Source: Lacunisphaera sp. (GTDB taxonomy: Bacteria; Verrucomicrobiota; Verrucomicrobiia; Opitutales; Opitutaceae). Taken from it: a DNA stretch of 64,000 nt. Below, one piece after another: positions 1 through 64,000 of the stretch (positions are counted from its first letter, which is position 1; the number at the start of each line of letters is the position of its first letter). The position numbers and the translations under genes are program-made. The notes under the pieces were generated by a model. That model had not been told where the DNA came from, made no database searches, and saw only the letters and a list, made by a program, of their open reading frames with translations. The DNA is taken from positions 1 to 64,000 of the forward strand of contig SIBQ01000009.1 in assembly GCA_009695095.1 (NCBI GenBank). The letters are read 5' to 3'.

Positions 1-20
1 CTACGCCGCCCAACTTACTG

Positions 21-65
21 CTGTCCCGACTCCGGTCGGCCTCCGGCCTCCCTCCGTCGGGACAG
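21..65. repeat. Hairpin-forming inverted repeat at window edge
   Basis: A perfect 10-base inverted repeat (CTGTCCCGAC at 21-30, GTCGGGACAG at 56-65) encloses 25 bases rich in CCGG and GGCC. It lies in non-coding sequence before the first gene. It may be a terminator of a gene off the left edge or one of the short palindromic intergenic repeats seen elsewhere in the window. No T-run follows, so a dispersed repeat seems the better guess. Confidence 0.5.
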
Positions 66-151
66 CGCAAACCCAACCCACCACATCAACCCATAACAGG
101 CGCCCAGACTAACCCTCCGGGTGGCTCGAAAAGTTGAGGCCGGTCAGGACC

Positions 152-514
152 ATGGGCGACGGCCGCCGGGTCATCGTGTTTACTTCGCCCGAGCCGGTGA
201 ACGGCACCACCCGTTTCACCCTTCGGCAAAAACCAAATGGACAGATTATGGATTCGGACGGGCGCGAAGCCTACCAGCGCTGGTTGGAGTACGAGCGCAA
301 GCCGGACGGCGTGCAGGTGAAGAAACTGTGGAACGACCGCCGCTTCGAGATCACCTATCGCGGGGGAGAGCCCGACGGCCCCTTCCGAGCCTACTATGAA
401 GGGGGCGAGCTGTGGGCCGAGGCCACCTACGTCAAAGGCCGTCCGGTTGGCCCGCACGTGGTCTACGCGCGGAACGGGAAGCGGATATTTGAGACGGTCT
501 TTACTGCCCGCTGA
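152..514 (+). CDS. Small MORN-like / YwqK-type repeat protein
   Basis: A 120-residue reading frame in the gap before ppc. The ATG at 152 is preferred; a TTG at 134 in the same frame would add six residues. No signal peptide or membrane segment is visible. The C-terminal half has spaced aromatic-glycine units (around YYEGGELWAEATY and VYARNGKR) that resemble the MORN-like repeats of proteins often labelled YwqK-family antitoxins. That label is automatic in databases and is no evidence of a toxin-antitoxin system; no partner toxin is seen. Function unknown; the frame could also be the end of a larger decayed repeat protein. Confidence 0.5.
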   Translation: MGDGRRVIVFTSPEPVNGTTRFTLRQKPNGQIMDSDGREAYQRWLEYERKPDGVQVKKLWNDRRFEITYRGGEPDGPFRAYYEGGELWAEATYVKGRPVGPHVVYARNGKRIFETVFTAR

Positions 515-589
515 CCGCGGAGCGGGCGCGCCCACGGCAGGGTTATGACGCCGCGGGCGGATTATTTCGCTTTCGTGCCAGCATAATAC

Positions 590-3361
590 ATGCGTATTTC
601 TATCGCGATGGCGGCAACCAACAAGGCGCTAGATCAGCTCAACAACCTGCGGGCGGAAGTCCGCAGCCTGGGCGCCACCTTGGGCCGCACCATCGCCGCG
701 CTGGAGGGCGAGAAGACCCTCGAGACGGTCGAGGCCCTGCGCACCCTGGCCAAGAGCAGCCGCGCCGGTGACGCCGCGGCCGCGCGCAACCTGGCCCAGA
801 CCGTCAGCCGCCTGACGCCGGCCGAGGCGCTGAACCAGGCGATGGCCTTCACGCTCTATTTCGAGCTGGTCAACCTGGCGGAGGAAAATTTTCGCATCCA
901 ACTCCTGCGCTCGCGCAACCAAAAACACCACAGCGCCATCGCGGCGGGCGAGGCGAGCGAGCCGATGCGCGAATCCATCGAAGCGGCCGTGCGGGAATTG
1001 AAGGAAGCCGGTGTGACCAAGTCCCGGATGCAAAAGCTGGTCAGGCAGCTGGCCATCGAGCTGGTGTTCACGGCCCACCCGACGGAATCGAAACGCCGCA
1101 CCATGCTGGAGAAGCTGGCCACCCTCGGCGGCATCCTGCGGGGGCACACGCTCGAGGAAATCCAGCACGCCCCGGAGGACATCAAGCGCGAGATTATCTC
1201 GCTCTGGCTGACCGATCGCAGCCGCACCGAGCGGCCGGAGGTCGCCGACGAGGCGCGCACCGGGCTGTGGTATTTTGACCGGACGCTCTTCGCGGTGCTG
1301 CCGCGCCTGCACGCCGACTTGCAGGAGGCCCTGACGCGTAATTTTCCCGGCGTGAAGGCGCCGCGGCGCTGGCTGTCGTTCGGGTCGTGGATCGGCGGGG
1401 ATCGCGACGGCAACCCGGGTGTCACAGCGGAGGTCACGGCGCAGGTGCTGCGGATGCACCGGCGCATGGCCATCAAGAAACTGGCCGAGACCCTCTACAA
1501 CCTGGCCGGCTCCATCACCATCTCGGACCGGCGGGTGAAGTTCGCCCCGGTCATCCGCCGGATGGCGGAGGAATGCCGCGCGTCGTCCGACTTGATGGCG
1601 CGGGTGGGGCAGCGTTATCCCCGCGAGCCCTATCGCATCATCCTGAGCAGCCTGCGCGAGCAGCTCATGGCCTCGGCCGACAACAGCCTGTCGGAGCCGG
1701 CCCCGGCCGGCGCCAGCCGCGTGACGGCCACGGAGGTGCGCGACATCCTGGGCACGATCGAGAAAGATTTGCTGCACAGTCGCGCCGCTCCGCTCGCCGG
1801 GGGTGAATTGGGCGAGGCGCTGACCGCGGTAGATGTTTTCGGTCTCCACATGGCCCGGCTGGATTTGCGGCAGCATTCGGGCTGGCACGCCAAGGCGGTG
1901 GCGGAGGTCCTGCAACAGTCCGATTACGAGCAGCTCGGCGAAGCGCAGAAACTATTCCTTTTGACCGCGGCCTTGCAGGAGGCCCGCGTCCTGGACGCCG
2001 GGCGCGTGGCGGGAATCTCCGAGGATGCGCGGGTGGTGCTTGCGCCGCTTCAACTGGCGGTCCGGGCGCAGGCCGAGTATGGCGCCGACTTCCTGGGGAT
2101 TTATATCATCAGCATGACGAACGAGGTGTCGGATGTGCTGGAGGTGCAACTGCTCCAGGCCTGGGCGGGAGTCCGGCTGCCGATCGCACCGCTGTTCGAA
2201 ACGCTCGACGATCTCCAGCGCGCGCCGGCGATCCTCGCTGCGCTTTACACGCATCCGGCCTATGCGCCGGAACTGGCACAACACGGGCGGCACCAGCATG
2301 TGATGCTCGGCTATTCGGACAGCAACAAGGACTGCGGCTACCTCACGGCCAACTGGGCGCTTTATCAGGCACAGGACGCCATCATGCGCGTCTGCCGGCA
2401 GCACCGGGTGCGGATCTCGCTCTTCCACGGTCGCGGCGGCAGCATCGCGCGCGGCGGCGGGCCGGCGGCCAAGGCCATCCTCGCCCAGCCGGTCGGATTG
2501 AAGAACGGCGGCATCCGCGTGACCGAGCAGGGCGAGGTGCTTTCGACACGCTACCATGATGTGGATCTCGCGCACCGCGTGCTGGAGCAGATGGCCTATG
2601 GCGTGCTGCTCGGTGCGAACGAGGCGCAGGGCGAAGCGCGCAAGCTGCCCCGGCACTGGGTGAAGGCGATGGAGGCGATGAGCGCGGCGGCGCTGGCGAC
2701 CTACCAAGCCTGCGTGCACGACGACCCGGAGTTTCTGGATTTCTGGCGGCAGGCCACGCCGATTGACGAGATCGGCGAACTCAACTTCGGCTCGCGTCCG
2801 ACCTACCGGCGCAAGGGCAGCGTGAGCGTCGCGGACCTCCGCGCCATTCCATGGGTTTTTTCCTGGATGCAGAGCCGGTTCAATCTTCCCGGCTGGTATG
2901 GGCTCGGGAGCGGACTCAACGCCATCCTGCAGCGCGGGCCGGAGGGCGAGAAGCTGTTGCGCGAGATGTATCAGAAGTGGCCGTTCTTCCAGACCACCAT
3001 CGCCAACGCCCAGCTCACTATGTGCAAGGCCGACATGTCCATCGCCCGGCTCTATGCCTCGCTGGTCGGGGACGAGCGCATCCGGGAAAAAGTCCTGGCC
3101 CGCATTCTCGAGGAGTTCCGTCTCGCCGAGAAAGCCGTGCTAGTCGTGACGGGCCAGGGTGAACTGCTGGAAAACGAGCCGGTGCTGGCCCGTTCCATCA
3201 AGCTCCGGAATCCCTATGTGGACCCGCTCAACTACCTGCAGGTCGAGATGCTCCGGCGCCGCCGCGGCGGCCGGCTGAGCCCGGCTGACCGGGAGGGCAC
3301 GCGCGCCGTGATGGAGTTGACCATCAACGGCATCGCAGGCGGACTCAAGAACACGGGTTGA
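590..3361 (+). CDS. ppc: Phosphoenolpyruvate carboxylase
   Basis: Adds bicarbonate to phosphoenolpyruvate to give oxaloacetate, refilling the TCA cycle in the cytoplasm. At 923 residues it matches bacterial PEPC (E. coli 883). Both family signatures are clear: VFTAHPTES at residues 159-167, holding the catalytic His163, and MLGYSDSNKD from residue 572. The mobile-loop signature FHGRGGS follows at about 612-618, and the C-terminus ends with the conserved NGIAGGLKNTG, where Gly is needed for activity. The ATG at 590 is used; an in-frame ATG at 608 is equally possible. It is monocistronic as far as can be seen, and the next gene on this strand begins 83 bases later. Confidence 0.97.
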   Translation: MRISIAMAATNKALDQLNNLRAEVRSLGATLGRTIAALEGEKTLETVEALRTLAKSSRAGDAAAARNLAQTVSRLTPAEALNQAMAFTLYFELVNLAEENFRIQLLRSRNQKHHSAIAAGEASEPMRESIEAAVRELKEAGVTKSRMQKLVRQLAIELVFTAHPTESKRRTMLEKLATLGGILRGHTLEEIQHAPEDIKREIISLWLTDRSRTERPEVADEARTGLWYFDRTLFAVLPRLHADLQEALTRNFPGVKAPRRWLSFGSWIGGDRDGNPGVTAEVTAQVLRMHRRMAIKKLAETLYNLAGSITISDRRVKFAPVIRRMAEECRASSDLMARVGQRYPREPYRIILSSLREQLMASADNSLSEPAPAGASRVTATEVRDILGTIEKDLLHSRAAPLAGGELGEALTAVDVFGLHMARLDLRQHSGWHAKAVAEVLQQSDYEQLGEAQKLFLLTAALQEARVLDAGRVAGISEDARVVLAPLQLAVRAQAEYGADFLGIYIISMTNEVSDVLEVQLLQAWAGVRLPIAPLFETLDDLQRAPAILAALYTHPAYAPELAQHGRHQHVMLGYSDSNKDCGYLTANWALYQAQDAIMRVCRQHRVRISLFHGRGGSIARGGGPAAKAILAQPVGLKNGGIRVTEQGEVLSTRYHDVDLAHRVLEQMAYGVLLGANEAQGEARKLPRHWVKAMEAMSAAALATYQACVHDDPEFLDFWRQATPIDEIGELNFGSRPTYRRKGSVSVADLRAIPWVFSWMQSRFNLPGWYGLGSGLNAILQRGPEGEKLLREMYQKWPFFQTTIANAQLTMCKADMSIARLYASLVGDERIREKVLARILEEFRLAEKAVLVVTGQGELLENEPVLARSIKLRNPYVDPLNYLQVEMLRRRRGGRLSPADREGTRAVMELTINGIAGGLKNTG

Positions 3362-3444
3362 TTTCGGCTCGCCCGAAGTGGCGCGGGCAGAGCAACTTCC
3401 CGGGCGAAGACCTGTCCCACCAACCCTTCTTAATCCCGTTTGAA

Positions 3445-4943
3445 ATGAAATCCACGCTTTCATTCTCTTCTTTTCGGTGCGGAGTCGTACTATTGCTCGC
3501 GACCACCCAACTGGCCGCGCCCGTCTGGGCCACCTGCGGAGGTGGCGGAGGTGGCGGGGGTGGCGGCAGCGGCGGCATGTCAGGCGGGGGCGGGATACCC
3601 AACGCCGCGCCGCAGGTCTACCAGGTGCCGTGGAAGGTCTACAAACCCGGCCCGGTCCAGGGACTGATCCTTTATTGGTTTCCCATTTCCACGAATGAAG
3701 TGGCCAATTCCAGCCTGCGCACCTCGCGCGACCTCGCGCTGTGGTCGGCCCAGGGCATCACCATGATGGCGGCCGATGTGGGCACGCCGATCGCCCAACA
3801 GTTGAACGCGACCGGCAAGATTCCACTGGCGGTGCTGACCGATCCGGCCGGCACGGTCCTAGGGCGGGCCGAAGGACAGAAGGGACTCCTCAAAGCACCG
3901 GCCGTTGAGAAAATCGTGCGCGACGAATTGAAGAAGCGCTATACGGCGATCAGCAAGAATCTCGCCGACGCCAAGGCGAAGGTGAAGGCCGGCGACAAGG
4001 CCGGCGCCATCGACCTCTATCAATCCGTCTGGTCCGAGCGCGTGCTCTTTCCGAAAAAGCCAAGGATGCGGCCAAGGAGCTCAAGAAACTCGGCGTGACC
4101 GTTGCCGCGGACGACACCATCAATGCCCTGCCCGAAATGGCACCCATCTTTGCCGGGCCTGTTGCAGCCGAGGTCGTGGCGACCATGGAGCGCGGCCTGC
4201 AGGCGGAACTCGCCGGCAACTACGAAGAGGCCGGCCGCCTCTACGCCCAAGCCCGGGCGCTCGATCCGGCCGATCCGGCGCCGGCCCGCTACCTGAGCGA
4301 GCTTTACCGCCACCACACCGGCGAGTGGGACAAGGCCCGCGCGGTCTTCGAGCAAATGCTCACGGAACGCATCGACCCGCTGTCCCGCGCCGTGGCACTG
4401 CACGGTTTGGGCAAGATGACGATTCACGAGGGAGCCTTCGTCAAGGGGCTCCGCCTGATGGAGAAATCCGTCCAGGAATTTCCGCTGGCGCTGGCCTACC
4501 GGAACATCGCCGTGTTCTGGAATTCCGAGTGCGACCCGGTGAAGACGGCGCAGTATGTCGAGCTGGCCCTGCAGCTTGACCCCAAGGATCCCTACAACCG
4601 GGTCTTTGCCGCGGTGTTTATGGCGGCCAGCGGCAGGAAGGACGGGGCGCTGCGCATCGCCCGGGAGAACGACTCACTCATGGCGGCATCTTACAATCTC
4701 GGGGCGATCTACGCGATGGCGGGCGATCGCGATAGGGCACTGGCCTACCTCAAGCGGCACTTCTACGAATACGAGCGTTTCCACGCCGTGCGCAGCAAGG
4801 AGATGATGGAAGCCCGCGTGGATGCGGTGTTCGACTCCCTCCGCAGCGATCGGGAATTCATGCAGCTGACCGCGCTGGCCGACGGTCTGCTGCCGATGCC
4901 GATGTCGCCGCGCCAGAAGACCATGTTTCCGCCGGGGTCGTAG
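3445..4943 (+). pseudogene. Secreted thioredoxin-like/TPR protein, one frameshift
   Basis: One gene split by a single-base loss near 4054-4060, in an AAAAAG run. Upstream of the break the frame starts at ATG 3445 with a signal peptide of about 29 residues, then Thr-Cys and ten consecutive glycines, then a Gly/Ser stretch and a thioredoxin-like segment (GLILYWFPIS onward). Downstream, in the next frame, the protein resumes at AKELKKLGV and runs through TPR-like helical repeats to 4943. Restoring one base joins both parts into about 500 residues. This resembles periplasmic redoxin-TPR proteins of Verrucomicrobia, but no CxxC redox motif is visible, so redox activity is doubtful. It may be a true pseudogene or a homopolymer sequencing error. 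Confidence 0.75.
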
Positions 4944-4962
4944 GAGGTGGAGTGGTGACATG

Positions 4963-4982
4963 CCGCGCGCAAGGTCGCGCGG
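4963..4982. terminator. GC hairpin between convergent genes
   Basis: A perfect 7-base stem (CCGCGCG at 4963-4969, CGCGCGG at 4976-4982) with a 6-base loop sits in the 45 bases between the end of the TPR gene and the end of speA, which converge here. The position suits a bidirectional terminator. Neither side has a good T-run, so efficiency is uncertain. Confidence 0.45.
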
Positions 4983-4988
4983 CGGCGA

Positions 4989-7010
4989 TCAACGCCGCTT
5001 CTTTCCGTTCTTCAGCTCGATGTTGAGGTAGGTCTTGGCGAGCATCTGCGATTCGTAGAACTCAACGAGCCTCACGCCCTCGCGGGGTTTGATGAGGTCC
5101 TTCTTCGTGGCGTGGTCGATCTGTTGCTTGATGCGCCGGCAGAGCTCCTCCCACTGGTATTGCACGCCCTCGATGACGTCGGCGATGCGCGAACCGGCGA
5201 GCGCTTCCTCGATGTAGAAGCCGTTGGGCTCGTCGTCCTCGAGGAAGACGTGGACCTCGTTGACGCGGCCGAAGAGGTTGTGCAGGTCGCCCATGATGTC
5301 CTGGTAGGCGCCGGTGAGGTAGACGCCGAGGTAGTAGGGCTCGTTGTTCAGCGGGTGGAGCGTGATGTAGTCCTTCACGTCCTGCAGGTCGATGAAGCAG
5401 TCGACCTTGCCGTCGGAGTCACACGTGATGTCCACGAGCACGGCGTTGACCGTGGGCTTTTCCTTCAGCCGGTGCAGCGGGGTGATGGGAAAGAGCTGCT
5501 TGAGCGCCCAACTGTCGAGGAGCGACTGGAAGACCGAGAAATTGCAGACATATTGGTCGGCGAGAAGCTTCTTGAGGTCGTGCAGCTCCTCGGGCTGGTA
5601 GCCGGACTTGGTGCCCTCGTGGTCGATCTGCTCGCAGATCTGCCAGAAGATCTGCTCGGCGGCGGCGCGGTTCTCGAGGTCGAGGTAGCCGAGGTTGAAG
5701 AGGGAGAAGGCCTCCTCCTTTTTCTGGAGGGCGTCGTGGAAGCGCTCGAGGCGGCCGAGCTTGGCCTTGTTCTTCAACAAAATCTCCATGGCCGTGACGA
5801 TCTTGTGCCGGGACTTCGGCTGGTGCTGCTGGCCGAGGGATTCGTGCTTGTTGATGCGCTCGAAGACCTCGACGACGAGCATGGAGTGGGGGGCGGCGAC
5901 GGCGCGGCCGGACTCGGTCACGATGTCAGGCAGCCTGACGCCGGAGGCGGTGCAGATCTCGCGGATGTTGAACACCACGTCGCGGGCGTATTCGCCGAGC
6001 GTGTAGTTCATCGAGGACTCGAAGTTGGTGCGCGAGCCGTCATAGTCGATGCCAAGGCCACCGCCGACGTCAAGGTAGCCCATGGGGAAACCCATCTTGG
6101 CGAGCTGGCAGTAGAAGCGCGCGGCCTCCGTCACCGCGGCCTTGATTGTGATGATGTTGGGCACCTGCGAGCCAATGTGGAAGTGCACGAGCCGGAGGCT
6201 CTGCTGCATCTTGGCGGCGCGGAGCTTCTCGACGGCAAAGAGGATCTCGGCGGTGTTGAGGCCGAACTTGGCGTTGTCGCCGGTGGACAGCGCCCACTTG
6301 CCCTCGCCGCGGGTCTGGAGCTTCACGCGGAAGCCGATCAGGGGCTTCACGCCGGTCTCCTTCGAGATCTGGATGATGCTGTCGACCTCGGAGAGCTGCT
6401 CGATGACGACGATGATCTTCTTGCCCAGCTTGCGACCGAGCAGGGCCAGCCGCATGTAATCGAGGTCCTTGTAGCCGTTGCAGATGATGAGCCGCTGGCC
6501 GCCCTCGTGCATGGCCAGCGCGATCATCAGCTCGGGCTTGGAGCCGGCCTCGAGGCCGAAGTGGAAGTCCTTGCCGGCCGACACGATCTCGTCGACGACC
6601 TCGCGGAGCTGGTTGACCTTGATGGGGAAGACGCCGCGGTATTCGCCCTTGTAGCCCTCCTCCTTGATCGCCTTCTGGAAAACCTGGTTCAGCTGGGTGA
6701 CGCGGTAGCGCAGCGTGTCCTGCAGGCGGATGACTAGCGGCGCCTTGAGGCCCATGCTGGTGGCCTCGTCAATGACGTCCATCAGCCGGATGGTGCGCCC
6801 GTCGGCGAGCGGCTGCACCTGCACGAATCCCTCGGAATCCACCGAGAAGTGGTTGGCCCCCCAGCGCTTAAAACCATAATGTTCCTCGGACTGCGCGACC
6901 GACCAGTTGGCTGCGGATTTGGTCTTCAATTTGACGGGGTAGGCGGGACGGGGGTTAGGCTTGCTTTTTGGAATGCGGCTGGGCTTATTCGCCCTTTTCA
7001 AATTTTTCAA
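4989..7010 (-). CDS. speA: Biosynthetic arginine decarboxylase
   Basis: Decarboxylates arginine to agmatine, the first step of putrescine and spermidine synthesis. The 673 residues match SpeA length (E. coli 658). The PLP-binding lysine is Lys131 in GVFPIKVNQ, close to E. coli Lys127. The family opening WSVAQSEEHYGFKRWG begins near residue 37, and GGGLGIDYDG, the glycine-rich phosphate-binding loop, is intact. The only good start is TTG at 7010. That leaves 16 bases to the divergent yajC ATG, so the promoter of each gene must lie inside the other or the true start is further in. The first 35 residues are basic and look dispensable. Confidence 0.95.
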   Translation of the reverse strand: MKNLKRANKPSRIPKSKPNPRPAYPVKLKTKSAANWSVAQSEEHYGFKRWGANHFSVDSEGFVQVQPLADGRTIRLMDVIDEATSMGLKAPLVIRLQDTLRYRVTQLNQVFQKAIKEEGYKGEYRGVFPIKVNQLREVVDEIVSAGKDFHFGLEAGSKPELMIALAMHEGGQRLIICNGYKDLDYMRLALLGRKLGKKIIVVIEQLSEVDSIIQISKETGVKPLIGFRVKLQTRGEGKWALSTGDNAKFGLNTAEILFAVEKLRAAKMQQSLRLVHFHIGSQVPNIITIKAAVTEAARFYCQLAKMGFPMGYLDVGGGLGIDYDGSRTNFESSMNYTLGEYARDVVFNIREICTASGVRLPDIVTESGRAVAAPHSMLVVEVFERINKHESLGQQHQPKSRHKIVTAMEILLKNKAKLGRLERFHDALQKKEEAFSLFNLGYLDLENRAAAEQIFWQICEQIDHEGTKSGYQPEELHDLKKLLADQYVCNFSVFQSLLDSWALKQLFPITPLHRLKEKPTVNAVLVDITCDSDGKVDCFIDLQDVKDYITLHPLNNEPYYLGVYLTGAYQDIMGDLHNLFGRVNEVHVFLEDDEPNGFYIEEALAGSRIADVIEGVQYQWEELCRRIKQQIDHATKKDLIKPREGVRLVEFYESQMLAKTYLNIELKNGKKRR

Positions 7011-7026
7011 AACATCCGCAGACGCA

Positions 7027-7356
7027 ATGACTAAGTTACCTCTCCTTCTCGCTCAAGCCCAACCAGCCGCGCCTTCCGGCATCTCCACGCTCATGCAGCT
7101 GGCGCCGTTCGTGCTGATGTTTGCCGCCATGTACTTCCTGCTCATCGCCCCGCAACGCAAGAAGCAGAAGGAGCACGAGAAGATGCTGACCCAGCTCAAG
7201 GCCGGCGACGAGGTCGTGACCACCGGCGGCATCTACGGCACCATCACCATCGTGAAGGACGACCGTTTCGTCGTCCGCATCGGCGACAACAACGCCAAGG
7301 TCGAGGTCGGCAAGGGCTTCATCAGCACCGTCATCAAGAAAGCCGACGCCGCCTGA
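7027..7356 (+). CDS. yajC: Preprotein translocase subunit YajC
   Basis: Single-pass inner-membrane partner of SecDF in the Sec holotranslocon. The 109 residues have one N-terminal transmembrane segment (FVLMFAAMYFLLIAP), then the basic QRKKQKEHEKM cytoplasmic motif and the conserved GDEVVTTGGIYG. I use the ATG at 7027 because it gives the normal family length; the frame is open to 6961 but that part overlaps speA and has no family match. It is followed after 65 bases by secDF, the usual yajC-secD-secF order. Confidence 0.94.
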   Translation: MTKLPLLLAQAQPAAPSGISTLMQLAPFVLMFAAMYFLLIAPQRKKQKEHEKMLTQLKAGDEVVTTGGIYGTITIVKDDRFVVRIGDNNAKVEVGKGFISTVIKKADAA

Positions 7357-7421
7357 GCGTCGCCGCCCGCCCGCCCCCCGGTGGATCCCGCCGCGTCGGC
7401 CCCCTTTAACAACCAACACCC

Positions 7422-9965
7422 ATGCTCAGTCGCAACCTCTGGAAAATAGTCCTGTCCGCTGCCCTTGTGCTGTGGGCGGTGTTCACCCTCATGCCGTTGA
7501 AGGACCAATTCTTCGGCGACTACGTCAAGCAGGCAGCCACCGCCAAGCCCGCCGAATTCACCAAGCTCATGACCTCGGTGGGCGACCGGATCAAATCCGG
7601 CCAGGCCCCCACGGTCTACGTCGCCCTCAAACAGATCGGCCTCGAGCAGAAGCTCGACCTCTCGCAGTTCTTCCCCGATATCCGCTTGGAGGTCTCGCTC
7701 AAGAACATCGAGAAGCGCAACAACATCCTCCTCGACGAGCTGCTCCGCCGTTCCAAGGGCAAATTGCAACTCGGCCTCGACCTGAAGGGCGGCGTCGCCT
7801 TCACCCTCGAGGTGGACCCCAGCGTCGCCAACGCGGACAACCAGCAGGTTCGCAAGGAGAAGCTCACCAAGGCCGTTGAGATCATCGGCAACCGCATCAA
7901 CGGCCTCGGCGTCACCGAGCCCATCATCCGCCCGGTCGGCGAGAACCGCATCGAGGTCCAGCTGCCCGGCGTTTCCACCAAGGACAACCCTGAGATCGTC
8001 AACAGCCTCAAGAAGCCCGCCCGGCTCGACTTCAAGATGGTGCACCCCACCATCACGCCACCGGCGGAGACACCCGCGGGCTACGAGCCCAAGTCGCTCG
8101 AGGTCGAGAACAACAAGGGCCACAGCTACACCGAGGAGCTCTATATCAAGCGCATCCCCGAGATGACCGGTGAAGGCGTGGCCGATTCCTACCCGGTCAT
8201 GGACGATTACGGCCGCTTCAAGATCATCCTCAAGTTCACCGCTGCCGGCAGCAAGCAGTTCGCCGATGTCACCAAGGCCATTGCTGACGAGGGCGACCGC
8301 GCCGGCCGCACCGGCCGACTGGCCATCGTGCTTGACGGCAAGCTCTACTCGGCGCCGACCGTGAAGCAGCAGATCAGCGGCGGCAGTGCCGAGATCTCCG
8401 GCTCCTTCACCCAGCGCGAGGCCATCGACCTCGCCAATGTGCTCAACAACCCGCTCGACCTGCCGCTCCAGATCAAGGAGCAGTATGAAGTCGGCCCCTC
8501 GCTCGCGGAGGACGCCATCGCCAGTGGCGTGAAGGCCTCCATCATCGGCACCACTGCGGTCTGCGCGTTCATGATCACCTTCTACGCGACCGGCGGCATC
8601 GTGGCCGTGCTCACGCTCGCGGTGAACATTGTCATCATCCTCGGGGTCATGGCCAGCCTCGGCGCAACGATGACGCTGCCTGGCCTCGCCGGCATCGTGC
8701 TCACCATCGGCATGGCGGTGGACGCGAACATCCTCATCTTCGAGCGCATGCGCGAGGAACTGGCCCTCGGCAAGTCCCTCTCCAGCGCCAACCAGGGCGG
8801 ATTCATCAAGGCACTCTGGACCATCCTCGACGCCCACGCCGTGCAGCTCATCATCTGCGGCATCATGATCTGGCTGGGGACTGGCCCGATCAAGGGCTTC
8901 GGCGTCACCCTGCTCATTGGTGTGCTCTCCACGCTGTTTTCCGTGCTCATCACCGCCCACATGATCATGGAGCTGCTCATTGACTCGAACTTCCTCAAGA
9001 AAATCACGATGCGGCGGATGCTGAGGGACCTCAAGGTGGACTTCGTGAAATACGGCAAACCGGCCGCCATCGGCTCAGTCGCTCTCGTGGTGGTCAGCAT
9101 CGCCTACGTCATCTACCAGGGCGACCGCATCTACGGCATCGACTTCGCGGGTGGCGACCAGATCACCGCCAAGTTTGCTCAAAAGATCGACGGCGCGAAA
9201 ATCCGCGCCGTGGCCAAGGCCAACGGCATGGGCGAAATCAGCCCCACCTACGTTAGCGACCTGGGCAGCGGCAAGGAACAGCTCAAGCTCGAGACTGCCT
9301 ACGGCAAGTCCGACGCCCTTTTCGACGCCCTGCAAAAGGCCTATCCGGATGCCGGCCTCGACAAGGTCGGCACCAGCCAGATCGGCGCTACCATCGGCAA
9401 GGAGATCCGGTGGAACGCCGTCCTCGCGATCGGTGTCTCGATGCTCGTCATTCTGGTCTACATTGCCTTTCGCTTCGAGTTCGGTTATGGCATCGGCGCG
9501 ATGGCCTCCACGCTGCACGACATCCTGATGAACATTGGCATCTTCGTGCTCTTCGGTCACCAGTTCTCCGCCCCGATGGTCGCCGCCATCCTCTGCGTCG
9601 CCGGCTACTCCATCAACGAGACCGTCGTGGTCTTCGACCGGATCAGGGAGGAACTGAAACTTGACCCGCAGGGCAAGCTGCGTGACGTCATCAACAACGC
9701 CATCCGGAAGGTTTTTGCCCGCACCATGATGACCGCGACCACCACCTTCCTCGCGGCCCTGGCGCTCTTCCTCTTCGGCGGCGGCCAGCTGCACGATATC
9801 GCGTTCACCTTCCTCGTCGGCATCGTCACCTCGACCTTTTCCGCCATTTTCATCGCCGCCCAGGTCTTCTACTGGTGGCACAAGGGCGACCGGAAGCACG
9901 TCGAGGCCCACTCCGACATCGCGCCCAAATACGAATGGGCCGGTTCCTCCCGCGCATCGGAATAA
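7422..9965 (+). CDS. secDF: Fused protein translocase SecD-SecF
   Basis: Uses the proton motive force to help pull secreted proteins out of the SecYEG channel. At 847 residues it carries both halves in one chain. The SecD half has the N-terminal membrane helix, LGLDLKGGV, the P1 region with NRINGLGVTEP, and the membrane motif GMAVDANILIFERMREE. The SecF half starts around residue 530, with YGIDFAGGDQI and GYSINETVVVFDRIREEL. The two repeats of six transmembrane helices are visible. Fused SecDF is known from Bacillus and several other phyla. It is cotranscribed with yajC. No frameshift marks the fusion point, so this is a real single gene. Confidence 0.95.
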   Translation: MLSRNLWKIVLSAALVLWAVFTLMPLKDQFFGDYVKQAATAKPAEFTKLMTSVGDRIKSGQAPTVYVALKQIGLEQKLDLSQFFPDIRLEVSLKNIEKRNNILLDELLRRSKGKLQLGLDLKGGVAFTLEVDPSVANADNQQVRKEKLTKAVEIIGNRINGLGVTEPIIRPVGENRIEVQLPGVSTKDNPEIVNSLKKPARLDFKMVHPTITPPAETPAGYEPKSLEVENNKGHSYTEELYIKRIPEMTGEGVADSYPVMDDYGRFKIILKFTAAGSKQFADVTKAIADEGDRAGRTGRLAIVLDGKLYSAPTVKQQISGGSAEISGSFTQREAIDLANVLNNPLDLPLQIKEQYEVGPSLAEDAIASGVKASIIGTTAVCAFMITFYATGGIVAVLTLAVNIVIILGVMASLGATMTLPGLAGIVLTIGMAVDANILIFERMREELALGKSLSSANQGGFIKALWTILDAHAVQLIICGIMIWLGTGPIKGFGVTLLIGVLSTLFSVLITAHMIMELLIDSNFLKKITMRRMLRDLKVDFVKYGKPAAIGSVALVVVSIAYVIYQGDRIYGIDFAGGDQITAKFAQKIDGAKIRAVAKANGMGEISPTYVSDLGSGKEQLKLETAYGKSDALFDALQKAYPDAGLDKVGTSQIGATIGKEIRWNAVLAIGVSMLVILVYIAFRFEFGYGIGAMASTLHDILMNIGIFVLFGHQFSAPMVAAILCVAGYSINETVVVFDRIREELKLDPQGKLRDVINNAIRKVFARTMMTATTTFLAALALFLFGGGQLHDIAFTFLVGIVTSTFSAIFIAAQVFYWWHKGDRKHVEAHSDIAPKYEWAGSSRASE

Positions 9966-9985
9966 CCCGGCGGAGTTCGCCCCCG

Positions 9986-11698
9986 ATGCGCTGGAATTAC
10001 ACACCGGTCCGCGCGGAAAGCGTGGCGACCCTCGCGTCCAGCCTGAGCACGACGCCCGTCGTCGCCGAGCTGCTCCTGCGCGCCGGACTGGCCGAGCCAG
10101 CCGCCGCCACGCGCTTTTTGCAGCCGGCGCTTGCCACCTTGGGCGATCCTTTCCTGGTCCTGAACCTGGAAGCCGCGGTCGACCGGCTGCTCCGCGCCCT
10201 GCGGGCGAAGGAGCGCGTCGTCGTGCTCGGCGACTACGACGTGGACGGGGTAGGCAGCACGGCCATTCTGGTGAGCCTTCTGCGCCGGCTCGGGCTCAGC
10301 CCCCGCTATGTCGTACCGCGCCGGCTGGAGGAGGGCTACGGCCTCTCCCGCACCTCCATCGACCGCGCGCTGGAAGAGGGCAATCCGGATCTTTTTATCG
10401 CGCTCGATTGCGGCACTAATTCCAATGACGAGGTCGCTTATCTCCGCTCGCTTGGCGTCGACGTCATCATCGTCGACCACCACCGCTCCACGGAGCCGCC
10501 GGCCACCGGGGCATTGCTGATCAACCCGCACGTCCACCCCCTGCCGGGCGACGAGGCCTGGCGCTACCTCTGCACCGTCGGCCTCGTGTTCAAGCTCGCG
10601 CACGGCCTGCTCAAAAAACTGCGCGCGGAGAATAATCCCGTGGCGCTGGCCATCGTGCTCAAGGATTACCTCGACCTCGTGGCCATGGGCACGATCGCCG
10701 ACCTCGTGCCGTTGACCGGCGAGAACCGCGTCTTCGCCCGCCACGGTTTGCGCGTGCTGGCCGAGACACGACGCCCGGGCCTGCAGGCCCTCATGGGCGT
10801 ATCGGGCCTGAAGCGTGAGCAGGGCATTGCGCCGACCGACATTTCCTTCCGGCTCGGGCCGCGCATCAATGCCAGCGGCCGGCTCGCCGACGCGGCGCTG
10901 TCCGTCGACCTGCTGCTCAGCGAGGATCCGATTTTCTGCGACAGCACCGCCCGCCGCCTCGACGACCTCAACCGCGAGCGGCAGGACATAGAACGGGTGA
11001 TCACCCAGCGCGCGGAGCGCTACGTGGAGGAGCATTTCAGCGCCGCCAGCGGGCTCGTGCTTTTCGACGAGGCCTGGCATCCCGGCGTGGTCGGCATCGT
11101 GGCGGGCCGCATTTCCCGCAAATACAACCGGCCGACGATCGTGCTCGGCAACGAGGGCGAACTCGCCAAGGGCTCCGGGCGCGGGCTGGCCGGCTTCAAC
11201 CTGGTCGAGATCCTCGTCGTGTGCTCCGCCTGCCTTGAGAGCTGGGGCGGCCATCCGATGGCGGTGGGCGTCTCACTGAAAAAAGCGCGGCTGGAGGAAT
11301 TTCGCGCGCAGTTTGACGAGTTAATCCGGCGGGGCCGGGACGGAGGCACCGCCGAGCCGGGGTTGGAATTGTCCGGCTGGCTGGACGCGACGCAGCTGAC
11401 CGAGCAGTTAATGGAGCAGATGGAGCAACTGCAGCCCTTCGGCATGGGGCATCCCGAGCCGGTGTTCGGCGTGCGCGGCATCCGGCTGCGCAACCGGCCC
11501 GACGTTTTCAAGGAGCAGCATTACCGCTTCGCCGGCGAGGACAGCGCCGGGCGCCGACTCAGCGGCGTGGCGTGGAGGCAGGCGGAGCGCCTGCCGCCGG
11601 TCAGCGTGCCGCTCGAGCTGGCCATCCAACTCAACTGGAACTACTACAACGGCAGCCGGATGCTGCAGATGGAGCTGCTCGACTGGCGGGCAGTCTGA
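9986..11698 (+). CDS. recJ: Single-strand-specific exonuclease RecJ
   Basis: 5'-3' single-strand DNA exonuclease of RecF-pathway recombination, base excision and mismatch repair. The 570 residues match RecJ (E. coli 577). The DHH phosphoesterase motifs are in order: DYDVDG at 83-88, DCGTNSNDE near 133, and DHH at 164-166. The DHHA1 domain shows GRISRKYNRPTIVL and GGHPMAVGVSL, followed by the OB-type C-terminal part. The ATG at 9986 is chosen because the open frame upstream, back to 9875, overlaps secDF and is unlike the family. It follows secDF by 20 bases and may be read from the same transcript. Confidence 0.95.
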   Translation: MRWNYTPVRAESVATLASSLSTTPVVAELLLRAGLAEPAAATRFLQPALATLGDPFLVLNLEAAVDRLLRALRAKERVVVLGDYDVDGVGSTAILVSLLRRLGLSPRYVVPRRLEEGYGLSRTSIDRALEEGNPDLFIALDCGTNSNDEVAYLRSLGVDVIIVDHHRSTEPPATGALLINPHVHPLPGDEAWRYLCTVGLVFKLAHGLLKKLRAENNPVALAIVLKDYLDLVAMGTIADLVPLTGENRVFARHGLRVLAETRRPGLQALMGVSGLKREQGIAPTDISFRLGPRINASGRLADAALSVDLLLSEDPIFCDSTARRLDDLNRERQDIERVITQRAERYVEEHFSAASGLVLFDEAWHPGVVGIVAGRISRKYNRPTIVLGNEGELAKGSGRGLAGFNLVEILVVCSACLESWGGHPMAVGVSLKKARLEEFRAQFDELIRRGRDGGTAEPGLELSGWLDATQLTEQLMEQMEQLQPFGMGHPEPVFGVRGIRLRNRPDVFKEQHYRFAGEDSAGRRLSGVAWRQAERLPPVSVPLELAIQLNWNYYNGSRMLQMELLDWRAV

Positions 11699-11729
11699 AA
11701 GGTGCGCGGCGCTTGGCGCAGTAAAGACG

Positions 11730-11846
11730 TGTCATCGCGAGGTGCGCGACCTGCCGTCCGTAGGCTTGGCGGAGGATGGAGCGCGCCGTGGCGATTCAGC
11801 TAGATGGATTGCTTCGTCGTCCCCAGCGGGACTCCTCGCAATGACA
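11730..11846. repeat. Dispersed repeat element of the CHCEER type
   Basis: A 117-base non-coding element bounded by imperfect 13-base inverted ends (TGTCATCGCGAGG at 11730-11742, CCTCGCAATGACA at 11834-11846, one mismatch). Read on the minus strand it begins TGTCATTGCGAGGAG and gives the spurious peptide CHCEESRWGRRSNP, the well-known signature of a short intergenic repeat present in many bacterial genomes. The interior contains TAGGCTTGGCGGAGG, also echoed near 61811 and 62740. It sits between recJ and tRNA-Arg. Confidence 0.7.
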
Positions 11847-11930
11847 AAATAGGCCGCTGCCGGTTGGAATAGGAGACAAAATTCTGCTTGAAGTAACCCG
11901 GGGAACTTCGCTTATTCGCCGTTCCTTTCT

Positions 11931-12007
<77 letters not shown>

Positions 12008-12132
12008 TACTTCGCTGTGACGGCCTTCAATGGCCGGCGCTGCTACGAATGGCAGGCCAATTGCCACTGCCGACTCCCCTGAGAGAGGCGGTTTTTGTTT
12101 TAACCGGCCGGCAAATAGCCTTGAGTGCAGTC

Positions 12133-12978
12133 ATGTCCGCCCCGGCCTTCCCGCTCACTGCTTTGCTTTTCACACCGGGCTCGCGGCTGGAGCGGCTGCC
12201 CAAGGCCGTGGCCAGCGGCGCCGATGGGCTCATCGTGGATCTCGAGGACTCGATTGCCGTGGCACACAAGGACCGGGTGCGAGCGGAGGTGGTCGCGTAT
12301 TTCAAGCAGCATGGTGGTGTGCCGGCCGACCGGCTGTTCGTCAGCGCCATCCGGATAAACAATCTGCGCGGTCCCGCCGGCCGCGGCGACCTCGATGCGC
12401 TCAACGCCTGTGTCGCCCGGCCGGACATCGTCATGCTGTCCAAGGTCGAGTCCGCCGCCGAGGTGCAACTGGCGGCCCGCAAACTGCCGTAGAGCGTGCA
12501 TTTCATCTGTCTCATCGAGACCGTCCTAGGGGTGCGCTTCGTCAACGAAATCGCCGCCGCCTCGCCGCGTCTGGCCGCGCTGGCGTTCGGCGGGCTGGAC
12601 CTGTCCGCCGAGACCGGGGGCGAGCCTACTTGGGACGCGCTGCTCTCACCGCGCACCGCCGTGGTCCACGCTTGCAGTGCGGCGGGCCTGCTGGCCATTG
12701 ATCAGCCCTGCATTGATTTTGCGAATACTGCCGGCCTCGAGCAGGAGTGTGTCCAGACCCGCCCGCTCGGTTTCGCCGGCAAGCTCGCCATCCATCCGAG
12801 CTAGGTCGCCATCATCCAGCGCGTCTACCAGCCCACCGCCGCGCAGGTGGCGCGCGCCCGCAAGATCGTCGCGGCCTACGATGCCGCGGGCGGCAACGTG
12901 GCCAATGTCGACGGCCAGATGATCGACGTGCCGATCCACCGCTCCGCCCAGCGCGTGCTTCAGCGCGCGCGGCAATAA
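12133..12978 (+). pseudogene. CitE-like CoA-ester lyase with two in-frame TAG codons
   Basis: HpcH/HpaI-CitE family (citryl-, malyl- or methylmalyl-CoA lyase fold). From ATG 12133 the frame shows LLFTPGSRLERLPKA, the metal-site motif VDLEDSIA and MLSKVES. It meets TAG at 12490, continues in the same frame with LIETVLGVRFVNEIA and FGGLDLSAETGG, meets TAG at 12802 exactly where family members have Gln in KLAIHPSQ, and ends at TAA 12976. No frameshift is present. Read through, it has the normal length of about 281 residues. The next gene starts 4 bases later, so it was the first gene of an operon with two MaoC-like genes. Confidence 0.85.
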
Positions 12979-12982
12979 ACCC

Positions 12983-13504
12983 ATGTCTGAATTTCTTGCC
13001 TACGTTTCAACCGGGGACAAGCGCTACCGCGAGTGCTTCGGGCTGGATTTCGAGCAGTTCGCCGCCGGCCAGAAATTCCAGCACCGGCCGGGCCTGACCG
13101 TCTCGCAGCAGGACAGCCGCGACGAGTGCCTCGACACGCTCAACCAGCAGATGCTGCACTTCGACGAGGCCTTTGCCGCGCACACCGAGTGGAAGCAATG
13201 CCTGGTGGATTCCACCCTTACCACCAAGGTCGTCATGGGCCTGACGTGGGAAACCTTCGCCAAGCGCACGCGGCTGCTCGGCTTCGAAGAAATCACGCTG
13301 ACCAAGCCGGTTTTCGGCGATGACACGCTCTATGCCGAATCGGAGATTCTGGACAGAGCCGACTGGCCGGACGACGCGCGCGTGGGGCGGCTCAAGGTCG
13401 TGACGCAGGGTCTCAACCAGCGCGGCGAGCCGATCGCCCGGCTGGTGCACGACCTGCTCATCGCCCGTGCCGGCCAGGATAACTTCACCCGGGTCAACTA
13501 CTGA
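12983..13504 (+). CDS. MaoC-like double hot-dog hydratase, first copy
   Basis: A 173-residue protein of the MaoC/mesaconyl-CoA hydratase type, which adds or removes water on short CoA thioesters. The opening (FEQFAAGQKFQHRPGLTVSQ) and the later VVMGLTWETF and VFGDDTLYAESEIL match the hot-dog fold of this family. It is intact, unlike its neighbours on both sides. Pairing of a CitE-like lyase with two MaoC proteins recalls methylmalyl-CoA or 3-methylaspartate-type C4/C5 pathways, but substrate cannot be fixed from sequence. It follows the CitE relic by 4 bases and precedes the second copy by 6. Confidence 0.75.
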   Translation: MSEFLAYVSTGDKRYRECFGLDFEQFAAGQKFQHRPGLTVSQQDSRDECLDTLNQQMLHFDEAFAAHTEWKQCLVDSTLTTKVVMGLTWETFAKRTRLLGFEEITLTKPVFGDDTLYAESEILDRADWPDDARVGRLKVVTQGLNQRGEPIARLVHDLLIARAGQDNFTRVNY

Positions 13505-13510
13505 GCCGCC

Positions 13511-14032
13511 ATGAACCGCCACGCCTCACACGTTGAAGTTTCGCCGGGAGTCTATCGCGAACGGATGGGCCTGTTTTATGAGGACATCGTGATGGGGGAA
13601 ACCTACGAGCACCGGCCGGGCAAGACCTTCACGATCGAGGAAAGCATGCGGCACTCGCTGCGCGCCCTGGAACGGACCCCGGAGCTCACCGACCAGAACT
13701 TCCACGAACACGTGGATGACGGTGCCTAGACGATCAATCCTATGCATGTGCTAGCGGTGCTCACCGCCATGATGACCAAAACCTTCTCCAAGGTGGTGGC
13801 CAACCTGGCCTGGAAGAACGTGAAGTTTTTCGAGCCGGTGCGCGATGGCGACACCGTTTACGCTGAGTCCACCGTGCTGGAGATGCGCGAATCGAAATCC
13901 CGCCCAGGGCAGGGCATCATCGGGGTCCGCACCATGGCGCGCACCCACCATGGCCGGCTCGTCTGCACCTTCGAGCGGAGCATTCTCATCTACCGCCGCG
14001 GCCATGGGCCCTACGAGGCGGCGGGTTACTGA
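13511..14032 (+). pseudogene. MaoC-like hydratase, second copy, in-frame TAG
   Basis: Same family and, when read through, the same 173-residue length as the gene just upstream. The first part contains GETYEHRPGKTFTIEES; TAG at 13727 interrupts after HEHVDDGA; the frame then continues unchanged with NPMHVLAVLTA, VANLAWKNVKFFEPV and SKSRPGQGI, strongly conserved in mesaconyl-CoA hydratase-like proteins. A restart at ATG 13742 could make only the C-terminal hot-dog. The 3' end overlaps the convergent hutI by 7 bases. This is the third TAG in 1.3 kb with no frameshift. Confidence 0.8.
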
Positions 14033-15234
14033 TTCACGCGCTGGCCGGCGCAGATGACAGTGGCGACCGGATTGCCGCCAAGCTCGTAGGCGAGCTGGCG
14101 CTCGTCCTTGTGGTGCAGGAGCAGCAGATCGGCGCGCTGGCCGGTCTCGATCGTGCCGCGGTCGGGCAAATTTAGCACGGCAGCCCCGTTGACCGTGGCG
14201 GCGGCGATGGCCTCGGCAGGCGACAGGCCGCAAAAACGCACGGCGAGCGCGATGGCGAGGGGCATCGAGTGGGTGGGGGATGTGCCGGGATTACAGTTCG
14301 TCGCCAGCGCCACGGCGCCGTCCTGGTGCACCAGGCTGCCCGCGCGGGCGTAGCACCCGTCCACGTGGAAGCCGGTGCAGGGGAGGATGACGCCCATCGT
14401 CCGTGATTTCGCGAGCATGGTCAGGTCGGCCTTGGTGGTGGCCTCAAGGTGGTCGACACTGCGCGCGCCGAGCCGGATGGCCTCGGGGATCATGCCCAGC
14501 GAGTTGAACTGGTCGGCGTGGACGCGATGCGGATGATGCTTGGCGGCCTTTTCGAAAAACCGAACGCAGGCCTCGAGCGACCAAGCACCCTCCTCGCAGT
14601 AGGCATCCACGGTGATGTTGGGGAACTCCTTGGAAACGGCCGGCAGCATTTCTTTCACGACCATCCGGGTGTATTCGTTGTGATCGCCCTCGAAGGCGTG
14701 GCCGAGCAGCGCGGTGGGGACGATCGTACCCGGCCATTCGTGGCCAGCGCGGACGATGGCGCGCAGCATTTTCAGCTCCGCCTCCGTTTCGAGTCCGTAG
14801 CCGCTCTTGATCTCCACCGTGGTGGTGCCCTCGCGGAGCATCGCCTCCAGCCTCGTCTTCAAGTGGGCGGCCAGTTGCTTCTTCGTCGCCTCGCGCACGG
14901 CCTGCACCGTGGCGTGGATGCCGCCGCCGGCTTTGAGAATCTCCAGGTAGGGGACGCCGCGCAGCCTCTGTTCCCATTCGTTGAGCCGGTCGCCCGCCCA
15001 GCAGGCGTGAGTGTGGCAGTCCACGAAGCCCGGCATGAGCACGCGGCCCTGCGCCTCGATGATCTCGGCGTCGGCGGGCGCCTCCACCTTGGGGCCGACG
15101 GCGGCGATCTTGCCGTCAGCAACCATGACTTCGCCCTGCGGGATGAGGCCGAGTTCGCCCAGTTCCTTGCCGCGTCGCGGCCGGTTGGGCCCGGCGAGGG
15201 TGAGAAGGCGGGCGTTGCGAATAAGAAGAGACAT
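14026..15234 (-). CDS. hutI: Imidazolonepropionase
   Basis: Hydrolyses 4-imidazolone-5-propionate to N-formimino-glutamate in histidine degradation. The 402 residues match HutI. Metal-dependent amidohydrolase features are present: FVDCHTHACWAGDR near residue 70, GTTTVEIKSGYGLETE, HADQFNSLG and the C-terminal ATNCNPGTSPTHSMP. It is intact, although the adjacent hutH is truncated and no hutU is present in the window, so the enzyme may have no pathway here unless the rest lies elsewhere. Its stop overlaps the convergent MaoC gene. Confidence 0.94.
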   Translation of the reverse strand: MSLLIRNARLLTLAGPNRPRRGKELGELGLIPQGEVMVADGKIAAVGPKVEAPADAEIIEAQGRVLMPGFVDCHTHACWAGDRLNEWEQRLRGVPYLEILKAGGGIHATVQAVREATKKQLAAHLKTRLEAMLREGTTTVEIKSGYGLETEAELKMLRAIVRAGHEWPGTIVPTALLGHAFEGDHNEYTRMVVKEMLPAVSKEFPNITVDAYCEEGAWSLEACVRFFEKAAKHHPHRVHADQFNSLGMIPEAIRLGARSVDHLEATTKADLTMLAKSRTMGVILPCTGFHVDGCYARAGSLVHQDGAVALATNCNPGTSPTHSMPLAIALAVRFCGLSPAEAIAAATVNGAAVLNLPDRGTIETGQRADLLLLHHKDERQLAYELGGNPVATVICAGQRVNQ

Positions 15235-15250
15235 CAGAATAGGCAGGGTT

Positions 15251-15363
15251 GGCCACGAAAAGTCACAAAGGGGCTGATCCGTTTCGGGTATATGGTGCGC
15301 GCACCTATAGGCGCCTCATAGTGGCAACGATTAAACATCGATTTATTGTGCCTTATTGTGGCC
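15251..15363. repeat. Degenerate inverted repeat in the hutI-hutH gap
   Basis: GGCCACGAAAAGTCACAAAG at 15251-15270 is matched at about 15 of 20 positions by GGCCACAATAAGGCACAATA on the opposite strand, ending at 15363. The pair encloses about 70 bases that include a perfect 12-base palindrome, GGTGCGCGCACC, at 15294-15305. The 177-base gap has no coding signal and occupies the place where the missing half of hutH would be. Confidence 0.4.
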
Positions 15364-15411
15364 ATAAATTCAGAGGCATTGGTCTTTAGGGCTTTCGCCG
15401 GGCCAAGCTGG

Positions 15412-16158
15412 TCAGAAAGCTGAGAAAGAGATGCGCGGCGATGCGTGAGGCGCGGCGCTGCCGCGGGCGGCCTCCAGCGTCATGGCGCCGGCGATGTCGG
15501 CGGTCTTCGCCAGGTTGTCGATGCGTAGCAAGCAGTGCACGGCGTAAGCCGACATGAACTGCGTGCCGTTGATCAGACCGAGGCCCTCCTTGGATTGCAG
15601 CGTGAGCGGCTTCAAGCCGAGTTTCTTTAGCACGGTGGTGGCGCGGATCCGCTTGCCCCGATAATCCATGTCGCCGAGCCCGAGCAGCGGCAGGACCATG
15701 TGCGCCAGCGGGGCGAGGTCGCTCGAGGCGCCGAGCGAGCCCTTGGTGTAGACGACGGGCAGGGCATCCTCGTTGTAGAAGCGAATGAGGTAGTCGACGA
15801 CCCGCGGAGTGACGCCGGACAGCCCGACGGCCAGGTCGTTGACCTTGAGCAATAGCATCAGGCGGACGATCTCGGCCGGGACCTCGTCGCCCACGCCGAC
15901 GGCGTGGCTGAGGATCAGGTTTTTCTGCAGTTGCTCGATGTCCGCCGCCGGCACGCGCTGGTGGGCGAGGATGCCGAAGCCGGTGTTGATGCCGTAATGC
16001 GGGGCCGGATCGTGGCGCAGGCGGTCGACGATCCGGCGCGAGGCCCGGAGGCGGGCGCGGGCGCCGGCGGTAAGGGCCAGACGCTCGTCGCCGGCGAGGG
16101 CGGTGCGAAGGCGCGCTAGGGTGAGACTGCGGCCAGAGAGGGCGAGGATACCGGGCAT
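15412..16158 (-). pseudogene. hutH: Histidine ammonia-lyase, C-terminal half missing
   Basis: HutH removes ammonia from histidine to give urocanate. From ATG 16158 the N-terminal half is clear: GILALSGRSLTLARLR, HYGINTGFG and the MIO region GSLGASSDLAPLAHM. The self-processing triad at residues 144-146 reads Ala-Ser-Ser where the family has Ala-Ser-Gly. After EAARGSAAP the family match stops and the frame ends at 248 residues, against about 510 for an intact enzyme. The rest is not found downstream. The active site needs residues from the lost half, so this product should be inactive. It lies just upstream of hutI on the same strand, the usual order. Confidence 0.85.
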
Positions 16159-16309
16159 GGGGATCCACCCATGAAAACCGCCGGCGCGGAATTGAAAACT
16201 GAATTCCAGCCGGTTACTCCGGACGGCGCAGGGGCAACCCCGTTGCCCGCTGCTGCGGGCCCGGGGTTTGTCCTGAGTTCTCACGCGTTACCACGTCACG
16301 AAACTCAGG

Positions 16310-16334
16310 AAAAAAAGCCCGCCGGTGGGCGGGC
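16310..16334 (-). terminator. Rho-independent terminator of hpf
   Basis: Read on the minus strand: GCCCGCC, a 4-base loop, GGCGGGC, then seven T. The perfect 7-base GC stem with a T-tail is a textbook intrinsic terminator and lies 22 bases beyond the hpf stop. It is the clearest terminator in the window. Confidence 0.9.
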
Positions 16335-16356
16335 TGAAATCAGGCGCGGCCGGCGC

Positions 16357-16734
16357 TCAGATCGCTTTCGGCAGGGCCACGTCGTCAAATTCGACGGCAT
16401 GCGGGTGGTTGCGCTTGTCCTTGAGCAAACCGTGCCGCTTGCGCAAACCCTGGTCGAGTTTGTCGATCAGCAGGTCGATGGCCTTGTAGCATTCGTCGGC
16501 GTCGACCGTAGCGTTGATGTCGGGGCCGTGGATGACGATGTGCCCCTTGACGATGAATTTGTGTTCGCGGTCGTGCTTGCGGTCACATTCCAGCTCAACC
16601 TTGATCCGCACGATGCGCTCCTGGTGTCGGAACAGTCGGTCCATCTTCTCCCGCACATGGGCTTTCAGGCCCGCGGTGAGTTCGAGGTGGATGCCGGACA
16701 CAATGATTTCGCGCGGATGGTTGTTATTGTTCAT
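16357..16734 (-). CDS. hpf: Ribosome hibernation promoting factor, short form
   Basis: Binds the 30S decoding region and helps park ribosomes as inactive dimers in slow growth. The 125 residues carry the single HPF/RaiA domain (REIIVSGIHLELTAGLK at the N-terminus, then VKGHIVIHGPDINATVDADE and YKAIDLLIDKLDQGLRKRH). There is no long C-terminal dimerisation domain, so it is a short HPF. It has its own intrinsic terminator. It starts at ATG 16734 and is divergent from the pseudouridine synthase gene beyond a gap of about 200 bases. Confidence 0.92.
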   Translation of the reverse strand: MNNNNHPREIIVSGIHLELTAGLKAHVREKMDRLFRHQERIVRIKVELECDRKHDREHKFIVKGHIVIHGPDINATVDADECYKAIDLLIDKLDQGLRKRHGLLKDKRNHPHAVEFDDVALPKAI

Positions 16735-16943
16735 GGATTTCCTTATGGGTTAACGACGCAAAAATGAGCCGCGAATGACTGTTGCCTCTGCTTTCTCCCC
16801 TGCCGCTATTGCCGTCCCGCGGACCGGCCTGACATTTGCTGGGCAAAACCGCTTCATTCGACAGCTGCAATATCTAGCCGGGTTGCCCCCGGATGCAAAT
16901 CTTCTCGGCCTACAAACAGGAAATAATATTTGAACGAAACAGC

Positions 16944-17780
16944 ATGACTCATGCCGCCGACGAACTTCCCCCTGCTGCGCCGCCCCTGGTGGACCCGGCC
17001 GAGCTGCGGCAGTGGGTGATGCTGGAGGAAGAGCAGCTGCTGGTACTGGACAAGCCCGGCTGGCTAGTCTGCCACCCGTCGAAGAACGGCCCGTGGTCGA
17101 GCCTGGCCGGTGCGGTGCGGGAGGTGTTCAAGCCCGACGTCATTCGATTTGTCTACCGGCTCGACCGCGAGACCAGTGGGGTGATGGTGCTGGCCAAGAC
17201 CGAGGCGATGGGCCGCCGGTTGGGGAAAGCCATTTTGCAGGGCAAGATCGGCAAGGTCTACGTCGCCCTCCTCGAGGGCGAGTTGCCTGGGCCGGTCACG
17301 GTCAACCAGCCGCTCGGACCCGATCCGACAGCCAACGTCACGGTGAAGTCGCGGGTCGGCGCGGGCGCGGGCGTGCAGGAGGCCGTGACAATTTTCCATC
17401 CGCTGCTGGCGCGGGGCGGCTTCACGCTGGCGGGAGTGGAGTTGCTCACGGGCCGCAAGCACCAGATCCGTGCCCACGCCGAGTGGCTGCAGCACCGGGT
17501 GGTGGGGGACAAGCTCTATGGGCCCGACCCGGGCCTGTATCTGGAGTTCGCGATCAAGGGCTGGACCGAGCAGCACTCGGCGCTGCTGCCGCTGACGCGC
17601 CAGGCGCTGCACTGCGCCGCCATCGACTTGCGTCCGACCGGGCTGGAATACCTGCTGCGGGCGCCCTGGCCTAAGGACCTCGCGCGGTTTGCGGAAAAAC
17701 GAATGGCACTGCCGCCGGCCGAAGCGCAGCGGTTGATCGACGATTTTGTGGTCGCTAAACTCCCGGGCCACGATTCTTAA
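16944..17780 (+). CDS. RluA-family RNA pseudouridine synthase
   Basis: Converts specific uridines in rRNA or tRNA to pseudouridine. The catalytic motif is [16 protein letters not shown], with the essential Asp after Leu, and the family's [14 protein letters not shown] and [10 protein letters not shown] are present. There is no S4 domain at the N-terminus, which places it nearer RluA/RluC-core or TruC-like enzymes than RluD. ATG 16944 (278 residues) is preferred to ATG 16893, which would add 17 poorly conserved residues. It ends 17 bases before gltX and may be cotranscribed. The exact target site cannot be told from sequence. Confidence 0.88.
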
Positions 17781-17797
17781 GGGAGACGTCCCGTTTC

Positions 17798-19192
17798 ATG
17801 TCCCAGGTTCGCGTCCGCTTCGCCCCCAGCCCCACCGGGTTCTTCCATATCGGCAGCGCCCGCACGGCGCTGTTTAACTGGCTTTACGCCCGCCACACCG
17901 GCGGCACGTTCATCCTGCGGATCGAGGACACGGACAAGGATCGCAATCGCGAGGAATACCTCCGGCTCATCTACAACAGCCTGACGTGGCTCGGCATGGA
18001 TTGGGACGAGGGCCCGAACCCGGACGGCAACGGTGAGTGCGGTAGCTTTGGCCCCTACCGGCAGAGTCAGCGCGCGGACATCTATCAGGCTTATCTGCAA
18101 AAACTCCGCGAGGCCGGGCGCGCCTACGAGAAGGACGGCGCCATCTGGTTCAAGCTCCTCGGCGAGCGCTTCAAGGTCTTTGATGACCACCGCAAAAAGG
18201 AAGTCGAGAAGGTCAGGTCGGCGCCGGTCATCATTGACGACAAGATCCGCGGGAAGGTGGAGCGGATGGAGGACGAGGACTTCGTCATCTTCCGCTCGGA
18301 CGGCAACCCGGGGTTCCATTTCGTGAACGTAGTGGACGACATCACTATGCAGGTGTCGCACATCATCCGCGGCGAGGACCACCTGTCCAACACCAGCAAG
18401 CATGTGCGGCTCTACGAGGGCTTCGGGGTCACGCCGCCGGTGTTCGCCCACCTCCCCCTCATCCTGAAATCGCCGGAGATGGGGCAGGGGAAGATGAGCA
18501 AGCGCGACAAGGGTGCGCTCATTGAGGAATATCAACAGCGTTACTTCCTGCCCGAGGCGCTCATCACCTACCTCGCGTTCCTCGGCTGGAATCCCGGCGA
18601 CGACCGCGAAAAAATGCCCCTGGCCGAGATCGTGAAGCTTTTCGATCTGCCTGGCGTCAACCAGTCCAACGCCAAATTCGACGGCAAGAAACTAGCCCAC
18701 ATGAACATGACCTACCTGTTGGCGCAGCCGGCCGACCGGTTCCTGACCCTCGCTCGAGATTATTTTAGGAGGCAGCCAGGTGGGACGGCCGCGCTCGCCA
18801 ACGAGGCTTACTTCCGCGAGATCATGCGTCTGGCCCAGCCCAAGATCAAAGGCATCGAGGAGTTAGGCACGTATACCGCTTATTTCTGGGATGAAAATTT
18901 CCCGATCGACGCCATGGTGAAGGAGAAGGTGATGGCCAAGGGTGATCCCCAAGCCCGGCTCAACGAGTTGCTTGCCGCCCTGCCTACGATGGATTTCTCC
19001 AATGACGCAAACATGGAGGCCGGCATCAAGTTGCTCGCAGAGAAGCATAGTCTCGGCTTCGGCGACTACCAGGCTGTCGCCCGGCTCGCGGTGTCCGGCA
19101 CCAACGCGGGACCGAGCATCACCAGCATCTTCCGGGTGCTCGGGAAGGAGCGGGTGACAGCACGCATCAAGCGTTTCTTGGCTGCAGGATAG
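17798..19192 (+). CDS. gltX: Glutamyl-tRNA synthetase
   Basis: Charges tRNA-Glu. Class I signatures: [17 protein letters not shown] at the N-terminus (HIGH variant HIGS) and [11 protein letters not shown] (KMSKS variant) near residue 231. The 464 residues match the family. Because a separate glnS lies 0.9 kb downstream, this enzyme is probably discriminating for Glu, with no need for a GatCAB route to Gln-tRNA. It stops with TAG, which shows that TAG is a working terminator in this genome. No frameshift or stop interrupts it. Confidence 0.96.
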
Positions 19193-19268
19193 GAGCAATG
19201 GTAGTTGGTTGCTGCCGGCGCCTCTTGCAGTTCACGCACGCTCGGCGCGGGCTTTTTACAGGATCCGT

Positions 19269-20033
19269 CTATCCCTGCGTGGTCGGGAAATAGCGGGACA
19301 GGTCAATGGTTTTGTGCTTCAGGATGGACTCCAGCAGCTCGCGGCTGGGCAGGACGGTGAGGGAAGTGCCGAGATGGGCGAGCAGCGGTGACTGGGGGTC
19401 GAGCATCTCCACAAAAATCCGCGCGGTGGGGTTCACTTTCTGGATGCGGGAGACCACATGGAGCGTCTTAAGGTCGGGATCCTGAAAGCGGGCATTGGCG
19501 AAGACGAAAATGTAGGCCGCCGCGGCCAGGTTGGCCTGTTGCAAGGCGACCGGACTGAGCGGCACGCCGCGGACAAAGTGGTGTTGCGGATAGGGCTGCA
19601 ATCGCACGAGGTCCGTCAGAATGACAATTTCGCGCCGGCTGAGCTCCGGATAACGGTTGAGGCCCTGGATCAACTCGTCGGCAAAGGCGGTATATTCTCA
19701 AATGACCACGTGGTCCGTGGCCTTGACGGTCGCCGTGCCGAGGCGCTTTTGATTGGTCATGCCGTGGAGCGAGTCGGCGGTGATGGCGATGAAATTGGTG
19801 TAGCCGTAGATGCCGATGATGATGGTCACGACGCCGACGAGCCGGCCCATGCCGGTCATCGGGGCGACATCGCCGTAGCCGACGGTGGAGGAGCTGACAA
19901 ACCACCACCAGAGGGCATCGCCGTAGGTCTGAACGCGCGGGTTGAGGCCGTGCTCATAGGCCCAGAAAATCCAGGTGGTGCTGGTCATGCTCAGTAGCAG
20001 CAGAACTCCGATAAACCGCAATTGTCGCGCCAT
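19269..20033 (-). pseudogene. Two-TM potassium channel with in-frame TGA
   Basis: Ion-transport-2 type K+ channel with a cytoplasmic NAD-binding-like regulatory part. From ATG 20033 there are two membrane helices around the selectivity filter STVGYGDV. After ATDHVVI a TGA at 19698-19700 stops the frame, which then resumes without shift as EYTAFADELIQGLN and continues to TAG at 19269-19271. Related channels usually have Trp or Gly in this HVVIxGY/W turn, so TGG to TGA is a likely change. Whole length if read through is 254 residues. The N-terminal 111 residues alone could still make a pore without its gating domain. Confidence 0.8.
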
Positions 20034-20077
20034 GAGGCAACGTTCCTACCCGGGCCGGAGACTACCGGCAAGCCGAG

Positions 20078-21871
20078 TTATTTGGCCCAGGTGTCCTTGA
20101 GCGAGATGGTGCGGTTGAAGATGAGGCGCGGCCCGCCGGCAAGCGGCGGCCCTACTGGTGAGTCCTTGTCCAAGGCGAAGTAGCCGAGGCGCTCGAACTG
20201 GAAGCGGTCCTCGGGTTTGGCGGCTGCGAGCGAGGCCTCGAGTTTGGCAGTGACAATCTCGAGTGACCTCGGGTTCACCACCTTGAGAAAATCATCCTCG
20301 GCGGCGGGCTCGGCGACGTTGAAAAGCCGGTCGTAAAGGCGAACCTCGGCGTCGACACACTTGCTCGCGCTGACCCAGTGGATGGTGCCCTTGACCTTCT
20401 TGTCCACGTTGGGACCACCGGCACGGGTCGTGAGGTCGGCGGTGCCGCGAAGCTCGGTGATGGCACCGGCGGCGTTCTTCACGACCTCGTCGCACTTGAT
20501 GATGCAGGCGTATTTGAGCCGCACCTCGCCGCCGGGTTTAAGGCGGAAGTATTTTGGCGGCGGGACCTCGGCAAAGTCATCGGCCTCGATGAAGACCTCG
20601 CGGGTGAGGGCGATCTTGCGGGTCGTGGGGTTCGCGTCCTGCGGATTATTGGTGGCGGCGCACTCGAGGATCTCGCCGGCGGGAATATTGGTGAGCACGA
20701 GCTTCACGGGCTTGAGCACGGCCAGCCGGCGCTGGGCGGCGGCATTGAGCTCGTGGCGGACGGCGTTTTCAAAAACTGAGACTTCGGTGAGGGAGTCGAA
20801 CTTGGTGACGCCCACGCCGGTGACAAAGGCGCGGATGGCACTGGCCGGGATGCCGCGGCGGCGCAGGCCGGAGAGGGTGGGCATCCGCGGGTCGTCCCAG
20901 CCGCTGACATACTTCTCGCTGACCAGTTGGAGGAGTTTGCGTTTGGAGACGATGGTGTAACCGAGATTGAGCTTCGCGAATTCGTACTGGTGCGGCAGCG
21001 GGCGCGGCAGGCCGAGCTTTTCGAGGATCCAGTTGTAGAACGGACGATGATCGACGAACTCGAGTGTGCAGATGCTGTGGGTAACGCCCTCGAGGTAATC
21101 GCTGAGGCAATGCGCGTAGTCATAGAGCGGGTAGATGCACCACTTATCGCCGGTGTGGTGGTGCGCGGTGTGGCGAATGCGATAGAGCAGGGGGTCGCGC
21201 AGCCACATGTTGGGTGAGGCCATGTCGATCTTGCTGCGGAGCGAGCGGGCGCCGTCGGGAAAATCGCCGGTTTTCATCCGGGTATAAAGGTCGAGGTTCT
21301 CGGCGACAGTGCGGGTGCGAAACGGGCTGTCCTTGCCCGGCCGGCCGGGGGCGCCGCGGTAGCTGTCGGTGTCTTCCGGGCTCAGGTCGCAGACGTAGGC
21401 TTTGCCGCGCTTGATCAGCTCGACGGCATAGTCGTAGAGCTGGTCAAAATAACTGGAAGCGGAAAAGGGCTCGCTGTTCGCACCAGGTGCAACCGGGCCG
21501 AGGTAATTGTCCGATTGTCCGTTGACCGTGGTCCGGGCTGGGCTGGCGCCGTTGGGCTTGAAGCCGAGGCAGTGGTCGGCCCAGCCGGCGATAAGCCACC
21601 GCACGTCGGCGGTGATGGAGTCGACATACTCGGTCTCCTCCTTGGCCGGGTTGGTGTCGTCGAAGCGGAGGTTGCACCGGCCGTGATTTTCCCGGGCGAT
21701 CCCAAAGTTGAGGCAGATAGACTTGGCATGGCCGAGGTGCAGGTAACCGTTGGGCTCGGGCGGAAAGCGCGTGACGATCTGTGCGTAGCGCTTCTGGGTG
21801 ACATCCGCCGCGACGATGTCGCGGATGAAGTCGCTGGGGGCGGGCGCGGGCGGGTTGGGCTCAACGGGCAT
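20078..21871 (-). CDS. glnS: Glutaminyl-tRNA synthetase
   Basis: Charges tRNA-Gln directly. At 597 residues it is a little longer than E. coli GlnRS (554). The class I motif is PPEPNGYLHLGHAKSICLNF, and the KMSKS position reads VSKRKLLQLV. The anticodon-binding beta-barrel region is present, with GTIHWVSASKCVDAEVRLYD. GlnRS in bacteria came from eukaryotes and is patchy; its presence with gltX fits gamma-proteobacteria, Deinococcus and several PVC bacteria. It starts at ATG 21871 and ends 45 bases before the start of the K+ channel gene on the same strand. Confidence 0.95.
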   Translation of the reverse strand: MPVEPNPPAPAPSDFIRDIVAADVTQKRYAQIVTRFPPEPNGYLHLGHAKSICLNFGIARENHGRCNLRFDDTNPAKEETEYVDSITADVRWLIAGWADHCLGFKPNGASPARTTVNGQSDNYLGPVAPGANSEPFSASSYFDQLYDYAVELIKRGKAYVCDLSPEDTDSYRGAPGRPGKDSPFRTRTVAENLDLYTRMKTGDFPDGARSLRSKIDMASPNMWLRDPLLYRIRHTAHHHTGDKWCIYPLYDYAHCLSDYLEGVTHSICTLEFVDHRPFYNWILEKLGLPRPLPHQYEFAKLNLGYTIVSKRKLLQLVSEKYVSGWDDPRMPTLSGLRRRGIPASAIRAFVTGVGVTKFDSLTEVSVFENAVRHELNAAAQRRLAVLKPVKLVLTNIPAGEILECAATNNPQDANPTTRKIALTREVFIEADDFAEVPPPKYFRLKPGGEVRLKYACIIKCDEVVKNAAGAITELRGTADLTTRAGGPNVDKKVKGTIHWVSASKCVDAEVRLYDRLFNVAEPAAEDDFLKVVNPRSLEIVTAKLEASLAAAKPEDRFQFERLGYFALDKDSPVGPPLAGGPRLIFNRTISLKDTWAK

Positions 21872-22099
21872 CCCGCCACAAAAGGGGAATCAGCCCCCGC
21901 AAGGCAATGATGCAGTTGACCGGAGACATCCGGCCTCCGCTACTTGGTGGCCGCCGTCGGCTAGGTGGTGAGCAGCCCCTCGAAGCAGGTCTTGGTGGGT
22001 TCGCCGGCCAGCCCATGCCGCGAGCATGCCCAAATTGTTTTTGCATTGCGGGAATCTTTCTGCGGCACTCAGGGCGATGGCTTCCCCGATTCTGAAGTG

Positions 22100-24331
22100 A
22101 TGAGCACCCATCGCATTACCGCCCCGCCGGGCGAGCGCCTGAAGGCTTGGGTGCCCTTCGGCTTGGGGCAGACCAAGCCCAAGCATTTCCGCGACATGGC
22201 CGGGATCGCCTGGGACAACCGCGACAACCTGCGCTACGCGTGGAAGATCATCACTCGTGGCGTGTGTGACGGCTGCGCGCTCGGCGTGGCCGGGCTGCAC
22301 GACTGGACCATCGAGGGCGTGCACCTGTGCATGACGCGGCTGAATCTGCTCCGGCTCAACACCATGCCCGCGATGGACACTGCGCTGCTGGCCGACGTGG
22401 CCCCGCTGGCCGCTCTCGACAACCGCAAGCTGCGTGAGCTCGGCCGGCTCAGCTACCCGATGCTCCGCCGGAAGGGCGAGCCGGGCTTCCAGCGCATCAG
22501 GTGGGACGAGGCACTGAAGCTGGCCGGAGCGCGGCTGCGCTCGACGGATCCGCGCCGCGTGGCGTTCTTTCTCACCGCCCGGGGCATCACCAACGAGGTT
22601 TATTACGCCGGCCAGAAGGCGGCGCGCTTTCTCGGGACCAGCCACATCGACAACGCCGCGCGCATCTGCCACTCGCCCTCGACTGTCGCCATGAAACAGA
22701 CGCTCGGCGTCAGCGCCTCCACGTGCAGTTACATTGATTGGATGGGCACGGACCTCGTGGTTTTCTTTGGCTCCAATCCCGCCAACGACCAGCCCGTCAG
22801 CACCAAATACCTGCACCTCGCCAAGCAGCGCGGCACCCGCATCATTTTTGTGAATCCCTACTTCGAACCCGGCATGAAGCGTTACTGGGTGCCTTCCGAG
22901 GTGGGCAGTGCCTTGTTCGGCACCGACCTCGTTGACTACTGGTTCCCTGTCGCGCAGGGCGGCGACATCGCGCTGCTTTACGGCGTGCTGAAGCACCTGG
23001 TGGCCACCGGCGGCGTGAACCGCGCTTTTGTTGACGCACACACCACCGGATTTGAAGCGGTGGCATCCCGCGCCAGTGAACTGCCGTGGGAGGTGATCGA
23101 GGCTGGCAGCGGACTGTCGCGGGCCAGCATCGCGGAACTGGCCGGCTTGCTCGCCGCGGCCAAATCGGCGGTGTTGGTGTGGAGCATGGGCATCACCCAG
23201 CACATGTTTGGCGGCGACACCGTGCAGATGATCCTAAACGTCGCCTTGGCGCGCGGTTTTCTTGGCCGGAATTTTTGCGGGGTCATGCCCATTCGCGGTC
23301 ATTCATCCGTGCAGGGTGGCGCCGAAATGGGCGCCTACGCCACCGCCTTTCCGGGCGGACTGCCGGTCACGCCGGCTAATGCCGCGGCGCTCGGCGCGCA
23401 GTACGGCTTTCCGGTGCCCGACAAGCCCGGCCTCACGACCACCGAGATGGTGGAGGCGGCGGCGCGCGGCGAACTCGACGTGCTTTACATGCTGGGGGGG
23501 AACTTCCTGCGGACGCTGCCCGAGCCGGAGTATGTGCGCGCGGCGCTGGCGCGAGTGCCGCTGCGCATCCACCAGGACATAATCGTGACGGACCAGATGT
23601 TCATCGAGCCGGGCGAGGCGGTGCTGCTGCTGCCGGCGAAGACCCGCTACGAGCAGGACGATGGCGGCACGGAGACCAGCACAGAGCGGCGCGTGATGTT
23701 CACGCCGGAGATACCGCGGCAGCTGGGCGAGGCCCGTGCGGAGTGGAAAATTCTTTTTGATATTGCAGCGGCGGCTTATCCGGAGAGGGCCGCCCCGCTG
23801 CAGGGCGTCACCGGTCAGACGCTGCGCGAGGAAATCGCCCGCGTCGTGCCGTTCTACGACGGCGTGCAGCATCTGAAAAAAACGGGTGACGCCTTCCAAT
23901 ATGGCGGCCGGCATCTTTGCCTCGACGGCAAGTGCGCGACACCAGATGGCCGGGCCCGCCTCCGGGCGGTCGATCTGCCGGCGCCGCCGCCGGCAGACGG
24001 CACGTTTCATGTGAGCACGCGCCGCGGCAAGCAGTTCAACACCCTGATTTATGCGGACATCGACCCGATCAACGGCGCGCCGCGCGGGGCGGTCCTCATG
24101 AGCCCCGATGACGCCGCACGTCTGCACCTCAAACAGGGTGATCGTATCGCGCTCACCAATGAGTTGGGACGTTACGATGGCACTGTGTTCCTCGCGCCAC
24201 TCGCGCCCGGCAATCTGCAAATCCACTGGCCCGAGGGCAACGTGATCGTCCAGCGCGGACGCGTGGATGCGCTCAGTGGCGCGCCCGACTACAACGCCCG
24301 GGTGCGCGTCGAACTCATGGCGGTGTCATGA
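22100..24331 (+). CDS. FdhF/YdeP-family molybdopterin oxidoreductase
   Basis: Formate-dehydrogenase-like alpha subunit that binds bis-MGD molybdenum cofactor. The 743 residues match the YdeP branch (E. coli YdeP 759). The molybdenum ligand position reads ARICHSPS, with Cys190 in place of selenocysteine. The N-terminal cluster region has only CDGC and one further Cys (HLC), so the four-cysteine iron-sulphur motif of true FdhF is incomplete. Later motifs FFGSNPANDQPVS and MPIRGHSSVQGGAEMG are typical. ATG 22100 gives the family start MSTHRITAPPGERLKAWVPF; the open frame back to 21965 is not conserved. The substrate of YdeP proteins is unknown; in E. coli the gene is linked to acid resistance. 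Confidence 0.9.
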   Translation: MSTHRITAPPGERLKAWVPFGLGQTKPKHFRDMAGIAWDNRDNLRYAWKIITRGVCDGCALGVAGLHDWTIEGVHLCMTRLNLLRLNTMPAMDTALLADVAPLAALDNRKLRELGRLSYPMLRRKGEPGFQRIRWDEALKLAGARLRSTDPRRVAFFLTARGITNEVYYAGQKAARFLGTSHIDNAARICHSPSTVAMKQTLGVSASTCSYIDWMGTDLVVFFGSNPANDQPVSTKYLHLAKQRGTRIIFVNPYFEPGMKRYWVPSEVGSALFGTDLVDYWFPVAQGGDIALLYGVLKHLVATGGVNRAFVDAHTTGFEAVASRASELPWEVIEAGSGLSRASIAELAGLLAAAKSAVLVWSMGITQHMFGGDTVQMILNVALARGFLGRNFCGVMPIRGHSSVQGGAEMGAYATAFPGGLPVTPANAAALGAQYGFPVPDKPGLTTTEMVEAAARGELDVLYMLGGNFLRTLPEPEYVRAALARVPLRIHQDIIVTDQMFIEPGEAVLLLPAKTRYEQDDGGTETSTERRVMFTPEIPRQLGEARAEWKILFDIAAAAYPERAAPLQGVTGQTLREEIARVVPFYDGVQHLKKTGDAFQYGGRHLCLDGKCATPDGRARLRAVDLPAPPPADGTFHVSTRRGKQFNTLIYADIDPINGAPRGAVLMSPDDAARLHLKQGDRIALTNELGRYDGTVFLAPLAPGNLQIHWPEGNVIVQRGRVDALSGAPDYNARVRVELMAVS

Positions 24332-25152
24332 AAGCCGCGGCCCTCACCCGCAGCTGGTCCGTGCGACGGGTGCGGGCGCGCACCGCCGCCAAAGTGGTCG
24401 CCGATACCCTCGCGGTGGAGGAGCCTTTGGAGTTGCGCGTGCGTGGACGTTCGGTGGCAGTGGTGATGCGCACGCCGGGGCACGATGCCGATCTGGCCGC
24501 CGGCTTCCTGCTGACCGAGGGCATCGTGCACTCGGCGGACGAGATCTACGACATCATGCAATGCCCCACCACCGATGTGCGCGCCAACGAGGGCAATGTG
24601 GTGGAAGTGGTGTTGCCGAAGAGCGTGCGGGTCGATTTTGACCGGCTCACGCGCCACGTCTTCAGCGGTTCGAGTTGCGGACTGTGCGGCAAGACCACCA
24701 TCGCGGCCGTGCAGCAGCATTTTCCCAAGGTGAAGCGCCCGCTGCGCGTGCCCGCGGAGTTGCTGCATCAATTGCCGGCGCTGCTGGCCGCCGCCCAGCC
24801 GGCCTTCCAGACCACGGGCGGATTGCACGCGACCGCGCTTTTTGACCTGACAGGAAAGTTGCTGGTGGCCCGCGAGGACGTGGGCCGGCACAATGCCATG
24901 GACAAGGTGCTCGGACATGCCTTGCGCGCGGGCTGGCTGCCGCTGGAGCGCCACATTCTGCTGGTGAGCGGACGCCTGTCCTTTGAGATCATGCAAAAGG
25001 CACTGGCGGCGCGCGTCTCCGTCGTGGCCGGGATTTCCGCCCCCACGAGCCTTGCGGCCGAGTTTGCGCGCGCCAGCGGACAGACCTTGGTCGGTTTCCT
25101 GCGCGCTGGCCGGCTCAATGTCTATGCCGGGCGGCTGGCATCTGCAAAATGA
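24328..25152 (+). CDS. fdhD: Formate dehydrogenase sulfurtransferase FdhD
   Basis: Passes sulphur from a cysteine desulfurase to the molybdenum cofactor of formate-dehydrogenase-like enzymes. The 274 residues match E. coli FdhD (277). The essential cysteine pair lies in SSCGLCGKTT, and GGLHATALFD and VGRHNAMDKVLGHAL are the other conserved blocks. Its ATG overlaps the stop of the YdeP-like gene (ATGA), so the two are translationally coupled and the oxidoreductase is the probable client. The 3' end overlaps the next gene in the same way. Confidence 0.93.
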   Translation: MKAAALTRSWSVRRVRARTAAKVVADTLAVEEPLELRVRGRSVAVVMRTPGHDADLAAGFLLTEGIVHSADEIYDIMQCPTTDVRANEGNVVEVVLPKSVRVDFDRLTRHVFSGSSCGLCGKTTIAAVQQHFPKVKRPLRVPAELLHQLPALLAAAQPAFQTTGGLHATALFDLTGKLLVAREDVGRHNAMDKVLGHALRAGWLPLERHILLVSGRLSFEIMQKALAARVSVVAGISAPTSLAAEFARASGQTLVGFLRAGRLNVYAGRLASAK

Positions 25153-25619
25153 ACATTGCCGCCCTCTACATTTCGCCCGGTCACAACTATCTGGGCCATT
25201 ACGGGCTTCCACCTGGCAAGTATCCTGTGGAGTCCGTGCAAACGGTCGAGTGTCTGGCTGGGCGCGGGCTGGTGGCCGACCGGTTTTTTGACCACAAGCC
25301 CGACTTTGCCGGGCAGGTGACTTTTTTCGCCATGGAAGTTTATGAGGAAATTCGTCGCGCCCTGAATTGCATGGACCAGCCACCCTCAGTTTTCCGGCGC
25401 AATGTGCTGAGCCGGGGGCTCGACCTTAACGTCCTCATTGGCGCCGAATTTGAAGTGCAGGGCGTGCGTTTTGCCGGGATGCGCGAATGCACGCCGTGTT
25501 ATTGGATGGATCAGGCCTTCGCGCCTGGCGCCGAAGCCTGGTTGAAGGGCCGGGGTGGATTGCGGGCGCGCATCCTTACGTCGGGCTGGCTGAAAGTGGA
25601 CGCTCCACTGCCATGCTGA
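25149..25619 (+). CDS. MOSC-domain protein
   Basis: MOSC domains bind molybdenum cofactor or carry sulphur to it. The 156 residues have the conserved cysteine in RECTPCYWMDQAFAPGAE followed by GRGGLRARIL. ATGA overlap with fdhD and a 7-base overlap with mobA place it firmly in the cofactor operon. It lacks the N-terminal beta-barrel of MOSC-N proteins, so it is a stand-alone MOSC unit. It could serve cofactor storage or a second sulphuration step for the YdeP-like enzyme; neither is shown by sequence. Confidence 0.85.
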   Translation: MNIAALYISPGHNYLGHYGLPPGKYPVESVQTVECLAGRGLVADRFFDHKPDFAGQVTFFAMEVYEEIRRALNCMDQPPSVFRRNVLSRGLDLNVLIGAEFEVQGVRFAGMRECTPCYWMDQAFAPGAEAWLKGRGGLRARILTSGWLKVDAPLPC

Positions 25620-26182
25620 GCGGACTTGTGCTGGCAGGCGGAGAGTCCACGCGGATGGGCCGCGCCAAAGCCGCTCTGACGCTGGCGGACGGTCGCACGC
25701 TGCTGCAGCGGCAGGTAGGGGTGTTGCGGGCAGCCGGTGCGACCACGGTGCAAGTTTCCATCGGTTCAGGGAGCGGGTTCATGGTGGAGGGAGCTACTCC
25801 GGTCGCGGACCACGTGGCGCATGCCGGACCATTGGCGGGTATCGCCGCCGGATTGCGGGCCGCGCCGGCGGGCTTGGTGCTGGTGCTGGCGGTGGACATG
25901 CCGGCGATCACAGAGGTGCATCTGCGCCAATTGCTGGAGAGGACAAGGTCAGCGCGAGGCGTGGTCCCGATGCTGGCTGGGCAGTGCGAGCCCTTGGCCG
26001 CAATTTATCCGTCAGCGCTCGCTGCCTCGGCTGAAGCGTGGCTGGCGTGCGGCCGGCGCGCGGTTCACACTTGGGCGGAAGACGAGGCGGGGAAGGGAAA
26101 CCTGCTGCTTTGGGACACGCCGCCGGACTGGTCGGATGCGTTTCGCAACTGGAACGCGCCCGACGATCTACCGGCGAGGTGA
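25613..26182 (+). CDS. mobA: Molybdenum cofactor guanylyltransferase
   Basis: Adds GMP to molybdopterin to make MGD, needed by the bis-MGD oxidoreductase encoded first in this operon. The 189 residues show the nucleotidyltransferase motif LAGGESTRMGRAKAAL at the N-terminus, GPLAGIAAGL, and the metal-binding AVDMPAI. ATG 25613 is chosen because it begins right at the family motif and overlaps the MOSC stop. The operon thus contains enzyme, sulphuration, MOSC and MGD synthesis, but no moaABC or moeA in the window. Confidence 0.92.
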   Translation: MLSGLVLAGGESTRMGRAKAALTLADGRTLLQRQVGVLRAAGATTVQVSIGSGSGFMVEGATPVADHVAHAGPLAGIAAGLRAAPAGLVLVLAVDMPAITEVHLRQLLERTRSARGVVPMLAGQCEPLAAIYPSALAASAEAWLACGRRAVHTWAEDEAGKGNLLLWDTPPDWSDAFRNWNAPDDLPAR

Positions 26183-26232
26183 GACGGGTCTTTGCCCGTA
26201 CAATGCAGCCGACGGGGATCCAAACTATCCGG

Positions 26233-26530
26233 TCATAGGCGGATAAGCTCGGAATCGTCCGGGCCACGCAGCAGCGAGTTTTGCGTGTTGATGCCGGTCA
26301 CGAGCAGGCCGGAGAAGGTGTGTTTCTCGTCGGTGCGGAGCTGGGAGGACGACTGGGCCCGAGTTGAAAATAATCCTGCCCAACGCCCGGTCTTGATGTC
26401 GGCGTGCGACTCGAGGCAGGCGAGCACCTCGCGTCGGGCTTGAGGTGCTGGCGGCGGCCATGGGCGGAGCGCGCGAGCATGAGGTAACAGGCAGCGTCAA
26501 GGTGATGAAATAAGAGGGCCCGGCGAGGAT
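26233..26530 (-). pseudogene. Unrecognised remnant with one frameshift
   Basis: A plausible coding trace in the 452-base gap between mobA and the pseudopilin gene. On the minus strand one frame reads ALLFHHLDAACYLML and KPDA; a shift near 26430 then gives REVLACLESHADIKTGRWAG, and the frame closes with NTQNSLLRGPDDSELIRL and a stop at 26233. I do not recognise the family. The upstream end is undefined. The rest of the gap shows only a 5-base hairpin (ACGGG/CCCGT, 26184-26199) just after mobA. Confidence 0.35.
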
Positions 26531-26634
26531 AGTATCCTGATTTGAAATGTTGGGCGGCCGCCTGCCGGCAGGCCGTGCCTGAAACGCCACCAGCCACCGG
26601 TCCGGCGACTGGCGCCGGCCCTACAGTCGGGAAG

Positions 26635-27411
26635 CTACGCCAAGCTCAAGGGGCCTTTTCGGCCGGGGTGCCCGGCGAGACTGCCGATACCGGCGGGCGG
26701 TGTGGCGTAAACGCGGGGATTGGCGGCGGGGTTGGCGTTGAAGGGCAGGGCCTGGAGGAGGGAGCTGCCCTTGCGGCCGTTGTTGAGCGTCAGCTGGGTC
26801 GCGGCCTCGGTGAGATTGGGGTAGAACTGGATATTGCCGCCGAGAAAGGCGATATGGCCGCCGGTGTCCTTGTAAGTGCCGTTGTCCGCGCTCCAGAGGC
26901 CGGTGTCGAGCAGGCCGCGAGTGAAGGCGACGGGCGTGGTGGGCGGGTTGCTCATGCGCAAGCCGCCGACGAATTCGAAGCTGAGTACGCGGTTGATGAC
27001 AAAGCTGGGGTCGAGCACACTGCGGTTGGCGGGGCTGACGATGGCGACGGGGTAGTCGCCGTTGAAGGCCGGGTCTTTTTTCGCGATATAGAACGCCGGG
27101 TCGGTAAGAATGCCGCGCTGGGCGAGAACGCCGGCCCAGAGGAACGGGCCCGGGCCGCCGGTTACGGGCGGGGGAACCTGCGCGAGGATAGCAGCGGGAT
27201 CGGGAAGGCGGTCGTTGTTGTCGGCGGCGTAGATGGTCGCGGCTTTGACGATCTCGCGAAGGTTGCTGGCGTCGACGGCGCGCTGCGCGGTCTCGCGAAC
27301 CTTGCCGACGGTGGGGAAAATTAGCGCCGCAAGGATGCCGATGATGGCAATGACCGTGAGCAGCTCGATGAGCGTGAAGCCGGGAGAAACGGGACGTGTT
27401 TTCATAAGCAT
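26635..27411 (-). CDS. Type II/IV pseudopilin-like protein
   Basis: Prepilin-type N-terminus PGFTLIELLTVIAIIGILAA, with the Gly/Phe cleavage and methylation site and Glu5, then a hydrophobic helix. The 258-residue protein has a long extracellular domain with NLREIVKAATIYAADNNDR and a C-terminal half typical of the many prepilin-like cell-surface proteins of Verrucomicrobia and Planctomycetes (DUF1559-like). No prepilin peptidase or assembly ATPase is adjacent. ATG 27411 or ATG 27405 could start it. It may act as a minor pilin or simply an inner-membrane-anchored surface protein. Confidence 0.8.
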   Translation of the reverse strand: MLMKTRPVSPGFTLIELLTVIAIIGILAALIFPTVGKVRETAQRAVDASNLREIVKAATIYAADNNDRLPDPAAILAQVPPPVTGGPGPFLWAGVLAQRGILTDPAFYIAKKDPAFNGDYPVAIVSPANRSVLDPSFVINRVLSFEFVGGLRMSNPPTTPVAFTRGLLDTGLWSADNGTYKDTGGHIAFLGGNIQFYPNLTEAATQLTLNNGRKGSSLLQALPFNANPAANPRVYATPPAGIGSLAGHPGRKGPLSLA

Positions 27412-27525
27412 GCAAAACTACGGCCCGCTGCCCAAAACAGTTTGGGTCAAGAACGACAAATACAAGCGGATTCTCGCATTACCGGACTGGACAATGTCGG
27501 GGGCTTTGCTGCTATAAACAGCCTC

Positions 27526-28392
27526 ATGATCGTATATCTAGACGGGAGGTATGTTGATTCCACCGAGGCCAAAGTCTCGGTCTTCGATCACGGTCTGCTT
27601 TACGGCGATGGTGTGTTCGAGGGCATCCGCATTTACAATGGCAACGTCTACCGGCTCGATGACCACCTGGAACGGCTGGAGCAATCGTGCAAGGCCATCA
27701 TGCTGGACGTCCCGCTCTCCCGCGCCGCGATGGCGCAGGCGGTGTGCGAGACCTGCCGGCAGAACAAACTCACTTCCGGCTACATCCGCCTCGTCATCAC
27801 GCGCGGCGTAGGTGACCTCGGGCTAGCCCCGTGGTTGTGCGAGAAGCCGACCCTTTTCATCATCGCCAGCAAGGTGTCGCTCTACCCGCAGGAACACTAC
27901 GACAACGGCCTCAGCATCGTCACGGTGCCGACCCGCCGCATCGCGCCCGACGCACTGCCCCCGACCATCAAGTCGCTCAATTACCTCAACAATATCCTCG
28001 CCAAGATCGAGGCCCGGCAGGCGGGTGCGCTGGAGGCCATCATGCTCAACGCCCAGGGCTACGTGGCGGAGTGCACGGCGGACAACGTCTTTATCATCCA
28101 GAAGGGAGAGATCCTGACGCCAGCCGCCTCCGCGGGCGCGCTCAAGGGCATCACCCGCGCCACCATCTTCGACATCGCCCGGGAACTCGGCCTGCAGATC
28201 CGCGAGGCCGACCTCACCCGCCACGACATCTGGTGCGCGGACGAATGCTTCCTCACCGGCACGGGCGCCGAGGTCATCCCCGTGGTGAAGCTCGACAGCC
28301 GCGTCATCGGCAATGGCAAGCCCGGCCCGATTACCGCCCGCGTGCTGGCCAGTTTCCGCCAGCGGGTGCTCACCGAGGGCACGCGGATCTGA
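27526..28392 (+). CDS. ilvE: Branched-chain aminotransferase (class IV)
   Basis: PLP enzyme for the last step of valine, leucine and isoleucine synthesis. The 288 residues show DGRYVDSTEAKVSVFDHGLLYGDGVFEGIR at the N-terminal region (quoted parts: DHGLLYGDGVFEG), the PLP-lysine Lys149 in KSLNYLNNI, and FLTGTGAEVIPV near the C-terminus. ATG 27526 gives the normal start MIVYLDGRYVD; the open frame upstream is not conserved. D-amino-acid aminotransferase and aminodeoxychorismate lyase share this fold, but the KSLNYLNN motif favours IlvE. It stands alone. Confidence 0.9.
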   Translation: MIVYLDGRYVDSTEAKVSVFDHGLLYGDGVFEGIRIYNGNVYRLDDHLERLEQSCKAIMLDVPLSRAAMAQAVCETCRQNKLTSGYIRLVITRGVGDLGLAPWLCEKPTLFIIASKVSLYPQEHYDNGLSIVTVPTRRIAPDALPPTIKSLNYLNNILAKIEARQAGALEAIMLNAQGYVAECTADNVFIIQKGEILTPAASAGALKGITRATIFDIARELGLQIREADLTRHDIWCADECFLTGTGAEVIPVVKLDSRVIGNGKPGPITARVLASFRQRVLTEGTRI

Positions 28393-28641
28393 GGATCGCA
28401 GCTCTGCTCTGATTGGTGGAACCCGGCCTCCGGGCTGGGTCGTTTGCGAACAGGCTGAAAACGCGTCCCGAGGCAGTGTTCCACCTCACCAGCCGTGTGG
28501 GGCGAGTTTGCTCACCCGCCCCGCCTCCGCGCTTGCGTAAACAGCCGGGGTGGGCATACCATCAGTCGGGAAGAAGGGCCTTGCCCGGAGCTATTTGCGT
28601 TTCCGGCGCGGGGTGCTATCCTCCCGGCTTAGAACCAATCC

Positions 28642-29145
28642 ATGGCCAACTCCCTCAAGTGCGACCTCTGCTCCAAGCCCGCGACCGTTCATCTCACTCA
28701 GATCGTCAATAGCAAGATACACAAAGTCGATCTGTGCGAGGCCTGTGCGCAGGCCAAGGGCGTGACCGACCCCAGCGGCTTCTCGCTGGCCGACCTGCTG
28801 CTCAAGGCCTCGCTCAACCCCGAGCCCGCGGGCGACGCCCGCTGCGAGACGTGCGGCTTCACTTCGCAGGATTTCAAGAAGACCGGCCGCTTCGGCTGCC
28901 CCTCCTGCTACGGGTATTTCGGCGCCCTCCTCGAACCGATGCTCGAGACCATGCACAAGGGCGGCACCCACACCGGCAAGATTCCCCAGCGCGCCATGGC
29001 CCGCAAATCCCTTTACGAGCGCCTCACCCGGCTCGAGACCGACCTCGACCAGGCCATCAAGGCCGAGCGTTACGAGGATGCGGCGCGCTACCGCGATGAA
29101 ATCACCCAGGTCCGAACGACGACCAGCCGCAAGCCGGACGCCTGA
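28642..29145 (+). CDS. mcsA: McsA-like zinc-finger adaptor with UVR motif
   Basis: Activator and adaptor of the protein arginine kinase McsB. The 167 residues contain four CxxC pairs (CDLC, CEAC, CETC, CPSC) arranged as two zinc fingers, then a C-terminal UVR helix pair (LETDLDQAIKAERYEDAARY), exactly the McsA architecture. It is followed after one base by mcsB and then clpC. The 249 bases upstream hold no gene and no recognisable CtsR operator could be assigned by eye. Confidence 0.92.
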   Translation: MANSLKCDLCSKPATVHLTQIVNSKIHKVDLCEACAQAKGVTDPSGFSLADLLLKASLNPEPAGDARCETCGFTSQDFKKTGRFGCPSCYGYFGALLEPMLETMHKGGTHTGKIPQRAMARKSLYERLTRLETDLDQAIKAERYEDAARYRDEITQVRTTTSRKPDA

Positions 29146-29146
29146 C

Positions 29147-30229
29147 ATGAAGATCAACGAGCTAATCGAATCGCACTCCGAGCTGACGGACACCGCCGCC
29201 AGCAAGTGCGCCGTCGTGCTCATGACGCGCATCCGCCTCGCCCGCAACCTGGCGGCGCAGCCCTTCCCCGGCTGGGCCAAGGAGGTGCAGAAGCGCGAGA
29301 CCCGCGACCAGTGCATGCAGGCCGTCGCCTCACTTCCGCAGATGAAGCGCGGCCTCGCCCTCCCGGTTGAGAGCCTCGACGAGCTGCAGAAGCAAATCCT
29401 CGTCGAACGCCACCTCATCAGCCGCGAGCTGTGCCACGCCAAGGCCGGTGCTGGCATCGTCATCAGCAAGGACCAATCCTGCGTGGTGATGGTGAACGAG
29501 GAGGACCACCTGCGCATCCAGGTGCTGCGCGCCGGGTTCCAGTTCAAGAAGGTCTGGAGCACCATCAACGCGCTCGACACCGAACTCGAGGAGCACATCG
29601 ACTACGCCTTCTCACCCAAGTTCGGCTATCTCTCCGCCTGCCCGACCAACATTGGCACCGGCATCCGCGCCTCGGCCATGATGCATCTCCCCGCACTCGT
29701 CATCTCCAGCCAGATGGAAAAGGTCGTCCGCGCCGTCAATCAGCTCGGCATGGCGGTGCGCGGGCTGTTCGGCGAGGGCTCCGACGCCAGCGGCAGCATC
29801 TTTCAGATTTCTAACCAGACTACGCTGGGCGAGAGCGAGGAGGGCATCATCAAGCACCTGCACAGCGTACTGACCACCATTGTCGAGCAGGAGCTGAACG
29901 CCCGCGAGAAACTGCTCGAGAGCGACCCGAACAAGCTATTCGACAAGATTGGGCGGGCCTTCGGCATCTTGCAGAGCGGCCACTTGCTGAACTCCGGCGA
30001 GGCCATGAATCTGCTCTCGCTCATCCGCCTCGGCATCGACCTCGGCATCTTCGCCGACGGACAGCGCGCCGTCATCGACCGCCTCTTCATCGAGTGCCAG
30101 CCGGGCCACGTGCAGCACGCAGCCAAGGGGGCCTTTGACCCCGGCCAGCGCGATGTCCTCCGCGCCGGGCGGCTGCGCTCCGAGTTTGCCAAAGTGGCCG
30201 CCCCTGACTTCAATAACGCCGCCCGCTAA
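29147..30229 (+). CDS. mcsB: Protein arginine kinase McsB
   Basis: Phosphorylates arginine residues of damaged proteins, marking them for ClpCP. The 360 residues match McsB and show the phosphagen-kinase fold: LMTRIRLARNL near the start, VNEEDHLRIQ, SACPTNIGTG with the conserved Cys165 (Cys167 in Bacillus) and RGLFGEGSDASGSIFQISNQ. The allosteric phosphoarginine-sensing motif RDVLRA lies at residues 335-340, matching Arg337-Asp338 of Geobacillus McsB. ATG 29147 lies one base after the mcsA stop; the frame upstream overlaps mcsA. All catalytic regions look intact. Confidence 0.95.
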   Translation: MKINELIESHSELTDTAASKCAVVLMTRIRLARNLAAQPFPGWAKEVQKRETRDQCMQAVASLPQMKRGLALPVESLDELQKQILVERHLISRELCHAKAGAGIVISKDQSCVVMVNEEDHLRIQVLRAGFQFKKVWSTINALDTELEEHIDYAFSPKFGYLSACPTNIGTGIRASAMMHLPALVISSQMEKVVRAVNQLGMAVRGLFGEGSDASGSIFQISNQTTLGESEEGIIKHLHSVLTTIVEQELNAREKLLESDPNKLFDKIGRAFGILQSGHLLNSGEAMNLLSLIRLGIDLGIFADGQRAVIDRLFIECQPGHVQHAAKGAFDPGQRDVLRAGRLRSEFAKVAAPDFNNAAR

Positions 30230-30247
30230 GACTTTGCCAAACACCAC

Positions 30248-32782
<2,535 letters not shown>

Positions 32783-32922
32783 GCCGCCTTTTCCAAAGGT
32801 GAGTGGCGGGAAATACACAGCCCGACCAAATCGACCCGATCCATGAACCCCAAAACCCCAAGGCCAGACACTGTCAGGCTCATCCGTTGTCCCGGCAATA
32901 TTATTCTGCAACCTTGAGTATC

Positions 32923-33581
32923 ATGAAGAGCATACCCTTGGTAATGACAGTTTCAGTCATGCTGCTTTCCTTGAAAGCGCAGGCCCAGATGAAGGATGTA
33001 GAAGGGAATACTTATCAAACGGTCAGGATCGGCCAACAGGTATGGATGGCGGAGAATCTGCATGTGAGTCGATTCAGGAACGGCGATATCATCTCGGAGG
33101 GGAAATCCGATGATGAATGGAGGGAGGCAATATCAAAAAACAAGGCGGCCTGATGTTATTATTCCAACGACCCGGCCAATTGCGCATAATATGGCAAATT
33201 ATACAATTGGTTTTCGGTCAACGATCCTCGCGGTCTGGCACCGAAAGGCTGGCATGTGGCTAGTGGTGAAGAATGGCTCGGCTTGATGGAAAATTTTGGA
33301 GGGGAAAAACGGCCGGGACCAAAATTAAATATACCAGCGGGTGGGAGGACGACAAGGGCAAGGATGACAATGGTTCCAACAGCAGCGGCTTTGCCGGCCT
33401 ACCGGGCGGTGAGCGCAGTTCTGAGTTCTATGGCCTTAAGAATAACGGGATGTGGTGGAGTTCAACGGAGAATCCATCGATTTATGCATGGTCAGCCTCA
33501 GTATATTATCACAGCGACGAATTGAGCATATATTATCACAACACGGGGAATGGGAAGTCCGTCCGCTGCATCAAGGATTAA
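32923..33581 (+). pseudogene. FISUMP-domain lipoprotein-like gene, multiply disrupted
   Basis: Relic of a Fibrobacter succinogenes major paralogous domain protein. From ATG 32923 there is a signal peptide, then GNTYQTVRIGQQVWMAENLH. TGA at 33151 sits where the family has Trp before CYYSNDPANCA, TAA at 33187 sits where Lys precedes YGKLYNWFSV, and a single-base shift near 33301-33315 moves the frame before GTKIKYTSGWE and GLKNNGMWWSSTE, which ends at SVRCIKD. Its base composition is clearly more AT-rich than its neighbours, and such proteins are common in Bacteroidetes and Fibrobacteres, so transfer followed by decay is likely. Confidence 0.85.
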
Positions 33582-33654
33582 GGCAGCCGGAGACGTTCAG
33601 AGTCTCGTCGAAGCCCCGCTTGCCGGAATGAAGGCGGATTGATTTGCTGCCGGG

Positions 33655-35376
33655 GTGATCCAACGTGTTCTCCTCCTGGCCCTGTTGCTGCCATTGCCCG
33701 GTGTCGGGCAGGAGCCGGGCGGCATCCTACCGGAGGAATACTCCCGGGCGCTGTTGCCGGCGCGGATCGCCGCTTTGGTGGACCAGGCGGCGACGCAGGG
33801 CTGGGTCGGGGCGGTGCCGGGCTTGCGCGCTGCGGCGCTGGCGTCCTACGAGACGAGCACCGGCTATGCGCCGGCCTGGTATTACCTCTACCGCTGGGCC
33901 GATCTGCTCGCGACGCCCTACAACAAGGCCATCGAGCACTGGGTGCAGGCGGTGGGAAAAGCCGGGAGCGCCCATCCGAATATGGCGAGGATGTATGAGG
34001 CGCGCCCGGGTTCGCTCTCCGCCCAGCTGTCACGCGAGCTGCAACTGGCGCTGCTGGGCAACGCGACGTTCTCCTCGGAATTCTTTACACTGCAGTCGCC
34101 GGTGGACAGCCCGCCACAGGTGCTGGCCATCCTGCAGAAAATCTTCCAGGTGGAGCCGGCGCTATTCGCCGACTACCAGAGCCTCGCGCTGGCCATCGCC
34201 GTGGTCTACGACGTGCCGCCGACCCCGAACTGGCCGCACGGCCAGGTGAACCCCACCGTGTTGCCGCGCAAGCTGCCGCCGCCCGAGCAGGTTTTCGCCT
34301 ACTTTGCCAAGCTCGACCGGACCAACGGAGCGATGCAGCACCTGCGCCGGCTGCCGGCCAGCGAGTTGAAATTTTTGGTCGATATCGCCGTGCCGTTCAG
34401 CGAACTCGACTGGGCGCGCAAGAACGTGCCGCCGGGCCTGGCCGACCTCGCCAAGGCCTACGACATGATCAAATACAGGAAGGACCGGCTGGAGCAGAAC
34501 AAACACCTCTGGCCCAAACCCGACTACCGGCTCGCGACCATCCTCACGGAGGGCGGCATCTGCGTGGACCAGGCGTATTTCGCCAGCACCGCGGGCAAGG
34601 CCAAGGGCATCCCGACGATGATGTTCCGTAGCGCCGGGCTCGACGGATGGCACGCATGGTTCGGCTATCTCGACGCGAACCAGCGGTGGCAGCTCGATTG
34701 CGGGCGCTACGCCGAGCAGAAATTCATCTCCGGCCTGGCCTATGACCCTCAGACCTGGGGCGACATCAACGACCACGAGCTGCTCTTCATCACCGAGCGC
34801 TTCCGCGCGCTGCCGACCTACCAGCTCTCGGTCATACACACCGCCTTCGCCACGGAATACCTGCACACCGGCCAGCCCAAGCTCGCGCTCAAGGCCGTGC
34901 GCGAGGCGGTCAACCGCGACCGCCGTAACCTCGACGCCTGGAACACGCTCCTGAAGGCGCAGGCGGCCGTGGACGACGATCCGCGGGCCAGGGAGGGCGT
35001 GTTGCGCGAGGCGGTGCTGGCGTTCCAGAAATATCCCGACCTGGAGATCAACTTCTCCCGCCAGCTGGCGGAGGTGCTGCGGTTGCGCGGCGAGACCAGC
35101 CTCGCCGGCTTCGAGGAGAAGCGGCTGGGGAAAAAATACCAGGCCGACCGCGAGGATCTCAGCATCCAACAGGCCGCCGAGATGCTGGAGCGGAGCATGA
35201 AGGCGGACGATGTGGCGACGCAGATCCGCAATTACAACAAGGTGCTCGATGGCCCCGGGCGAGGCGCGAGCATTGATTTCTACGACAAGGTCGTGATGCC
35301 CTTCATCCGGCATCTGGCGGGGCAGGGGCAGGTGCCCGCCGCGTTGGCCTTCTCTTCCTCGGCAGCTTGGCTCTGA
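33655..35376 (+). CDS. Secreted transglutaminase-like protein, 3' end disturbed
   Basis: A 573-residue protein with an N-terminal signal peptide (start GTG 33655) and a transglutaminase/protease-like core: Cys303 in GGICVDQA, His333 in DGWHAWFGY and Asp348 in QLDCGRY form a plausible catalytic triad. The C-terminal third is helical and TPR-like (LAFQKYPDLEINFSRQLAEV). The last residues, SSSAAWL, look foreign. A conserved-looking tail in the same frame appears only at 35536, after about 175 bases of non-coding sequence, so the original C-terminus seems to have been cut off. Function unknown; peptide cross-linking or cell-wall peptidase activity are options. Confidence 0.65.
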   Translation: MIQRVLLLALLLPLPGVGQEPGGILPEEYSRALLPARIAALVDQAATQGWVGAVPGLRAAALASYETSTGYAPAWYYLYRWADLLATPYNKAIEHWVQAVGKAGSAHPNMARMYEARPGSLSAQLSRELQLALLGNATFSSEFFTLQSPVDSPPQVLAILQKIFQVEPALFADYQSLALAIAVVYDVPPTPNWPHGQVNPTVLPRKLPPPEQVFAYFAKLDRTNGAMQHLRRLPASELKFLVDIAVPFSELDWARKNVPPGLADLAKAYDMIKYRKDRLEQNKHLWPKPDYRLATILTEGGICVDQAYFASTAGKAKGIPTMMFRSAGLDGWHAWFGYLDANQRWQLDCGRYAEQKFISGLAYDPQTWGDINDHELLFITERFRALPTYQLSVIHTAFATEYLHTGQPKLALKAVREAVNRDRRNLDAWNTLLKAQAAVDDDPRAREGVLREAVLAFQKYPDLEINFSRQLAEVLRLRGETSLAGFEEKRLGKKYQADREDLSIQQAAEMLERSMKADDVATQIRNYNKVLDGPGRGASIDFYDKVVMPFIRHLAGQGQVPAALAFSSSAAWL

Positions 35377-35535
35377 TCTTATTGGCCAAGATGCGGGCAG
35401 GCGTTACGGTTTGCCCGCCTTTGCGGCCTATCTGCGCCATGTAGAGGGAGACTTCTTTAGGTATCATGGCAGCAGATTAGCTAGGCGGGTCGGCAAATCA
35501 AGGGGAAATAGTTTTACCCATATTTAGCAAAGTTA
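35361..35535. other. Non-coding insert inside the 3' end of the transglutaminase-like gene
   Basis: About 175 bases, AT-richer than the flanks, separate the stop of the upstream gene from its displaced tail. Stops occur in the gene's frame at 35374, 35458, 35476 and beyond. It holds two inverted repeats: CTTGGC/GCCAAG (35366-35390) and the perfect 7-base GCGGGCA/TGCCCGC (35393-35418). No open frame or target duplication was recognised. Confidence 0.4.
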
Positions 35536-35652
35536 GAGCTTGCGCTGACCTGCCTCGACCGGGCGCGGCGCACGCTGCGCGTCGAGCCGGGCAAGCAGCT
35601 TGATCAGGAGATGGCCGGCCTGGCCGCGCGGCTCAAGACAGGGAAATTTTAA
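35536..35652 (+). pseudogene. Detached C-terminal fragment of the preceding gene
   Basis: In the same frame as the transglutaminase-like gene, sequence with normal high-GC codon use reads LELALTCLDRARRTLRVEPG and then MAGLAARLKTGKF to a TAA at 35650. It has no start of its own, ends naturally, and suits the amphipathic helical end of the upstream protein. I infer it is that protein's original C-terminus. It ends 73 bases before exbB. Confidence 0.45.
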
Positions 35653-35725
35653 CAAAATCACCCTGTGATGAACCTTTTCCGGCTTGTGGACGTCTAAGCG
35701 GCCACTTCACTCACACCCTTCCCCT

Positions 35726-36289
35726 ATGCTCGATATCTTCAAAGGCGCCGGCGTCCTCATCTACCCTCTCGCTCTCTGCTCCCTCATCGCCGTCTACATT
35801 GTCTGCGAGCGCCTCTACTCTTTGCGCAGGGATGCCATCCTGCCCGACGACCTCGTGGATGCCATCGTGGAGGGGAAGCCCGCCCAGGCCGGCCGCCATT
35901 CCGTGTTGGCGCGGATCGTCGAGTTTGCCGAGCGGCACAAGAACGACCCCGAGGCGGTCAAGGCCTTCGCCCGGCTCGAGCTCAACCGCATGGAGCGAGG
36001 CATTCCATACCTGGATGTCATCTACGCCGCCGCCCCGCTCATCGGCCTGACCGGCACGGTGACCGGCCTGCTGCAGGTTTTTTCGCAGATCTCACCCGAG
36101 ACGGGCCTACCCGACCCCGCGGCCTTCACCAAGGGCGTGGCGCTGGCGCTCTCCGCCACGGTAATCGGCCTGTCCATCGCCATCCCGTCTCTCGTCGGCT
36201 CGGGCTTTCTGCAGCGCAAGATCGAGAACTACGCCGCGAAGATTGACTTGCTGCTGGAGCGCGTGCTGTCGCGCAACGCCAAGGAATGA
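35726..36289 (+). CDS. exbB: MotA/TolQ/ExbB proton channel protein
   Basis: Inner-membrane proton channel subunit that energises TonB-dependent uptake or Tol-Pal function. The 187 residues have three membrane segments: one at the N-terminus (GVLIYPLALCSLIAVYIV), and two flanking the conserved APLIGLTGTVTGLLQVF and the later LALSATVIGLSIAIPS. ATG 35726 is used. Its stop overlaps the start of exbD (ATGA). No tonB, tolA, tolB or pal is present, so ExbB and TolQ cannot be told apart by context; the short length and lone exbD partner favour ExbB. Confidence 0.88.
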   Translation: MLDIFKGAGVLIYPLALCSLIAVYIVCERLYSLRRDAILPDDLVDAIVEGKPAQAGRHSVLARIVEFAERHKNDPEAVKAFARLELNRMERGIPYLDVIYAAAPLIGLTGTVTGLLQVFSQISPETGLPDPAAFTKGVALALSATVIGLSIAIPSLVGSGFLQRKIENYAAKIDLLLERVLSRNAKE

Positions 36290-36696
36290 GCGGCCTCTAC
36301 CAGAAGAAGCGCAAGCGGCCCGAGCTGAACCTCGTGCCGCTGATCGACGTGCTCGTGATGCTCATCTTCTTTGCCTTCGTCACGATGCAGTTCCGCTCCA
36401 TCACCACGATGAACCTGACGCTGCCCAAGGTCGAGACCGCGGGCAAAAGCGAACTGAAGGACTCGCTCACCATCAGCATCACCAAGGAGGGCGAGTTCAC
36501 CCTCCAGAACGGCAATCGGAGCGTCCCGGTCAAGATGGATGAGATCGAGCACCTGCTGACCCAGGTCGGCAATATCAGCAAGGACATCACCGTGCTCATC
36601 CGCTCGGACGAGAACACGCCGCTGCGCTTCATCACCGCGGCGATGGACGCCTGCCGGAAGAACGGCCTGAGCAAAATCCGGCTGCAGTCGCGGTAA
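36286..36696 (+). CDS. exbD: ExbD/TolR biopolymer transport protein
   Basis: Partner of the proton channel, with a single N-terminal membrane helix and a periplasmic domain. The 136 residues show NLVPLIDVLVMLIFFAFVTM, where the Asp in the helix is the conserved proton carrier. The periplasmic part ends in DACRKNGLSKIRLQ. It overlaps exbB by four bases, so translation is coupled. The downstream 77-base palindromic repeat begins 28 bases after its stop. Confidence 0.9.
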   Translation: MSGLYQKKRKRPELNLVPLIDVLVMLIFFAFVTMQFRSITTMNLTLPKVETAGKSELKDSLTISITKEGEFTLQNGNRSVPVKMDEIEHLLTQVGNISKDITVLIRSDENTPLRFITAAMDACRKNGLSKIRLQSR

Positions 36697-36723
36697 AATA
36701 TTCCTCACCCGGGCAGCCAATAC

Positions 36724-36800
36724 ATTGACCACGGATAACACTGATTATCACGGATTGCCCATGTCTGCATCCGTGTCTATCTGTGTAATCCGTGGTCAAT
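36724..36800. repeat. 77-base palindromic repeat overlapping an SDR gene start
   Basis: Perfect 13-base terminal inverted repeats, ATTGACCACGGAT (36724-36736) and ATCCGTGGTCAAT (36788-36800). The match continues imperfectly inward: left arm AACACTGATTATCACGGAT, right arm complement TACACAGATAGACACGGAT. The wording (ACCACGGATTACACAGAT) is like short palindromic repeats I know from environmental Verrucomicrobia and Planctomycetes genomes. The only good start codon of the next gene, GTG 36792, lies within the right arm. Confidence 0.75.
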
Positions 36801-37493
36801 TCGGTTTCTAAGAAAATCCTCATCACCGGTGTCACCCGCGGGCTGGGCCGTGCGTTGGCAGAGTGGTATATCGCGAACGGGCATACCGTCATCGGCTGCG
36901 GCCGAAGCGCGGAGATCCTCAACCTGCGTTTCATCCACCCCGCACCGCATGATTTCACCGCCCTTGACGTGGCCGAGGAGAACAAGGTGGCCCTGTGGGC
37001 GGAGAAGGTACTGGCAGTGCACGGCGCGCCCGACCTGCTGATCAACAATGCCGCGCTGATGAACATCCCGGCGCCGCTCTGGCAGGTGCCGGCGACGGAG
37101 TTCAACAAGCTGATCGACGTGAACATCAAGGGCGTGGCGAACGTCATCCGGCATTTCGGGCCCGCGATGGTGGCGCGGAAGCAGGGCGTCATTGTCAATC
37201 TCAGCTCCGGCTGGGGCCGCAGCACCTCGCCGGGGGTCGCGCCGTATTGCGCGTCCAAATATGCCATGGAAGGGCTCACCTATTCGCTCGCCCAGGATCT
37301 GCCCACCGGTATGGCGGCGGTGCCGCTCAATCCCGGTGTCATCGACACAGCCATGCTGCGCCTTGCGTGGAGCGCCGGCGCCTCCAATTATCCCAAGGCC
37401 GGAGCGTGGGCAAAAGTTGTCGCGCCGTTCATCCTCAAGCTCGGTCCGAAGGACAACGGGAAGTCCGTCACCGTGCCGCATTTCGAGGATTGA
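36792..37493 (+). CDS. Short-chain dehydrogenase/reductase
   Basis: NAD(P)-dependent oxidoreductase of the classical SDR family. The 233 residues have the cofactor motif TGVTRGLG near residue 13, LLINNAALMN (NNAG variant), the catalytic Ser in VNLSSGWG and the YCASKYAMEG (YxxxK) pair, then PGVIDTAML. Substrate unknown. The only start with the right spacing is GTG 36792, inside a palindromic repeat, so the repeat supplies the first few codons and probably the promoter or leader region. It ends 2 bases before the convergent dtd. Confidence 0.88.
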   Translation: MVNSVSKKILITGVTRGLGRALAEWYIANGHTVIGCGRSAEILNLRFIHPAPHDFTALDVAEENKVALWAEKVLAVHGAPDLLINNAALMNIPAPLWQVPATEFNKLIDVNIKGVANVIRHFGPAMVARKQGVIVNLSSGWGRSTSPGVAPYCASKYAMEGLTYSLAQDLPTGMAAVPLNPGVIDTAMLRLAWSAGASNYPKAGAWAKVVAPFILKLGPKDNGKSVTVPHFED

Positions 37494-37495
37494 GT

Positions 37496-37948
37496 CTAAT
37501 CGCGCTGCTTGGAGTCGAGGATGAGGGTCACGGGACCGTCATTGGCGAGCGCCACGTCCATGTAAGCGCCGAATTCACCAGTGGCAATCGGCCGACCAAG
37601 GGCAGCGGCGAGCTGCGCGACAAACTGTTCGTAGAGTGGCTTGGCGTGTTCGGGCTTGCCCGCCCGGTGGAACGAGGGGCGGGTGTTTTTCTGCGTGCTG
37701 GCGTGCAGCGTAAACTGGCTGATGACCAGTATGTCGCCGACGATTTCCTGCACAGAGAGATTCATCTGGCCCGTCTGATCCGCGAAGATGCGGAGCTTGA
37801 CGATTTTCTGCGTGAGCCACTCGCCATCAGCTGCGGTGTCGGCATCCTCGACACTGACAAGGACCAGCAATCCGCGCTCGATCCGCCCGGCGACGCGTCC
37901 GGCGATGGTCACACTGGCCGAGGAGACACGTTGAACGACGGTGCGCAT
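37496..37948 (-). CDS. dtd: D-aminoacyl-tRNA deacylase
   Basis: Frees tRNA wrongly charged with D-amino acids or glycine. The 150 residues match DTD. The invariant blocks are SQFTLHAST and the cross-subunit Gly-cisPro motif NDGPVTLILD. The start MRTVVQRVSSASVTI is the normal one. The gene is convergent with the SDR gene and has fabV upstream on the same strand, separated by an AAGTAACAAGT palindromic repeat. Confidence 0.95.
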   Translation of the reverse strand: MRTVVQRVSSASVTIAGRVAGRIERGLLVLVSVEDADTAADGEWLTQKIVKLRIFADQTGQMNLSVQEIVGDILVISQFTLHASTQKNTRPSFHRAGKPEHAKPLYEQFVAQLAAALGRPIATGEFGAYMDVALANDGPVTLILDSKQRD

Positions 37949-37962
37949 CGTGGAAAAGTATC

Positions 37963-38018
37963 AAGTAACAAGTGCCAAGGGATCGCCTCTTGATACTATC
38001 ACTTCCAACTTGTTACTT
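37963..38018. repeat. Palindromic repeat between fabV and dtd
   Basis: AAGTAACAAGT at 37963-37973 is the exact complement of ACTTGTTACTT at 38008-38018, and a second nested pair, TATCAAG and CTTGATA, lies inside and at the left edge. The 77-base gap between the two genes consists almost wholly of this AT-rich element. A related wording, GAAGTGCCAAGTGACAAG, appears just beyond fabV near 39236. Confidence 0.6.
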
Positions 38019-38025
38019 CCGATGC

Positions 38026-39213
38026 CTACGGCATCAGCTGATGCGGCTCGACCTCGGCGTCATAGCTCACGCCCGGCAGGCCGAAGCCGAAGAGGCGCAG
38101 GAAATCGCTGCGGTAGCCAACGATGTCGGTGAGCTGCGCGAGGTTCTCCGTCGTGGCCTTGAGCCAGATGGCGGAAACGGTGTCTTGGACCTCGGGGCGC
38201 ATCTCCCAGTCGTCCACGCGGACGCGGCCCTCAGAGTCATACTTGGGCGAGTGGCCGTTGTAGAGCTGAGTGGCAAACAGCCGCTGCATCTGCTCGATGC
38301 AGCCCTCGTGCGTGCCGGCGGCTTTCATGACCTTGTAGAGGATGGATATGTAGAGCGGCACGACGGGGATGGCTGAGCTGGCCTGCGTCACAAGCGCCTT
38401 GTTGACGGAGATGAAGGCGCGGCCGCCGCCGTGGGCCATGAGCCGGGCGTGGATGGCCTGGGCGGCGCGCTCGAGATCGATCTTGGCGCGACCGATGGTG
38501 CCGTCCTTGTAGATGGGCCAGGTGTAGACCGGGCCGATGTAGGAATAGGCGACGGAGGTGGCGCCGGGGGCGAGCAGCTTGGCGCCGGCCAGGGCATTAA
38601 TCCACATCTCCCAATCCTCACCGCCCATGACGGCGACGGTGTCGGCGGCCTCGGCCTCGCTGGCGGGCTCGATGGTGATCTCGCTGACAATGCCCTTGTC
38701 GGTGTCTACGGTCTTGTTGGTGTAAGACGCACCGAGGGGCTTGAGAACGGATTTGTGCACGGCCCCGGTCTTCGGGTGCTGGCGGCGAGGCGAGGCGAGC
38801 GAGTAGATGACAAGGTCAACCGGGCCCATATCGCGGGCAATCATGGCCAGCGCTTGCTGCTTAATGTTGTCGGAGAAGGCGTCGCCATTGATATTTCCGG
38901 CGTAGAGGCCGGCGGCGCGAGCGGCGGTGGTGAAGGCGATCGAGTTATACCAGCCCGACGTGGCGGAGCGGCCCTCCTCGGAGGGGCGCTCGTAAAAGAT
39001 GCCCACCGAGGCCGCGCCGGAGCCAAACGCCGCGGTGATGCGCGAGGCGAGGCCGTAGCCGGTGGAGGCACCGATGACCAGGACCTTGCGCGGGCCGTGC
39101 TTTATCGGGCCCCTGGCCTTGATGTGGTCAATCTGCTGCTGAATGTGCGCGGCGCAACCGGTGGGGTGGGCGGTCACGCAGACAAAGCCGCGGACCTTCG
39201 GTTTGATTATCAT
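38026..39213 (-). CDS. fabV: Enoyl-ACP reductase FabV
   Basis: Reduces trans-2-enoyl-ACP or -CoA with NADH in the last step of each fatty-acid elongation cycle. The 395 residues match FabV. It begins MIIKPKVRGFVCVTAHPTGC, has the dinucleotide motif VIGASTGYGLASRI, and the long-spaced catalytic pair in YSYIGPVYTWPIYKDGTIGR then AK (Tyr-x8-Lys). FabV enzymes are typically insensitive to triclosan. No FabI is in the window, so this may be the main reductase. Confidence 0.96.
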   Translation of the reverse strand: MIIKPKVRGFVCVTAHPTGCAAHIQQQIDHIKARGPIKHGPRKVLVIGASTGYGLASRITAAFGSGAASVGIFYERPSEEGRSATSGWYNSIAFTTAARAAGLYAGNINGDAFSDNIKQQALAMIARDMGPVDLVIYSLASPRRQHPKTGAVHKSVLKPLGASYTNKTVDTDKGIVSEITIEPASEAEAADTVAVMGGEDWEMWINALAGAKLLAPGATSVAYSYIGPVYTWPIYKDGTIGRAKIDLERAAQAIHARLMAHGGGRAFISVNKALVTQASSAIPVVPLYISILYKVMKAAGTHEGCIEQMQRLFATQLYNGHSPKYDSEGRVRVDDWEMRPEVQDTVSAIWLKATTENLAQLTDIVGYRSDFLRLFGFGLPGVSYDAEVEPHQLMP

Positions 39214-39360
39214 TGCGCGCCAAAGCCTTGCCGCGAAGTGCCAAGTGACAAGCGGGAATATTTGCTCGCCAGATTCTGTTCTGTCATGTGGGGCGCATCG
39301 AAAATTCCAGTGTGAAGCTTTGTCCGCACCAGCAGCGCATCATCGAATCAAGCAGTCGAG

Positions 39361-39954
39361 TCAGCCTCTCTTTCCAAGCAAGACAATCGTCCCCGCGGGC
39401 TTCGGCACGCCGCCTTTCTGCTCCAGGCTGATGGCGGAGGCGGCGGCCTGCGTGACAGGCTGGTCGGGTTTGAAGGCGAGGCCGATCCGGCCGTCGGTCG
39501 CGACGTGAAGGATGCCACCGTTGACCGGATTGGGGTAGGCGGGGTCGACGACCCAGATCTGGTAATCCTGCGTGGCGGCGATGGCGGGCAGTTTCTCCAT
39601 CGTGAGCAGTCCGGCCTGCTGCTCGGGATCCCAGACCGCGATGACTTGTGCCTCGGTAGTGCGGTCGGCCGGCGGCAGGAGGGCGGTGACCCGGAGCCGG
39701 GCGAGGTTTTTGGATCGGATCAGTTCCCGGCCAAGACTTTTGATCATGCCCTCGGCGAGCAGCGAGCGTTCCTTGAGCTGGTTCTGCGCCAGGTGCCCGG
39801 CGACTTCCGCCAGCGTCCGCTCGGTGCGGAGCCGGGAGTTCTCCTGCTGCAGTGAAACATTCTGCCGCGTGACCCACAGGGCAGCGATCACCATGACGGC
39901 AACCACGGCCCAAGGCGCGAACCGGAACAGCGGGTTGAAGGCGGGCTGCTTCAC
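39361..39954 (-). CDS. RskA-like anti-sigma C-terminal domain protein
   Basis: A 197-residue single-pass protein: N-terminal helix (FAPWAVVAVMVIAALWV), a coiled coil (VSLQQENSRLRTERTLAEV), then an RskA C-terminal domain seen in DYQIWVVDPAYPNPVNGG and SLEQKGGVPKPAGTIVLLG. The zinc-binding anti-sigma domain that should precede the membrane helix is absent, and no sigma factor is adjacent, so it cannot act as a normal anti-sigma factor. It starts at GTG 39954, overlapping the stop of a 30-residue peptide gene (GTGA). Possibly a stripped sensor or an adaptor of the exosortase locus upstream. Confidence 0.75.
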   Translation of the reverse strand: MKQPAFNPLFRFAPWAVVAVMVIAALWVTRQNVSLQQENSRLRTERTLAEVAGHLAQNQLKERSLLAEGMIKSLGRELIRSKNLARLRVTALLPPADRTTEAQVIAVWDPEQQAGLLTMEKLPAIAATQDYQIWVVDPAYPNPVNGGILHVATDGRIGLAFKPDQPVTQAAASAISLEQKGGVPKPAGTIVLLGKRG

Positions 39955-40043
39955 AGCACAAGCATCCCAATGAGGCCGAGCACGACCAGGGCGGTGAGCA
40001 CGACGAGAATGAATCTTTCGTGTTTGGTGACGGCGAGGGGCAT
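39951..40043 (-). CDS. 30-residue single-membrane-span peptide
   Basis: From ATG 40043 the peptide begins MPLAVTKHERFILVVLTALV and continues with a further ten mostly hydrophobic residues to a stop at 39951. It has a short positively charged head and one strong membrane helix. The stop overlaps the GTG of the RskA-like gene, which suggests translational coupling and a real gene. No known family. It may help insert or regulate its neighbour. Confidence 0.5.
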   Translation of the reverse strand: MPLAVTKHERFILVVLTALVVLGLIGMLVL

Positions 40044-40116
40044 GGGTGGGCGATTTATCCGGGTGTAGGCAGCGGGGCTCGTTGACCGGCTGGAGGGAAA
40101 AATGTGTCGGGCGAAA

Positions 40117-41310
40117 TCAGAGTCCAAGGCGCGTGAGGTTGGTGAAGACTTCGCGGACGAGCAGTATGTCCGCGAGTTCGGCCCAAGGCTGGTTGCTCGA
40201 GACGCGGACGAAAAGCTGGGTGCCATGCTGGCGAAATCCGTATTGGAGCGCGATCTGGAATAGCGCCGGCACGGAGTAGGGATCGCGATAGCTGATGACG
40301 CGACCGTCATAGATATGCCAGAACCAGACATTCTGGGGATAGCCCGCGCTGTTGCGAAACAGCCGATGCTCGGCCGGGGAGATGATCAGCCCGGGGATCC
40401 GCGGAACCTCCCGAGCCTCGGCCAAGGACTGGGCCGTCCAGCCGGAGCCCGGCCAGCAGGCATCGGGCGTATGCGATGCTACCCGACTGACCGAGGCCTG
40501 CCCGGGAGCCCAGTACGCGACATAAATGGTTAGCTGTGTAAACTGCCCGTTGCCCGTCGGGCGCAGGTAGGTGCGCTCCATGAGGTGCTCGGTCTGGAGA
40601 ATATCGGCAAACTTGTAGAGATCATTGGGCGTCATCACTTCCCAACCCGCGGCGCGAACCGGCAGCAGCGCGGCGAGGCTGGGCGGCGGCGGGGCCGGCC
40701 GGTGGGCCGGGCGAGAATTGGCAAAATAAAATCCTCCGAGCACCAGCGTGGCCCCAATGGCGATCCAGAAGAAACGCAGCGACCAGCGAGGCAGCGAGGA
40801 GGGGAACGGGCTGGTTGTAACGCCCGGGTCGGGGGCCTGGGACTCGAGCAGGATGGCCAGGCCGGCGAGAATGAGCGCCGTCACGCCGAGAATAGCATAG
40901 CCGGTGGGGTCGTGCCAGAAGCCGGCGATGTCCCGGCCGGAATGGGCGAGCAGCGTGAGGGTGAGGGAGCGCAGGGAATTCATGCCCAAGGCCAGCAGGG
41001 GCGCCGCCACGATCAACGTCAGACGGCCGGCCGGCCGTCGCACCAGCCACCCGGCGAAGAAAAACCAGGCGAAGACGCATGAGATCAGACTGCGAATGCC
41101 GCTGCAGGCCTCTTCGACGCCCACGGTCGGTCTGTGGCCAGTTCGATGATGTTGCCATGCTGGCGGGCCGGAATGGTGAGCAGGTGCAGGGTTTACAGCA
41201 CGCTGCCCGTCACCCAGCTTTGCAGGCCGAGGGTGAGGCGGGCATAGGTACCCTCGGGCAACGGCGTGACGAGCAGCCAAAGGAATATGGCCGTCAGGCT
41301 GTATGACGCC
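40117..41310 (-). pseudogene. Exosortase fused to EpsI domain, truncated and disrupted
   Basis: Exosortases cut and anchor PEP-CTERM proteins, usually in exopolysaccharide-producing Gram-negatives. The catalytic half is clear: Cys in VGVEEACSGIRS, Arg in MNSLRSLTLTLLAH and His in FWHDPTGYA, followed by an EpsI (DUF3485) domain with GWEVMTPNDLYKFADI and VWFWHIYDGRVISY. Upstream the N-terminal part (LTAIFLWLLVTPLPEG, LHLLTIPARQHGNIIE) lies in another frame, broken by TAA at 41193-41195 and a shift near 41126-41140. The first membrane helices are missing: the sequence ends near 41310, where a fragment of a divergent gene begins. No PEP-CTERM protein is seen nearby. Confidence 0.8.
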
Positions 41311-41518
41311 CGCATGACGCCTCACATGTATATCGTCAATGGCAGTGGCACGCTCGTTTATGCCGGAGGCATCGACAGCATCCGCTCCAGCCGGGTGGAG
41401 GATATTGCGAAGGCCACCAATTACGTGAGCGAGGCCCTGGCCGAACTGAAGGCCGGCAAGTCCATCAAAACGAAAAATTCCCAACCCTACGGCTGTTCCG
41501 ATCAAATATGCCGACTGA
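41296..41518 (+). pseudogene. Redoxin C-terminal stub
   Basis: C-terminal end of an AhpC/TSA-like redoxin. It reads LYDARMTPHMYIVNGSGTLV, YAGGIDSIRSS and NYVSEALAELKAGKS, then PYGC, with the family's end (normally GCSVKY) recovered after a small shift as VPIKYAD and a stop at 41516. The catalytic N-terminal half is gone. Its truncated 5' side meets the truncated 5' side of the exosortase relic on the other strand. Confidence 0.7.
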
Positions 41519-41624
41519 GGCCAGGAGTGCCCGCCGCTCCACCGGTCTTGTGCCGGCCGGGGAAGACCGCATCCTCACCGGCACGATAAAACCCTGCCTG
41601 TTTTTCCGCCGGGGCTGTCGCGCG

Positions 41625-42379
41625 ATGCTCTGGCTGTGCCTGCTGGTGGGACCGGGGTGGTCGCTGGCGGCGACGGAATTGACGGCCGAGGAACGGGCCG
41701 CAGCCACGCAGCTGGGCGGCCTGGTAGAGCAGTCAGGTTTTCGTTCCAAGAAGATCACGGACACGGTCTGGGCGGTTTATGAGAAAAGCGCTTCCGGCGC
41801 GGAGTGGCAGGTCCTTTGCGTCAGTGGCGAGGGATATTTCGTCATCGGCATCGTCGTGGCCGAAAAGGCCAAGATGCAGTTGACCGAGGAAGCCCTGCGA
41901 CGGTTGCTCAAACTGTCCCAGACTATGACCACGTGAAGATCGGTCTCGACGATGATGATGACCTTTTTGTGCGGGTGGAGTTGAAACCCAAGTCGATCGA
42001 CCTGCAGGAGTTCAAATTTCTAGTCCGCCAGAACATTAAAGCGGCGGAGGCCGTGCGGGGAGGCAATCAAAACCAATCTGCGGCCGTAGGCGGGTTGTCC
42101 GCTCCGCGGGCAAGCCCCGCTCGCGCGGTGCGCCCCGATGGGTCTAGCTTCGCGGGCATGATGAACGCCGATTCCGCGCCCCCACCGCCACTGGAGCGGC
42201 ACCTGCAACCCGCGCGCAAGCATTCCGGTTTTGGCATGACCTCCTTTGTCATCGGAGTGCTCGGCGGCCTGTTTCAGGCCGGCCGCTACAAGGTGTTCGC
42301 CGTGATCGGGGTCGTCATCAACTCCATAATTCTCGCGGGCACCACCGGACGGATTGTCCTGGGCAACGAGATGATGTAG
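41625..42379 (+). pseudogene. YbjN-like secreted/membrane protein, one frameshift
   Basis: From ATG 41625 a signal peptide (MLWLCLLVGPGWSLAA) leads into TELTAEERAAATQLGGLVEQ and a YbjN-type sensor fold (TVWAVYEKSASGAEWQVL). The frame ends at 41936, but a one-base shift in the CCC run near 41915-41921 restores DYDHVKIGLDDDDDLFVRVE and KSIDLQEFKFLVRQN, the rest of that fold. A proline-rich linker and a C-terminal membrane region (SFVIGVLGGLF and VIGVVINSIILAG) follow to TAG 42377. YbjN-like domains resemble type III secretion chaperones; function here unknown. Confidence 0.7.
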
Positions 42380-42394
42380 GCACTGAGGCCGGCG

Positions 42395-43246
42395 TCAGAC
42401 GTGGGTCGAGAAAATCTCCACGTCCATCCGGCCTTCCGCCGTCTGCGTGACGGGGCCGGTCATCCTGATGGCAAAGTCGGGCGCAATCTCGATTGCGATC
42501 CGGCCGCCCGGCATGTGCACTGTCAACTTGGCGTCCACCAAACCGAGTTTGTGCGCCACGGCGGCTGCCGCGCTCGAGCTGCTGCCCGAGGCGAGGGTGT
42601 AGCCGGCGCCACGCTCCCAGATTTCGATCTGCACATTCCGGCGGTCGAGCACTTTCAGAAACTGCACGTTGATGCGGTTCGGGAAACTGGCGTGCACCTC
42701 GATGTCGGGGCCATAGTGGGTGGCGAGAGCGGGCGAGATTTCCGGCAGCACAATCACGCAATGCGGATTCCCGATGCCGGCGGCGCAGTAGGTGAACTCG
42801 CGGTCCTGGATGGTGAATTTTTCGTTGAGCACGTCGCGCATCGGGCCGGCAACGGGGATCTGGTCGCTCTGGAAAGTCACACGGCCCATCGCCACGGTGA
42901 TGAGCTGGCCGGCGGGCAGGACACGCGATTCCACCACGCCGCCGGGCGTCTCGATAGTAACCGGCGTCTCACCGATGAGTTTCTGATCATGGAGGTAGCG
43001 CGTGAAGATGCGGAGGCCGTTGCCCGATTTCTCGGCCTCAGAGCCGTCGGGGTTGAAAATGCGCAGGCCGAACTGGGCCTGCGTCGCGCGGAGCGGCCCC
43101 CACAGGATGCCATCCGAGCCGACGCCGAAATTGCGGTGGCAGATGGCGCGGATCTGCTCCCGCGTGGGCTCGGCCCAGCCGGGGAAGTCCGCCGGGTTCA
43201 GCACCAGGTAGTCATTGCCGAGGGCGTGGTATTTGAAGAAACGCAT
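42395..43246 (-). CDS. dapF: DapF-like diaminopimelate epimerase lacking catalytic cysteines
   Basis: By fold, the enzyme that turns LL- into meso-diaminopimelate for lysine and peptidoglycan. The 283 residues match DapF: FFKYHALGNDYLVLN, NFGVGSDGILWG, FNPDGSEAEKSGNGLR, CAAGIGNPHCVI and WERGAGYTLASGSSSSAAAA. However the two catalytic cysteines are both serine: Ser74 replaces the Cys of the usual MCGNG and Ser220 replaces the Cys of the usual ACGTG. Substrate-binding Asn, Glu and Arg residues around them are kept. Either this branch uses other acid/base residues, or it is a non-classical epimerase whose substrate differs. The gene is intact and lies next to decayed genes. Confidence 0.8.
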   Translation of the reverse strand: MRFFKYHALGNDYLVLNPADFPGWAEPTREQIRAICHRNFGVGSDGILWGPLRATQAQFGLRIFNPDGSEAEKSGNGLRIFTRYLHDQKLIGETPVTIETPGGVVESRVLPAGQLITVAMGRVTFQSDQIPVAGPMRDVLNEKFTIQDREFTYCAAGIGNPHCVIVLPEISPALATHYGPDIEVHASFPNRINVQFLKVLDRRNVQIEIWERGAGYTLASGSSSSAAAAVAHKLGLVDAKLTVHMPGGRIAIEIAPDFAIRMTGPVTQTAEGRMDVEIFSTHV

Positions 43247-43414
43247 GCGAATGAATGGCAGTGCAGGATGAGGCTAACGTGAACAGTGAGGTCAAGGAAA
43301 GGGAAGGAAGGCGGGCGGGCCGTGCAAGCCCCAAGAAGGCACGGCGACGGCCTTCCTCGTTTTTAACCAGGGTTGATGCGGCACTGGAGATACCCGCATT
43401 TGAATGGCGGTGTG

Positions 43415-43560
43415 ATGTCCGATACAGATTATGCACAGTCGCCACTGTCCCCAATCCCGATGAAAATCCCGGATATTGATGACGATGAGGGAATCCTGCT
43501 GAACCTGAGGCATCTGCTGGAACTCACTGGCCACACGGCATGCGCCGCCGCCTTTGACGC
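43415..43560 (+). pseudogene. Response-regulator receiver stub
   Basis: About 48 codons from ATG 43415. The core PDIDDDEGILLNLRHLLELT is the beta1-alpha1 start of a CheY-like receiver, with the acidic Asp cluster (IDDDE) intact. The family match ends after GHTACAAAFD, and the sequence runs into the 3' end of the convergent gene on the other strand. The phosphoacceptor Asp and the rest are absent, so this is a 5' fragment left by a deletion. Confidence 0.5.
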
Positions 43561-43614
43561 GAATTCTGGAGGAAATCCAGCGGCTGATTGGCGCCCCGTA
43601 GCCGTCGGCAGAAC

Positions 43615-45124
43615 TCAGGCGATGGCAGCCGATTTGGCGCCGTAGCCGAGCAGTTTGCGCTGCTTGATGATCTCGGCGACCTTGGCGGGCACCAGTTTTC
43701 CCAGAAGTCGTCGCCGGACTTGATGCGCTGGAGCACGTCGCGGGAGTAGATGCTCAGGTAGTCCGGGTTGCTGCCGATGATACAGTCAAGGTTGTGGTTC
43801 TCAAGTAGGTGGGCGTAGAGGTTGCGGAGGCGGTTGGAGACCTGGAGGTTCCGGGCCGTGATCATGACCGTGGAGGCGAAGGCGTGGCTGGGGGCGCCGG
43901 GCGGGGCACTGGGGGGCGCGCTAGCGGGATGATGACTGCTGGCGAGGTAGCGCTCATAGGCGTCCTGCCGTATGGGATAGACGTAGAGCTTGACCGCGTG
44001 GCGGAACATGCGGCCCATCGACTCGAGGATGCCGCCCTCCAGATCCTCGTAATACTTCTCGTTGAAGATCTCGAGGAGGTTGTTGATGCCCATGGCGACG
44101 CCGATCATCTCCTTGGTGTAACGGCGGAAGTAGGAGACCAGCCGGTAGAACTCCGAGTAGTTCGAGATAAGCGTGGTGAACCCGATGTGGCCGAGCATGT
44201 CGACGCGGGCGAGGAAGTCCTTGGTGTCGAGGTCGCCCTCGGAGAGCAGGTTGTTCATGGTGATCTCCATGAGGACGAGCATCTCCTTTCCCTTCACGAT
44301 GGGCTCCTGCATGAATTGGGCGGTGGCGCAGGTGAGCATGTCGACGTTGACGTGGGTGACCGGGCGGAAGCTGCCACGCTCGACGAGCACGGCCTTGTGG
44401 TGCAGCACCTCGGAGGGCTGGAGCACCTCGCCGTCGGGGGGCGAACATCACGGCGTTGGTCAGGCCGTATTGGACGAGGCGGAGCGAGAGCAGGCGGTTG
44501 TCGACCGCGGCGAAGACGGGGCCGCTGACCCGGAGCATGTCAATCTCCACGCGGTCGGTGCCGATGTTGTCGACCAGCGACTGGATGAGCTGGTGCGGGT
44601 CGTCGGGGTAGTTAAAAGCGCCGTAGATGAGGTTGGTGCCGACGATGCCGAGCGCCTGCTGCTGCAGGACGTTCTCCTTGTCCCACATCCGGACCGTGGA
44701 GGACGATTTCGTTGGGCTCCTCGAGCGGGTTGTGCTGGAAGCGGATGCCCAGCCAGCCGTGGCCGTCGTTCGGGCCCTTGAAGCTCTTGGCCACGACGGT
44801 GTCAGCAAAGACAAAAAACTTGGTGCGGTCGACGCGCTTCTCGGAGAGGCGCTCCTTGAGCAGGCGGTATTCGTGGTCGAGCATCGTCTGCAGGCGCTCC
44901 TGGGAGACATAGCGCGGGGACTTGCCATAGATGGCATCGCTGAAAGTCATGTCGTAGGCCGACATGGTCTTGGCAATGGAACCGGACGCGCCCCCGACCT
45001 GGAAGAAGATGCGGGCAACCTCCTGGCCGGCGTCGATCTCGGCAATCGTGCCATAGCGCGTGCCATCAAGGTTGATGGTCAGCGCCTTGCGATTGGTCGT
45101 GAGCAGCTCTTTTTTCTCACTCAT
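43615..45124 (-). pseudogene. Large conserved uncharacterised protein, three frameshifts
   Basis: One gene of about 500 codons in three frames. It starts at ATG 45124 (MSEKKELLTTNRKALTINLD) and continues through AEIDAGQEVARIFFQVGGAS, SIAKTMSAYDMTFSDAIYG. An extra base near 44695 shifts it before VRMWDKENVLQQQALGIVG; an extra base in the run of six G at 44436-44441 shifts it before LQPSEVLHHKAVLVERGSF; a missing base near 43692-43698 shifts it before VPAKVAEIIKQRKLLGYG, ending at TGA 43615-43617. I recognise it as a conserved family found in Verrucomicrobia, Planctomycetes and cyanobacteria with unreliable database names (including receptor or adenylyltransferase labels). Its role is unknown. 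Confidence 0.75.
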
Positions 45125-45309
45125 GATCCGGACTATAGGCCGGTTTGGCCGCGAATGGGAAGCCTTGGGTGTGAAACATTCGCGCACTAACAGGGCAGGT
45201 TAAGCGTCCTGGCACACCGTTGCTCCCGGCCTAATACCGCCGGGCCCCGGCCGGCGCCTGTTGACGCTTTTCGCTGGCGGATGGGGTCGGGCTGCCTAGG
45301 TTCGCGGCC

Positions 45310-47151
45310 ATGAAGAATTTCTTCATCTCTTTCTTTGCCACGCTCACCGCGTTAATCGTTTTCCTGATCGGCGGTTTTTTGACGCTTTTTCTGATCCTCG
45401 GCGTCCTTGCCGCCATGGGCCAGAAGAAGCCCGTCGTCGTGCAAAACGGGTCCTATCTGGTGCTCAACCTCTCGACCAACATTCAAGACTCGCCGTCGCA
45501 GGTGGAAGGGCTGGATGAACTGCTGGAGGTGTTAGGTGGCGACCCCCCGCGCACGCTGCAATTGCGCGAGGTCACCCGCGCCCTCCAGGCTGCCGCCAAT
45601 GACGATGCCATTGCCGGCCTCTATCTGACCGGGGCGGTGCAGCCGTCGGGCTACGGCTCGGGTTATGCCGCGCTCAAGGAAGTGCGCGAAGCCCTCGAGG
45701 TCTTTAAAGCGTCGGGCAAACCGGTGAAAGCCTACCTGACCTATGCCGGCACGCGTGACTATTACTTGGCTTCCGTGGCCAACGAACTCGTGCTCGACCC
45801 CTACGGCATCATGCTCATGCCCGGTCTGGCCTCCCAGCCGATGTTCTTTGCCGGCGCATTTGAGAAATTCGGCGTCGGCGTGCAGGTCACCCGCGTGGGG
45901 AAATACAAGAGCGCCGTGGAGCCTTACACGCGCAAGGACATGAGCCCGGAGAACCGGGCCCAGATCCAGAAGCTGCTCGATGACGTCTGGGCGAACCTGA
46001 CGGCCTCCATCGAGCAGGCGCGAAAACTCCCCCCCGGCGCGTTGCAAAAGGCCGTGGATGAAAAGGGTCTGATTCGCGCGGACGATGCCAAGCTGCTCAG
46101 GCTCGTCGACCGCGTGGCCTACGTGGACGAGGTGCTGGATGAATTGAAGGCGTCGACCGGCCGCAAGGGCACTAAAGAGGCTTTCAAGCAGGTGGCCTTG
46201 AAGGATTATGCCAAGTTGGTTTCCAGCCGGGGTCTGGTGGCCAAACGGCAGAGCCAGGGCAAGCTCGAATTCGGCGGCGGCGGCCGTATGGCCATCGTCT
46301 ACGCCGAGGGCGAGATCGTCGATGGCAACGGTAGCGAGGAAGGTTATGTCTACGGAGCGAAGACCGCGCGCCTGCTCCGGCAGCTCCGGCAGGATGACAA
46401 GCTCAAGGCCATCGTCCTCCGGGTGAACAGCCCCGGCGGCAGCGTCTCGGCCTCCGAGGCCATCCAGCGCGAAGTGCACCTGCTCCAGCAGAAAATGCCG
46501 GTGATTGTCTCGATGGGCACTGTGGCCGCGTCGGGCGGCTACTGGATTTCCACATACGCCGACCGGATCTTTGCCGAGCCCGCCACCATCACGGGCTCCA
46601 TTGGCGTCTATGGCATGTTCCTGAATTTCCAGGGCCTGGCGAACGACAAGCTCGGCCTTACCTTTGACACGGTTAAGACCGGCCGGTTTGCCGACGCCGC
46701 CACCATCACCCGGCCCAAAACCGACGCGGAGCTGGCGATTTTCCAGTCCACTGTGGACTGGGTCTATGATCAGTTCCTCAGCAAGATCGTCGAATCGCGC
46801 AAGCTCGACCGCCAGGTGGTCGAGGAAATCTCCCAAGGGCGGGTATGGTCTGGCAGCGAGGCACTGAAGCTCGGCCTCGTGGACGAACTCGGCGGGCTGG
46901 CCGACGCCGTCAAGTATGCCGCGACCCAGGCGAAACTCGGCGATGACTTCCTGGTGACCGAGTATCCGCGCAAGAAAATGTTCGCCGAGACTTTCGTCGA
47001 GGCGCTGGATGGCAAACGTCGCGAGCAGACGTTGAGCGGCCCGGTCGGCCTGCTGATTCGCGAGGCGGTCGAGGAGCTGCAGTCATTGGCCAAGTTCAAT
47101 GATCCCCGCGGTCTGTATGTCCGGCTGCCCTTTGAGTTGAAGTTGAAGTAA
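45310..47151 (+). CDS. sppA: Signal peptide peptidase SppA, long form
   Basis: Membrane-anchored serine protease that degrades cleaved signal peptides. The 613 residues are the 67K E. coli-like type with two tandem S49 domains. An N-terminal membrane helix (ALIVFLIGGFLTLFLILGVL) precedes domain one, which supplies the general-base Lys200 in GKYKSAVEPY; domain two supplies the nucleophile Ser408 in GTVAASGGYW. Ser-Lys dyad spacing matches E. coli SppA (Lys209, Ser409). Intact, in its own transcript, with a GGGCGGGTCGCCC hairpin 10 bases after the stop. Confidence 0.95.
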   Translation: MKNFFISFFATLTALIVFLIGGFLTLFLILGVLAAMGQKKPVVVQNGSYLVLNLSTNIQDSPSQVEGLDELLEVLGGDPPRTLQLREVTRALQAAANDDAIAGLYLTGAVQPSGYGSGYAALKEVREALEVFKASGKPVKAYLTYAGTRDYYLASVANELVLDPYGIMLMPGLASQPMFFAGAFEKFGVGVQVTRVGKYKSAVEPYTRKDMSPENRAQIQKLLDDVWANLTASIEQARKLPPGALQKAVDEKGLIRADDAKLLRLVDRVAYVDEVLDELKASTGRKGTKEAFKQVALKDYAKLVSSRGLVAKRQSQGKLEFGGGGRMAIVYAEGEIVDGNGSEEGYVYGAKTARLLRQLRQDDKLKAIVLRVNSPGGSVSASEAIQREVHLLQQKMPVIVSMGTVAASGGYWISTYADRIFAEPATITGSIGVYGMFLNFQGLANDKLGLTFDTVKTGRFADAATITRPKTDAELAIFQSTVDWVYDQFLSKIVESRKLDRQVVEEISQGRVWSGSEALKLGLVDELGGLADAVKYAATQAKLGDDFLVTEYPRKKMFAETFVEALDGKRREQTLSGPVGLLIREAVEELQSLAKFNDPRGLYVRLPFELKLK

Positions 47152-47225
47152 GGATATTCGCGGGCGGGTCGCCCGTGCTCCCTTGGATTTGCTGGAGCCA
47201 CGTCGACCTCGCCGTGGAATCCTCA

Positions 47226-47245
47226 GTTGCGTCCAAAGACGCAAC
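47226..47245. other. Hairpin upstream of the sufT-like gene
   Basis: GTTGCGTC and GACGCAAC form a perfect 8-base stem with a CAAA loop, 16 bases before the ATG at 47262. The preceding 60 bases hold two weaker inverted repeats (GGGCG/CGCCC and CCACG/CGTGG). No T-run follows, so this is either a translation-control hairpin or part of a dispersed repeat rather than a terminator. Confidence 0.4.
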
Positions 47246-47261
47246 CTACATTATTCGACCA

Positions 47262-47804
47262 ATGAAGCAGGAATTCACTCTGACTCGGGACTGCCCGGCG
47301 ACCGTCATTCCGGCCGGCGACAAGGTTACGCTCAAGGCGGGCGAAAGCGTGCTCATCACCCAGACGCTCGGCGGCAACGTGACGGTGCGCACCGGTCAGG
47401 GACTTTTCCACATCGCGCGCGAGGACAACGGCGCTATCGGCGGCTACAAGTCGGTGGTGGAGAAGCCTTCACTAGGCTCAGCGCAAACTGTTTTCTCGGA
47501 AGCGGCCGTTTGGGACGCACTCAAGACCTGTTTCGACCCCGAGATTCCCGTCAACATCGTCGATCTCGGCCTAGTCTACGACCTCGCCGTCGATAAAGCC
47601 CCCATGGGCGGCCATGCCGTGGAGGTGAAGATGACCCTCACGGCGCCGGGTTGCGGCATGGGGCCGGTCATCGCCGAGGACGCGCGGCAGAAGATCGCCG
47701 CGCTGCCGACTGTGGAATCGGCGAAGGTGCACATCGTCTGGGATCCGCAATGGACCCCGCAGATGATCTCTGACACCGGCCGCAAGGCTCTAGGTCTGGA
47801 GTGA
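47262..47804 (+). CDS. sufT: SufT-like iron-sulphur assembly protein
   Basis: MIP18/PaaD-family protein that helps mature Fe-S proteins. The 180 residues have an N-terminal extension with LTRDCPATVIPAGDKVTL, typical of the SufT-type subgroup, then the MIP18 domain with DPEIPVNIVDLGLVYDL and LTAPGCGMGPVIAED. ATG 47262 is used. No sufBCD is adjacent, which is often the case for this stand-alone form. It lies between sppA and a convergent dus. Confidence 0.85.
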   Translation: MKQEFTLTRDCPATVIPAGDKVTLKAGESVLITQTLGGNVTVRTGQGLFHIAREDNGAIGGYKSVVEKPSLGSAQTVFSEAAVWDALKTCFDPEIPVNIVDLGLVYDLAVDKAPMGGHAVEVKMTLTAPGCGMGPVIAEDARQKIAALPTVESAKVHIVWDPQWTPQMISDTGRKALGLE

Positions 47805-47873
47805 TTTGCCGGCAAACTGCTTGTGAGCGTGGCTAGCGGGCCGATCGTCAGTTGGCCAAGCGCAAATCCGTAT

Positions 47874-48968
47874 TCAGGCGGTCACGGTATCAAGCGAGCA
47901 GTTTTCCAACGGGCTTTCGCAATTGGGCCGGGCGATGACGCCGGGATAGGGCTCGAGCGAAAATAATTCTGCCGGCTCGGCCAGCAGGTGCCGATCGCAC
48001 ACGGCAAAAAGCTCGGCCTCGGTCATGGCGCGGCGCATGTCGTGTAGAAACGCGGCGCCGGCGTCCACACTCTGGCCGACGAAGTTCAGGTATTTCTTCA
48101 TCTTGGCGACATGGGCCGTCTCGGGGACACCGGGCAGCTGAGTTTCGCGATAGAGTCGCTCAATGTATTCGCGGACGTCGGCGAGGGTCACCGGGGTGAC
48201 GGGCTGGTCGGAAAGTATTTCCCGGGTCTGGCGGAAAATCCACGGGTTGCGAATGGCGTGGCGGCCGATCATGACGCCGGCGGCACCGGTCGCGGCGAGC
48301 ACGGTGGCGGCCTTTTCGGCCGACGTAATGTTGCCATTGGCCAGCACGGGGCAGTGGACGGTGCAGGCGGCGGCGCTGATGCAATCGTAGTGAACGTCGC
48401 TGCGATACATCTCCTTCACCGTGCGGCCGTGCACGCTGAGCAGGTCGACCCGGTGTTTGTTAATGAGGCCGAGAATGTGCTCGAAATTATCCGTCGAGTC
48501 AAAGCCGATGCGCATCTTGACCGTAAGGAGGCCGGGCACGGCGTCGCGCAGGGCGCCAAGCAGCTCGTCCACCCTGGCGGGATCGCGCAACAGTCCGCCG
48601 CCCACATTCTTCTTGTAGATCTTCGGGGCCGGGCAGCCCAGGTTGAGATCGATGCCGGCGACCGGGTAGTGGAGCAGTTCCTTGATCGTGCGAACCATGT
48701 CGGGCACATGCTCGCCGATGAGCTGGGCAAAGATGGGCCGGCCGGTCCGGTTCTCAGTGAGGGAGCGGAGGATGTGCTTCTCCGGCCGCGACTGGGCATG
48801 CACTCGGAAGAACTCCGTGAAAAAAAAGTCCGGAGCGCCATAGTGCGCGACCACCCGCATGAAGGGCAGGTCGGTGACGTCCTGCATCGGCGCCAGCGCG
48901 GTGAGCGGGCCGCCCGGCATGAAGCCGGGCGGAAGGCGTGAGGCGCTAGGAGTGAGGGGAGAGGGCAA
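47874..48968 (-). CDS. dus: tRNA-dihydrouridine synthase
   Basis: FMN enzyme that reduces specific tRNA uridines to dihydrouridine. The 364 residues show APMQDVTDLPFMRVV at the N-terminus, NLGCPAPKIYKKNVGGGLL with the catalytic Cys, KMRIGFDSTDNFEHI, SVHGRTVKEMY and VLANGNITSAEKA. The Dus subgroup cannot be fixed by eye; DusB/DusC-like is likely. Intact. The start at 48968 gives a 27-residue lead; a downstream start near MPGGPLTALAPMQDV is possible. Confidence 0.92.
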   Translation of the reverse strand: MPSPLTPSASRLPPGFMPGGPLTALAPMQDVTDLPFMRVVAHYGAPDFFFTEFFRVHAQSRPEKHILRSLTENRTGRPIFAQLIGEHVPDMVRTIKELLHYPVAGIDLNLGCPAPKIYKKNVGGGLLRDPARVDELLGALRDAVPGLLTVKMRIGFDSTDNFEHILGLINKHRVDLLSVHGRTVKEMYRSDVHYDCISAAACTVHCPVLANGNITSAEKAATVLAATGAAGVMIGRHAIRNPWIFRQTREILSDQPVTPVTLADVREYIERLYRETQLPGVPETAHVAKMKKYLNFVGQSVDAGAAFLHDMRRAMTEAELFAVCDRHLLAEPAELFSLEPYPGVIARPNCESPLENCSLDTVTA

Positions 48969-49014
48969 AATCGAAAGGGCGCGGCATGACTGCGTCCCTA
49001 CAGGATTGAACAGC

Positions 49015-49485
49015 TCACTGGTCGCCCTCGTCCTTGGGCTCTTCCTTCTGCTGCTTGAGTACGCGCTCGAGAATCTCGGTCATGTCCTCGACCAGGTCAA
49101 ACACCTTGCGGGCGACGAAAACCGGACGCTTCTGTTGGAGCGCCATGACGATGGAATCGCTGGGCCGTGCGTCGAGTTCGAGGAATTTGCGGCCCAGCTC
49201 GTTCTGCATGTGGAGGATGATGCGGGCGAAGTAGGTGCCGTCTTTGACATCGTTGATGATAATGCGCTCGAGGCTGATCTCGAAGCCCAGGAGCAGGTGG
49301 CCGATGAGGTCGTGAGTGAGCGGGCGCTCCTTTTTCACCCCGTTGATGGTCATCGAAATGGCGCTGCCGACGCTGGGATCGACGTAAATCACGAAGGTTT
49401 TCTCTGTGTTGCCGAGAAACACAGCGCAGCCATTGGCCGTGGGCATCAGGCCTTTGATGGAGACTTCAACGATGTCGGCGGGCAT
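49015..49485 (-). CDS. Bifunctional nuclease-domain (DUF151) protein
   Basis: A 156-residue DUF151/BFN-domain protein: VSIKGLMPTANGCAVFLGNT, the ERIIINDVKDGTYFARIILH core and the family mark ELDARPSDSIVMAL. ATG 49485 gives the normal start MPADIVEVSIKG; the open frame upstream is not conserved. Plant and thermophile members have been linked to nuclease activity, but the role in bacteria is unsettled. The acidic C-terminal tail (KQQKEEPKDEGDQ) is unremarkable. It follows lpxI on the same strand and may share its transcript. Confidence 0.85.
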   Translation of the reverse strand: MPADIVEVSIKGLMPTANGCAVFLGNTEKTFVIYVDPSVGSAISMTINGVKKERPLTHDLIGHLLLGFEISLERIIINDVKDGTYFARIILHMQNELGRKFLELDARPSDSIVMALQQKRPVFVARKVFDLVEDMTEILERVLKQQKEEPKDEGDQ

Positions 49486-49535
49486 GGCGGGAAGGTGCGC
49501 GCTATGCGGGCAAAGTGCAAGCCGGGTGGCCGGAC

Positions 49536-50372
49536 TCAGAAACCGTGGAGGGAGATGCCCCAGGCTTTGGCCTGCTGGAGCACGGCGAGTTTTTCGAGCA
49601 CGATCGTCTTGCCGGCTTCGAGCGCGGCTGCACCGAGGCCGGCCTCGTGCATGACCTCCAGCGTGCGCAAGCCGAAGACGGGCACATCGAAGCGAAAGTC
49701 CTGGTTGGCCTTTACCGTTTTGACGAAAAGGGCCTCGTCGGTCTTGAATTTTCCGGCGCGGCGGAGCATGTCGTCGGTGCCCTCGAAGGCCTCGACGGCG
49801 AGCACCGTGCCCTTGCGGACGACGCACCCCTGGCCGATGTCAAGCCTGGCGATTTCGCGGGCGATATGGATGCCGTGCGACAGGTATTCCTCGTCGATGG
49901 TAAACTTGCCGCACATTGTGCCGGGTGTGGCGAGGTGGTCGTCGATGAAGGCGCGGGCGTCGAGCAGGGAGACGCCGAGCTGCTCGATCTCGACGGCGAT
50001 GGCGCCGAAGATGGTCTCGGCATTGCGTCGTTTGAGGGCGAACAGGATCGAGGCCGCCTTGAGGTCGGGCACCAGACCGTGGAAGAGTTTCTTAGGTTTC
50101 ACCTGCCCGGCCATGAGTGCATAGCCAGCGCCGAAGTCCTTGAGGGTGTCTAGCATTTTGCCGACCTGCCCAACATTGAGCGTGACGCGCTCCTTCACCG
50201 GGAAACTGCTGATCAGCCCGGGCGAGGTCTCGTCGTCCATCGCGATCAGGCGCAGCGGCACACCGGCGGCGCGAATGGCCTCGGCGGTGATGACCGGATA
50301 GCGGCCGCGGCCAGCGATCAGGGCGACAGGACGCTTCGGGTGAAAATCCTTGGGCAGAAAGGCGGAGGACAT
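49536..50372 (-). CDS. lpxI: UDP-2,3-diacylglucosamine pyrophosphatase LpxI
   Basis: Hydrolyses UDP-2,3-diacylglucosamine to lipid X in lipid A synthesis, so the cell makes a lipopolysaccharide-type outer membrane. The 278 residues show VALIAGRGRYPVITAEA at the N-terminus, YALMAGQVKPKKLF, GAIAVEIEQLGVSLLDA and the conserved RLDIGQGCVVRKGTVLAVEA, KANQDFRFDVPVFG. LpxI replaces LpxH in alpha-proteobacteria and several PVC bacteria. ATG 50372 is chosen; ATG 50399 in frame is an alternative. Confidence 0.92.
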   Translation of the reverse strand: MSSAFLPKDFHPKRPVALIAGRGRYPVITAEAIRAAGVPLRLIAMDDETSPGLISSFPVKERVTLNVGQVGKMLDTLKDFGAGYALMAGQVKPKKLFHGLVPDLKAASILFALKRRNAETIFGAIAVEIEQLGVSLLDARAFIDDHLATPGTMCGKFTIDEEYLSHGIHIAREIARLDIGQGCVVRKGTVLAVEAFEGTDDMLRRAGKFKTDEALFVKTVKANQDFRFDVPVFGLRTLEVMHEAGLGAAALEAGKTIVLEKLAVLQQAKAWGISLHGF

Positions 50373-50463
50373 TGGAAAAAGGATGCCGGGCCAGCTCATC
50401 GCCTGCAAGCAGGCTCCTGCAAACTAAAAGCCATGCCCGAGGGTGCGACTTGCGAAAGAGGGC

Positions 50464-50988
50464 CTACGACTGCGAGCCGTAGTATTTCTTGTAGCTGCGG
50501 TAGTAGCAGTAATTGCTGTAATATTCGATGCGGCGCGCGGAGAGGCCGTTGAGCACGATGCCAAGCAGCTCGTTTTTGCTTTCGCGAATCTGGCGGATGT
50601 AGAGCCGGATGTGCTTGCGATAGGCGCGATTGAAGCGGCAGACGTAGATGACCTCGTCGGTGCGTTCGGCAATAAGGAGCGAGTCGGTGACCGCGACCCG
50701 GGTGTTCTGATCGATGAACATGCCGATGCCATTGGAATAGACAAAGGCGTTATGGGAATCATCTTTGGTCTCGATCACGGTGCCAGGGGCGTCAAAGGCT
50801 GTGGCTTGGCGGGCCGCATAGATTTTACCGCCGGTTTGGATCTGCGTCTCACCTCTGGTCTCGGCGACGTAAAGCTTGCTGGTGGGGCCCTTTTTCTTGC
50901 CGAGCTGGCGCTGGGCAAATGCATTCGGAAACACGTGCACGAGCGCTACGGCACTGAGAAGGAGAATGCAAATGAGGTTGGTTTTTAT
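50464..50988 (-). pseudogene. In-frame chimera: FecR-like N-terminus joined to BY-kinase C-terminus
   Basis: The first part reads as a signal peptide (KTNLICILLLSAVALVHVF) and a FecR-like domain (KLYVAETRGETQIQTGGKIY, VYSNGIGMFIDQNTRV). At about 50685-50705 it switches, in frame, to the end of a bacterial tyrosine kinase of exopolysaccharide export (DSLLIAERTDEVIYVCRFNR, RESKNELLGIVLNGLS) with the tyrosine-rich tail YYSNYCYYRSYKKYYG that such kinases autophosphorylate. The codon where ATG is expected is ATA (50986-50988); the first usable start is GTG 50940, inside the signal peptide. A deletion that removed whatever lay between the two genes explains it best. Confidence 0.75.
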
Positions 50989-51122
50989 GGCTCGATGGCA
51001 TATTAATTAACACAGTTACATGTTAAGGTGAAACTGCTTCGGTATGTTTCCCGAATTTAACTAGGTAGTAAACACCTATTCCAAGCGTAAAATCCAAGAA
51101 TTAATTAAATCTACATGACATT

Positions 51123-53699
51123 CTAGACCAGAAGATTAATCAGTCGGTTTTTTACATAGATCGTCCGTTTGATCGGCGTGCCGGCAATAAAGCGTGCAAC
51201 CTTCGGGTGGGCCAAGGCCAATTGGACCAATTCGGCTGCGGTAACATCAGCACCAACAGTAACATCGCCCCGATACTTTCCATTCACTTGAATCACGATC
51301 GTGATGGTGCTCGTGACGAGTTTGGCTGGATCGAACTCCGGCCAGCCGGCCGTCATGATTGATTCGGCCCCGTCCAGACGGGTCCATAATTCCTCCGCCA
51401 GGTGGGGCGCGAATGGCGCGAGCAGACGCAGCACGTCCCGCATCGCGGCGCGGGGCAGGGTAGGCTCCTTTTGCAACGCATTCAGCAGGATCATCATTTG
51501 CGAAATGGCGGTGTTGAAGTGGAGTCCCTCGATATCGTCACCGACTTTCTTGATGGTCTCATGGAGGAGCTTATCGGTCGCGGCCGAAAGCCGGGCATCG
51601 GACAAAATGCGGGAATTGACCGCACCCTCCTCGTTGAGGCACTCGCGCCAGACTTTGCGGAGGAAACGATGGACACCCTCGATGCCCTTCGGATTCCAGG
51701 GTTTCATCGCCTCGAGCGGTCCGAGAAACATCAGATAGAGACGCAGCGAGTCCGCCCCGTAAGCCCGTATGATGTCATCGGGATTCACCACGTTGCCGCG
51801 GCTCTTGGACATCTTGGTTCCGTCCTCGCCGAGGATGATGCCCTGATGGAAAAGTTTTTTGAACGGCTCGGCCTGCGGCACGACGCCGAGGTCGAACAAC
51901 ACCTTGTGCCAGAAACGCGCGTAGAGCAGGTGCAATACCGCGTGCTCGGCGCCGCCCACGTAGAGATCGGGCACGTCCCAGTATTTCAACGCCTCAGGGC
52001 TTGCGATGGCCCCGGCGTTCCGTGGGTCGAGGTAGCGCAGGTAATACCAGCAGGAACCGGCCCACTGCGGCATAGTGTTCGTTTCCCTCCGGGCGCGCAC
52101 CCAGCTGTCGCCGGCCGGCCTGTAATTCGTCGCGGGTACGGCATCGCCGGTTTCCATATTGAACCAGATTTCGAGCCACGCGGTTTCGTTGGCCAGCGGG
52201 CTTTCGCCGGTGCCGCTTGGCAGATAGGAATTCACCTCGGGCAAAACGAGCGGCAGGGCCGCGTCGGGCAGTGGCAGGGCAAAGTGCGTGAGGCCGTTCT
52301 CGGTGAACTTCACAGGTTGCGCGGGCAAATCCTTCCGCATCGCGGCCGCGCGGCGGTAGTCGGACTCGCTGACCCACACGATGGGAAATGGCTCGCCCCA
52401 GTAGCGCTGGCGCGAGAAAAGCCAGTCGCGGAGCTTGTAATTGATGCGCCGCGTGCCAGATTTTTTTGCTTCCAGCCACGAAATGATTTTCGTCTTGGCC
52501 TCGGCGATCCGCAGGCCATTGAGCGAGATTTCCGCGTTGCGGCTGTTGATGGCCGGGCCATCCTCGACAAAAGCGCCGCCCGGAAAATCCGGCGGCGGCT
52601 GTACTGTGCGGATGATCGGCAACTGGTAGAGTTTGGCAAACTCCCAATCACGTTCGTCCTGCCCGGGCACAGCCATGATGGCGCCGGTGCCGTAGCCCAT
52701 GAGCACGTAGTCGGCGACCCAAACGGGCACGCGCTTATCGTTGACCGGGTTGAGGGCGTAGCTGCCGGTGAAGACGCCGCTCTTGTCCTTGGCGAGGTCG
52801 GTGCGCTCGAGATCGCTCTTGCCGGCGGCCTTCCGGCGGTAGGCATCCACCTCGCCGCGGTGGGCGGGAAGGGTGAGCGCGTCCACGAGCGGGTGCTCCG
52901 GTGCCATGACCATGTAGGTGCAGCCGAAAAGCGTGTCGGGCCGCGTGGTGAAGACCTTCAGGTCACCCAACTCGGGCTTCTTCAGCTTGAACAACACCTC
53001 GGCGCCTTCGCTGCGGCCGATCCAGGCTTCCTGCATGCGTTTGGTCGAGTCGGGCCAGTCCACGTCCTTGAGCCCGTCGAGCAACCGCTCGGCATAGGCG
53101 GTGATGCGCAGCACCCACTGGCGAAGGTTGCGGCGCTCGACGGGATAGTCGCCGACCTCGGACTTGCCATCCACGATCTCCTCGTTGGACAGCACGGTTC
53201 GGAGTTCCGGGCACCACCACACGGGGCGCTCATCGACATAAGCCAGGCCGTTTTGGAAGAGCTGGAGGAAAATCCACTGCGTCCATCGGAAATATTTCAG
53301 GTCGGTCGTGTCTACCTCGCGGTCCCAGTCATAGGAAAAGCCGAGCGCCTTGATCTGCCGGCGGAAGGTGACGATGTTGTTCTGCGTGTTGGCGGCCGGG
53401 TGCGTGCCGGTCTTCACGGCATGCTGCTCGGCGGGCAGGCCGAAGGCGTCCCAGCCGATCGGGTGGAGCACATTGAAGCCGCGGGCGCGCTTGCAGCGGG
53501 CTAGGATATCGGTGGCTGTGTAACCTTCCGGGTGCCCAATATGGAGTCCCGAACCCGAAGGATAGGGAAACATGTCGAGCACGTAGTATTTCGGCTTAGC
53601 GGAGCCATCTACGGCGCGAAAAGCCTTGGTTTTTTCCCAGAAAGATTGCCAATACGGCTCAATCTTTAGAAAGTCGTAGTCTTTGCAATTGGTAGCCAT
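51123..53699 (-). CDS. leuS: Leucyl-tRNA synthetase
   Basis: Charges tRNA-Leu. The 858 residues match bacterial LeuRS (E. coli 860). Class I motifs are PYPSGSGLHIGHPEGY near residue 45 and GTKMSKSRGNVVNP late in the sequence; the editing domain has FTTRPDTLFGCTYMV and the leucine-specific region follows. ATG 53699 (MATNCKDYDFLKIEPYW) is preferred to TTG 53726. It ends with TAG, again showing that TAG terminates here. It is divergent from htrA with only 18 bases between the two starts. Confidence 0.97.
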   Translation of the reverse strand: MATNCKDYDFLKIEPYWQSFWEKTKAFRAVDGSAKPKYYVLDMFPYPSGSGLHIGHPEGYTATDILARCKRARGFNVLHPIGWDAFGLPAEQHAVKTGTHPAANTQNNIVTFRRQIKALGFSYDWDREVDTTDLKYFRWTQWIFLQLFQNGLAYVDERPVWWCPELRTVLSNEEIVDGKSEVGDYPVERRNLRQWVLRITAYAERLLDGLKDVDWPDSTKRMQEAWIGRSEGAEVLFKLKKPELGDLKVFTTRPDTLFGCTYMVMAPEHPLVDALTLPAHRGEVDAYRRKAAGKSDLERTDLAKDKSGVFTGSYALNPVNDKRVPVWVADYVLMGYGTGAIMAVPGQDERDWEFAKLYQLPIIRTVQPPPDFPGGAFVEDGPAINSRNAEISLNGLRIAEAKTKIISWLEAKKSGTRRINYKLRDWLFSRQRYWGEPFPIVWVSESDYRRAAAMRKDLPAQPVKFTENGLTHFALPLPDAALPLVLPEVNSYLPSGTGESPLANETAWLEIWFNMETGDAVPATNYRPAGDSWVRARRETNTMPQWAGSCWYYLRYLDPRNAGAIASPEALKYWDVPDLYVGGAEHAVLHLLYARFWHKVLFDLGVVPQAEPFKKLFHQGIILGEDGTKMSKSRGNVVNPDDIIRAYGADSLRLYLMFLGPLEAMKPWNPKGIEGVHRFLRKVWRECLNEEGAVNSRILSDARLSAATDKLLHETIKKVGDDIEGLHFNTAISQMMILLNALQKEPTLPRAAMRDVLRLLAPFAPHLAEELWTRLDGAESIMTAGWPEFDPAKLVTSTITIVIQVNGKYRGDVTVGADVTAAELVQLALAHPKVARFIAGTPIKRTIYVKNRLINLLV

Positions 53700-53717
53700 C
53701 GAGTAAAACCCGCCACA

Positions 53718-55073
53718 TTGAGACAATACCCCCCACCGTCAATCATCGGCCGACTGGCCGCGGTCGCCCTGCTTGGGCTGGGCCTGGCACTTTCCTCCGC
53801 AGCGGCTATGAGCCGCGGCTTCAACCGGCTGCTCGAGGCCGTCGTCCGAATCGATGTGCGGGAAATCGAATTCGCCGAGGGGACCAAGCGCATCACCGGC
53901 GGGGTCGGCTCGGGGGTGATCATATCCGGCGATGGTCTGGTGCTGACCAATGCGCACGTGGTCAGTCCGCAGGCCGTGGAGATTTCCATCACCCTGGCGA
54001 GCCTCGAGCGCGTCGGGGCCAAACTGGTCGGCTGGGATCATTGGACCGACCTGGCGTTGCTGCGCATCGACCTGGACGCGGTTAAACAACGCGGACTCAG
54101 CTTCGCCTCGGCCGATTTTGGCAACTCGGACGAGCTCTTCGCCGGCCAGACGGTTTATGCGGTGGGCACTCCGCACGGCTTGACGCGCACCGTCACGCGC
54201 GGCATCATTTCCAATCCGAACCGCTACTTTGAGGACAGCCGCGGTGTGAACGGCTACGAGACCGGCTCTTTCAACACTTGGCTCCAGACCGACGCCGCCA
54301 TCAATCCCGGCAACAGCGGTGGTCCACTCGTTACCGAAGACGGCAAGGTCGTCGGCATCAATTCCCGCGCCTACATCGGCGCGGATAATCTGGGCTTCGC
54401 CATCCCGGCGACCGTGGCCCGCAAGGTGGCTGCCGCACTGGCGAGCAACGGCGCCATTTCCCGCAGCTATATCGGCGTGAGGCCCGGCGTGCTGCAGGAT
54501 TTGGAGCGATTCTATGCGCTGGCCAGCAACACCGGCATGCTCATCAACAGTGTCGACCCCGGCTCGCCTGCCGCCAAGGCCGGACTTCGCGCCGGCGATG
54601 TGCTGCTGAACCTGAACGGGCGCAATGTGGACGGGCGTTTTCCCGAGCAGCTGCCGCCTATTCAACAGTCTATTGCGAGCCTGCCAATCGGGGCCAAGGT
54701 GATCCTCGGGGTGAAACGCAGCACTTCTACGGTTGAGCTTACGGTGCAAACCGAGAAACTGGAGAGCCAGGTGGGTGAGGAATGGGCCTTTCAGAAATGG
54801 GGACTTAGCGTGCGCAAGGTTTCGCGCGCTTATGCCCGGGAAAACCAACTGACCGACCAGAACGGCGTGATCGTGCTCGGCGTGCAGCCGGGGTACCCGG
54901 CGGGGGAGGCCGGGCTCGCTCGCGGCGACATCATCACGAAGATCGGCAGCGAGCCCATCGGGGCGCTCGCCCAGCTGAAGTCCATCTATGCAGCTTACGA
55001 GGCCAGGCCCGAGCCGCAACTGGTCGAAGCCCGGCGCAACCGCCGCATTTCCCTTTACGTCATCAAGCCATGA
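53718..55073 (+). CDS. HtrA/DegP-type serine protease with two PDZ domains
   Basis: Periplasmic protein-quality-control protease. Signal sequence (RLAAVALLGLGLALSSAAA), then the trypsin-like core with a full triad: His80 in TNAHVV, Asp111 in TDLALLRID and Ser200 in NPGNSGGPL. Two PDZ domains follow (around GMLINSVDPGSPAAKAGL and GVIVLGVQPGYPAGEAGL). The start is TTG 53718, the only one that keeps the signal sequence; ATG 53808 would lose it. The 3' end overlaps the next gene by four bases, so it is coupled to a protease-like partner lacking catalytic residues. Confidence 0.92.
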   Translation: MRQYPPPSIIGRLAAVALLGLGLALSSAAAMSRGFNRLLEAVVRIDVREIEFAEGTKRITGGVGSGVIISGDGLVLTNAHVVSPQAVEISITLASLERVGAKLVGWDHWTDLALLRIDLDAVKQRGLSFASADFGNSDELFAGQTVYAVGTPHGLTRTVTRGIISNPNRYFEDSRGVNGYETGSFNTWLQTDAAINPGNSGGPLVTEDGKVVGINSRAYIGADNLGFAIPATVARKVAAALASNGAISRSYIGVRPGVLQDLERFYALASNTGMLINSVDPGSPAAKAGLRAGDVLLNLNGRNVDGRFPEQLPPIQQSIASLPIGAKVILGVKRSTSTVELTVQTEKLESQVGEEWAFQKWGLSVRKVSRAYARENQLTDQNGVIVLGVQPGYPAGEAGLARGDIITKIGSEPIGALAQLKSIYAAYEARPEPQLVEARRNRRISLYVIKP

Positions 55074-56452
55074 GAAATTTCCTCCCCCGGGCTCTTTTAG
55101 CCACGCTTGCCGCCCTCATTGCGTCCGCCACGCCGCTGCCTGAACTGTTTAACGAACGGCTGAAATCGGTCGTGGCGGTGGAATTCTTCATCCAAGCCGA
55201 GACCGAGCGCCAGCCCGTCGCGGTGCTGGGCACGGTGATCGACGAGGCCGGCACCATCATCCTGCCCGGTGAGGCCATCCCTCCGAATGTCGCGCCGGAG
55301 CAGCTTAAGGATTTCAAGGTTTACCGGCCGGGCAGTACCGAGCCATCACTGGCCGCCTATCTCGGACAGGACGCGCTCACCGGCTGGCATTTTGTGCAGG
55401 TCGAGGCAAAACTCCGGCCCATGCTGGTGCCGATCACCAATTATGCCGCGGTTAAGACGGATCCGGTACTCAGCGAAGAGCTGTGGGGCATCGGCCTGCG
55501 CAACAAGGACGAGGATTTCCTGCCTTATTTTCTCAGCGCGCGCGTGGCTGCCACCATGAAGCTGCCGCAAAAGACCGCCATCCTCGGCAGCGACGTGGCC
55601 GGACCGGGCCTGCCCGTCTTCAACTCGGCCGGCCAGCTGGCTGGCTTGGCCCAAACCTCGTTCGGGCAGAATTACTTGATCTTCTCGCGCAACCAGCGCG
55701 GCAACCCGATCCTGCTGGTCAATGTGGAGGAAAGCAGCGTGGTCCTGCTGGCTGATGAAGTACTGCCCAATCTCGGACGCATTCCCCAATCTGTGAGCGG
55801 CCGTCCGATCCCCTGGTTCGGCGCCTATGGCCTGCAGCCGATGGATCCTGAGGTCGCCAAGCTGCTCAAGCTGGAAAACCAGTCCGGTGTCGTGCTGAGC
55901 GACATCATCAAGGACAGCCCGGCCGACCAGGCCGGACTGAAGGAGCGTGACATCGTGCTCGCCATCGACGGCCAGCACCTGCCACGGCTCAAGCCCGATC
56001 GCGTCGTCGTCGGCTACTTCGGCCAGGAAGTACTGCGCCACCGGCCAGGCGAAACCATCACGCTCTCCGTCCTGCGCGGCGGCGCACGGGAGGAGATCAA
56101 AGTCAGGCTGGGTGACGAGCCCAAGCTCGCGCGCGAGGCCGACCGGCATTATTCCGACCGGCTGGGGTTCACCATTCGCGAATTTCTATACGCCGACGGG
56201 ATCATGCATCGCGCCGAGCCGTCCAGGCAACAGGGCGTAATGGTGCATTTTGTGAAGCCAGGCGGGCCTGTCGCCACCGCCGGGTTGCGGCCCGACGACT
56301 GGGTGCGGGAGATCGACGGGGTTGAAATCAAATCCTACGCGCAGGCTCTGGAAAAACTGCACGCAATCGAAGCCGATAGCATCCGGCAGGAATTCGTGCT
56401 GCTTGTCAGCCGCGGGGGAGAAACTTCTGTACTGCGCGTGAAGCTCAATTGA
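55070..56452 (+). CDS. Pseudo-HtrA: protease-like PDZ protein without catalytic triad
   Basis: A 460-residue secreted protein (signal peptide LPRALLATLAALIASA) with the same layout as the htrA product: a trypsin-like beta-barrel followed by two PDZ domains (SGVVLSDIIKDSPADQAGL, GVMVHFVKPGGPVATAGL). The catalytic positions are lost: the His region reads DEAGTIILPGEAIP and the Ser region reads GPGLPVFNSAG, with no GNSGG. ATGA overlap with htrA means coupled synthesis. I infer a regulatory or substrate-delivery partner, perhaps forming mixed oligomers. It is not decayed: the frame is long and clean. Confidence 0.8.
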   Translation: MRNFLPRALLATLAALIASATPLPELFNERLKSVVAVEFFIQAETERQPVAVLGTVIDEAGTIILPGEAIPPNVAPEQLKDFKVYRPGSTEPSLAAYLGQDALTGWHFVQVEAKLRPMLVPITNYAAVKTDPVLSEELWGIGLRNKDEDFLPYFLSARVAATMKLPQKTAILGSDVAGPGLPVFNSAGQLAGLAQTSFGQNYLIFSRNQRGNPILLVNVEESSVVLLADEVLPNLGRIPQSVSGRPIPWFGAYGLQPMDPEVAKLLKLENQSGVVLSDIIKDSPADQAGLKERDIVLAIDGQHLPRLKPDRVVVGYFGQEVLRHRPGETITLSVLRGGAREEIKVRLGDEPKLAREADRHYSDRLGFTIREFLYADGIMHRAEPSRQQGVMVHFVKPGGPVATAGLRPDDWVREIDGVEIKSYAQALEKLHAIEADSIRQEFVLLVSRGGETSVLRVKLN

Positions 56453-56454
56453 TT

Positions 56455-57051
56455 ATGTTCTCCGGCATCATCGAGGAAGTTGGCCGGGTGGCCTCCTTTG
56501 CCCAGGCCGCCGAGGCCTGGAAATTGCAGATTGCCGCACAACTGGTGCCGGCCGGCGTGGTTTTAGGCGACAGTATTGCGGTGAATGGCTGCTGCTTGAC
56601 CGTGATTAAATCAGACCCGGGCCATGTCTGGTTCGACGTGCTCGAGGAAACGCGCCGTCTGACCAACTTCAACCAGCTGGCAATCGGATCCGCCGTGAAT
56701 CTGGAACGCAGTCTGCGGGCAGACAGCCGGATGGGCGGACATTTTGTGACGGGACACATCGATTTGCCGGGCCGGGTGGAAGTGATGGAGCAACGGGGCA
56801 AGGATTACTACCTGCGTGTACTGGCCCCCGGTGGATCAGCCCGTTATCTTGTCTTCAAGGGCTGCGTGGCGGTTGATGGCATTTCACTGACGGTGGCCGA
56901 GGTGTCGGGGGATTATTTTGCGGTCTGGATTATTCCCCACACCATGGCGGCGACCAATCTGTGGGAAAAAAAGCCGGGGGATGCGGTCAACTTGGAATTT
57001 GATCTGCTCGCCAAATATGTGGAAAAACTTGTTCCGCCCTGTCCGGCCTGA
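56455..57051 (+). CDS. ribE: Riboflavin synthase alpha chain
   Basis: Makes riboflavin from two molecules of 6,7-dimethyl-8-ribityllumazine. The 198 residues contain the family start MFSGIIEEVG and the two lumazine-binding repeats (DSIAVNGCCLTVI in the first, GCVAVDGISLTVAEV in the second), with GHFVTGHIDLPG between. ATG 56455 lies 2 bases after the pseudo-HtrA stop, so it may be cotranscribed; other rib genes are not in the window. Confidence 0.95.
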   Translation: MFSGIIEEVGRVASFAQAAEAWKLQIAAQLVPAGVVLGDSIAVNGCCLTVIKSDPGHVWFDVLEETRRLTNFNQLAIGSAVNLERSLRADSRMGGHFVTGHIDLPGRVEVMEQRGKDYYLRVLAPGGSARYLVFKGCVAVDGISLTVAEVSGDYFAVWIIPHTMAATNLWEKKPGDAVNLEFDLLAKYVEKLVPPCPA

Positions 57052-57057
57052 ACCAAC

Positions 57058-57954
57058 TTGTCCACCCGTTCCCAATTACTCGCGCTTACTGACGAGCTCC
57101 GGCGCCTTAAGGCCGGGGGACATAGAGTCGTGACGGTCACGGACGAGGGCCTGGGACAGCTGCGCGCGGCCGTGAACGCCAGCCTAGCTGAATCGACCGA
57201 ACCTCCCACCGCCGAACCAGCCGCCCTGACAGTTTCACCGGTGGCACGGCGGGCCGCGGTGCCGGGCATGGCAATCGCCCCGATTCCGGGGGAGCCACCG
57301 GAGGTCATATTGCCGGAGGGTGACAGAGCCACGCGCTGGGCCGCGTTGCGCGATCTTGTCTTAAATCATCCGGTTTGCCAGGCCCATGTTCGTCCGGGCA
57401 AAAAGATAGTGCTGGGGGTCGGCAGCTTGCACGCGCAGATTTTCTTTTGCGGCGAAGCGCCCGGGGCGGACGAGGAGGTGCAGGGCGAACCTTTCGTCGG
57501 CGCGGCTGGCCAGTTGCTTACGCGGATGATCCAGGGGATGGGGCTGAAACGGGAGCAAGTCTACATCGGCAACATCATGAACTGGCGCCCGGAGATGGTG
57601 GCCGGTGCCGGCGGTGTGCAGGTGGACAACCGCCCGCCCACGCCGGAGGAAATGAATTTCTGCCTGCCGTTCCTGCGCGCACAATTGCAGATTGTGCAGC
57701 CTCAGGTCATCGTTGCGCTCGGCAAGACGGCGGCGGAGGGCCTGCTCGGGCCGGGCACTTTCAAGGCCGTGGGGGATGTCCGGGGCCGCTGGCACACGTT
57801 TGCCGGTGTGCCCCTGATGGTGTCCTACCACCCGTCCTACATTCTCCGGAGCCAGAGCAACAGTTCCAAGCGCGCCATCTGGGAAGACCTGCTGAAGGTG
57901 ATGGAACGGGTCACATTGCCGATCTCGGAAAAGCAGCGCAATTATTTCCACTGA
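57058..57954 (+). CDS. Family-4-like uracil-DNA glycosylase with altered Fe-S site
   Basis: Removes uracil from DNA. The 298 residues have a non-conserved lead of about 90 residues, then the glycosylase core: GEAPGADEEVQGEPFVGAAG near 132-151, NIMNWRP near 172-178 and the late SYHPSYILRS. Family 4 enzymes hold a 4Fe-4S cluster with four Cys. Here the first CxxC reads CQAH (Cys107, His110), the third Cys in the usual KCRPP is Trp177, and only Cys202 of the last position is kept. The cluster is probably absent, unless unusual ligands are used. Start TTG 57058, 6 bases after ribE. Confidence 0.82.
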   Translation: MSTRSQLLALTDELRRLKAGGHRVVTVTDEGLGQLRAAVNASLAESTEPPTAEPAALTVSPVARRAAVPGMAIAPIPGEPPEVILPEGDRATRWAALRDLVLNHPVCQAHVRPGKKIVLGVGSLHAQIFFCGEAPGADEEVQGEPFVGAAGQLLTRMIQGMGLKREQVYIGNIMNWRPEMVAGAGGVQVDNRPPTPEEMNFCLPFLRAQLQIVQPQVIVALGKTAAEGLLGPGTFKAVGDVRGRWHTFAGVPLMVSYHPSYILRSQSNSSKRAIWEDLLKVMERVTLPISEKQRNYFH

Positions 57955-57956
57955 GC

Positions 57957-58563
57957 CTACTGGACGTTGCCGTAGGCGCTGAGGACGATATTCTGTCCGG
58001 ATTTCGCCCGGCCAAAGATGCGGATGGCGGCGCTGGCAAGCTGCGCCGTGCTGCGGGGCAGGAGGTGGAGGCGATAGTGCCGGCCGGCTTCGACGGTTTC
58101 GAGGCGGGTGGCAAAGGCATTGTTCGTGGACTGGGACTCAGAGAGGGCGATCTCCAGTCCCGGCACCGGCTTGAGGTCGATGGATTTCTCTTCCGCCGGT
58201 CCATTGAGTTGCCAGACGATACTGCGCGGAGTGATGGTTACGATTTCCGGAACTTCGATCCGCACCAGCAGGCGCACCGGGAGCGCCCCATCATCGGTCA
58301 AGACAGTGATGACGCCGGCGGCACCCGGGGCATAAACCTTCTGGTCGGCGGTGGCAGCGAGGCAGTCGCAATTGGTCTTCAGTTCCAGAATGGTGACCGG
58401 CTTGAGGCCGCGGTTGGCGAACGCAAAGACCACATCCTGCGTGCTCTGAAAAGGGGGTGGTGGTAAGGGTGGTGGTCTGCGTATTCCAGTCCAGGGCAGG
58501 GGTGGGCAACGCCAGCGAGAGTGCGGTGAGCACGGCAAACAGTCGCTGGCGTACCTGGTGCAT
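57957..58563 (-). pseudogene. DUF1573 protein, one frameshift
   Basis: Secreted protein of the DUF1573 type common in Verrucomicrobia and Bacteroidetes. From ATG 58563 a signal peptide (MHQVRQRLFAVLTALSLALP) leads to LDWNTQTTTLTTTPF, then a one-base shift in the CCCCCTTTT run near 58449-58457 moves the frame before VVFAFANRGLKPVTILELKT and NCDCLAA, the family signature. The rest continues to GQNIVLSAYGNVQ. It is convergent with the glycosylase gene. Either a real frameshift or a homopolymer read error. Confidence 0.75.
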
Positions 58564-58587
58564 GCGGGTGGGAAAGAACCGCGCGGA

Positions 58588-58941
58588 TTATGCGCCTTGG
58601 TCGATCTGCTTCAGCGCCGCGGCAACGAGCGCGTAATGCTCCGTCACCCCGCCCAAGGCGGCGGCCGCGGCCGCCAGATCATCGGCTTTGCCATGCGCTT
58701 CGATCTCTTGGGCAAGCTTGACGGCACCGAAGTTTCCGGAGCTGCCTTTGATGGTGTGGGCGGCGCGGATGACCCTCACCATGTCCTGACGCGCCAGGGC
58801 CTCCTGCAGTTCGACTAATTGCTTCGGCGTATCCTCCAGATAGATGGCAATCAGTTCGTGCAGGATGGTCGAGCCCGCCTCCGGGCTGAGGCTGCGCAGT
58901 GCCTCAATCGCTTGGGGATTCAGTATCTCATTGTTTGATAT
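58588..58941 (-). CDS. Hpt-domain phosphotransfer protein
   Basis: Histidine phosphotransfer protein for a multi-step phosphorelay. The core motif AAHTIKGSSGNFGAVKLAQE carries the phosphorylatable His. The domain begins at about ILNPQAIEALRSLSPEAG. The position expected for the start (xSNNEILNP) is ATA at 58939-58941; the frame stays open to 59133 but that part is not domain-like. The start is therefore uncertain: a near-cognate ATA, an upstream TTG/CTG, or a lost ATG. No kinase or receiver gene is adjacent. The C-terminus ends in a run of Ala-rich helix (DDLAAAAAALGG). Confidence 0.7.
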   Translation of the reverse strand: MSNNEILNPQAIEALRSLSPEAGSTILHELIAIYLEDTPKQLVELQEALARQDMVRVIRAAHTIKGSSGNFGAVKLAQEIEAHGKADDLAAAAAALGGVTEHYALVAAALKQIDQGA

Positions 58942-59160
58942 GCGGAAATTTGCCAGTCCTAGGGGATATCCTGACACGCAGAATTGGATCTTATGAACCC
59001 AATGGCGATGGAAACCTTTAGCGGGATTACAATTTATAAAGCCCTTTAGGGCACGTGCCGGTGTCACCAGGTGGACACGCTCTATCGAACATATCAGATA
59101 ATCCGGATATGTTGATAATATACTTGCCCACAAGGCCGGCAGGCCCTTGCCTGACGCCTC
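58942..59160 (+). promoter_or_regulatory. Structured leader upstream of metK
   Basis: The 219-base gap between the Hpt gene and metK holds several inverted repeats in metK orientation: GCCC-TTTA-GGGC (59041-59052), GTGTC/GACAC (59061-59078), AACATATC/GATATGTT (59088-59113), and CAGGC-CCTT-GCCTG (59140-59153), which ends 7 bases before the metK ATG and could hide the ribosome site. AT-rich GATAATATACTT (59114-59125) might be a -10 region. I could not match it to a known SAM or SAH riboswitch consensus by eye. Confidence 0.35.
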
Positions 59161-60327
59161 ATGGCAAAATCATTCGTCTTCTCTTCCGAATCAGTTGGTG
59201 AAGGCCACCCGGATAAGGTGGCTGATCTGATTTCAGACAGTGTATTGGACGCATGCCTGGCGCAGGATCGCGCCAGCCGCGTGGCCTGCGAGACCATCGT
59301 CAAATCCAACCTGGTGATTCTCGCCGGCGAGGTGACGACGCGGGCCAAACTCAACTATGAGACCATCGTACGCGCCGCCATTCGCGAGATCGGCTACACC
59401 AACAGCGACGATGTGTTCCACGCCGACGCGGTGTTCATCAATAATTACCTGACCCGCCAGTCACTTGACATCGCCCAGGGCGTCGACGCGAAGAGAGCCA
59501 AGGGCAAGAAGACCGCCGAACAGGGGGCCGGCGACCAGGGCCTGATGTTTGGGTATGCCTGCAATGAGACCCCGGAGCTCATGCCGACTCCCGTCATGTT
59601 TGCCCACCGGCTCGGCCGCCGGCTCACCCAGCTGCGCAAGAGCGGCCAGGCCGACTGGCTGCGCCCTGACGCCAAGTCGCAGGTTTCCATCCGCTACGAG
59701 AACGACCGCCCGGTGGCGGTGGAAAACATCGTCATCTCCACGCAGCACACCACCGACGTGTCCCACCGCCAGATTGAAAGCGTCGTGATCGATCAGGTCA
59801 TCCGGAAGGTCATTCCGGCGCAAATGCTGACAAAGAAAACACAGTTTCTCATCAACCCCACCGGTCGCTTCGTCACCGGCGGTCCTCAGGGCGATTCCGG
59901 CCTGACCGGGCGCAAGATCATTGTCGACACCTACGGCGGCTGGGGCCGCCACGGCGGCGGTGCTTTCTCGGGCAAGGACCCGTCCAAGGTCGATCGCTCC
60001 GCGGCCTACATGTGCCGCTGGGTGGCCAAAAACATCGTGGCTTCCGGCCTGGCTGATCTTGCCGAGCTTCAAGTCGCCTACGCGATCGGCTACCCCAACC
60101 CGGTCAGCGTTTATGTTGACACCATGGGCACGGGCAAGGTTCGCGATGAGAAAATCGTCAGGGCCGTCACCAAGGTCTTCAGCTTCAAGCCCGCCGACAT
60201 CATCCGGCAGCTCAACCTGCTCCGGCCCATTTACCGCTCGACCACCAATTACGGCCACTTCGGCAAGATCGGCCTGCCTTGGGAGCAGACCAACAAGGTC
60301 GCGGCGCTGCGCGCCGCCGTGAAATGA
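59161..60327 (+). CDS. metK: S-adenosylmethionine synthetase
   Basis: Makes SAM from methionine and ATP. The 388 residues match MetK. It begins [20 protein letters not shown], has [20 protein letters not shown] and the phosphate-loop [20 protein letters not shown], and [19 protein letters not shown]. All substrate-binding His, Lys and Asp residues in these motifs are kept. Its stop overlaps the ATG of ahcY (ATGA), so SAM making and SAH removal are coupled. Confidence 0.97.
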
Positions 60328-61778
60328 TTGCCGCCACGCTCCAACCCCTCATCGCCATGGCCACCACCATCACCAAAGCCGCCGAACATCGGGTCAAGGA
60401 CCTCACCCTCGCTGATTGGGGCCGCAAGGAAATCGCCATTGCCGAGCATGAGATGCCCGGCCTGATCGCCGTCCGCAGGAAATTCGGCCCGGCCAAGCCG
60501 CTCAAGGATGTCCGGATCACCGGCTCGCTGCACATGACGATCCAGACTGCGGTGTTGATCGAAACCCTTAAGGAGCTCGGGGCCGACGTGCGCTGGGCCT
60601 CGTGCAATATCTTTTCCACCCAGGATCATGCCGCGGCGGCCATCGCCAAATCCGGCACGCCCGTCTTCGCCTGGAAAGGTGAGACCCTCGAGGAATACTG
60701 GGATCTGACCCTTAAGGCCATCGCGTTCCCTGGCGGCAAGGGCCCGCAACTCGTTGTCGACGACGGTGGCGACGTCACGCTCCTCATCCACAGGGGCTGT
60801 GAGCTCGAGGAGGGTAGTGACTGGGTCAACACGGCCTCCGGCTCCCAGGAAGAGCAGGTCATCAAGAACGTCCTTATGCGCGCCCACAAGGAAGACCCGC
60901 TCCGCTGGACCACAATTGCCAGGGAATGGCGCGGCGTTTCCGAGGAGACGACCACCGGCGTGCATCGCCTCTACCAGATGCTGGAGAAGGGCAAGCTCCG
61001 CGTTCCCGCCATCAACGTCAACGACTCGGTCACCAAGTCGAAGTTCGACAACCTCTACGGCTGCCGCGAGTCACTCGCGGACGGCCTCAAGCGGGCCACC
61101 GACGTCATGATCGCCGGCAAGGTCGCATGTGTGTGCGGTTATGGCGATGTCGGTAAGGGCTCGGCGCATTCCCTGAAAGGCTTTGGGGCGCGGGTCGTGG
61201 TCACCGAGATCGACCCCATCAACGCCCTGCAGGCGGCGATGGAGGGCTTCGAGGTCAACACCATCGAGTCCACGCTCGGCACGGCCGACATCTACGTCAC
61301 TACGACGGGCAACAAGGACATCATCACGCTCGAGCACATGCGGGCGATGAAAGACCAGGCCATCGTCTGCAACATCGGCCACTTCGACAACGAGATTCAG
61401 GTCAATAAACTCAACACGTCCGACGCCAAGCGGGTCACCGTGAAGCCGCAATACGACCAGTATACGTTTCCCAAGGGCAACACCATCTACTTGCTCGCTG
61501 AAGGCCGCCTCGTGAACCTCGGTTGCGCCACCGGCCATCCCTCGTTCGTCATGTCGAACAGCTTCACCAACCAGACGCTTGCGCAGCTCGATCTCTGGAA
61601 GAACCGCGACACCTACAAGGTCGGTGTCTACCGTTTGCCGAAGCACTTGGACGAGGAGGTCGCGCGCCTCCACCTCGAGAAGATCGGCGCCAAGCTCACC
61701 AAGCTGACCAAGGCGCAGTCCGAATATCTTGGTGTTCCGGTCGAGGGGCCCTACAAGCCCGAGCATTACCGCTATTGA
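60324..61778 (+). CDS. ahcY: Adenosylhomocysteinase
   Basis: Splits S-adenosylhomocysteine, the by-product of methylation, to homocysteine and adenosine using bound NAD. The 484 residues show [34 protein letters not shown], the NAD loop [20 protein letters not shown] and the C-terminal KPEHYRY. ATG 60324 overlaps the metK stop; ATG 60357 ([16 protein letters not shown]) is an alternative closer to the usual family start. The stop codon lies inside the stem of a 15-base-pair hairpin. Confidence 0.95.
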
Positions 61779-61866
61779 ACCGGAATCCGGTTCAATAGCG
61801 GCCGGCCCCAAGCCTTGGCGAAGGCTGACCAAGCGCCCGGGCCGTTGATCAGCCTTCGCCAAGGCT
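61769..61866. terminator. Two long perfect hairpins after metK-ahcY
   Basis: First: 15-base stem CCGCTATTGAACCGG (61769-61783), loop AAT, complement 61787-61801; it spans the ahcY stop codon. Second: 18-base perfect inverted repeat AGCCTTGGCGAAGGCTGA (61811-61828) and its complement (61849-61866), enclosing 20 GC-rich bases. No T-run follows either. They can act as transcription stop or RNA-stabilising structures for the operon. The second arm wording recurs near 11761 and 62740, so it is also a dispersed repeat. Confidence 0.6.
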
Positions 61867-61891
61867 GCAGCGCAACAAGGTACAACGGCCC

Positions 61892-62707
61892 CTACCGCCC
61901 TGAAACCAAATCGTAATTCTCCTTTCGCCGCACTACCCGGAGCTTGGTGTCAAAGAGTTTGGAGAGTGCCGAAGAGGTGAGGATTTGCGCCTTGGGGCCG
62001 TCGGCCGCGATGCGACCGTTTTTCAGCAGGATGACCCGCTCAATTTCGGGGATCAGGTCGGACAGGTGATGCGTCACGAGGATCAGGCTCTTGCCCGCTC
62101 GCGCCAGCTTGCGCAACACGTGGCGGAATTCTCCCACGGCGCCGGGGTCGAGGCTGTTCGTCGGCTCGTCCAGGATCAAAGCCTCGGGATCGTGCACCAG
62201 GGCACGGCCGATAAGGGCGCGGCGCTGCTCGCCCGAGGACATGGCGGACAGCGGGCGTGAGGCTAGATAACTGATTTCCAGAAAGCGCAGCAGGGAGCGG
62301 GCGCGGCGTTCCTGAGCGGAAGTCACGCGGTGGTGCGGCCACAGCCCGAGGCTGTTGAAGAAACCCGAAAGCACCATCTCGCGGGCGGTGACTTGCCGGG
62401 CCAGCACTTCGTGTGAGAGATTCTGGAGCAGATCGAGGTTCACGATGCCGATCCGCTGGCGCACGTCCTCCAGCGACCAAAGTTCCAAGCCGAACAGGCG
62501 AAAGCGGGCTCCCTTGATGCCGGCGTGCGGATACAGTTCACACGTCATCAGTTTGACGAGGGTGGACTTGCCGGAGCCGTTCGGACCAAGGATGGCGATG
62601 TGTTCGCCGGCGCGCACCTGCAGATTGAAGCCGCGCAGCACGCGCTTTTCCCCGCGCGTGACGGTGATGTTCTGGAAATCTAAGAGGAGTGGAGAAGAGG
62701 ATGGCAC
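61892..62707 (-). CDS. ABC transporter ATP-binding protein
   Basis: A 271-residue single-domain ABC ATPase: Walker A ILGPNGSGKSTLVKLMT, signature AMSSGEQRRALIGRAL (variant of LSGGQ), Walker B ALILDEPTNSLDPG and H-loop LVTHHLSDLIPEI. The long spacing between Walker A and signature resembles the ModF/YlmA branch. No permease or binding protein is adjacent, so it may act with a permease elsewhere or as a non-transport ATPase. It starts at ATG 62707. Confidence 0.85.
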   Translation of the reverse strand: MPSSSPLLLDFQNITVTRGEKRVLRGFNLQVRAGEHIAILGPNGSGKSTLVKLMTCELYPHAGIKGARFRLFGLELWSLEDVRQRIGIVNLDLLQNLSHEVLARQVTAREMVLSGFFNSLGLWPHHRVTSAQERRARSLLRFLEISYLASRPLSAMSSGEQRRALIGRALVHDPEALILDEPTNSLDPGAVGEFRHVLRKLARAGKSLILVTHHLSDLIPEIERVILLKNGRIAADGPKAQILTSSALSKLFDTKLRVVRRKENYDLVSGR

Positions 62708-63263
62708 CGGCGAAATAAGTTCGAGAATGAAGGCTACCCATCGCCAAGGCTACGGATGACACCTTGCTTTCCACTTTGGAAAGAAAAGTGACGGGAGAGG
62801 TGAATACGAAACTGATGGAGCCATTATTCAACATGATTCCGTAACTGACATAACGCAGCATGAAATACGTTTCCGCTCTGGAAAACGGGAATGCTGCGTA
62901 GCGGCCCCAGAAAAGCGGGGCGAGCGGAAGCGAACTAAAATGAAAACAAACTCGCAGGACTCTGGTCGGACTGTTTTTGGCGAATTTTGCGAATAGGTGG
63001 CGGAGGGGGGCGCATTTTGCCCCGGACAAACTTTTAATCCAACTGGCAGTGACTCATATTATATTGGTACAAAGCCGGTCCAACGAGCCAGCTAGCCGCA
63101 TCGTCGGAGCTACAGACGTTCCGTGACCTTCCTTTCGCTGGTCAATTCTGCCATTGGTCGGCCGCGACCTTACAAAAAGCTGACGCACATGAGTTTTGAT
63201 TTCGCAAAGTTAAGTTTGACCCGTGCAGCCTCTTCTGGGGCAGAATCTCACTGGCGACATGGA
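62708..63263. other. 556-base gap without a supported gene
   Basis: No reading frame here looks coding on either strand. The part next to the ABC gene holds CATCGCCAAGGCTACGG (near 62737-62753), a copy of the AGCCTTGGCG wording found after ahcY. A small inverted repeat GCCCC/GGGGC lies near 62913-62930. An AT-rich stretch with TATTATATTGG near 63056-63066 may be a promoter. The rest has mixed composition with no clear signal. Confidence 0.4.
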
Positions 63264-64000
63264 CTACTCGAAATCCAGCGTGACGGAGCGGAGCACGGGC
63301 AGGCCGCCGCCAGGATTGTCGAGTGTGGCACGGAATTGAACCCACGAGCCGCGCAACGGGAGACGGGCGGCCTCAGCGGGGGCAGTAAAATCTGACCCGG
63401 AACCTTTCGGGCCTTCCCAAACCGCTTTTGCCAGCGCTTCCGCAGTGGCGGCAGAGCGCACCTGGAATCGGATCGCGGTGCCGGGCGGGGTGTCGGCGGT
63501 CCAGTGGATGGCGCGCAACTCGCGGGCAGGGGGAAACTCCTTCATCGGTGAAAGATAGCTGTAAGTGTTGCGGCGGTCGTAGATGTTACCCATGACGGCA
63601 ACCGTCAGCAGGTGCGGGCCCCTGTCCGGCAGGCTCAGTCGGCGTTCTGATGAAAACCCCTGCGGACCGCCCCGGTAGAGATAGGAGTCAGTGACGTGTT
63701 TACCGTCCTTCTGGTGAATGGTAAAGAGCAGGTCGAGCCAGCCGTTTGCATTGAAATCCGCGATCATGACTCCGGAGGCTGAATAGGTCTCCAGACGCGT
63801 CACGTTTTTCGGATCGAAGCCGTTCGGCCCCTGCCAGTATATGTAAGAAGGAATATCTCGTCGGCTGCCGCCGTGGTAGGAGGTGATTACTATGGCGAGA
63901 CGACCGTCGTTTTTCAGATCTGCCACGGCGACGTCTTCCGCGCCGACGGCGGGCAGGACGGTGCGGCGATCCACACTGTAGCCGGCGGCGGAGCCCCAGT
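63264..64000 (-). CDS. FG-GAP/VCBS repeat protein, C-terminal part
   Basis: The gene enters from the right edge, so its start is not seen. At least 245 residues are present. FG-GAP type repeats with calcium-binding loops are visible (VAVADLKNDGRLAIVIT, VMIADFNANGWLDLLFT), each followed by a YWQGPNGF- or YRGGPQGF-like turn, as in beta-propeller surface proteins. The last 90 residues form a different beta-rich domain (AIHWTADTPPGTAIRFQVRS) ending in LPVLRSVTLDFE. Probably secreted or surface-exposed; ligand unknown. Confidence 0.8.
   Translation of the reverse strand, partial: WGSAAGYSVDRRTVLPAVGAEDVAVADLKNDGRLAIVITSYHGGSRRDIPSYIYWQGPNGFDPKNVTRLETYSASGVMIADFNANGWLDLLFTIHQKDGKHVTDSYLYRGGPQGFSSERRLSLPDRGPHLLTVAVMGNIYDRRNTYSYLSPMKEFPPARELRAIHWTADTPPGTAIRFQVRSAATAEALAKAVWEGPKGSGSDFTAPAEAARLPLRGSWVQFRATLDNPGGGLPVLRSVTLDFE

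Follow-up and report, generated by a model that had tools for sequence, protein, structure and literature searches.

A stop-free frame in the window (the whole 64,000-nucleotide stretch of DNA analyzed) joins the start of a FecR-like gene to the end of a Wzc-like BY-kinase gene and is very probably a deletion scar, a pseudogene left as a small-genome lineage lost its capacity to make and export exopolysaccharide. Both parent genes, their ancestral order and the junction between them were identified, and the genes missing from between them were absent from the assembly.

Two parents in one open frame

Alignment of each half with relatives by tblastn, together with the stop-free frame, bore out the sequence-only reading of an in-frame FecR-like/BY-kinase fusion (Table 1). 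The part of the frame ending at V104 corresponded to the N-terminus of FecR-like proteins of ~290–345 aa and residues 105–180 to the C-terminal 76 residues of Wzc-like kinases of ~730 aa. With the fused protein as query against related genomes, residues ~3–85 matched FecR-like genes and residues 75–158 matched kinase genes, in the same genomes, on the same strand and ~4.6 kb apart. A search of its own genome returned the self-match only, at E values up to 10, with either half present as a single copy, and a plasmid search gave only weak matches to the kinase tail. A Pfam scan of the fusion returned no FecR match; the full-length FecR-like relative itself scored below the Pfam FecR cut-off (19.5 vs 24 bits). 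Matches of the fusion to PAP_RNA-bind, AAA_26 and MMR_HSR1 were sub-threshold and chance-like and were rejected.

The FecR-like half had 56–79% identity to same-genus proteins (tblastn) and retained the first third of fecR alone. Its expected start codon had been read as ATA and is ATA; most near relatives carry ATG exactly there, 20 codons before open-frame residue 27. In one relative (G010, L034 about 4699) the aligned ATG of the fecR-like gene was out of frame with what follows it, which may mean that this locus is beginning to decay there as well, or that the assembly is in error.

The kinase half had 84–96% identity to Wzc-like proteins of the genus and, by sequence, matched the VpsO and Wzc structures as well as the eps_fam tyrosine autokinase model (TIGR01007; 4e-6). 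It contains the C-terminal tyrosine-rich cluster (YYSNYCYYRSYKKYYGSQS), inside which an R-to-C change was found at a position invariant in 17 relatives. This identity and the tail agree with the earlier assignment to the end of a BY-kinase, although the length given there, 75 residues, was one short of the 76 found. Walker A, A' and B are absent from the fusion, the sequence upstream of the joint being FecR-like and the relatives' motifs lying in the deleted part. The joint falls just after the Walker B segment (VVDSPPMG) in the relatives' kinases, and all ATPase motifs are thus gone. Neither a Wzz/periplasmic domain nor a separate partner protein was found in the fusion's own genome.

Table 1. 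Positions in the window of the fused frame, its parts and its neighbors.
Feature	Position	Strand	Description	Basis
Fused open frame	50464–51006	(-)	180 codons, stop-free	
fecR-like remnant	50695–50988	(-)	Expected start (ATA) and first 98 codons, including signal-peptide-like stretch	tblastn, start alignment
Start codon position	50986–50988	(-)	ATA replacing ATG	Alignment with relatives
Deletion junction	50694–50695	(-)	CG from either parent	DNA-level comparison with both parent genes in ten relatives
wzc-like BY-kinase remnant	50464–50694	(-)	Last 76 codons, tyrosine-rich tail, stop	Identity to genus
leuS	51123–53726	(-)	Upstream flank	Same position in relatives
lpxI	49536–50408	(-)	Downstream flank	Same position in relatives
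Upstream dyad	51062–51078	(-)	TAGGTGTTTACTACCTA, 17 bp (relatives: 16 bp)	

Ancestral locus and deletion junction

Full fecR-like and wzc-like genes were found in relatives between leuS and lpxI, in the same order and on the same strand. The uncut locus runs leuS, fecR-like, outer-membrane beta-barrel (BBP2_2), Poly_export/SLBB (Wza-like), wzc-like, lpxI and dus, both within the genus and among more distant Opitutaceae, and the named contigs of the same type came from MAGs of Lacunisphaera, Opitutus, Oleiharenicola and Didemnitutus. The window shares these flanks, with leuS and lpxI separated by the fusion alone. Sites equivalent to the two breakpoints were 4323–4424 bp apart in the ten relatives in which both could be placed, five others being excluded because a strict fecR-breakpoint motif was unmatched. 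The beta-barrel and polysaccharide-export genes lie between these sites, which supports the earlier proposal that a deletion removed everything between the two genes, probably an exopolysaccharide locus.

At the joint, which reads ACC CGG GTC / GCG GTC ACC on the coding strand, the T at 50696 occurs in the fecR parent only (GTG/GTC vs GGC/GGA) and the C at 50693 in the wzc parent only (GCG/GCC vs GAG/GAA). C50695 and G50694 are compatible with both parents, leaving ~2 bp in common, so the deletion was not made by a long repeat. The change of family, placed earlier at about 50700, thus lies no more than 10 bases from that position. The missing length modulo 3 differs among relatives, and the in-frame joint is therefore explained by a one-in-three chance alone. 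An assembly chimera at 50695, or a minority strain contributing the joint there, would be favored by the fragmentation into 41 contigs. However, the two sides are true neighbors in relatives, ~2 bp of shared sequence is too short for an assembly overlap and the excised genes were found nowhere else in the assembly, and we consider such an artifact very unlikely.

In the flanking leuS gene, 12 columns without variation among relatives were changed, a number equal to the highest among the relatives. Its LeuRS editing-domain segment reads AVPGQDERD here; before the D, AH was found in 20 of 23 relative sequences, GH in two and GE in one. The 17-bp dyad between leuS and the fusion has a counterpart of exactly 16 bp, TAGG-N8-CCTA, at 33 of the 36 relative loci compared, which include a few second copies of the same contig. 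This TAGGGTNNNNACCCTA-like 16-bp dyad, preceded by CTTG, stands upstream of the polysaccharide-export operon (e.g., L031, L036, L059) and is possibly an operator between -35 and -10. The pattern was rare, with 0–2 distinct sites per genome in six genomes; one extra site preceded a large repeat-rich, autotransporter-like ORF (L103) and another a sensor-kinase-like ORF (L102).

Exopolysaccharide genes in this and other genomes

Many homologues with the same fused architecture, named in the sequence-only reading as the observation that would speak for a real small protein, did not appear: the fusion was absent from 57 genomes (its own set apart) and from 42 named contigs. Apparent matches to query residues 34–158 (L016, L079, L080) were rejected as fusions, since they lie in long wzc frames of ~730–810 codons. 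The smallest assemblies of the genus, G014 and G008, were examined for a shared deletion. leuS lies at a contig end in G014, with no lpxI match in that assembly, and the same joint was rejected for G008, where the wzc frame runs on upstream of the joint to the contig end. Either assembly gave a single Poly_export match, located in a frame of 236 codons.

The genome carrying the fusion amounts to 2.14 Mb in 41 contigs and is 91.5% complete, compared to 2.8–5.2 Mb in other genomes of the genus that are at least 90% complete. No Wzz-domain protein, no Bac_transf initiating glycosyltransferase and no homologue of the barrel gene was found in it, and the same barrel query recovered all tested relatives with the full locus, at identities as low as 39%. 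Across the 15 genus genomes that are at least 90% complete, this one included, Wzz was present in 14 and Bac_transf in 14, the exception both times being the genome with the fusion, although with 41 contigs and 91.5% completeness single absences elsewhere may be gaps. A lone Poly_export/SLBB protein is left (L094 5698-6585; G000 contig 34) and lies among unrelated genes; it adjoins an amino-acid permease gene and is near a dihydroorotate dehydrogenase gene. The likely setting is a shrinking genome from which exopolysaccharide export and synthesis were lost, and the species presumably makes no such polysaccharide.

Formation and status of the fusion

An ancestor with leuS, fecR-like, outer-membrane beta-barrel, Wza-like export, wzc and lpxI genes in that order would have undergone one deletion of ~4.3–4.4 kb, whose ends, sharing ~2 bp, point to illegitimate joining. 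This would have taken two thirds of fecR, both middle genes and the first ~650 wzc codons including the ATPase motifs, and would have joined the remaining fecR and wzc ends in frame. The predicted product would lack the kinase core and have its tyrosine-rich tail following a signal peptide, so that it could not do the work of either parent; given the change of the start codon to ATA, a useful amount of it is probably not produced. We infer that the deletion was a single, recent event and that the fused remnant is non-functional. Changes at otherwise-invariant columns numbered 1 of 25 and 2 of 60 in the two halves, stretches short enough to give little statistical power, similar to 12 of 505 in leuS and 2 of 178 in lpxI. 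The R-to-C change in the tyrosine-rich tail is one of them. Both halves thus still stand near their relatives, which makes a recent event probable, and these changes fit a recent loss better than a retained new gene.

The intact frame and the well-conserved tail count against a scar, as a functional protein would show both. A working new small protein would be maintained by selection, with translation starting at the ATA or at a GTG further in (50940), and an open frame of 180 codons whose tail remains this close to genus members speaks for it. However, the frame has no ATG, GTG or TTG ahead of the signal-peptide region, and a start at the first such codon, the GTG at 50940, would drop most of that region. 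The R-to-C change in the tyrosine-rich tail affects a residue that is otherwise invariant, the fusion occurs in no other species, the kinase core and its partners are missing and the upstream dyad is altered. We consider a selected small protein very unlikely, and it is highly improbable that a non-standard start yields a small exported protein with a BY-kinase tyrosine tail, retained in a new role after the export machine was lost. A deletion pseudogene remains the preferred reading: the ancestral order is intact in relatives and the normal start has been lost to ATA, with the frame itself still open. The case is one of ordinary gene loss with a young scar, and no new system is revealed. It provides a recent, base-resolved example of losing a conserved Opitutaceae polysaccharide-export locus, and a caution that such fusions can be mis-annotated as new domain architectures.

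The fusion shares with the FecR-domain protein of the Opitutaceae polysaccharide-export locus a signal-peptide-like start and the first ~98 codons, but lacks the last two thirds and begins with ATA. With Wzc/VpsO-type BY-kinases, polysaccharide co-polymerases with a tyrosine autokinase, it shares the last 76 residues and the tyrosine-rich tail, but not the Wzz domain, the transmembrane segments or Walker A, A' and B. Deletion-born fusion pseudogenes are known from shrinking bacterial genomes and likewise combine two partial genes, a tiny shared sequence, intact neighbors and a lost pathway; here, in contrast, the two parts are joined in frame and have so far decayed little.
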